From a virus, in IMG/VR virus record IMGVR_UViG_3300028197_000161, positions 1 through 23,958 of that record: DNA of 23,958 bases; one strand, given 5' to 3'. Below the pieces are notes generated by a model. It saw nothing but the letters and a program-made list of their open reading frames with translations. It searched no databases and was not told the DNA's origin. Positions 1-23,958 of this stretch are shown piece by piece (the first letter of the stretch is position 1; each line of letters begins with the position of its first letter). A program made the position numbers and the translations under genes.

Positions 1-177
1 CTTATCATTGGACCACCTGCAATCTTCCTGATCATTGCTATGATGGGAGCTATCCAAAATACGAAAGGTCGTATGGTTGGATACAAAGACCACAAAGAAT
101 ATGGTGACAGTTCTATCTACGAGAACGCACCAACAGATCAAACTAAATTTTATCTTACACTAGGAGAAAACTCATGA
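1..177 (+). CDS. C-terminal part of a small membrane protein (5' end outside window)
   Basis: An open frame runs from the first base to a TGA at 175-177, giving the last 58 residues of a protein whose start lies outside the window. It opens with a hydrophobic stretch (IIGPPAIFLIIAMMGAI) that looks like a membrane helix and continues with a polar tail rich in Lys, Asp and Tyr. The stop overlaps the hli start in an ATGA, so the two are probably translationally coupled, which suggests a photosynthesis-linked or at least co-expressed membrane protein. I do not recognise the family. Confidence 0.7.
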   Translation, partial: LIIGPPAIFLIIAMMGAIQNTKGRMVGYKDHKEYGDSSIYENAPTDQTKFYLTLGENS

Positions 178-281
178 ACCAAAACGCAGAACGTATTAAT
201 GGTTGGGCAGCAATGATTGGTATTGTTGCAGCAATGGGTGCATACGCCACCACAGGTCAAATCATTCCAGGCATTTTTTGA
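174..281 (+). CDS. hli: High-light-inducible protein (Hli), 35 aa
   Basis: A 35-residue single-helix Hli/CAB-type protein of the thylakoid membrane. Hli proteins bind chlorophyll and carotenoid and protect photosystem II; phage copies are thought to protect host photosynthesis during infection. The sequence shows an E-x-x-N-G-x-A-A-M-I-G core (E6, N9, G10, A13, M14, G16) and the phage-typical C-terminus YATTGQIIPGIF. The Arg usually found after Asn-Gly is Trp here (W11), a form I associate with phage Hli proteins. The start overlaps the previous stop (ATGA), and its TGA overlaps the next ATG (TGATG). Confidence 0.93.
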   Translation: MNQNAERINGWAAMIGIVAAMGAYATTGQIIPGIF

Positions 282-427
282 TGTATGATTGGACACTGCT
301 CAATACATTGGTGTTCATAATCACTCCCTTTTTTATTATGTTGGCATTAACATCTAATGATGATGAAGATGATGGGCCACCTGATGGTGGATTAATGACA
401 CCAGTATATCAAGGAATAGGGACTTAA
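281..427 (+). CDS. Small membrane protein with acidic tail, 48 aa
   Basis: Starts at the ATG overlapping the hli stop. An N-terminal hydrophobic segment (about residues 6-24, ending FFIMLALT) is followed by an Asp/Glu-rich run (NDDEDDG) and a Pro/Gly-rich end. The architecture is one membrane helix with an acidic soluble tail. Its stop codon lies inside the stem of the terminator that follows, so it is the last gene of the hli transcript. The longer frame upstream, opening at a TTG at 203, only re-reads hli. Family not recognised. Confidence 0.7.
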   Translation: MYDWTLLNTLVFIITPFFIMLALTSNDDEDDGPPDGGLMTPVYQGIGT

Positions 428-441
428 AAAGTCCCTTTTTT
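419..441 (+). terminator. Rho-independent terminator after hli operon
   Basis: Perfect 7-bp stem GGGACTT (419-425) / AAGTCCC (429-435), AAA loop, then six T (436-441). It contains the stop codon of the upstream gene. Confidence 0.9.
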
Positions 442-449
442 AATAAATA
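442..449 (+). promoter_or_regulatory. Late-type promoter (AATAAATA)
   Basis: AATAAATA matches the T4 late consensus TATAAATA at 7 of 8 positions. It starts at the base after the terminator T-run and lies 20 nt before the ATG at 470, the expected geometry for a late promoter read by gp55/gp33-modified polymerase. Confidence 0.55.
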
Positions 450-469
450 TTTTTAGTCGCTTGCATCTA

Positions 470-925
470 ATGCCAGAGGAAGTCAAAAAGGAAGTATCCA
501 AAGAACCTAAAAAGAAAGGTATCCTTGGTAAAATAAAAGAGGCAGCAGATGATAAAGAAGAACAACTTGCTATTCTTTCTACCTTTGTGCGCCTTGGTAT
601 CCTTGTTTGGAGTGGTGGAATTCTCACTCTTGCATACATCAAACTACCTCCTGCTCTTGGAATTCCAGAACAGAAACTTGATCCTACCTTCATTGCCTCA
701 GTCTTCACAGGGGTCCTAGCTACCTTTGGTGTTCAGGCAGCAAAGAAAGCAGGAGAAAGTGGTGGTAGTAATGGTGGCAACACTGGGATCACTAAGGAGC
801 AGATGGAGAGATTGATTGAGAAGGCAGCACAGACTGCACCTAGTCAGACAATTAGAATTGAGCAAGCACCTGTGACTATTTCCACAGGAGAACCACCAGT
901 CAAATCAGCAGTAGAACCAAAGTAA
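470..925 (+). CDS. Two-helix membrane protein, possibly holin-like or virion-associated, 151 aa
   Basis: A charged N-terminus (Lys/Glu-rich, residues 2-32) is followed by two probable membrane helices (about 36-58 and 73-90), a Gly/Ser/Asn-rich linker near 95-104 and a soluble C-terminal tail. This resembles a small phage holin, but I see no motif that proves it, and a virion membrane-interacting role is equally possible. A TTG at 461 could extend it by three residues; the ATG is preferred. A late-type promoter directly upstream suggests late expression, which would fit either role. Confidence 0.75.
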   Translation: MPEEVKKEVSKEPKKKGILGKIKEAADDKEEQLAILSTFVRLGILVWSGGILTLAYIKLPPALGIPEQKLDPTFIASVFTGVLATFGVQAAKKAGESGGSNGGNTGITKEQMERLIEKAAQTAPSQTIRIEQAPVTISTGEPPVKSAVEPK

Positions 926-953
926 AATCATATTAGGAACCCATAACAATAGG

Positions 954-981
954 TTGATAAAAAAATAGTATCATGTATAAC
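954..981 (+). promoter_or_regulatory. Sigma70-type promoter for petE-petF
   Basis: TTGATA (954-959), 16-nt spacer, TATAAC (976-981), with petE starting 23 nt downstream. Five of six bases match in the -35 and in the -10. This suggests early or middle expression by the host-type polymerase. Confidence 0.6.
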
Positions 982-1004
982 TAGTGTAGTTGATTTAAAC
1001 TACA

Positions 1005-1346
1005 ATGAAGTTTATGAAGGTAGCGATTCTTGCTACCATAGCAGCATTGATTTTCTTCTTACCTAAGATGGCTTATGCTGTAGATGTCACTATGGGTTCT
1101 AATGGCAACTTAATTTTTAATCCATCAGAAATTACAATTGATGCTGGTGAAACACTTCATTTTGTAAATGAGATGTTGCCGCCACACAATATTATTGTAG
1201 AAGGTCGTGCAGATCTTTCTAGAGAGTCATTAATGTTCTCACCAGGAGAATCACAAGACATTTTGTTTGCTGATGCAGGAGACTATGAATTCTTTTGTGG
1301 TCCTCATCAAGGTGCAGGTATGACAGGAACTATTCACGTAAATTAA
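1005..1346 (+). CDS. petE: Plastocyanin, 113 aa precursor
   Basis: Type-1 copper protein of the thylakoid lumen that carries electrons from cytochrome b6f to photosystem I. Residues 1-25 form a signal peptide (basic start, hydrophobic core, AYA before VDV). The copper ligands are all present: H61 (PPHN), C98, H101 and M106 (FFCGPH...GAGM). At about 88 mature residues it is slightly shorter than many cyanobacterial plastocyanins. It is followed with zero spacing by petF, so the two probably form an operon from the promoter at 954-981. A second in-frame ATG at 1014 is a possible alternative start. Confidence 0.95.
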   Translation: MKFMKVAILATIAALIFFLPKMAYAVDVTMGSNGNLIFNPSEITIDAGETLHFVNEMLPPHNIIVEGRADLSRESLMFSPGESQDILFADAGDYEFFCGPHQGAGMTGTIHVN

Positions 1347-1643
1347 ATGACATATACAATCAAAATAGAGATCCCTTCTGAGGGAACCACTGCAACATTT
1401 GAATGTGAAGATGATCAATACATTCTTGATGCAGCAGAAGAGCAGGGAATTGATCTACCCTACTCTTGCAGGGCAGGAGCTTGTTCTTCTTGTGCTGCCA
1501 AAGTACTAGAAGGTACAATAGATCAATCAGACCAGTCTTTCCTGGATGATGACCAGATGGAATCAGGATTTGCACTTATTTGTGTTTCATATCCTACATC
1601 TGATTGCAGCATCAAAGGGGAGGCAGAAGAAGAGCTTTACTAA
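1347..1643 (+). CDS. petF: Plant-type [2Fe-2S] ferredoxin, 98 aa
   Basis: Soluble electron carrier accepting electrons from photosystem I and feeding FNR or other reductases. The cluster ligands C41, C46, C49 and C79 lie in the standard motif (CRAGACSSC ... ALICVSYP), and the length is that of a typical cyanobacterial PetF. The ATG follows the plastocyanin TAA directly. A phage ferredoxin could supply host photosynthesis or phage-encoded reductases such as bilin reductases or ribonucleotide reductase; none of those is in this window. The acidic composition is normal for the family. Confidence 0.96.
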
Positions 1644-1644
1644 A

Positions 1645-1788
1645 ATGCTTCTATTTGTCAGACATACAATGCAAAATCCTTTTGCTCTCGGTTTCATGTC
1701 ATATGTGTTAGTCTGTGTTCCAGTTGTTGGGATGTGGGCAGTGCATAAGTATAAATGGCAACACTGGGAACCTTTTGTTAAAAGATAA
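1645..1788 (+). CDS. Small membrane protein, 47 aa
   Basis: Starts one base after the ferredoxin stop and ends immediately before the next ATG. One membrane helix is visible (about residues 15-33), flanked by a short basic N-terminus and an aromatic C-terminal end (YKWQHWEPF). The aromatic, basic tail resembles small subunits of thylakoid complexes in style, but I cannot assign it. Its place behind petE-petF suggests expression with the electron carriers. Confidence 0.65.
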   Translation: MLLFVRHTMQNPFALGFMSYVLVCVPVVGMWAVHKYKWQHWEPFVKR

Positions 1789-1998
1789 ATGAAACCACTA
1801 ATTTTATTTGCCTGTTTTTTACCTATTGGTATTATTTGGATAGTTATGAAATTGACTTTGTGGATTTCAGCAGTCAATGAAGAACACAAGTATGTCAAAA
1901 CAGAATCCAGAAAATCACACGGACCATATGTGGAAAACCCATATGCAGACGTTGATGAAGATGAAGAAGAATTTACAGATCGCACAGATTATAGATGA
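1789..1998 (+). CDS. Small membrane protein with acidic tail, 69 aa
   Basis: The ATG directly follows the previous TAA. The N-terminal third is strongly hydrophobic (residues 3-29; FACFLPIGIIWIV then TLWISAV), giving one or two membrane helices. The remainder is polar and acidic, with a run of Asp/Glu near the end (DVDEDEEEF). It belongs to the string of tiny membrane genes behind petF. Family not recognised. Confidence 0.6.
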   Translation: MKPLILFACFLPIGIIWIVMKLTLWISAVNEEHKYVKTESRKSHGPYVENPYADVDEDEEEFTDRTDYR

Positions 1999-2122
1999 TT
2001 CTCTTCACCAATACTATGTGATTGAACAAGGCAAACCAGTTCCTAATTGGAGATACATGAAGGATCAAGACTGGTGGTTAGAATATTTAAAATCATTGGG
2101 GATGAACCCTAGAAATCCATGA
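1961..2122 (+). CDS. Small hypothetical protein, about 53 aa
   Basis: The frame overlaps the end of the previous gene. In-frame ATGs at 1892, 1955 and 1961 are all possible; 1961 (MKKNLQIAQ) keeps the overlap smallest. The product is soluble, with aromatic pairs (HQYYV, QDWWLEYL) of the kind seen in small cyanophage proteins of unknown role. Its TGA overlaps the ATG of the next, 25-residue, gene. Start uncertain; the coding frame is more secure than the N-terminus. Confidence 0.5.
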   Translation: MKKNLQIAQIIDDSLHQYYVIEQGKPVPNWRYMKDQDWWLEYLKSLGMNPRNP

Positions 2123-2196
2123 GTACTTTATTTGTTTTTTGTTTTATATTAACACTAACCATAGGAATGGAATTAACCTGGCCAGTTAAGAAATGA
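2119..2196 (+). CDS. Single-helix microprotein, 25 aa
   Basis: An ATG overlapping the previous stop (ATGA) opens a 25-codon frame whose own stop overlaps the next ATG (ATGA again). The product is almost entirely one hydrophobic helix (FVFCFILTLTIG) with a basic end (PVKK), similar in size to single-helix photosystem or cytochrome subunits. The double start/stop overlap is the main evidence that it is translated. No family assigned. Confidence 0.5.
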   Translation: MSTLFVFCFILTLTIGMELTWPVKK

Positions 2197-2399
2197 ATTT
2201 ATTATTGAGACCTTTAGATAATCCAACTGATCCTGTATGGTCAGTAATTATTATGACAATCCTTGTGGTAGCTATGGCAGTTTATAGCATCATATACATA
2301 CTAGGAATAGATGAGAGGGAATCCCATGGGAGCACTAACGCCACCAAGCAGGAAGAGCTGCTACAACTTCCGAGTGACGGAGATCAATCGTGTCCTTGA
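2193..2399 (+). CDS. Small membrane protein, 68 aa
   Basis: Starts in an ATGA overlap with the 25-aa gene. One clear membrane helix (about residues 16-37, VIIMTILVVAMAVYSIIYIL) follows a short N-terminus with two prolines. The last 25 or so residues overlap the start of the nuclease gene in another frame and look unremarkable, so the natural C-terminus may have been extended or altered by the junction. Family not recognised. Confidence 0.55.
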   Translation: MNLLLRPLDNPTDPVWSVIIMTILVVAMAVYSIIYILGIDERESHGSTNATKQEELLQLPSDGDQSCP

Positions 2400-2784
2400 T
2401 GGCGATACTATTGATGTCACCATTGATTTGGGGTTTGATCTATACAAGAAAGAAAGAGTTAGAGTTGCGGGAGTTGATACGCCAGAGAAAAGAACGAGAA
2501 ATTTAGAGGAGAAGGCTCTTGGAATCGAAGCAACCAACTGGCTCAAAGAAAAACTCGAAGGCACGTTGGCTGGTGATGATGAGTTGTCTGTTAGGACTGA
2601 ACTTGTTGGTGGCACTGGGAAATATGGGCGTCTTCTTGGTTGGCTTTACATTGGGGACGCAGATGTGTCCCTCAACGAACAAATGATTGAGGAGGGTTAT
2701 GCTCATGCATACGACGGAGGAACAAAAAATATGGACCTTGAAGCACTTAGAGAAATCAGAAGGCAACATGGCACGATGGTGTAG
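2326..2784 (+). CDS. Micrococcal (staphylococcal-type) nuclease, 152 aa
   Basis: SNase-fold, Ca2+-dependent nuclease cleaving DNA or RNA, possibly used to degrade host nucleic acid. From the ATG at 2326 the key residues line up with staphylococcal nuclease: D27 in LDGDT, R46 then D51 and E54 in RVAGVDTPE, and R102 in YGRLLG. The end (EEGYAHAY) is also typical. No signal peptide is visible, so it should act in the cytoplasm. The start is set by GAGAGGG at 2313-2319; an in-frame ATG at 2311 would place that ribosome binding site inside the gene. Confidence 0.9.
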   Translation: MGALTPPSRKSCYNFRVTEINRVLDGDTIDVTIDLGFDLYKKERVRVAGVDTPEKRTRNLEEKALGIEATNWLKEKLEGTLAGDDELSVRTELVGGTGKYGRLLGWLYIGDADVSLNEQMIEEGYAHAYDGGTKNMDLEALREIRRQHGTMV

Positions 2785-2872
2785 GACTGGTATTTGTGGG
2801 TCTCCACCATTCATTCCAGACTCTGAGTTTGGTGGAGAGACATGCGAACTAACTTGCAGTATAGATAGATAA
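2768..2872 (+). CDS. Cys-rich microprotein, 34 aa
   Basis: Overlaps the nuclease end by 17 nt, with AAGG a few bases before its ATG. It has four cysteines in a CRTGIC ... CELTC arrangement (C5, C10, C26, C30), which could hold a zinc ion or form disulfides, and a Pro/Phe/Gly-rich middle. This is the last part of a longer frame whose upstream part only re-reads the nuclease. Supported by Cys spacing and ribosome-binding-site position, not by recognised homology. Confidence 0.4.
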   Translation: MARWCRTGICGSPPFIPDSEFGGETCELTCSIDR

Positions 2873-2877
2873 CATTA

Positions 2878-3054
2878 ATGGAAACAATGACAAGTCCCAT
2901 GAGCTTTGTTAAAAATACAAGGCAAACTTATAGTAAACAACTTGAAGAAGTGATTACTGAAGTTCAAGTTCAATTCAATGAAGAGAATCCTGCTTGGATT
3001 CCCTATAACACATACCTTTCAATTTTGGATTATAAAAATGCAAAAAGTAATTAA
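2878..3054 (+). CDS. Small soluble protein, 58 aa
   Basis: ATG five bases after the preceding stop; in-frame ATGs at 2887 and 2899 are alternatives. The product is hydrophilic with a probable amphipathic helix (KQLEEVITEVQVQF) and an aromatic end. It overlaps the next gene by 17 nt. Compact neighbours on both sides and an otherwise empty gap support it. Function unknown. Confidence 0.5.
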   Translation: METMTSPMSFVKNTRQTYSKQLEEVITEVQVQFNEENPAWIPYNTYLSILDYKNAKSN

Positions 3055-3316
3055 CGTCTTAGCACTCCTATCATTTGCAGGCACAGCATCTATTGTAGGT
3101 GGTGGTGCATATGTATATCTCAATAAAGATTCAATCATTGAGAATGTAAAGAATCAGGTTGCTGCTGCAGCAGGAGAAGCAATTACTGGAGCAATCCCTG
3201 GTATGATTGATGGCGCTATGCCAGAACTACCTGGTGCAACTGGTGGTGCTATTGGTGCCCCTGCTGGTATAGGTGGTGGTGCTCCTGCTATCACAGGACC
3301 AGCACTTCCTTTCTGA
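3038..3316 (+). CDS. Gly/Ala/Pro-rich protein with one N-terminal helix, 92 aa
   Basis: The ATG at 3038 gives a short basic start, a membrane helix or signal anchor (residues 5-28), a short amphipathic helix with Lys/Asn, then a Gly/Ala/Pro-rich low-complexity C-terminal half. I have the impression of similar proteins in many T4-like cyanophages next to structural genes, but the role is unknown. The frame continues upstream to an ATG at 2978, which only re-reads the preceding gene. The next gene starts 11 nt downstream. Confidence 0.65.
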   Translation: MQKVINVLALLSFAGTASIVGGGAYVYLNKDSIIENVKNQVAAAAGEAITGAIPGMIDGAMPELPGATGGAIGAPAGIGGGAPAITGPALPF

Positions 3317-3327
3317 GAAAGTGACTA

Positions 3328-4128
3328 ATGGAAATTCCTGACATTAATATTAGATCTACACAAATCAATATAAGAGATATTTCTGTTCAGGAGATAAGGG
3401 ACTGGGCAACTACAATCCCACAAGCAATACCACCAGTACCACCTGTTGTAAATCAATTGGGCATACCCATTGTGGATATGCCTGGGTGTGTGGAGTCTCA
3501 TGAAACAAATAATCCTAACAATAGTGTAGTTATTGAAGATGACCCTAAGGGTTCTCTTACATATTGTGACGCAGGTGTGCCATCATTTAATCCAATTAAT
3601 TATACACCTGAGGAATTAGATTATACAGACCCAGCTAATCTTAAAAATCCATCATCACCTGATAAATCAGATACAGACACAGAAACAGGCACTCTACCTC
3701 CACCACCACCACCTCCTCCTCCTCCTACTGATTGTCCTAATTCAAAACAAAAATTAGAGCAACCCATTGGCACAATATTTGACAATGGTAGAGAAATGGT
3801 GGTAAAATATAAACTTGAGAATAGTATCTGTATTAGGGTTACAGAATCTATACCAATACCTGCTCAGATTGTGAATGCAATACCACCAGCAGGTATTATT
3901 ACAACCACAGCATCAATTGCACTAGTTGCTACTACATCTGCACTGATTGCTAAACCATTTGCTGACATCTTATTGAAAGTTGTTAAACCTACTATCAAGA
4001 AAGTGGTCAAAAAGATTGCCACTTTAAGAGGTAAGCAACCTAAGGTTCAAAGCAAAGGTCAACGCATGGCAGAACAAAGAGACAGAAATGAAGCAATTAA
4101 AGCTATAAGGAGAGTTCTTAAAAAATGA
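3328..4128 (+). CDS. Proline-rich cyanophage protein with one membrane helix, 266 aa
   Basis: Domain order: an N-terminal region with many Pro and Ile; an acidic middle (about 90-120); ten consecutive prolines (124-133), presumably a stiff linker; a small beta-rich segment with Cys136 and Cys168; a membrane helix (about 186-208); and a very basic C-terminal tail (about 215-266). The layout suggests a membrane- or envelope-spanning structural protein, possibly a minor virion protein; that is inference. It ends in an ATGA overlap with the oxygenase gene. Confidence 0.7.
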   Translation: MEIPDINIRSTQINIRDISVQEIRDWATTIPQAIPPVPPVVNQLGIPIVDMPGCVESHETNNPNNSVVIEDDPKGSLTYCDAGVPSFNPINYTPEELDYTDPANLKNPSSPDKSDTDTETGTLPPPPPPPPPPTDCPNSKQKLEQPIGTIFDNGREMVVKYKLENSICIRVTESIPIPAQIVNAIPPAGIITTTASIALVATTSALIAKPFADILLKVVKPTIKKVVKKIATLRGKQPKVQSKGQRMAEQRDRNEAIKAIRRVLKK

Positions 4129-4682
4129 TATATGTTGAATCATATCAAAATAATCTAACCAATGATTTTTGCAATCATGCCATTAGAAAGTTTGAAAATG
4201 ATAATAATAAGATTCCAGGAAGAAGTTATAGAGGTGTTGATATAAAAATAAAAGACTCTACTGATCTTAATATAGCAGATTCATATGGTTGGGATGAGGA
4301 AGATAATATTTTTTTTGAGGCACTTAAAAATCCTCTAGACAATTACTTAAATGAGTATGTTTATCCTAAAAAAATTCAACAAACTCCTATAGTTTATGAT
4401 ACTGGATATCAAATACAAAGAACTACTCCACTTCAAAATGGATATGTGTGGCATCATGATTCTTGTGTAAATAATAATTCTCAAAGAATTGTTACATATA
4501 TTTGGTATCTTAATACTATTGATGAAGAAGGTACTACTGACTTTACAGATGGGACTGAGATTAAACCTGAACAAGGTAAGTTAATATTGTTTCCATCATT
4601 TTGGACACATATCCATAAAGGAAACCCACCCAAAAAGAAAAACAAATATATCTGTACAGGGTGGGTTTGGTGTGACTATTAA
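4125..4682 (+). CDS. 2OG-Fe(II) oxygenase, prolyl-4-hydroxylase-like, 185 aa
   Basis: A double-stranded beta-helix dioxygenase using Fe(II) and 2-oxoglutarate; phage members are common in cyanophages with unknown substrates. The iron-binding HxD lies at H110/H111-D112 (VWHHDS), the distal His is in THIHKG (162-164), and the basic C-terminal TGW segment is as in P4H-like proteins. It overlaps the proline-rich protein gene (ATGA), so hydroxylation of that proline-rich neighbour is an attractive but untested idea. Its stop is one base from the end of a convergent gene, with no terminator between. Confidence 0.85.
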   Translation: MIYVESYQNNLTNDFCNHAIRKFENDNNKIPGRSYRGVDIKIKDSTDLNIADSYGWDEEDNIFFEALKNPLDNYLNEYVYPKKIQQTPIVYDTGYQIQRTTPLQNGYVWHHDSCVNNNSQRIVTYIWYLNTIDEEGTTDFTDGTEIKPEQGKLILFPSFWTHIHKGNPPKKKNKYICTGWVWCDY

Positions 4683-4683
4683 A

Positions 4684-5358
4684 TTACTCTTTAGGTATTT
4701 TATGAATATGTGGATGTTTGTGTCCTATAGGATTATTAACTACTACATCAGCACACACAGAATAGTATGGTGACTTAGGATGAAATTGAATTCCTTTTAT
4801 CTTTAACTCACCACAGTTCTTAAGTCTTGCAATTTCAAAATCTAATCTTTTATTAGCAGTTGCCTGTTGCATCAAAGCGATGTTAGCAGCAGCTGCTTCT
4901 TTGCATTGATCCTGTAGTTTTCTATCTAATGGTTTAGACCAAGTTGCTGAGAAACCTAGTGATAGATTGTAATTATCTTTCTGTCCAGTTCTTGTAGGAA
5001 CTTCATATAGAATGTCGCCAGGGAAGTCAGGTATGCCATCCCCTTTTGGGTTATTGTCATCATCAAAAGCACCTGAAATATCTACTCCATTATAAACTGG
5101 TTGCATGTAACTTGGTTCATATGGTTTCTGTGCGGATATAGAACCAGTTACGAAAGGTGTAAGATTAAGAGTGGGACCCTGACATTGGATTCCTGCTCCA
5201 TATGTGTTGGTGATGTAGGGTCCTTGTAAAACCTGGATAGCCTGGTTTGTAACAGAGCCAGAGGAATTAGCAACAGGAGCAGCAGTAGCAGATACGCCAC
5301 CAACAGTTTCAGCATAAGACTGAACAGGGAAGAGAGTAGATAGTATTACTGGGAGAAT
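4684..5358 (-). CDS. Secreted protein with conserved Cys, no canonical start codon, about 224 aa
   Basis: The frame begins with what looks like a signal peptide (KYILPVILSTLFPVQSYA before ETVGG). No ATG, GTG or TTG lies between that segment and a Met well inside the protein; the ATT at 5356-5358 is the best placed start, overlapping the upstream stop by 13 nt. An ATG at 5517 also opens this frame, but the extra N-terminus only re-reads the upstream gene. The mature part has a conserved-looking motif (NTYGAGIQCQGPTLNLTPF) and a C-terminal helix plus Cys segment (RLKNCGELKIKG ... YYSVCADVVV) that I associate with marine cyanobacterial and cyanophage secreted proteins. Third gene of a minus-strand operon. 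Confidence 0.65.
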   Translation of the reverse strand: MLPVILSTLFPVQSYAETVGGVSATAAPVANSSGSVTNQAIQVLQGPYITNTYGAGIQCQGPTLNLTPFVTGSISAQKPYEPSYMQPVYNGVDISGAFDDDNNPKGDGIPDFPGDILYEVPTRTGQKDNYNLSLGFSATWSKPLDRKLQDQCKEAAAANIALMQQATANKRLDFEIARLKNCGELKIKGIQFHPKSPYYSVCADVVVNNPIGHKHPHIHKIPKE

Positions 5359-5789
5359 ATACTTGTAGTTTCCGTGACGCTTGTTATATCTGTGGTTCTT
5401 TGAATGACAGTTTGATTTGCCAAACCTGGTCCTGAATAAGTTTCTGTGTAGATGAAAGACTGGCCAGGATTTACTATTGACCAACTTGGTTTCTGATTTA
5501 AATTTAATCCATTCCATGTAGAGCTCACCCCTTCTATTAATGTTGTTTCAGATGTGGCAGCAGGAGACAAAGATGTTCCATTTACCTGCACATTATTACC
5601 TGTTACTGTATATTCGTAACCTGTGTTGTAGTCAATTGAATTGATAACTTCAGTAACTTTACTAGTTGTCTCAGTCCTACTGGTCATTGACCCCTGAGTA
5701 AAGTTAGGGACAACAGGGACTGCCATGGCAGACAACCCCTGTAAACTAAGTAACAATCCAAGACTCAAACATTGTTGAATCTTGTTCAT
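5346..5789 (-). CDS. Secreted beta-rich protein, 147 aa (related to upstream gene)
   Basis: Residues 1-23 form a signal peptide (MNK start, Leu-rich core, SAMA before VPVV). The mature part is Thr/Ser/Gly/Asn-rich with alternating hydrophobics, as in beta-structured surface proteins. Two segments resemble the preceding gene: YTVTGNNV against YSVSGNNI, and GQSFIYTETYSG against GSAYSFSETFIEG, so the pair look like diverged duplicates. It starts 3 nt after the preceding gene and its stop overlaps the next. Probably exported to the periplasm or cell surface; role unknown. Confidence 0.75.
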   Translation of the reverse strand: MNKIQQCLSLGLLLSLQGLSAMAVPVVPNFTQGSMTSRTETTSKVTEVINSIDYNTGYEYTVTGNNVQVNGTSLSPAATSETTLIEGVSSTWNGLNLNQKPSWSIVNPGQSFIYTETYSGPGLANQTVIQRTTDITSVTETTSIFSQ

Positions 5790-5792
5790 ATC

Positions 5793-6287
5793 TTACCTTG
5801 AGATAGTTAACTCACTGACAAATTGTCCTGTAGCATTTGTACCAGCACCACCTGCAGTCAGTGTCATACCTCCTCCAGTGTTGATAGTACCTGCAAGAGA
5901 CCCTGCAAGACCACCAGTAAAAGTAGTAGAACTGCCATGAAGTTTAGGAGCAGCAAACTGTCCACCACTCAGAGCAGTCTGAGAAGAAGCAGTAGCATCA
6001 CCTTCAATAAAGGTCTCACTGAAACTGTAAGCACTACCTGCTGTTGTTAAACCATAGGCAGTAGGAGTATATCCAACAGCCTCACCGGCAGTCAGAGATC
6101 CTAGTGCTCCTCTTGCAGTAGGAGTAATGTTATTACCAGATACTGAATACGTGCTTCCAATTCTGCTAGTGGTTACTGCAGGACTGTCAACTGTTAATTG
6201 AATACTGGAGGATAATTTATGAATAATATCGGCATTTGCTGGTGCCGCCATCAAAGAAATTCCGAGAAGCAAAGTAAGCTTTCTCAT
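5793..6287 (-). CDS. Secreted Gly/Thr-rich protein, 164 aa
   Basis: First gene of the minus-strand secreted cluster. Signal peptide at residues 1-19 (MRK, Leu-rich core, ANA before DII). The mature protein is rich in Gly, Ala, Thr and Ser, with a Gly-rich end and no Cys, suggesting a beta-structured adhesin-like or matrix protein. It shares the YSVSGNNI and YSFSETF segments with the next gene. A CTAAATA motif reading leftward 22 nt before the ATG could be its late promoter. Confidence 0.78.
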   Translation of the reverse strand: MRKLTLLLGISLMAAPANADIIHKLSSSIQLTVDSPAVTTSRIGSTYSVSGNNITPTARGALGSLTAGEAVGYTPTAYGLTTAGSAYSFSETFIEGDATASSQTALSGGQFAAPKLHGSSTTFTGGLAGSLAGTINTGGGMTLTAGGAGTNATGQFVSELTISR

Positions 6288-6309
6288 TTGGAATTGAAGT
6301 ACACTGCGT

Positions 6310-6316
6310 TATTTAG
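6310..6316 (-). promoter_or_regulatory. Late-type promoter for secreted-protein operon (CTAAATA)
   Basis: Read on the minus strand the sequence is CTAAATA, a variant of the T4-like late motif, 22 nt upstream of the ATG at 6287. Spacing agrees with the other candidate late promoters in this window. Confidence 0.4.
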
Positions 6317-6355
6317 TTTATCAAGTTTTTAAAATTTATATTAAGAGTATGTAAA

Positions 6356-6383
6356 TTTGGTAAATAATAAAAAACTGTATACA
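6356..6383 (+). promoter_or_regulatory. Weak sigma70-type promoter
   Basis: TTTGGT (6356-6361), 16-nt spacer, TATACA (6378-6383), 11 nt before the ATG at 6395. The -35 match is poor, so this is tentative. The rest of the divergent intergenic region (6288-6394) is plain AT-rich sequence. Confidence 0.3.
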
Positions 6384-6394
6384 CTGGCTACTAT

Positions 6395-6640
6395 ATGGAC
6401 TCATTAGATACCAAGGTTTGCACTGTCTGTGGTGCCACTTGGATTGGTGGACAACATTATTGGACTGGCACTGGTAACAAAGGCGATGAAGAAACTTTAA
6501 GTAATCTTGTATGTGGGATGAAAGACAACCCTCAGTGCATTAATCCAAAGCATAAAACTGCTCATATATACGGTGATAAGGACACTTGGGAAAAGCGTTC
6601 TAAATTTATAAACTCTTGGAGTACTGATGAGTCTTTATAG
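6395..6640 (+). CDS. Small Cys-containing protein, probable zinc-binding, 81 aa
   Basis: Carries CTVC near the N-terminus (C9, C12) and a second Cys pair further on (LVCGMKDNPQCINPKH), a four-Cys arrangement compatible with one zinc site. Aromatic residues surround the first pair (WIGGQHYW). I have seen closely similar small proteins in cyanophage genomes without a function. It is the first plus-strand gene after the secreted cluster and overlaps the next gene by 14 nt. Confidence 0.7.
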   Translation: MDSLDTKVCTVCGATWIGGQHYWTGTGNKGDEETLSNLVCGMKDNPQCINPKHKTAHIYGDKDTWEKRSKFINSWSTDESL

Positions 6641-6776
6641 TAGAGCAAAAAAACATTTTGATATGAATAGAATTAAAGAGTTGACACAGGATAAGGAATT
6701 AAAAATAGAAAAAGAATTTAATTATAAAGTTCCAGTAACTACTTTATCTAATTGGAGAAACGAATTAGATACGTAA
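6627..6776 (+). CDS. Small basic protein, 49 aa
   Basis: Starts inside the end of the previous gene; an in-frame ATG at 6663 is an alternative giving 37 aa. The product is hydrophilic and largely helical (RAKKHFDMNRIKELTQDKE), ending with VTTLSNWRNEL, a tail I associate with other small cyanophage proteins. A perfect 8-bp inverted repeat (6745-6752 / 6764-6771) lies in its last codons. A leftward promoter at 6802-6830 would make antisense RNA across it. Confidence 0.55.
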   Translation: MSLYSRAKKHFDMNRIKELTQDKELKIEKEFNYKVPVTTLSNWRNELDT

Positions 6777-6801
6777 TATCCTTATCATCCTGGACAAACC
6801 T

Positions 6802-6830
6802 ATTCTATAAAGAATTGAACCACCTGTCAA
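6802..6830 (-). promoter_or_regulatory. Leftward sigma70-type promoter upstream of psbA
   Basis: On the minus strand: TTGACA (complement of 6825-6830), 17-nt spacer, TAGAAT (complement of 6802-6807). This is a near-consensus promoter facing away from psbA, with no minus-strand gene in front of it. It would produce RNA antisense to the genes at 6627-6776 and 6395-6640. Confidence 0.6.
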
Positions 6831-6845
6831 GCTGGCACAAGAGTG

Positions 6846-6879
6846 TTGACAGATCCAAGTGGATGGGTTATTATAAATA
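6846..6879 (+). promoter_or_regulatory. psbA promoter: sigma70-type overlapping a perfect late motif
   Basis: TTGACA (6846-6851), 17-nt spacer, TATTAT (6869-6874): a near-consensus sigma70 promoter. TATAAATA (6872-6879), an exact T4 late consensus, overlaps the -10. Both would give a psbA leader of roughly 160 nt. The -35 is half of an inverted repeat CTGTCAA / TTGACAG (6824-6830 / 6846-6852). Confidence 0.8.
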
Positions 6880-7044
6880 AATCAGCAGGTTAAGGAACCA
6901 ACACATTCCTTAATCATTTGTAACACCTCTCAAACCAAGACCTATAGGGTGTCTAAAAACGTCTTTCATACCTGTGTCTAAGGGTGATACAGGAATAGTA
7001 AAACCATCATTTCCCTGATGATCTTACTTTTTTAGTTCAAAACA
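6880..7044 (+). promoter_or_regulatory. psbA 5' untranslated leader with hairpin
   Basis: No gene is seen here. A perfect 8-bp inverted repeat TTAAGGAA (6890-6897) / TTCCTTAA (6906-6913) with an 8-nt loop lies at the start of the predicted transcript. A shorter ATCAT / ATGAT repeat lies near 6993-7015. No clear Shine-Dalgarno sequence precedes the psbA ATG. The leader could control psbA translation or mRNA stability. Confidence 0.45.
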
Positions 7045-8127
7045 ATGGCTAACGCTACACTACAACAACAACAAACAACTTCGTCGTGGAATGAATTCTG
7101 TGACTGGGTTACAAGCACTAACAACCGTCTGTATGTTGGTTGGTTTGGAGTCCTCATGATTCCAACTCTGCTTGCTGCTACAATTTGCTTCATCGTTGCA
7201 TTCGTTGCTGCTCCCCCTGTGGACATTGACGGTATTAGAGAACCAGTTGCTGGTTCACTCATGTATGGAAATAACATCATCTCTGGTGCTGTCGTTCCTT
7301 CTTCAAATGCAATTGGTCTACACTTCTACCCCATCTGGGAAGCTGCATCTTTGGATGAATGGCTTTACAATGGTGGTCCTTTCCAACTAGTAGTCTTCCA
7401 CTTCCTGATTGGCATCTATGCCTACATGGGACGTGAGTGGGAACTTTCTTACAGATTGGGTATGCGCCCCTGGATCTGTGTTGCTTACTCTGCACCTGTT
7501 GCAGCAGCATCAGCAGTCTTCCTGGTCTACCCCTTTGGTCAAGGTTCTTTCTCTGATGCAATGCCCCTGGGTATTTCTGGTACATTTAACTACATGTTGG
7601 TCTTCCAAGCTGAGCACAACATCCTGATGCACCCCTTCCACATGTTGGGAGTCGCTGGTGTCTTTGGTGGTTCACTGTTCTCTGCAATGCATGGTTCACT
7701 GGTTACATCTTCACTGGTTCGTGAAACCACTGAAACTGAGTCACAGAACTATGGTTACAAGTTTGGTCAAGAAGAAGAGACCTACAACATTGTTGCTGCA
7801 CATGGATACTTTGGTCGCTTGATCTTCCAATATGCTTCATTCAACAACTCCCGTTCATTGCACTTCTTCCTGGCAGCATGGCCAGTAGTTGGCATCTGGT
7901 TCACTGCACTGGGCGTAAGCACCATGGCATTCAACCTGAATGGTTTCAACTTCAACCAGTCCATCCTTGATGGTCAGGGTCGTGTGTTGAACACCTGGGC
8001 AGATGTTCTTAACAGAGCAGGTCTTGGAATGGAAGTAATGCATGAAAGAAATGCACACAACTTCCCACTTGACTTGGCTGCTGCTGAGTCCACTCCTGTT
8101 GCACTGACTGCACCTGCAGTTGGTTGA
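7045..8127 (+). CDS. psbA: Photosystem II D1 protein, 360 aa
   Basis: Reaction-centre core protein of photosystem II, turned over quickly in light; phage copies keep D1 supplied during infection. Full length and uninterrupted, with no intron. Numbering is one above the usual: the redox Tyr is Y162, its His partner H191, and D171, H333, E334, H338 and D343 are the manganese-cluster ligands. Canonical position 130 (here 131, GREWEL) is Glu, the high-light D1 form. A C-terminal extension follows DLA345 and would be cleaved by CtpA. C-ending codons are more frequent than in neighbouring genes, as expected for a host-derived or highly expressed gene. Own promoter and terminator. Confidence 0.99.
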
Positions 8128-8151
8128 TAGGACACACAACTGAATAAAAAG

Positions 8152-8176
8152 AAAGGGACCTAAGGGTCCCTTTTTT
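8152..8176 (+). terminator. Rho-independent terminator after psbA
   Basis: Perfect 9-bp stem AAAGGGACC (8152-8160) / GGTCCCTTT (8165-8173), loop TAAG, in a T-run through 8176. Confidence 0.92.
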
Positions 8177-8221
8177 AATGTATGAAAATCAGAACAGATG
8201 GGAAATAATAATTAAAAAGAG

Positions 8222-8249
8222 TTGATACATACTGAGATGTGACTATCAT
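8222..8249 (+). promoter_or_regulatory. Sigma70-type promoter for the gnd-talC operon
   Basis: TTGATA (8222-8227), 16-nt spacer, TATCAT (8244-8249), just before the gene at 8263. It follows the psbA terminator, so the carbon-gene operon has its own promoter. Confidence 0.55.
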
Positions 8250-8262
8250 ATGAGATGTGAGC

Positions 8263-8475
8263 ATGGTGGAAATGGAAACTAAAATGCGTTATGAGTTTGC
8301 CATGAGTTCATTTGCTAGAATGTATGGTGTGCCTAGAGTAAAATCTGACCCAAATTTTTCTAGGTTTTGTAAAAAATGGTCTATGTCTGAAGAACAAATT
8401 CCATTAGAAAAATCTTTGGTGAGAATTGATTTTTACTTCAAAGATATGTGGGACATCTGGGGAGGATATGTATGA
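8263..8475 (+). CDS. Small cyanophage protein, 70 aa
   Basis: First gene of the operon that contains gnd and talC. The product is soluble and Met-rich, with mixed charge and an aromatic C-terminus (FYFKDMWDIWGGY). ATG at 8263 is used; a GTG at 8257 and an ATG at 8272 are alternatives. The end of the gene carries GGAGG, which may serve the short frames that lead into gnd. Function unknown. Confidence 0.6.
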   Translation: MVEMETKMRYEFAMSSFARMYGVPRVKSDPNFSRFCKKWSMSEEQIPLEKSLVRIDFYFKDMWDIWGGYV

Positions 8476-8512
8476 CCCTTCAGAATTATTTTTTAATTTA
8501 AGAGCATTATGA
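8468..8512 (+). CDS. Possible 14-aa linking micro-ORF before gnd
   Basis: An ATG inside the end of the previous gene opens a 14-codon frame (MYDPSELFFNLRAL) whose TGA overlaps the gnd ATG. It may be a coupling leader rather than a functional peptide. GGAGG at 8461-8465 is too close for this ATG but well placed for one at 8472, which would give a different 9-codon frame. Confidence 0.25.
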   Translation: MYDPSELFFNLRAL

Positions 8513-9543
8513 AAGTAGGATTAATTGGTTTGGGAAGAATGGGCGAGGGCATGTCTCGTCGTATGATGGAACAAGAAATTGAAGTATGGGGTTATAGACG
8601 TAACTATGAAAAAGCACAAGAGGCATATGAAAATGGTTATGTTGATGGAGTAACTACTGACATTAAAACTCTTGTCTATACTGTTCATCAGAATAAAACA
8701 ACAGGTGAGACACCTGGCATCTTCATGATGGTAGTACCAGCAGAAACAGTGGAGGATACAATTAATGAACTTCTACAATATTGTAGGGAAGGAGATATTA
8801 TTATTGATCATGGCAATTCTAATTTTAAGGATACCAGGAGAAGGGCACAACACCTTGAGAAATTGGGCATCCAATATATTGACTGTGGTACTAGTGGTGG
8901 AGTTTATGGTCTTGAGCGTGGATATTGTCTTATGGTTGGTGGTTCAACTACAGCAGTATCCGTCTGTTCTCCAATCTTCAGAGCCTTGGCACCTGGGATT
9001 GCCTCTGCCCCTCGCACAGACCCTTACAGTAGTTCCACAAGTGCAGAGTATGGTTGGCTCCACTGTGGCAAACCTGGTGCAGGTCACTTTGTAAAGATGG
9101 TTCATAATGGCATTGAGTATGGTATGATGCAGGCATATGCAGAAGGGTTTAATATCCTAAAAGAAGCAAATGCAGGATCTAAATACGCCAAAGAAGGAGA
9201 TGCAGAGGTTGCCCCTATGGACAACCCAGCAGATTACTGTTATGATATCGATGTTTCTGAAGTTGCTGAGTTATGGCGTAGGGGTTCTGTCGTTGGTAGT
9301 TGGTTACTTGATCTTACTGCAAACGTTCTCAGGAATGATTGTGAACTATGCAAATTCGATGGGGGAGTTAGCGATAGTGGTGAAGGTAGGTGGACTGTCC
9401 ACACTGCTGTTGACCTCGGTGTTCCTGCCCCTGTCATTAGTAGTGCTTTGTATGAAAGGTTTAACTCAAGAAGACTAGGCAACTTTGCAAACAGATTATT
9501 GAATGGAATGAGATCTATGTTTGGAGGACACGATGTTAGGTAA
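8509..9543 (+). CDS. gnd: 6-phosphogluconate dehydrogenase (decarboxylating), 344 aa
   Basis: Oxidises 6-phosphogluconate to ribulose-5-phosphate, CO2 and NAD(P)H in the oxidative pentose phosphate pathway. The N-terminal Rossmann motif is GLGRMG (7-12); the substrate motif is GTSGGVYGLERGY (127-139); the catalytic Lys and Glu lie in GAGHFVKMVHNGIEY (K196, E203). The length matches the short GntZ/YqeC-type enzymes, not the 470-aa Gnd. Together with talC in the same operon it would raise NADPH and pentose supply for dNTP synthesis. Start overlaps the preceding micro-ORF stop. Confidence 0.95.
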   Translation: MKVGLIGLGRMGEGMSRRMMEQEIEVWGYRRNYEKAQEAYENGYVDGVTTDIKTLVYTVHQNKTTGETPGIFMMVVPAETVEDTINELLQYCREGDIIIDHGNSNFKDTRRRAQHLEKLGIQYIDCGTSGGVYGLERGYCLMVGGSTTAVSVCSPIFRALAPGIASAPRTDPYSSSTSAEYGWLHCGKPGAGHFVKMVHNGIEYGMMQAYAEGFNILKEANAGSKYAKEGDAEVAPMDNPADYCYDIDVSEVAELWRRGSVVGSWLLDLTANVLRNDCELCKFDGGVSDSGEGRWTVHTAVDLGVPAPVISSALYERFNSRRLGNFANRLLNGMRSMFGGHDVR

Positions 9544-9664
9544 CATTTTACTCTATGCTTGTATTCCCTTTGTCCTAGTCACTCTTTACTTTGGAACAAA
9601 AGGTGGGTATTATGATACAGATTTATATGATGGTGATGGAACAGCACACAAGGTATTAAAATGA
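9533..9664 (+). CDS. Small single-helix membrane protein, 43 aa
   Basis: A strong GGAGG at 9522-9526 sits six bases before the ATG, which overlaps the end of gnd by 11 nt. The stop overlaps the next ATG (ATGA). One membrane helix (about residues 3-20, NILLYACIPFVLVTLYFG) is followed by a soluble tail rich in Gly, Tyr and Asp (GGYYDTDLYDGDG). The ribosome binding site and coupled junctions make translation likely. Family unknown. Confidence 0.65.
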   Translation: MLGNILLYACIPFVLVTLYFGTKGGYYDTDLYDGDGTAHKVLK

Positions 9665-10410
9665 GATGTTTGAGTATTGATCTGGACTATATCATGTATC
9701 CAGACATTAATTTTTATAATAGTCTTTTATACAATTCTAATCCCATCACTAGATGGAAGAAGATGGAGCATAATGGGTACACAAGACAGGTAAGTAAGTA
9801 TGATATAGATCAGTCTAATCTGATGTTTATCTACAATACTTTCCTTAAGTCCATCATGAGATGTCAGTCATGTTCATTTGGATATGAGCATGACTCCATT
9901 TTGTTTGAACTTGAAAAACATACTGATATTGAATTGTTTCATATTGATCACCATAATGATTACTTGAATGGTAAGTATAAGGACAAGAATGAATCAAGCA
10001 ACTATGATAAAGAGTATTACTTTATGGAGACAGAGGGAGACCTTGATGAGGGTAATTGGGGAGCATGGTTAGAACAACAGGGCAAACTTAAATCTATGCA
10101 TTGGGTTGGTCCACCTGAAATTTCTAAAGGAAGGTGGTCAAATCTTTTGTCATATGCCTCTACCAGAAGTAACTTTAGTGCATGTGTTAAGGAAGAAGTG
10201 GGGGAGATTGATTATAATTTTGATCACATTTATATGTGCTTGTCTCCACAGTATGTTCCACAACAACATTGGCATTACTTCTCAATGTTTATTTCAGCAT
10301 ATGAGGAGTTGGCTGGTAAGAAAGCAGTTATACACATTGACAAATATGGAAATAGTAGTAGACTGAAGGCACCTCATGAACAAATAGTAAAACAAATTTC
10401 AACAAAATGA
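9661..10410 (+). CDS. Arginase-like / UPF0489-like protein, 249 aa
   Basis: Has a DLD near the N-terminus (SIDLDY) and a clear H-x-D-x-H-x-D motif (H94, D96, H98, D100 in FHIDHHND), the metal-binding pattern of ureohydrolase folds and of UPF0489 proteins. A later segment (FDHIYMCLSPQYVP) fits a core beta strand leading to the active-site rim. It could be a metal-dependent amidinohydrolase or deacetylase acting on an unknown substrate. It lies between gnd and talC, coupled to both neighbours by ATGA overlaps, so a metabolic role is likely. Fold assignment is by motif only. Confidence 0.6.
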   Translation: MRCLSIDLDYIMYPDINFYNSLLYNSNPITRWKKMEHNGYTRQVSKYDIDQSNLMFIYNTFLKSIMRCQSCSFGYEHDSILFELEKHTDIELFHIDHHNDYLNGKYKDKNESSNYDKEYYFMETEGDLDEGNWGAWLEQQGKLKSMHWVGPPEISKGRWSNLLSYASTRSNFSACVKEEVGEIDYNFDHIYMCLSPQYVPQQHWHYFSMFISAYEELAGKKAVIHIDKYGNSSRLKAPHEQIVKQISTK

Positions 10411-11057
10411 AAATTTTTCTAGACACAGCAGATACTAATATTATTAGTGAGTATTTTGAGACTGGACTAGTAGATGGTGTCACAACCAATCCATCCTTGA
10501 TTATGAAGTCAGGGCGTGATCCTGAAGAAGTTTATCAAGAGATCAAAGATATTGGTGTTACTGACATTAGTATGGAAGTAATGGGTGATGCTCAACAGAT
10601 GTATGATGAAGGTATGCGTCTGGTGAATAAATTTGGTAGTGTGTCTACTATCAAACTCCCTATGACCAGAGAGGGTCTGAAGGTCTGTAAGGAGTTGACA
10701 AAGGAGAAGGTCAGGACTAATGTGACACTCATCTTCTGTGCTTCTCAGGCAGTCTTGGCTGCCAAAGCAGGGGCAACCTATGTCAGTCCATTTGTGGGTA
10801 GACTGGATGATCAGTCAGTGGCTGGTCTGGAAGTGGTTAGGTCCATCAGTGAACTGTATCGCATGTATGGTATCAAGACACAGATATTGTCTGCTTCTAT
10901 TAGAAGTGTTCAACGTGCTGTAAGGTCATGGTATAATGGTGCTCAAATTGTCACTATGCCACCCAAGGTTCTTGACCAAATGTATGATCACATTTTGACT
11001 GATAAGGGTCTGGAAATTTTTGAAAAAGATGCAGCAAACATTGTACATAGCACATGA
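10407..11057 (+). CDS. talC: Transaldolase, TalC/FSA type, 216 aa
   Basis: Class I Schiff-base aldolase that moves a three-carbon unit between sugar phosphates in the pentose phosphate pathway. Features: FLDTAD (4-9, D6), VTTNPSLI (25-32, N28), the Schiff-base lysine K83 in TIKLPMT, and NVTLIFCASQAVLAAKAG followed by YVSPFVGRLDD. Length is that of the short TalC group carried by many cyanophages rather than host TalB. Overlaps its neighbours at both ends (ATGA), so it is co-translated with the arginase-like gene and a small downstream gene. Confidence 0.97.
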   Translation: MKIFLDTADTNIISEYFETGLVDGVTTNPSLIMKSGRDPEEVYQEIKDIGVTDISMEVMGDAQQMYDEGMRLVNKFGSVSTIKLPMTREGLKVCKELTKEKVRTNVTLIFCASQAVLAAKAGATYVSPFVGRLDDQSVAGLEVVRSISELYRMYGIKTQILSASIRSVQRAVRSWYNGAQIVTMPPKVLDQMYDHILTDKGLEIFEKDAANIVHST

Positions 11058-11266
11058 CACAAAACATTGATCCATCAGATCAGAGGTACTTCACTCAGTC
11101 ATCTGATGGAATATATGATAGACATCACTATAAGATTGTAAGTGATAATGGAGAGTCTATGGTTGTTGATGATTGGGAGACAGTTAGATCTATCTGGTGG
11201 AACAGTAAGTTCCTCTCCCATGTAGATGTCCTAGACATCAAAAAGAAAGGAGGCAAGGGGTTTTGA
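11054..11266 (+). CDS. Small conserved cyanophage protein, 70 aa
   Basis: Starts in an ATGA overlap with talC. The product is polar with several aromatic residues (SIWWNSKF, a YKIVSDNGES segment) and a basic Gly/Lys end. It resembles short proteins that follow talC or precede psbD in other cyanophages, with no known function. Its last codons form part of the terminator stem. Confidence 0.65.
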   Translation: MTQNIDPSDQRYFTQSSDGIYDRHHYKIVSDNGESMVVDDWETVRSIWWNSKFLSHVDVLDIKKKGGKGF

Positions 11267-11290
11267 GTATAAATACTCTACCCCTTTTTT
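11255..11290 (+). terminator. Terminator after talC operon with late-promoter motif in its apex
   Basis: Outer stem AAGGGGT (11255-11261) / ACCCCTT (11280-11286) and inner stem GAGTA / TACTC (11265-11269 / 11274-11278), ending in six T (11285-11290). The apex spells TATAAATA (11268-11275), an exact T4 late promoter motif, ahead of psbD. Confidence 0.8.
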
Positions 11291-11303
11291 AATTTCCTGT
11301 TAT

Positions 11304-11311
11304 AATAAATA
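11304..11311 (+). promoter_or_regulatory. Second late-type promoter before psbD (AATAAATA)
   Basis: AATAAATA, the same variant as at 442-449, lies 29 nt before the psbD start. A strong ribosome binding site AAGGAGGG (11324-11331) follows. Confidence 0.5.
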
Positions 11312-11340
11312 TTAAGAACTATTAAGGAGGGTCAATTGTT

Positions 11341-12402
11341 TTGACAACTACTTCACTTTCACCACCACGTTCACAAGGAGGATGGTTCGATGTCCTGGAT
11401 GATTGGCTTAAGAGGGATCGTTTCGTTTTTATTGGCTGGTCTGGATTACTTCTTCTTCCCACTGCTTATCTTGCTATTGGGGGTTGGCTTACTGGCACGA
11501 CTTTCGCTACAAGCTGGTATACCCACGGACTCGCTAGTTCCTATCTTGAGGGTGCAAACTTTCTTACAGCGGCAGTTAGTACTCCAGCTGACGCTATGGG
11601 TCATTCTCTTCTTCTTCTCTGGGGTCCTGAGGCTCAGGGAGATTTCGTCCGATGGATCCAACTTGGGGGACTCTGGAATTTTGTGGCACTCCATGGAGCC
11701 TTTGCCCTCATTGGTTTCATGCTTCGTCAATTCGAGTTGGCTAGGTTAATTGGAATCCGTCCGTATAATGCTATTGCTTTTAGTGGTCCTATCGCTGTAT
11801 TTGTCAGCGTATTCCTCATCTACCCACTGGGTCAATCCAGTTGGTTCTTTGCTCCCTCCTTTGGGGTAGCAGCAATCTTTAGATTCCTACTCTTTCTTCA
11901 GGGTTTCCACAACTGGACGCTCAACCCATTCCATATGATGGGAGTGGCAGGTATCCTAGGTGGAGCATTGCTTTCTGCTATTCATGGTGTTACAGTAGAG
12001 AATACTTTGTATGAGGATGGAGATCAAGCTAACACCTTTAAGGCATTTGATTCAACACAAGAGGAGGAAACTTACTCTATGGTCACTGCAAACCGCTTCT
12101 GGTCGCAGATCTTCGGTATTGCGTTTTCTAACAAGCGTTGGCTTCATTTCTTCATGTTGTTTGTGCCTGTTATGGGTCTTTGGACATCCAGTATTGGCAT
12201 TATTGGTCTTGCTCTCAATCTTCGTGCTTACGATTTCGTGAGTCAAGAGATTAGAGCAGCAGAAGATCCAGAGTTTGAAACTTTCTACACCAAGAACATC
12301 CTATTGAATGAAGGTCTTCGTGCATGGTTGGCACCAGTTGATCAACCTCATGAATCTTTTGTATTCCCAGAGGAAGTATTGCCAAGAGGCAACGCACTTT
12401 GA
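11341..12402 (+). CDS. psbD: Photosystem II D2 protein, 353 aa
   Basis: Partner of D1 in the photosystem II reaction centre. The sequence is collinear with cyanobacterial D2: [16 protein letters not shown] near the start, [12 protein letters not shown] for the chlorophyll His region, and the C-terminal [12 protein letters not shown]. No ATG is available; TTG at 11341, nine bases after AAGGAGGG, is the start. The N-terminal dozen residues ([11 protein letters not shown]) differ from the usual TIA(L/V)GR type. C-ending codons are common, as in psbA. Downstream of two late motifs and no obvious sigma70 promoter, so perhaps expressed later than psbA. Confidence 0.98.
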
Positions 12403-12407
12403 TTCTA

Positions 12408-12437
12408 TGAAGCGATTAATTAAACCTAATCGCTTCA
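12408..12437 (+). repeat. Perfect 11-bp inverted repeat after psbD
   Basis: TGAAGCGATTA (12408-12418) / TAATCGCTTCA (12427-12437) with an 8-nt loop, directly after the psbD stop. No T-run follows, so it may be a 3' mRNA stabiliser, processing site or weak bidirectional terminator. Confidence 0.7.
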
Positions 12438-12462
12438 CTATATAAAAATAATCTAAACTATT

Positions 12463-12678
12463 ATGTTGTCAAGATCCACTATTACTACTGCTCTGATTGC
12501 AGAAGCACAGGGCAAGATTGCTAAATCAAAAGTCAATGTAGAAATCTACTTGCAAAATCCTGTTGGTATTGGTGAGCATCCTGATGTGCTTGCTGCTATT
12601 CAAGAACAATTAGATATAATTGCTCATGAAGAAGAGCGTATTCAAGTCCTGACTAAACATTTCCATGCTGAAATGTAG
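12463..12678 (+). CDS. Conserved cyanophage protein, 71 aa
   Basis: Helical, soluble protein; an Ala/Ile-rich N-terminal helix (TTALIAEAQGKIAKSKVNVEIY), a Gly/Pro turn (NPVGIGEHPDV) and a second helix rich in Glu and Ile (AAIQEQLDIIAHEEERIQVL). Two antiparallel helices would pack as a hairpin. It resembles small proteins next to psbD in other cyanophages; function unknown. The next gene overlaps its end. Confidence 0.7.
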   Translation: MLSRSTITTALIAEAQGKIAKSKVNVEIYLQNPVGIGEHPDVLAAIQEQLDIIAHEEERIQVLTKHFHAEM

Positions 12679-12748
12679 AGGATGCTGTGGTGCTGGATGT
12701 CCAGACTGTCCATTCAGACCACCTCCCAAACTGCCCACCTCTGCTTGA
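12665..12748 (+). CDS. Cys-rich microprotein, DUF5522-like motif, 27 aa
   Basis: A 27-codon frame starting inside the end of the previous gene. It carries five Cys in CRGCCGAGCPDCPF, close to the CCGxGCxxCPF/Y pattern I associate with DUF5522-type bacterial microproteins, followed by a Pro-rich tail. The pattern is unlikely by chance and suggests a metal or Fe-S site. The stop falls inside the terminator that follows. Too short for most gene finders. Confidence 0.55.
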   Translation: MLKCRGCCGAGCPDCPFRPPPKLPTSA

Positions 12749-12764
12749 CAGGGGTGGTTTTTTT
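12734..12764 (+). terminator. Rho-independent terminator
   Basis: CCCACCT at the left pairs with AGGGGTGG at 12750-12757 (core CCACC/GGTGG, loop around the stop codon), followed by seven T (12758-12764). An alternative, longer stem uses ACCACC further upstream (12718-12723). Confidence 0.7.
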
Positions 12765-12780
12765 ATGTAAAGTATGTTAT

Positions 12781-12788
12781 GATAAATA
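12781..12788 (+). promoter_or_regulatory. Late-type promoter (GATAAATA) for doxX
   Basis: GATAAATA, 7 of 8 to the T4 late consensus, 21 nt before the DoxX ATG and just after a terminator. Confidence 0.55.
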
Positions 12789-12809
12789 TTATTAAGTTGT
12801 GTAACATAA

Positions 12810-13208
12810 ATGATAAGATCTTTTGGATTCTTGTTACTTCGTTTATCAATAGGCATCATGCTTATCCATCATGGATACGAGAAACTAGAGAACATTGAAA
12901 ACTTTGCAGATGCATTTGTAAGACCATTGCATCTTCCATTCCCAATCTTCTCCTCATATATTGCAGCATTCTCTGAGATTGTGGGAAGTTGGTTGGTTAT
13001 ATTTGGACTTGGTACTAGACTGGGTGCCTTGGCAATCCTAGGAACTGTTTCTTTTGGAATCTACCATGCCATAATTACAGCAGGATTTAACATCTATTTG
13101 TTAGAACTCTTAGTTCTTTACTGGGGAGGTGCAGCATGTGTAGTCCTCAATGGTGCTGGTAATTTCTCAATAGACCATCTTATAAAACGGAGACTTACAA
13201 ATGATTAA
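12810..13208 (+). CDS. DoxX-family membrane protein, 132 aa
   Basis: Four predicted membrane helices (about 5-20, 45-68, 70-92, 96-115) and the family signature near the first helix (LIHHGYEKLEN). The second helix has FSEIVGSWLVIFGLGTRLGAL, typical of DoxX. Members are linked to thiol, sulfur or quinone redox at the membrane, with few proven reactions. A phage copy behind a late-type promoter is noteworthy and could tune host membrane redox. It overlaps the next gene by 8 nt. Confidence 0.88.
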   Translation: MIRSFGFLLLRLSIGIMLIHHGYEKLENIENFADAFVRPLHLPFPIFSSYIAAFSEIVGSWLVIFGLGTRLGALAILGTVSFGIYHAIITAGFNIYLLELLVLYWGGAACVVLNGAGNFSIDHLIKRRLTND

Positions 13209-13446
13209 AGCACTATTCAGTATTATGTTTGCTGCAGTGATGTGGGTTCAAGTCCCACAGTGGCAGGATGATTGGTCTAAGTGCGCTGTTGATGTGCCTG
13301 ACGTTCAATGTCATTGGTATATCACAGCACCTGATAGCACCATGGGTGAAGGATTTAGTTGGGCGAATGCTCCCTGGTTCAGTGCTGAAGGTCTTCTAGA
13401 CATTGGAGAACTTCACAACACAGTTCAATCTTTACAGGAAGCATGA
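13201..13446 (+). CDS. Small secreted or anchored protein with two Cys, 81 aa
   Basis: Basic start and a hydrophobic segment (residues 3-17) look like a signal peptide or anchor. The mature part has C28 and C37, able to form a disulfide outside the cytoplasm, and Trp-rich segments (FSWANAPWF). It overlaps DoxX upstream and the next gene downstream (ATGA), so the three are one unit. A periplasmic partner of DoxX is a reasonable guess. Family not recognised. Confidence 0.65.
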   Translation: MIKALFSIMFAAVMWVQVPQWQDDWSKCAVDVPDVQCHWYITAPDSTMGEGFSWANAPWFSAEGLLDIGELHNTVQSLQEA

Positions 13447-13661
13447 TGAATAGTTTTGAAGTCGCACTATACTTTATATGCTTTGCTCTCATTGCTGGTG
13501 GTGCCTTCGCTATGATGTGGGCTAACATTCAATCTATTAACATAGAGATGAGGACTCCCAAACCAAAGCATCCTGAAGCACCACAAGCAGGTGAAGAGTT
13601 GATGTATGTTGATCTTTCTAGAGAAAAACTAGAAGACCTTTACAAGCAAACTGAAGAATGA
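13443..13661 (+). CDS. Small membrane protein, 72 aa
   Basis: N-terminal membrane helix (about 6-27, FEVALYFICFALIAGGAFAMMW) followed by a soluble Pro/Lys/Glu-rich tail (PKPKHPEAP, then VDLSREKLEDLYKQ). The tail motif looks like one shared by marine cyanobacteria and their phages, but I cannot name it. Two adjacent ATGs are possible starts. Last gene before a terminator. Confidence 0.65.
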   Translation: MMNSFEVALYFICFALIAGGAFAMMWANIQSINIEMRTPKPKHPEAPQAGEELMYVDLSREKLEDLYKQTEE

Positions 13662-13668
13662 TAAAATT

Positions 13669-13691
13669 GAGGAGGTTACTCCTCTTTTTTT
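13669..13691 (+). terminator. Rho-independent terminator after doxX operon
   Basis: Perfect stem GAGGAG (13669-13674) / CTCCTC (13679-13684), loop GTTA, seven T (13685-13691). The next gene's ATG directly follows the T-run, and GAGGAGG in the stem is also its only ribosome-binding-site-like sequence. Confidence 0.88.
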
Positions 13692-14177
13692 ATGCAACCA
13701 AAAATAGTAGATAACTTTCTATCAGATGATGAATTAAATTATATAAATGGTTGTCTAACTGAAGCAAGATGGAACATACAAACAAGTAAACAAGGTTCAT
13801 TACAATTTCTTTATTGTGATGTAGGACATATTGATTACTTTTCAAATCAATTGTATAAGAAACTTGAAGAAGAGATAGGGATTGACCTGGAACTTGAAAG
13901 AGTATATTTTAATGGCCAACATAGTGGCAGAGAAGGGGAGTTGCACTCTGATAGATGTGATATTACAGCACTCATTTACATAAGTGAATACAATACTAAC
14001 TGGGGTGGTTTCACACAGATTGTATACTCTCCTACTGATCAATATATTATTCCACCACTGCAAAAAAGATTGTTATTATTTGATGGAAGAATCCAACATA
14101 AAGGATATTCATATTCCTATCAGGATACACCTATGAGAGTAAGTCTTGCATACAAACTACATTTAAGGAATAATTGA
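13692..14177 (+). CDS. 2OG-Fe(II) oxygenase, 161 aa
   Basis: Second dioxygenase of the window. The iron facial triad is H85 and D87 (LHSDRCD) plus H136 (QHKGYS), with R149 (MRVSLAYK) as the likely 2-oxoglutarate-binding Arg; a GGFT segment links the strands. The arrangement fits the P4H/PKHD-type group, but it has little obvious similarity to the oxygenase at 4125-4682. Substrate unknown. The ATG follows directly on a terminator T-run, so translation from read-through RNA or an unseen promoter must be assumed. Confidence 0.85.
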   Translation: MQPKIVDNFLSDDELNYINGCLTEARWNIQTSKQGSLQFLYCDVGHIDYFSNQLYKKLEEEIGIDLELERVYFNGQHSGREGELHSDRCDITALIYISEYNTNWGGFTQIVYSPTDQYIIPPLQKRLLLFDGRIQHKGYSYSYQDTPMRVSLAYKLHLRNN

Positions 14178-14182
14178 TCACG

Positions 14183-14190
14183 TATAAATT
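14183..14190 (+). promoter_or_regulatory. Possible late-type promoter (TATAAATT) for glutaredoxin
   Basis: TATAAATT, 7 of 8 to the late consensus, followed by a strong AAAGGAGG (14191-14198) and the ATG at 14206. The short distance makes the leader only about 10 nt, so this is tentative. Confidence 0.35.
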
Positions 14191-14205
14191 AAAGGAGGAA
14201 ACTAA

Positions 14206-14457
14206 ATGAAAAACACAATGAACAATTTCACAGTATACACAAAGATTGGTTGTCCTTATTGTACTAAAGTGATAAGTGCTCTTAAGTTATCAGAGCAGAG
14301 GTTTGTAGAATATAAACTAGGTAGAGACTATGAGAAACCAGAATTTTATGAGCAGTTTGGTCAAGGTTCTACCTTCCCACAAGTGTCAGTAGATGGTAAA
14401 GTTGTTGGTGGATGTTCTGAAACTGTTAAATATCTCAAAGAGAATAATTTGGTCTGA
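14206..14457 (+). CDS. grx: Glutaredoxin, 83 aa
   Basis: Small thiol-disulfide oxidoreductase; in phages it probably reduces ribonucleotide reductase, as T4 NrdC does. It shows the dithiol active site CPYC (16-19), the cis-Pro TFPQV (56-60) and the GG pair of the glutathione site (68-69). Strong Shine-Dalgarno AAAGGAGG seven bases before the ATG. A Cys follows the GG pair. Stop and next start overlap (TGATG). Confidence 0.94.
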   Translation: MKNTMNNFTVYTKIGCPYCTKVISALKLSEQRFVEYKLGRDYEKPEFYEQFGQGSTFPQVSVDGKVVGGCSETVKYLKENNLV

Positions 14458-14807
14458 TGGATTTAGATCTCTACGATGCAGTTGAACATACTATAGACTA
14501 TGCCTTTCAGGGCAAATTTAGGATGAATATGTATGAGTATCTGAAGAGCAATAAATCTACTAGAACTGTTGTAGAAGAGTTCCTGATGAGCTGTACTGCA
14601 GCAGAGATAAAGAGTATCATATTAGACCTTGAAGGATACTTAGAGGGTGGTGATGACAACTTACACAAGCAGTTGAGAGAGGGTTATGGTCACCTTGGAA
14701 AACCTGAGGCTCGTAAAATAAAAAATTATCTTGAGAGTATCATCAATGATGCATGTAGGTACATGAATGAAAAAAGATCAGGAAGAAGAAGAAAGCTCAC
14801 TAAATAA
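14457..14807 (+). CDS. Conserved cyanophage protein, helical, 116 aa
   Basis: Begins in a TGATG overlap with glutaredoxin. The product is mainly helical and charged, with one Cys near residue 46, acidic in the first two thirds and strongly basic at the end (EKRSGRRRKLTK), which may bind nucleic acid. Similar proteins occur beside glutaredoxin in related phages as far as I recall; function unknown. Confidence 0.7.
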   Translation: MDLDLYDAVEHTIDYAFQGKFRMNMYEYLKSNKSTRTVVEEFLMSCTAAEIKSIILDLEGYLEGGDDNLHKQLREGYGHLGKPEARKIKNYLESIINDACRYMNEKRSGRRRKLTK

Positions 14808-14985
14808 AGAAGATTTAGATACTCCTAGGATGAATAGGGGATTTGAATTGCTTCTAAGAAATAAAAAAAGGAGGGAACCACCTAAGACTTTTCAGTTAAA
14901 GTTTGGGAAATCACTCTCCATTTTTGGAAAGAGAGTGGAATTTTTTCTAGACACCCACATAGATGTAAGGAAAAAGGAGAACTAA
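14767..14985 (+). CDS. Small basic protein, 72 aa (or 51 aa)
   Basis: Overlaps the previous gene by 41 nt if the ATG at 14767 is used. The ATG at 14830 (MNRGFELLLRN) avoids the overlap and lies 25 nt after a CTAAATA late-type motif (14799-14805), so it may be the real start. The conserved-looking core is PKTFQLKFGKSLSIFGKRVE, with alternating charge and hydrophobics, probably beta-rich. Function unknown. Confidence 0.6.
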   Translation: MKKDQEEEESSLNKEDLDTPRMNRGFELLLRNKKRREPPKTFQLKFGKSLSIFGKRVEFFLDTHIDVRKKEN

Positions 14986-14986
14986 A

Positions 14987-15211
14987 ATGTTAGCAGTTAC
15001 ACTCACGTTCACTACACTGATTTCTGTTATGTTTCTAATTGTTGGAGGTGTTGTTGGATACCTTCTAAAAGGATATGCTATTGACAGAACTTCTCAGTAT
15101 ATTCCTATGCACCCAGAGATGTTTGATGAGAATGGTCAAATCATTCCTGATGACGTATTGGCAGTGAGGTTTGAAAATACTATGGAAGACCTTACTGAAG
15201 ATGGAGATTGA
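14987..15211 (+). CDS. Small membrane protein with acidic tail, 74 aa
   Basis: AAGGAG ten bases upstream supports the ATG. An N-terminal membrane helix (residues 6-27, TFTTLISVMFLIVGGVVGYLL) is followed by a short basic stretch and a soluble acidic tail (MHPEMFDENG, then MEDLTEDGD). Membrane anchor with cytoplasmic tail is the likely topology. Family not recognised. Confidence 0.68.
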   Translation: MLAVTLTFTTLISVMFLIVGGVVGYLLKGYAIDRTSQYIPMHPEMFDENGQIIPDDVLAVRFENTMEDLTEDGD

Positions 15212-15219
15212 CTTCTCCT

Positions 15220-15227
15220 GATAAATA
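15220..15227 (+). promoter_or_regulatory. Late-type promoter (GATAAATA)
   Basis: GATAAATA, identical to the motif before doxX, 29 nt upstream of the ATG at 15257. Confidence 0.5.
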
Positions 15228-15256
15228 TCCTATATTGAATTAAATTGATTACTACA

Positions 15257-15724
15257 ATGCCTACATCAACTAAAAATACAAAACTTCCACCTAATCCTTT
15301 TGTGCATGAAATCTTTGAGGAAATCTCAAAGCAAAGAAGTGCTACTAAGAAGGTGGAAGTATTGAAAGAACATAGGTGTGATGCTGTTGTGTCACTCCTA
15401 ATTTGGAACTTTGATGACACTGTTATCTCACTGCTCCCTGAGGGCACAGTTCCTTATGAAAGAAATGATGTTCCTGTGGGAACAGATCATACTTCATTGC
15501 GTAAAGAATGGAGAAACCTTTATCACTTTGTGAGAGGTGGCAATGACAGTCTCTCTAAGACACGTAGAGAGAGTATGTTCATTCAAATGCTTGAAGGTTT
15601 GCATCCTCATGAGGCAGACATTGTGTGTCTTGTGAAAGACAAGTCACTTAATTCTAAGTATAAAATCACTAAGGCAAATGTTGAAGCAGCATATCCTGAT
15701 ATCAATTGGGGAGGTAGATCTTGA
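15257..15724 (+). CDS. Conserved T4-like phage protein (DUF6433-like), 155 aa
   Basis: A soluble, helical protein that matches my memory of a family widespread in T4-like phages (DUF6433): ISKQRSATKKVEVLKEH, then FDDTVISLLPEG, then a basic MFIQMLEGLHPHEA helix and a C-terminal KITKANVEAAYP. Its role is unknown to me; in cyanophages it lies close to replication and late-transcription genes as here. The ATG at 15257 is preferred over a TTG at 15245. Late-type promoter upstream. Confidence 0.7.
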   Translation: MPTSTKNTKLPPNPFVHEIFEEISKQRSATKKVEVLKEHRCDAVVSLLIWNFDDTVISLLPEGTVPYERNDVPVGTDHTSLRKEWRNLYHFVRGGNDSLSKTRRESMFIQMLEGLHPHEADIVCLVKDKSLNSKYKITKANVEAAYPDINWGGRS

Positions 15725-15981
15725 GAATTTTGAATGAGGCATGTGATCCTGAAGTAGCCACAGATAAATCACTGCCTAATAATGCTTTCCTTGTCTCTTA
15801 CAGTGTGGGAGAGGAGAAAAAGTATGACCTTGTTATATCCAGTAAGAAGGTAGAAATTTTTGATCATTATTATGACAAGTATAAGAAAGATCTAATTGAT
15901 ATCCAACAGTCAGATGGTACTGCCAATCCTAAACTGTGGAAATCGCAGGAAGAAATTCAGAAATCATCTAAAAAGAAATGA
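15721..15981 (+). CDS. Conserved cyanophage protein, 86 aa
   Basis: Starts at TTG in a TTGA overlap with the previous stop; no ATG is available near the N-terminus. The product has a beta-rich first half (NAFLVSYSVGEEKKYDLVIS) and a Lys-rich helical end (KSQEEIQKSSKKK). The strand pattern suggests a small OB- or SH3-like domain, but that is only a guess. It overlaps the next gene (ATGA). Confidence 0.65.
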   Translation: MRILNEACDPEVATDKSLPNNAFLVSYSVGEEKKYDLVISSKKVEIFDHYYDKYKKDLIDIQQSDGTANPKLWKSQEEIQKSSKKK

Positions 15982-16169
15982 ATATTGATAAAGATAAAGG
16001 ATTTGATGTTGAGTTTGAAGTACCAAAAGATCAAGTCCAAGAACTTCTAAAGAAGTATAAGAAGGTGAAGAAGTATCAGAGGTCAAGTCTTTTTGTTGTA
16101 AAGACTATGGATGGTACAGAAAATATAGTCTCTAAAATGATTGAGGAGGCACAGGAGGAAGGGTTTTGA
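15978..16169 (+). CDS. Small charged protein, 63 aa
   Basis: ATGA overlap with the previous gene. Lys/Glu/Asp-rich with a helical middle (DQVQELLKKYKKVKKYQ) and a C-terminal acidic helix (MIEEAQEEGF). GGAGGAAGGG at its end serves the next TTG start. Function unknown. Confidence 0.6.
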   Translation: MNIDKDKGFDVEFEVPKDQVQELLKKYKKVKKYQRSSLFVVKTMDGTENIVSKMIEEAQEEGF

Positions 16170-16360
16170 TTCCTAGTGATCACTATGAACCAGGAGGAAG
16201 ACCCAGAGACCCTGAGTATATTCTGATGCTCCTCTCAGAACTGGAAGGTTCTTACCAGCAATTAAAATATATGGGATTCAAAGAGGATGCTGAGATCATT
16301 AATCAAATGAAGAAGCCATATTACAAACTTTACTTCAAGACAAAAAAAGAAAGAGCTTGA
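16166..16360 (+). CDS. Small protein, 64 aa, TTG start
   Basis: Starts at TTG in a TTGA overlap, with GGAGGAAGGG directly before it. The N-terminus is Pro/Gly-rich (YEPGGRPRDPEY) and the rest is a helical segment with aromatic and basic end (KKPYYKLYFKTKKER). Its stop overlaps the -35 box of the next promoter, so it is the last gene of this run. Function unknown. Confidence 0.6.
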   Translation: MIPSDHYEPGGRPRDPEYILMLLSELEGSYQQLKYMGFKEDAEIINQMKKPYYKLYFKTKKERA

Positions 16361-16386
16361 CATAAATAGTTACAATGGTCTATACT
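16357..16386 (+). promoter_or_regulatory. Sigma70-type promoter of a small-RNA-like module
   Basis: TTGACA (16357-16362), 18-nt spacer, TATACT (16381-16386). A late-type CATAAATA (16361-16368) overlaps the -35. The predicted transcript starts near 16393. Confidence 0.75.
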
Positions 16387-16472
16387 AGACCTGTCGTTCA
16401 TCTCCTAATTTGGAACAAATTTGGACTTGATTAGGAGACGCAAGTAAGTCGCGGAACGGAGTCGTTCATCCC
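16387..16472 (+). ncRNA. Structured leader RNA with inverted and direct repeats
   Basis: Contains a perfect 9-bp stem TCTCCTAAT (16401-16409) / ATTAGGAGA (16430-16438); its 20-nt loop begins within one of two AATTTGGA copies (16407-16414, 16418-16425). GTCGTTCATC occurs twice (16393-16402 and 16461-16470), once at the predicted 5' end and once just before the first ATG. I see no long frame here. It could be a regulatory leader of the following 55-aa gene or a processed small RNA. Confidence 0.5.
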
Positions 16473-16640
16473 ATGCTAGAACTATTATTCTATACAACAC
16501 TCACTTGTACTCAAACTGATGCTATCATGCTGAAGATTGAGACAAACCCAAACATTAGTAATTTTCTAAAGGTTGAGTTAGTTGAGACCCTTAAGGACTC
16601 ATCACCAGAATGTGAGTGGTACTGGGACGCACACGACTGA
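16473..16640 (+). CDS. 55-aa protein of the leader module
   Basis: A 55-codon frame from ATG three bases after the second GTCGTTCATC copy. N-terminus is hydrophobic with a Cys (MLELLFYTTLTCTQ), the middle is helical (DAIMLKIETNPNISNFLKVELVE shortened here to two helices), and the end is acidic and aromatic (ECEWYWDAHD). I have the impression of relatives in marine picocyanobacteria and their phages. Lies alone between a promoter and a terminator with one other 55-aa gene. Confidence 0.6.
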   Translation: MLELLFYTTLTCTQTDAIMLKIETNPNISNFLKVELVETLKDSSPECEWYWDAHD

Positions 16641-16684
16641 AGGAACGGGGATTAAAACCCTCTACTACTTTAGGAGTACCTACA

Positions 16685-16852
16685 ATGAACACCCTTAACA
16701 TCATCAAAAAGCAAATTGAAAAGGCATCTGCCCTGCATGACGCACAAATTAATCACACCTCATATCGTGGTGTTGAGTATATGACACGTTGTGTAGAGTC
16801 TAAAGAGACTCATGGCGCCTTTTGCTACCGTGGTCGTGCTTATTCAAAGTGA
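16685..16852 (+). CDS. 55-aa DUF4278-like protein
   Basis: ATG with AGGAG ten bases upstream. After a helical N-terminus (LNIIKKQIEKASALHDAQ) it carries two copies of a Tyr-Arg-Gly motif (YRGVEY and YRGRAY) with two Cys between, as in cyanobacterial DUF4278 proteins of unknown role. The 44-nt gap before it has a GGG / CCC hairpin (around ATTAAAA) and GGAACGG, which also occurs in the leader. Ends at the start of the next promoter. Confidence 0.65.
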   Translation: MNTLNIIKKQIEKASALHDAQINHTSYRGVEYMTRCVESKETHGAFCYRGRAYSK

Positions 16853-16881
16853 TTGACAATCACAATTGAATAGTTTAGAAT
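16853..16881 (+). promoter_or_regulatory. Sigma70-type promoter overlapping the module's terminator
   Basis: TTGACA (16853-16858), 17-nt spacer, TAGAAT (16876-16881). Its predicted start (about 16888) falls at the end of the 5' arm of the following terminator, so its own transcript would lack that arm. Confidence 0.75.
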
Positions 16882-16910
16882 GGGAGGACTCTATATCCTC
16901 CCTTTTTTTT
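16882..16910 (+). terminator. Rho-independent terminator of the leader module
   Basis: Perfect 7-bp stem GGGAGGA (16882-16888) / TCCTCCC (16896-16902), loop of 7, eight T (16903-16910). The next ATG follows at once. Confidence 0.9.
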
Positions 16911-17069
16911 ATGGAGAAAGATAATCTTAAAGCAATCCTAAGGCAATTGAAAGTCATTGTCAGTGCCTTAGAGACAGAAGTATATTCTAATGTTGAATCA
17001 TATACTGAAACAACAGAGTATCTTCCACCACTCCCTGACTATGATGAGGTATTTGAAGATGATGAATGA
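16911..17069 (+). CDS. Small acidic protein, 52 aa
   Basis: ATG directly after the terminator T-run. A helical basic N-terminal half (MEKDNLKAILRQLKVIVSAL) and an acidic tail (YDEVFEDDE) suggest a small coiled or DNA-mimic-like protein; similar ones occur in cyanophages in this position. An upstream TTG extension to 16866 would read through the terminator stem and is not preferred. Overlaps the next gene. Confidence 0.6.
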   Translation: MEKDNLKAILRQLKVIVSALETEVYSNVESYTETTEYLPPLPDYDEVFEDDE

Positions 17070-17310
17070 TGATTGGAGATACTCTGAAGACAGAATGAAA
17101 CTTCGTCAACAGTGTCTTAGTATCTTGTTAAATAAGTATGGAAGAACCAAGATAGAAGAAGAATCATATAGTACTCAAGACATTTACGAATGTGTAGACA
17201 CTTGGGTTTCACAAGGTAACCAGTTAAGTAATGGAATAGTTTCCTATTTCAATACATATTTCAATAATGAAAACAAAAAAAGCAATCAAGTACATTCTCA
17301 AACATCCTGA
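17062..17310 (+). CDS. Small soluble protein, 82 aa
   Basis: Starts at one of two adjacent ATGs (17059, 17062) overlapping the previous stop. The product is polar, with a helical basic N-terminal part (RMKLRQQCLSILLNKYGRT), an acidic-aromatic middle (YSTQDIYECVDTWVSQ) and an Asn-rich end. Only the frame and its coupling to neighbours support it. Function unknown. Confidence 0.55.
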   Translation: MNDDWRYSEDRMKLRQQCLSILLNKYGRTKIEEESYSTQDIYECVDTWVSQGNQLSNGIVSYFNTYFNNENKKSNQVHSQTS

Positions 17311-17422
17311 ACTTTTTAGTGAAGGTGAAAGAGTCTATGTAGAAAGAGTTAAACAAGAACGTAAACAACTAAAGATTAAACACAAAGATGAATCAAGCCA
17401 AACTAATCTCAGTCACTCCTGA
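17267..17422 (+). CDS. Small basic protein, 51 aa
   Basis: A 51-codon frame overlapping the end of the previous gene and the start of thyX. The N-terminal motif KKAIKYILKHPELFSEGE, followed by a Lys/Arg/Glu-rich helix, matches my memory of a short protein found in many cyanophages. The overlap with both neighbours is large (44 and 35 nt), but the motif makes coding likely. Confidence 0.6.
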   Translation: MKTKKAIKYILKHPELFSEGERVYVERVKQERKQLKIKHKDESSQTNLSHS

Positions 17423-18023
17423 TGCTGAGAAACATATTGCATACTGTGCACGTGTTTCTAATCCAAACAACCAAGAGAGTGAGAAGTTTGCAGGACTTCT
17501 GAAGTATTGTATTAAACATCAACATTGGTCTATCTTTGAGCAGGCATTCATGTCTCTTGAAGTTGAGACCACAAGAGGTCTGGCAGCTCAAGTGCTTCGT
17601 CATAGGTCATTTACTTTTCAAGAATTCTCACAGAGATATGCAAGCACTGGTCTATTGAGTAGTGAGATTGAACTTCCTGAACTCAGACGTCAGGATGATA
17701 AGAATCGTCAGAATAGTATTGATGATCTTGATCCTGAGACTGTTGATAAAATTAATCGTCAGATGGTTACCTTATTCAGTTCTGCATACTCTTTGTACAA
17801 TCAGATGCTATCTGCAGGAGTTGCAAAGGAGTGTGCTCGTTTTGTACTCCCATTGGCAGTACCTACAAAAATGTACATGACAGGCTCAATTCGTTCTTGG
17901 ATTCATTACATTGAACTGAGAACATCTAATGGAACACAGAAGGAACATATAGACCTTGCTAACTCATGTAAGGAGATTTTCAAAGAGCAGTTCCCTGTAA
18001 TTGCAGAAGCTCTTGAATGGTAA
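17388..18023 (+). CDS. thyX: FAD-dependent thymidylate synthase ThyX, 211 aa
   Basis: Converts dUMP to dTMP using methylene-tetrahydrofolate and FAD, supplying dTTP for phage replication. The ThyX signature RHR-x7-S is present at R71-H72-R73 ... S81 (RHRSFTFQEFSQRY), and the remaining FAD/dUMP segments (ARFVLPLAVPTKM, GSIRSWIHYIELR) are intact. Length is typical. An ATG overlapping the end of the small upstream gene is used. Followed by a late-type motif and the FmdB-like gene. Confidence 0.97.
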   Translation: MNQAKLISVTPDAEKHIAYCARVSNPNNQESEKFAGLLKYCIKHQHWSIFEQAFMSLEVETTRGLAAQVLRHRSFTFQEFSQRYASTGLLSSEIELPELRRQDDKNRQNSIDDLDPETVDKINRQMVTLFSSAYSLYNQMLSAGVAKECARFVLPLAVPTKMYMTGSIRSWIHYIELRTSNGTQKEHIDLANSCKEIFKEQFPVIAEALEW

Positions 18024-18030
18024 CTAAATA
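18024..18030 (+). promoter_or_regulatory. Late-type promoter (CTAAATA)
   Basis: CTAAATA directly after the thyX stop and 22 nt before the GTG start at 18053, the same motif and spacing as on the minus strand at 6310-6316. Confidence 0.45.
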
Positions 18031-18052
18031 TTTCTATACAATGGAGGAAACC

Positions 18053-18307
18053 GTGGCAACTTATCCAGTAAAAAACAAGGAGACTGGTGAAGAGAAAGAA
18101 ATCCAGATGAGTATTCATGACTGGGACAAGTGGCGTGAAGATAATCCATCCTGGGAAAGATTTTACACACCAGAAAATGCCCCTTGTCTTGGAATTGAAT
18201 CAGTTGGAGATCCTTTAAGTAAAATTTACACCAAACATCCAGGTTGGAAAGACGTTATAGGTAAAGCTAAACAACAACCAGGTAGTACACTGAAACATTA
18301 CGATTAA
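18053..18307 (+). CDS. FmdB/zinc-ribbon-like phage protein without Cys pairs, 84 aa
   Basis: GTG start set by GGAGG at 18043-18047, five bases upstream; an ATG at 18041 in the same frame lies inside that site. From GTG the sequence reads MATYPVKNKETGEEKE, then SIHDWDKWREDNPSWERFY and a C-terminal GWKDVIGKAKQ, the layout of T4-like FmdB-like proteins (MPTYEF..., NPDWER..., GFRDVLK...). The Cys pairs of the bacterial FmdB zinc ribbon are absent: only one Cys is present. Function in phages unknown. Confidence 0.7.
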   Translation: MATYPVKNKETGEEKEIQMSIHDWDKWREDNPSWERFYTPENAPCLGIESVGDPLSKIYTKHPGWKDVIGKAKQQPGSTLKHYD

Positions 18308-18311
18308 TATT

Positions 18312-19076
18312 ATGCCAGCAAAGAAGAAATCAGGAATTGGAAGCACCAATCCAGTGCCCTTTGGTATGAGTAACAAAGTCATGAAGAGAAAGAAGCCAAT
18401 CAATCTTGATTACATTAAGAAGATTGAACCTCTTACTCAGAATCAGACTACTTTTTTTGAGATGTACAAGCAGCAACAAAATCTTGTTGCTTATGGGTGT
18501 GCAGGTACAGGTAAGACCTTTATCACCCTCTACAATGCTCTCCTAGATGTCTTGGATCCAAAGACACCTTATGAGAAGATCTACATTGTCAGGTCTCTTG
18601 TGCCCACTAGAGAGATTGGTTTCCTTCCAGGTGATCATGAAGATAAATCATCCCTATACCAGATACCATACAAAAATATGGTGAAGTATATGTTTGAGAT
18701 GCCTGATGACCCTTCTTTTGATATGCTCTATGCAAATCTCAAAGCACAGGGTACTATCTCTTTCTGGTCCACATCTTTTATCAGGGGTACAACTCTTGAT
18801 AATGTGATTGTAATTGTTGATGAATTCCAGAACCTAAATTTTCATGAACTTGATTCAATGATTACTAGGGTAGGTGAGAATTCTAAGATTCATTTCTGTG
18901 GTGACGCAACTCAGTCTGACTTGACCAAACAGAATGAGAGGAATGGTATTGCAGACTTCATGAGAATCTTGCAAAATATGCCATCCTTTGATACAATTGA
19001 GTTCTGTGCTGAGGACATTTGTAGAAGTGGACTTGTTAAAGAGTACATTGTGGCTAAACTTGAACTGGGTATGTAA
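18312..19076 (+). CDS. phoH: PhoH-like ATPase, 254 aa
   Basis: P-loop ATPase of the PhoH family, widespread in marine phages; possibly an RNA helicase or NTPase linked to phosphate stress or RNA turnover. Walker A is GCAGTGKT (62-69), Walker B is VIVIVDE (165-171) followed by FQN, and the sensor segment is HFCGDATQSD (194-203). The N-terminal 30 residues are basic and probably disordered. Length is normal. The stop overlaps the exonuclease ATG (TAATG). Confidence 0.96.
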   Translation: MPAKKKSGIGSTNPVPFGMSNKVMKRKKPINLDYIKKIEPLTQNQTTFFEMYKQQQNLVAYGCAGTGKTFITLYNALLDVLDPKTPYEKIYIVRSLVPTREIGFLPGDHEDKSSLYQIPYKNMVKYMFEMPDDPSFDMLYANLKAQGTISFWSTSFIRGTTLDNVIVIVDEFQNLNFHELDSMITRVGENSKIHFCGDATQSDLTKQNERNGIADFMRILQNMPSFDTIEFCAEDICRSGLVKEYIVAKLELGM

Positions 19077-19759
19077 TGTTTAAACATCAGGATGTTCCTT
19101 TCGTTCCTATTGAACGAGAGACTATTGAAGGAGTTCGTTACTACAAAGTATTTGGAACTGAAGAACTTGTTAAGATGCCATCTATCACATCAGTGATTGG
19201 TTGGAGGAATAGAAACAAGTTTAAGGCATGGAGAAAGAAAGTTGGTGAACAAGAAGCCAACAACATTACTCGTAAGGCTACCCATCGTGGTACTGATGCA
19301 CACACATTGATTGAAGAGTATCTGAACAACTCAGATACTTTCACTGATGTTCTTCCTTTATCTCAATACCTATTCAAACAAGCCAAACCTGACTTGAATA
19401 GGATTGATAATATCCTATGTCAAGAGACAGCATTGTACAGTACTGAACTAGGTATTGCTGGTTCTGTTGACTGTATTGCTGAGTTTGATGGTGAGTTGTC
19501 TGTCATTGATTTCAAGACTTCTAAAGCACCTAAACCAAGAGAGTGGATTGAAGACTACTTTGTTCAGTGTGCAGCATATGCTTGTATGTTGTATGAGATG
19601 AAGGGTCTTATAGTCAAAAAATTTGTAATCATTATGACCTGTGAAAATGGGGAGGTAGAAATCTATGAAGAATATGACAAGAAAAAGTACATCAACTTAC
19701 TCTCAAAATATATTAGAGAATTTGTTGAATTCAAATTACAGGAATATGAAAAAGCCTGA
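19076..19759 (+). CDS. PD-(D/E)XK exonuclease, Cas4/RecB-like, 227 aa
   Basis: Single-strand DNA exonuclease fold of the RecB/Cas4 group common in cyanophages between phoH and gp33. Seen: H76 in the first helix (RGTDAHTLIEE), GSVDCIAEF (D132), IDFKTS (D145, K147) and the helix motif Q-x-x-x-Y (Q164, Y168). None of the Cys residues are arranged as a Cas4 Fe-S cluster. Likely role is end processing in recombination-dependent replication or host DNA breakdown. Overlaps phoH and gp33. Confidence 0.88.
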   Translation: MFKHQDVPFVPIERETIEGVRYYKVFGTEELVKMPSITSVIGWRNRNKFKAWRKKVGEQEANNITRKATHRGTDAHTLIEEYLNNSDTFTDVLPLSQYLFKQAKPDLNRIDNILCQETALYSTELGIAGSVDCIAEFDGELSVIDFKTSKAPKPREWIEDYFVQCAAYACMLYEMKGLIVKKFVIIMTCENGEVEIYEEYDKKKYINLLSKYIREFVEFKLQEYEKA

Positions 19760-20015
19760 AGATCTAAGTGTAGATAAGATCATAGAAAATAAGTTCTACT
19801 GCACACGTAGATTCTCTGAGGAGATTGAAAAGATCGCCAAAGAGAATAGAGGTATGAAGTATATGGATTCTATTGTCTTGTTCTGTGAAAGGAACAACAT
19901 TGATGTTGAATCAATTCCCAAGTTGATATCAAAACCATTGAAAGATAAGTTGAGAGCAGAGGCAACAGAATTGAACCTGTTGAAGAAGACATCTCATGCT
20001 AAACTTCCCATATGA
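19746..20015 (+). CDS. 33: Late transcription co-activator gp33, 89 aa
   Basis: T4 gp33 bridges RNA polymerase carrying gp55 to the sliding clamp gp45 at late promoters. The C-terminal part DSIVLFCERNNIDVESIPKLISKPLKDKL, shown here only by name and position (about 40-70), matches cyanophage gp33 as I know it. ATG at 19746 is used; the frame continues upstream but only re-reads the exonuclease. Placed between the exonuclease and gp59, as in relatives. Its presence agrees with the NATAAATA motifs of this window. Confidence 0.85.
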   Translation: MKKPEDLSVDKIIENKFYCTRRFSEEIEKIAKENRGMKYMDSIVLFCERNNIDVESIPKLISKPLKDKLRAEATELNLLKKTSHAKLPI

Positions 20016-20623
20016 TTCCTAAAGTGAAACCCTTTGATGTGTACAAGAACTATCTTGGATTGAAAAATCACTTTACCAAAGACACATATGATTACCATCG
20101 TTATGGTGGAAAGTCTAGGGCATCCCTAGACTCTTTTTATAAGAGGCGTGATAGGTTTTTCTTTGAGAAACTTAGCAGGCAAAAGAATGACACAGAAGTT
20201 GTTGAATTTTTTGTGTCAAATTTTGTCACCTGTGATGACCCACAGTCCCTATGGATTGGTGAGATTGTTAGGAATGGTGAGCAAAATTATACTGACTGGA
20301 AGAAGAGACTACAGTCTCTGTCATACACTTTCAAGTCAGAGATTGGAGATGTCTTTACAGATAAAGACTTTGATGCTATGTTTAAAATTGAGGGAACTAA
20401 ACACCCTCAAATTATCAAAGAGCATCTGGGAAAGAACATTTCTCTAGAAACTTTTGTTATTTTGAACAAGATCATTGGGTTTAAAGAAAACTTTGATAAG
20501 AAGTTGACTGACCCTGTGTGGAAGTTCTTATCTATGAGAATCAATAAGTATGATTCCTTTATACATATTGATGTATTTAAATTTCGCAAAATACTGAAGG
20601 AGATTATTATCCATGGCACTTGA
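20012..20623 (+). CDS. 59: Helicase loader gp59, 203 aa
   Basis: T4 gp59 loads the replicative helicase gp41 onto gp32-coated DNA and forks during recombination-dependent replication. The N-terminus (FDVYKNYLGLKNHFTKDTYDYHRYG) and the FYKRRDRFFFEKL segment match gp59. Two-domain all-helical protein of the expected length. Starts in an ATGA overlap with gp33, matching the T4-like order gp33-gp59-...-gp32. Confidence 0.92.
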   Translation: MIPKVKPFDVYKNYLGLKNHFTKDTYDYHRYGGKSRASLDSFYKRRDRFFFEKLSRQKNDTEVVEFFVSNFVTCDDPQSLWIGEIVRNGEQNYTDWKKRLQSLSYTFKSEIGDVFTDKDFDAMFKIEGTKHPQIIKEHLGKNISLETFVILNKIIGFKENFDKKLTDPVWKFLSMRINKYDSFIHIDVFKFRKILKEIIIHGT

Positions 20624-20819
20624 AAACAGCACTGTACTTGAAAATCTGATTAGTCAGAGAAGTGAACTTGAAAAGTCACTAGAAGGAAGCAGAGAAATGT
20701 ACCTGAAAGTTTGTGGTGCGATTGAAGTTCTTCAACAAATTGAAGAGACAAACAATCCTACACCTGCAGACACAGAATCTGCTGAAGTCACACCTACTGA
20801 GGTTGTAGAAGAGGGATGA
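20613..20819 (+). CDS. Small helical protein with acidic tail, 68 aa
   Basis: Overlaps gp59 by 11 nt. A long heptad-like helix (ENLISQRSELEKSLEGSREMYLKV, residues 10-33) is followed by a Thr/Pro/Glu-rich acidic tail. The coiled-coil could mediate binding to replication proteins; no family recognised. Ends in an ATGA overlap with the DUF1825 gene. Confidence 0.65.
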   Translation: MALENSTVLENLISQRSELEKSLEGSREMYLKVCGAIEVLQQIEETNNPTPADTESAEVTPTEVVEEG

Positions 20820-21148
20820 GTTTTTTCAAATCAGAAATAGTTCAAGCTGAGATGAAGGAGATCGCTGAACTTCAAGAACAAATCTATATGAAAGTATTTG
20901 AATTTGCTACTATGTCCAATCAGGACAAGATAGATCATGTTGAAATGCTTGAAGAACTTCTCAAGAAGCAGCAAGTTCTTTACACTAGACTGAGCTTGTC
21001 TGATGATCCTGAAGCAAAGACAATGAAGGATAGTATCCTTGAGTCTGCAAAGCAACTTGGATTCCCTTCTGATGTTGATCTAGCATATGTGTTCAATAAC
21101 ATGACACACATTGTGGACAACATGAAAAAGTCCTTGGGTGAGGGTTGA
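20816..21148 (+). CDS. DUF1825-family protein, 110 aa
   Basis: Begins MSFFKSEIVQAEMKEI, the N-terminal signature of the cyanobacterial and cyanophage DUF1825 family, followed by a long helical region (DHVEMLEELLKKQQVLYTRLSLSDDPEAK) and a C-terminal helix. Cyanobacterial members are small helical proteins of unknown function. Its stop overlaps the -35 of the gp32 promoter. In phages it lies next to gp32, suggesting a replication link. Confidence 0.8.
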   Translation: MSFFKSEIVQAEMKEIAELQEQIYMKVFEFATMSNQDKIDHVEMLEELLKKQQVLYTRLSLSDDPEAKTMKDSILESAKQLGFPSDVDLAYVFNNMTHIVDNMKKSLGEG

Positions 21149-21173
21149 CACCCCACCCCATCCATCCTATATT
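21145..21173 (+). promoter_or_regulatory. Sigma70-type promoter for gp32
   Basis: TTGACA (21145-21150), 17-nt spacer, TATATT (21168-21173). Leader of about 60 nt, then GAGGT and the gp32 ATG. Overlaps the end of the DUF1825 gene. Confidence 0.82.
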
Positions 21174-21240
21174 AGAGGCTGCCTGATCCTCCACCAAGCA
21201 AAGGGCACAAACCAAATACATCTAATACGAGGTAATACAA

Positions 21241-22179
21241 ATGGGTTTTTCAGACCTAAAAAAACAGTCTTCTCTTGGTTCTCTAACAGCAAAGCTTGTT
21301 AAGGAAGTAGAAAAATCAAACAAAGGAGGAGGTGGTGCAGATGACCGCCTTTGGAAACCAGAGATGGACAAAAGTGGTAATGGATATGCAGTTATTCGTT
21401 TCCTTCCAGCACCTGATGGAGAAGATCTCCCTTGGGTAAAACTGTTCTCCCACGCCTTCCAGGGACCTGGTGGTTGGTACATTGAGAATTCTTTGACCAC
21501 TGTTGGTGGCAAAGATCCTATTGGTGAACTCAATCGTGAGTTGTGGAACAGTGGTAGTGAAGCAAACAAAGAGATTGTGCGTAAGCAAAAACGCAAACTG
21601 TCCTTCTATGCAAACATCTATGTTGTACAGGACAAAGCCAACCCACAGAATGAAGGCAAAGTCTTCCTGTATAAGTTTGGTAAGAAGATCTTTGATAAGG
21701 TCATGGAAGCAATGCAACCTGAGTTTGAGGATGAGACCGCAATCAATCCTTTTGACTTCTGGCAGGGTGCAAACTTCAAACTGAAGTTGAAGAAAGTTGC
21801 AGGTTACTGGAACTATGACGCATCTGAATTCGCATCAACTAGCCCACTGCTGGATGATGATGATGCAATGGAATCCATCTGGAAGCAAGAGCATTCACTA
21901 ACTGCTTTTGTTGCTGATGATCAGTTCAAGTCTTATGATGAACTGAAGAAGCGTCTTGATTATGTTTTGGGTAATAAAGCACAAGCACGTCAAGAAGCAC
22001 AGGAGACAGAGTATGATAATTATGCTGCCACTGAACGTAAGTCAGTTAGTGAAGAGGAAGTCATGCAAAAACTTGAAGACTCTTACAAGGCAGCAAAGGA
22101 ACCATCTGTCACAAAAACATCCTCTGTTGATGACGATGATGATCCTATGTCGTACTTTGCAAAACTCGCTGATAGCTGA
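21241..22179 (+). CDS. 32: Single-stranded DNA-binding protein gp32, 312 aa
   Basis: Coats ssDNA in replication and recombination and recruits gp59. Seen: the LAST-like cooperative motif near the N-terminus (KKQSSLGSLTAKL), OB-fold segments YAVIRFLPAP and FYANIYVVQDKANPQNEGKVF shown in part, and the acidic C-terminal tail (DDDDDPMSYFAKLADS) that binds partner proteins. There is no Cys at all, so the zinc site of T4 gp32 (H64, C77, C87, C90) is absent. Own promoter and terminator, as expected for a highly expressed replication gene. Confidence 0.96.
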   Translation: MGFSDLKKQSSLGSLTAKLVKEVEKSNKGGGGADDRLWKPEMDKSGNGYAVIRFLPAPDGEDLPWVKLFSHAFQGPGGWYIENSLTTVGGKDPIGELNRELWNSGSEANKEIVRKQKRKLSFYANIYVVQDKANPQNEGKVFLYKFGKKIFDKVMEAMQPEFEDETAINPFDFWQGANFKLKLKKVAGYWNYDASEFASTSPLLDDDDAMESIWKQEHSLTAFVADDQFKSYDELKKRLDYVLGNKAQARQEAQETEYDNYAATERKSVSEEEVMQKLEDSYKAAKEPSVTKTSSVDDDDDPMSYFAKLADS

Positions 22180-22204
22180 GTGAAATTCAATAATTGATTA
22201 CAAG

Positions 22205-22235
22205 ATCCTGGGAAAAAATTCCTGGGATTTTTTTT
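22205..22235 (+). terminator. Rho-independent terminator after gp32
   Basis: Stem ATCCTGGGAA (22205-22214) / TTCCTGGGAT (22219-22228), ten pairs including two G-U pairs, AAAA loop, T-run 22228-22235. The convergent baseplate gene ends 15 nt downstream. Confidence 0.88.
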
Positions 22236-22249
22236 GCCCTATTACTTTT

Positions 22250-22918
22250 TTATGGATACAATCTAATGTTCTCGCCTTCTACCAAATCAGGTGAGACATA
22301 CTGGGAAGAACCTTTCTTGTATGGCATTGATGTTTCCATCTCATCAATGATGATGCCAACATAGTAATCTTTAAGTAAAAATATATTCCTTTTTCTTTCC
22401 TCTTTCTGAGTCTCATATTGTAAGTTTGTTATTGTATTCAACCTTTTTATAGTCTGTTGCTGTTGAATGCCATCATCAAAGAAAGTGACAGAGAAATCAC
22501 TAGACACCTCTAATCCGCCAGGTGTAATTAGATCACCCTGACTATCAAGAATTCTTACTGTCTCATAATGATGTACCTGTTCAAATTCTGACTCAGTTCC
22601 ATACTTATCAATCATATAGTTATAGAAACTTTCCTGTGCAAGAGGCCACTCAGTTTCTATGTTAAGGATATTATTAGTTAAAAGTATACACCAGTCTAAG
22701 TTTGAATCACCATAATATTTTTCTGCTACATTATCAGGTCTTTCATCACCTACAATTTTGTACTGAACAAAGTTTGCAATATCTCCAAGCAAGTCAGGAT
22801 TTATAATACCCCTCTTGAAAAGATTTTTTACCTTAGTATATTGATCAATAATCCTAGCACCAGGAGTTCTACTAATATAATTAAAGTCAGGAATATAACT
22901 GAAATAATTTTGTGACAT
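22250..22918 (-). CDS. 53: Baseplate wedge subunit gp53, 222 aa
   Basis: T4-like baseplate wedge protein that closes the wedge around the hub. The N-terminal half carries the family pattern: YFSYIPDFNY, then FKRGIINPDL, VGDERPDNVAEKYYGD, and DWCILLTNNILN with EWPLAQESF. The C-terminal half is more variable. It begins 2 nt after gp48 ends, so the two baseplate genes are one unit on the minus strand, convergent with the gp32 gene. Length is close to T4 gp53. Confidence 0.9.
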   Translation of the reverse strand: MSQNYFSYIPDFNYISRTPGARIIDQYTKVKNLFKRGIINPDLLGDIANFVQYKIVGDERPDNVAEKYYGDSNLDWCILLTNNILNIETEWPLAQESFYNYMIDKYGTESEFEQVHHYETVRILDSQGDLITPGGLEVSSDFSVTFFDDGIQQQQTIKRLNTITNLQYETQKEERKRNIFLLKDYYVGIIIDEMETSMPYKKGSSQYVSPDLVEGENIRLYP

Positions 22919-22920
22919 TT

Positions 22921-23958
22921 TTAGAATCCCATGTCTGTATCAGGACCATTATAATCATCAGCATATACTGGTACAATTTCAGTGAATGATAATTGAATAT
23001 CATATGCAGTGAGCGAACCTGTGTCATTGAACACCATATATGATCCATCTGGTGTGTAGTTCACAGAAAAATTAGTAAGAGCACAGGGTTTAAATTTATT
23101 TAGGTAGGGGTGTTGACCACCATCCTTATAAATGTATTCTAGTTTAAAAATTCTAGGAGATTTTAGAAAAAATGCAGCAGTTACTGTTTGGACGGCACTA
23201 TTTCTTTTGAATGCTCTAATAATTTTTCTTATAACTTCTGACTCTTCTTTATTCCTTGGAGTAAGTTTGAATGTAAAATTAAATGTTCTAAGACCAGGAC
23301 CACTAAACAGCAATTCAAGATTAGGATTAATGATTGCACCTGTTGATCTCCCCATTAACCTGGCACCAACTGCTTGACCAGCAAAGAATGCAATAAGAGC
23401 ATTCTTTGCTGTATCTGATCTAAGTAAATTTGTTACATCATTTGCTCCTCCTGCTAAAGCTTTTTCTATAGCCTCTTTACTACCATCACCCATAAACTTA
23501 ATAGCTCCTTCTGATACCTTAGCTAATCCTCTTTGAATATCATTGATAGTATCATTGGTCCAACTTACAGCATTTGATTCTGTTATGGTTGGTTGCATGG
23601 GCAATTGGACAGTTTCATATTCTTTACCTTTAAGTGCTGATACTGCTCTGTTTTTTGATGGATTTAAACCAGAAGGTGTATATTCATAGGCAGTGATTTG
23701 AATGTAATCAAACTGCATTCCAGGTGGAGGTGCAATGGAAGGATATTTAAGTAGTTCATTTTTGCCATCTACCTTATTTGAGTCTAAAAATGCTTCTTCA
23801 TTTGTATCACTAGTAGTGGTGGTACTAGTACTTCCATCACCATCTGCTCCACCAGCACCACCAGAACCATCTGCTCCACCAGCACCACCAGCACCACCAG
23901 CACCACCAGAACCATCTGGGTCAGTGCCTACATTAATCTTATCACTTTCATCTGTGGC
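22921..23958 (-). CDS. 48: Baseplate tail tube cap gp48, 5' end outside window
   Basis: T4 gp48 caps the baseplate hub and starts tail-tube polymerisation with gp54. The C-terminal domain has the tube-like segments FSGPGLRTFNFTFKLTPRN and FKPCALTNFSVNYTPDG (each cited in part), which I recognise from cyanophage gp48. The frame does not start at the internal ATG at 23718: it stays open to the window edge, adding at least 80 residues, including a Gly/Ala/Asp-rich linker encoded by a 9-bp tandem repeat. At least 345 residues are in view. Followed by gp53. Confidence 0.88.
   Translation of the reverse strand, partial: ATDESDKINVGTDPDGSGGAGGAGGAGGADGSGGAGGADGDGSTSTTTTSDTNEEAFLDSNKVDGKNELLKYPSIAPPPGMQFDYIQITAYEYTPSGLNPSKNRAVSALKGKEYETVQLPMQPTITESNAVSWTNDTINDIQRGLAKVSEGAIKFMGDGSKEAIEKALAGGANDVTNLLRSDTAKNALIAFFAGQAVGARLMGRSTGAIINPNLELLFSGPGLRTFNFTFKLTPRNKEESEVIRKIIRAFKRNSAVQTVTAAFFLKSPRIFKLEYIYKDGGQHPYLNKFKPCALTNFSVNYTPDGSYMVFNDTGSLTAYDIQLSFTEIVPVYADDYNGPDTDMGF
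23841..23917 (-). repeat. Tandem 9-bp repeat inside gp48 encoding a Gly-Gly-Ala linker
   Basis: Repeats of GGTGGTGCT (minus strand; CACCACCAG plus strand) give Gly-Gly-Ala repeats, interrupted twice by Asp-Gly-Ser or Ala-Asp units. A compound unit beginning CATCTGCTCC occurs once in full at 23841 and partly again at 23868, so repeat number may vary between isolates. Confidence 0.75.

Follow-up and report, generated by a model that had tools for sequence, protein, structure and literature searches.

In 20 Prochlorococcus and Synechococcus phages, Kongari et al. 2018 (PMC6139136) were unable to identify any spanin. They proposed either that disruption of the outer membrane is not needed, this membrane being perhaps just fragile, or that another protein substitutes. 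As candidate substitutes they considered an N-out/C-in inner-membrane protein with a C-terminal transmembrane helix (TM), in place of the i-spanin, or an outer-membrane protein. According to a holin paper, which cites others on this point, Myoviridae cyanophages are without the usual holin-endolysin system (PMC12843271). At least 13 phages of the spanin-less list carry the gene cassette described here, as judged by P1, P2 or P3: P-SSP7, P-HM1, P-HM2, P-RSM4, P-SSM2, P-SSM4, Syn1, S-RSM4, S-SM1, S-SSM5, S-SSM7, Syn19 and Syn9.

The window analysed is the whole stretch of a 23,958-base virus record, from which the rest of the genome is absent. By its content (psbA, psbD, talC, gnd, gp32, gp48/gp53 types) and its relatives it belongs to the Kyanoviridae (T4-like cyanophages). 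Three genes at 4684-6287, noticed in a sequence-only reading as a minus-strand island, are indeed the only minus-strand ones among the plausible genes from 1 to 22179. The relevant features are:

M154: 461-925, plus strand, two-TM protein with holin-like topology (Pfam DUF6450, phrog_2714, T4-GC218)
P112: 2978-3316, plus strand, small one-TM protein (T4-GC414, phrog_568)
U266: 3328-4128, plus strand, rich in Pro, C-terminal TM at 190-208 followed by a tail rich in Lys/Arg; runs towards P3 (T4-GC234, phrog_570)
P3: 4684-5517, minus strand, 277 aa, predicted exported protein with four invariant Cys and a long helix (199-240) (T4-GC235, phrog_848/1755, 'gp165')
P2/P3 overlap: 5346-5517, minus strand, out-of-frame overlap (172 nt) of the P2 3' end and the P3 5' end, P3 ATG at 5517-5515
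P2: 5346-5789, minus strand, 147 aa, predicted exported all-beta protein (T4-GC236, phrog_650, Pfam DUF6322)
P1: 5793-6287, minus strand, 164 aa, predicted exported Ser/Thr/Gly-rich protein (T4-GC237, phrog_564), labeled 'OMP1 protein' in some records
Late-type promoter candidate: 6333-6340, minus strand, TATAAATT upstream of P1; NATAAATA is common upstream of P1 in relatives

The order is that of relatives in mirror image, and auxiliary genes separate M154 from P112. An inserted 2OG-Fe(II) oxygenase gene (PF13640, 4125-4682) lies between U266 and P3, whereas these two are immediate neighbours in most relatives.

Comparison with described systems

The cassette proteins are members of T4-GC 234-237, PHROG 564, 570, 650 and 848, DUF6322 and DUF6450, all entries without a function. 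Profile matches to the T4-GC and PHROG families are full-length (E 9e-42 to 2e-129) and the gene order agrees. Searches of Pfam, NCBIfam and PHROG placed no cassette member in a family with a known function, and none matched a known lysis family in the profile searches. Publications on DUF6322, on OMP1 and on spanins of cyanophages assign no function to these proteins, and those searched contain no description of the unit or of its occurrence in two phage families. The system is functionally undescribed, as had been suspected; its families are catalogue entries only.

Like the cassette proteins, two-component spanins (Rz/Rz1) are small products of late phage genes that go to the envelope of Gram-negative hosts. 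Overlapping out-of-frame genes occur in both (P2/P3; often Rz/Rz1), the podoviral cassette occupies, like Rz/Rz1, that end of the structural region where holin and Rz lie, and an outer-membrane step is presumed. However, we found no sequence similarity between the cassette and two-component spanins, and the cassette has neither a lipoprotein o-spanin nor a coiled-coil i-spanin with N-terminal TM. Instead of the Rz/Rz1 pair there are three proteins with cleavable signals and the N-out/C-in, Pro-rich U266. A lipobox-like motif was detected in 0/68 P1, 3/167 P2 and 8/170 P3 sequences and in none of the window proteins; therefore, these are not canonical spanins. An i-spanin is a type II inner-membrane protein with an N-terminal TM, whereas the single TM of U266 lies at 190-208 of 266 residues and its basic tail is C-terminal. 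The unimolecular spanin of the T1 gp11 type resembles U266 in its C-terminal TM and long predicted periplasmic part, but U266 lacks both the N-terminal lipobox and a signal peptide, and it is accompanied by P1-P3.

Export signals, overlapping genes and promoter candidate

Signal peptides were called by hydropathy and an AxA motif. P1 and P2 start with classic Sec signal peptides (..MAAPANA/D and ..LSAMA/VP, respectively). In P3 the hydrophobic core is located at residues ~53-69, preceded by a 50-residue basic stretch, and this late position results from the start codon inside P2. The P3 signal peptide of the MPP-C podovirus P-SCSP2 is short and ordinary, and export of P3 is therefore well supported. 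The P-SSP7 record carries SignalP/TMHMM predictions for the equivalents of P2, M154 and U266. Taken together, these sequence features provide good support for three exported proteins, and each of the signal peptides proposed earlier is present. P1 and P2 are paralogues (hhalign probability 95%, E 2e-8).

The ATG at 5517 is the sole usable start for the P3 signal peptide; it is closely preceded by the Shine-Dalgarno-like GGGGTGAG, and the first ~57 P3 codons overprint the end of P2. In 69/70 distinct P2 genes, all of them myoviral and outside the T7-like set, a P3-frame ATG occurs 165 or 171 nt upstream of the P2 stop; a divergent marine single-cell virus (L091) is the one exception. The P2 codon in front of the conserved Trp is TCA, ACA, CAA, AAA or AGA (Ser, Thr, Gln, Lys, Arg), with A as third base in all. 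The overprinted P3 frame is open in 69/69 genes, compared to ~8% by synonymous resampling and 3.6% for ATG plus open frame; the sequences are related, so these counts are not independent trials. Most relatives (36/50, loose pattern) have a GGAGTG-like Shine-Dalgarno sequence before the P3 ATG. An artefact of frame or gene calling as the origin of the N-terminal extension of P3 is ruled out by the ATG conservation and the open-frame statistics. Judged by this conservation, the start of P3 within P2 is real.

Of 58 distinct relatives, 22 have ATAAATA in the 60 nt preceding P1, versus 1.6 (maximum 7) in mononucleotide shuffles. This enrichment, along with TATAAATT at 6340-6333, supports the idea that the island has a late-type promoter of its own.

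Membrane partners

The N-terminal 185 residues of U266 contain 26 acidic and 12 basic residues and 30 Pro, while 18 basic and 4 acidic residues make up the charges of the tail after the TM; an N-out/C-in topology is predicted. The TM helices of M154 comprise residues 36-54 and 76-94, and the P-SSP7 record gives two TM by TMHMM for the equivalent protein. M154 has the size and topology of a class II holin (small, two TM helices); its profile matches are DUF6450 and PHROGs of unknown function, and none is to a known holin family. Only in myoviruses does P112 run co-linearly with U266 and M154, and it is at most a tentative member of the cassette.

A conserved module in two phage families

In a tblastn search of 50,697 phage records P3 was found in 434, P2 in 412 and P1 in 351, and the records with P1-P3 are those of cyanophages or uncultured marine viruses. 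Eighty IMG/VR loci show a constant order of P1-P2-P3 and a converging U266, followed by P112 and M154 on the U266 strand. The convergence of P1-P2-P3 on U266, with M154/P112, was seen in 64 complete myoviral loci, and order and convergence hold in each complete Kyanoviridae locus examined. In the numbering of Sullivan et al. 2010, P1, P2, P3 and U266 are T4-GC 237, 236, 235 and 234, while P112 is 414 and M154 is 218. Homologues of the three exported proteins are thus co-conserved rather than occurring singly, and the signal peptides persist in the relatives.

In T7-like cyanopodoviruses the cassette is flanked by the tail fibre gene and the small terminase (TerS) gene. P2 and P3 homologues are present in P-SSP7, P-SSP3, SS120-1, S-RIP2 and others, with a U266-like gene and M154 just upstream, and the order U266-M154-P2-P3 was found in 76 podoviral loci. 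In P-SCSP2 (MPP-C) and P-RSP2 the block M154-P2-P3 runs opposite to its neighbours and the U266-like gene converges on P3 in the manner of the myoviruses. Comparison of myoviral and podoviral profiles gave hhalign probabilities of 99.8 for M154, 99.8 for P2, 99.9 for P3 and 94.8 for U266, whose podoviral counterpart (phrog_9426) matches over the last ~54 aa. Given these cross-family matches and the conserved linkage, unrelated phages of one host group share one module. It combines exported and membrane proteins, includes an overprinted gene pair, and is conserved across two phage families; U266 and M154 belong to the same unit as P1-P3.

Among 84,980 species genomes scanned, the matches are mostly phage contigs. 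Formosa, Lewinella, Nonlabens, euryarchaeal and similar bins were considered as cellular carriers, but since the whole cassette is present, most of these matches seem to come from phage contigs that were binned with, or co-cultured with, the named organism. One flavobacterial isolate assembly (a 188-kb Nonlabens xiamenensis contig, L179) carries the full cassette, which suggests the genome of a co-cultured cyanophage.

A slot shared with endolysin-type genes

Full-length P3 is missing from 12 cassette-less genomes: it is absent from Syn5, P60, S-CBP42, S-TIP28, S-CREM2, S-B68, S-H34, MA01, S-CRM01, S-CBS2 and S-CRES3, and the sole match in S-N03 is weak, partial and within a 366-aa frame. The podoviral slot is occupied by the endolysin gp37 and gp38 in P60, by a lysozyme and a gp38 homologue in S-CBP42, and by the TM-coiled-coil protein gp47 in Syn5. 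P60 gp38 and Syn5 gp47 are homologous (86-87 aa, N-terminal TM, coiled coil). The interval between tail fibre and TerS is the region of holin 17.5 in T7. The myoviral slot reads nrdAB-GC846-M154-P112-..-U266 in Syn1; in S-B68 and S-CREM2, a C39/GH19 endolysin, which S-CREM2 encodes as two genes, and a lysozyme with signal peptide come after nrdAB-GC846. S-N03, MA01 and S-H34 contain a block of GC846 homologue, endolysin and lysozyme, and nrdAB is not directly upstream in the stretch read. A gp47 homologue lies near the slot in S-B68, S-H34, MA01 and S-N03, most of these cluster C myoviruses. In the slots of Syn5 and S-TIP28 no endolysin was seen.

These cyanophage sets (P60 gp37-gp38; S-CBP42 lysozyme with gp47-like protein; S-B68 endolysin, lysozyme and gp47-like protein) occupy the slot of the cassette in both families. 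In contrast to the cassette, they have recognisable peptidoglycan hydrolases and neither P1-P3 nor U266. Conversely, neither a GH19 endolysin nor a gp47-like protein was found in 11 cassette genomes, where the gp47 search had no positive control of its own, the family being found elsewhere. In the genomes tested, with a handful of cassette-less ones as a limited sample, the cassette shares its slot with endolysin-type lysis genes and excludes them. As the slot is used for lysis genes in cassette-less relatives, the description of P1-P3 as non-lysis proteins in the sequence-only reading is probably wrong. Cluster C phages retain a weak M154 homologue outside the slot, which would suit a holin needed by both systems, though this is a faint hint.

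A hydrophobic or amphipathic protein of ~55 aa adjoins the cassette or gp47 (Syn5 gp48, L092 16666-16836; in podoviral relatives L086 6978-7139 and L087 near 6020-6202) and could be a further component of the lysis slot.

A putative role in egress

We tentatively propose a cyanophage-specific egress (lysis) cassette in which P1-P3 form the exported half and U266 and M154 the membrane half; this may well be correct, though we do not regard it as established. An egress role, especially for the outer membrane, is the best reading; in its favour are the linkage in two families, the podoviral slot, the slot swap and exclusion, the spanin-less carriers, the late-type promoter and the out-of-frame exported pair. 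Counted against lysis are the chromosomal relatives described below, which fit a non-lytic envelope role, the near-absence of lipoboxes, the lack of matches to known lysis families, structure models that are poor or resemble nothing known, the weak M154 homologue of cluster C phages outside the slot, the small number of cassette-less genomes, the slots of Syn5 and S-TIP28, in which no endolysin was seen, and the slot near nrdAB, which may be a mere hotspot.

We infer lysis function, complex formation, localisation, disulfide bonds and order of action as follows. After late transcription, the two-TM M154 would act as a holin-like timer and permeabiliser of the inner membrane. U266 would reside in this membrane with its long Pro-rich N-terminal part in the periplasm and its basic tail in the cytosol. 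The beta-rich P1 and P2 and the presumably disulfide-bonded P3 with its long helix would be exported by Sec and presumably assemble with one another, either in the periplasm or at the outer membrane. Together with U266 the resulting complex might breach the wall and outer membrane, replacing the spanins. More broadly, a spanin-free, multi-protein exported apparatus (U266-M154-P1/P2-P3) with cellular cousins could rupture the cyanobacterial envelope in two unrelated families and replace endolysin-type cassettes in a shared slot, a generalisation that we consider possible but rather doubtful. If it is true, this apparatus represents a new class of phage egress machine. The cassette provides concrete candidate genes for outer-membrane breakage by the commonest marine cyanophages and, if it is an egress machine, would control how phages are released in much of the cyanobacterial mortality of the ocean.

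Chromosomal relatives and a possible non-lytic envelope assembly

A clear chromosomal context was found only for three freshwater picocyanobacterial MAGs (L184-L186) and a divergent set of P3 copies. In the three MAGs P1-P2-P3 lie beside ndhI, ndhG, ndhE and NAD kinase (the ndh genes checked in L184 and, for ndhI, in L186), and L184 and L185 also have a convergent U266-like gene. The contigs of all three end near the cassette. Among 400 genomes of the same picocyanobacterial family 15 contain P3, seven of these copies being divergent (E 1e-15 to 4e-5). In 3/7 divergent copies the P3-like gene is found amid 3-5 other exported Ser/Thr-rich proteins, some of which are weakly P2- or P1-like. The 3.4-kb loci of the seven copies contain no match to M154 or U266. 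In the P3 tree the chromosomal copies form their own branches outside any phage clade.

These relatives favour the main alternative to lysis, in which P1-P3 form an outer-membrane or surface structure that alters the infected cell, for example by superinfection exclusion or receptor masking, on a membrane base of U266/M154; phages would have taken the genes from cyanobacteria or given them. The strongest point for it is the divergent P3-like genes among exported Ser/Thr-rich proteins with no M154 or U266 match; the ndh-linked copies, the slight similarity of some chromosomal neighbours to P2 or P1 and the separate branches in the P3 tree also agree with it. However, the endolysin slot swap and the late-type promoter fit exclusion poorly, because exclusion is expected to act early. 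Moreover, the linkage of M154 and U266 in phages would be left unexplained. The cellular clusters are devoid of a match to either, except for the ndh-linked copies. We therefore regard such an assembly as somewhat unlikely. An exported assembly on the host cell had been suggested from the sequence alone; the chromosomal clusters of exported relatives help this suggestion, but it ranks below lysis. If it is correct, phages carry, in the cassette, a widespread surface system that has relatives in cells.

The exported Ser/Thr-rich clusters with a P3-like gene are located at 3275-7926 of L215, 2208-6429 of L216 and 6094-10370 of L221. Many of their Ser/Thr-rich proteins end in an aromatic motif, e.g. 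SVF or SAF. A Cys-rich 'SFDVYC' secreted protein is present in L215 and L221, the latter encoding also another large secreted protein. In L218 (4985-6959) a chromosomal P3-like gene is apparently split by a transposase-like ORF (5270-6304).

Passenger genes, structure models and virions

P1-P3 might also be a passenger or hotspot block that serves the infected cell in some unrelated metabolic or stress role, as do the neighbouring psbA, petE and gnd. The region is rich in auxiliary metabolic genes, and Sullivan et al. 2010 report a hotspot near psbA. Auxiliary genes, however, come and go, while the order of the cassette is kept in hundreds of genomes of two families, which makes this explanation improbable.

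The AlphaFold2 model of P2 (pLDDT 75) is all-beta with two strands of 23-24 residues; that of P3 (pLDDT 56) is poor except for the long helix, too poor to compare folds. Neither model supports any claim made here. A Foldseek search of the PDB with P2 gave nothing significant (the top match, a phage tail protein, has E 9e-3, and TM-scores are low throughout), and only cyanophage relatives matched in BFVD. The insignificant PDB matches are rich in beta-pore stems and phage collars, and none is a significant fold match that would identify P2 as the stem of a beta-pore-forming toxin. For an outer-membrane beta-barrel or TolC-like P3 there is a Pfam OEP match at E 0.04, from one chromosomal P3 only.

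Virion-associated or assembly proteins, added to particles or aiding tail or fibre maturation via the periplasm, would suit the podoviral copies among late structural genes beside the tail fibre and the collar and tail proteins among the best, insignificant PDB matches, but Sec signal peptides are unusual in parts of tailed-phage virions, and this alternative is very improbable. The earlier idea of packaging with the virion is likewise unsupported: the S-SM1 record gives GC234-237 no structural label, although the virion was analysed by MS (PMC3037559), and the Syn9 record gives none for P1-P3. Two MS-detected virion hypotheticals of S-CREM2 that resemble P1 and P3 in size, ORF174 (146 aa) and ORF176 (236 aa), are unrelated to P1-P3, and S-CREM2 is without the cassette. 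The virion proteins of S-CREM2 (L225) listed in Table 3 of PMC10665884 include a phage-encoded 'CRISPR-Cas9 nuclease' and a SAM hydrolase.
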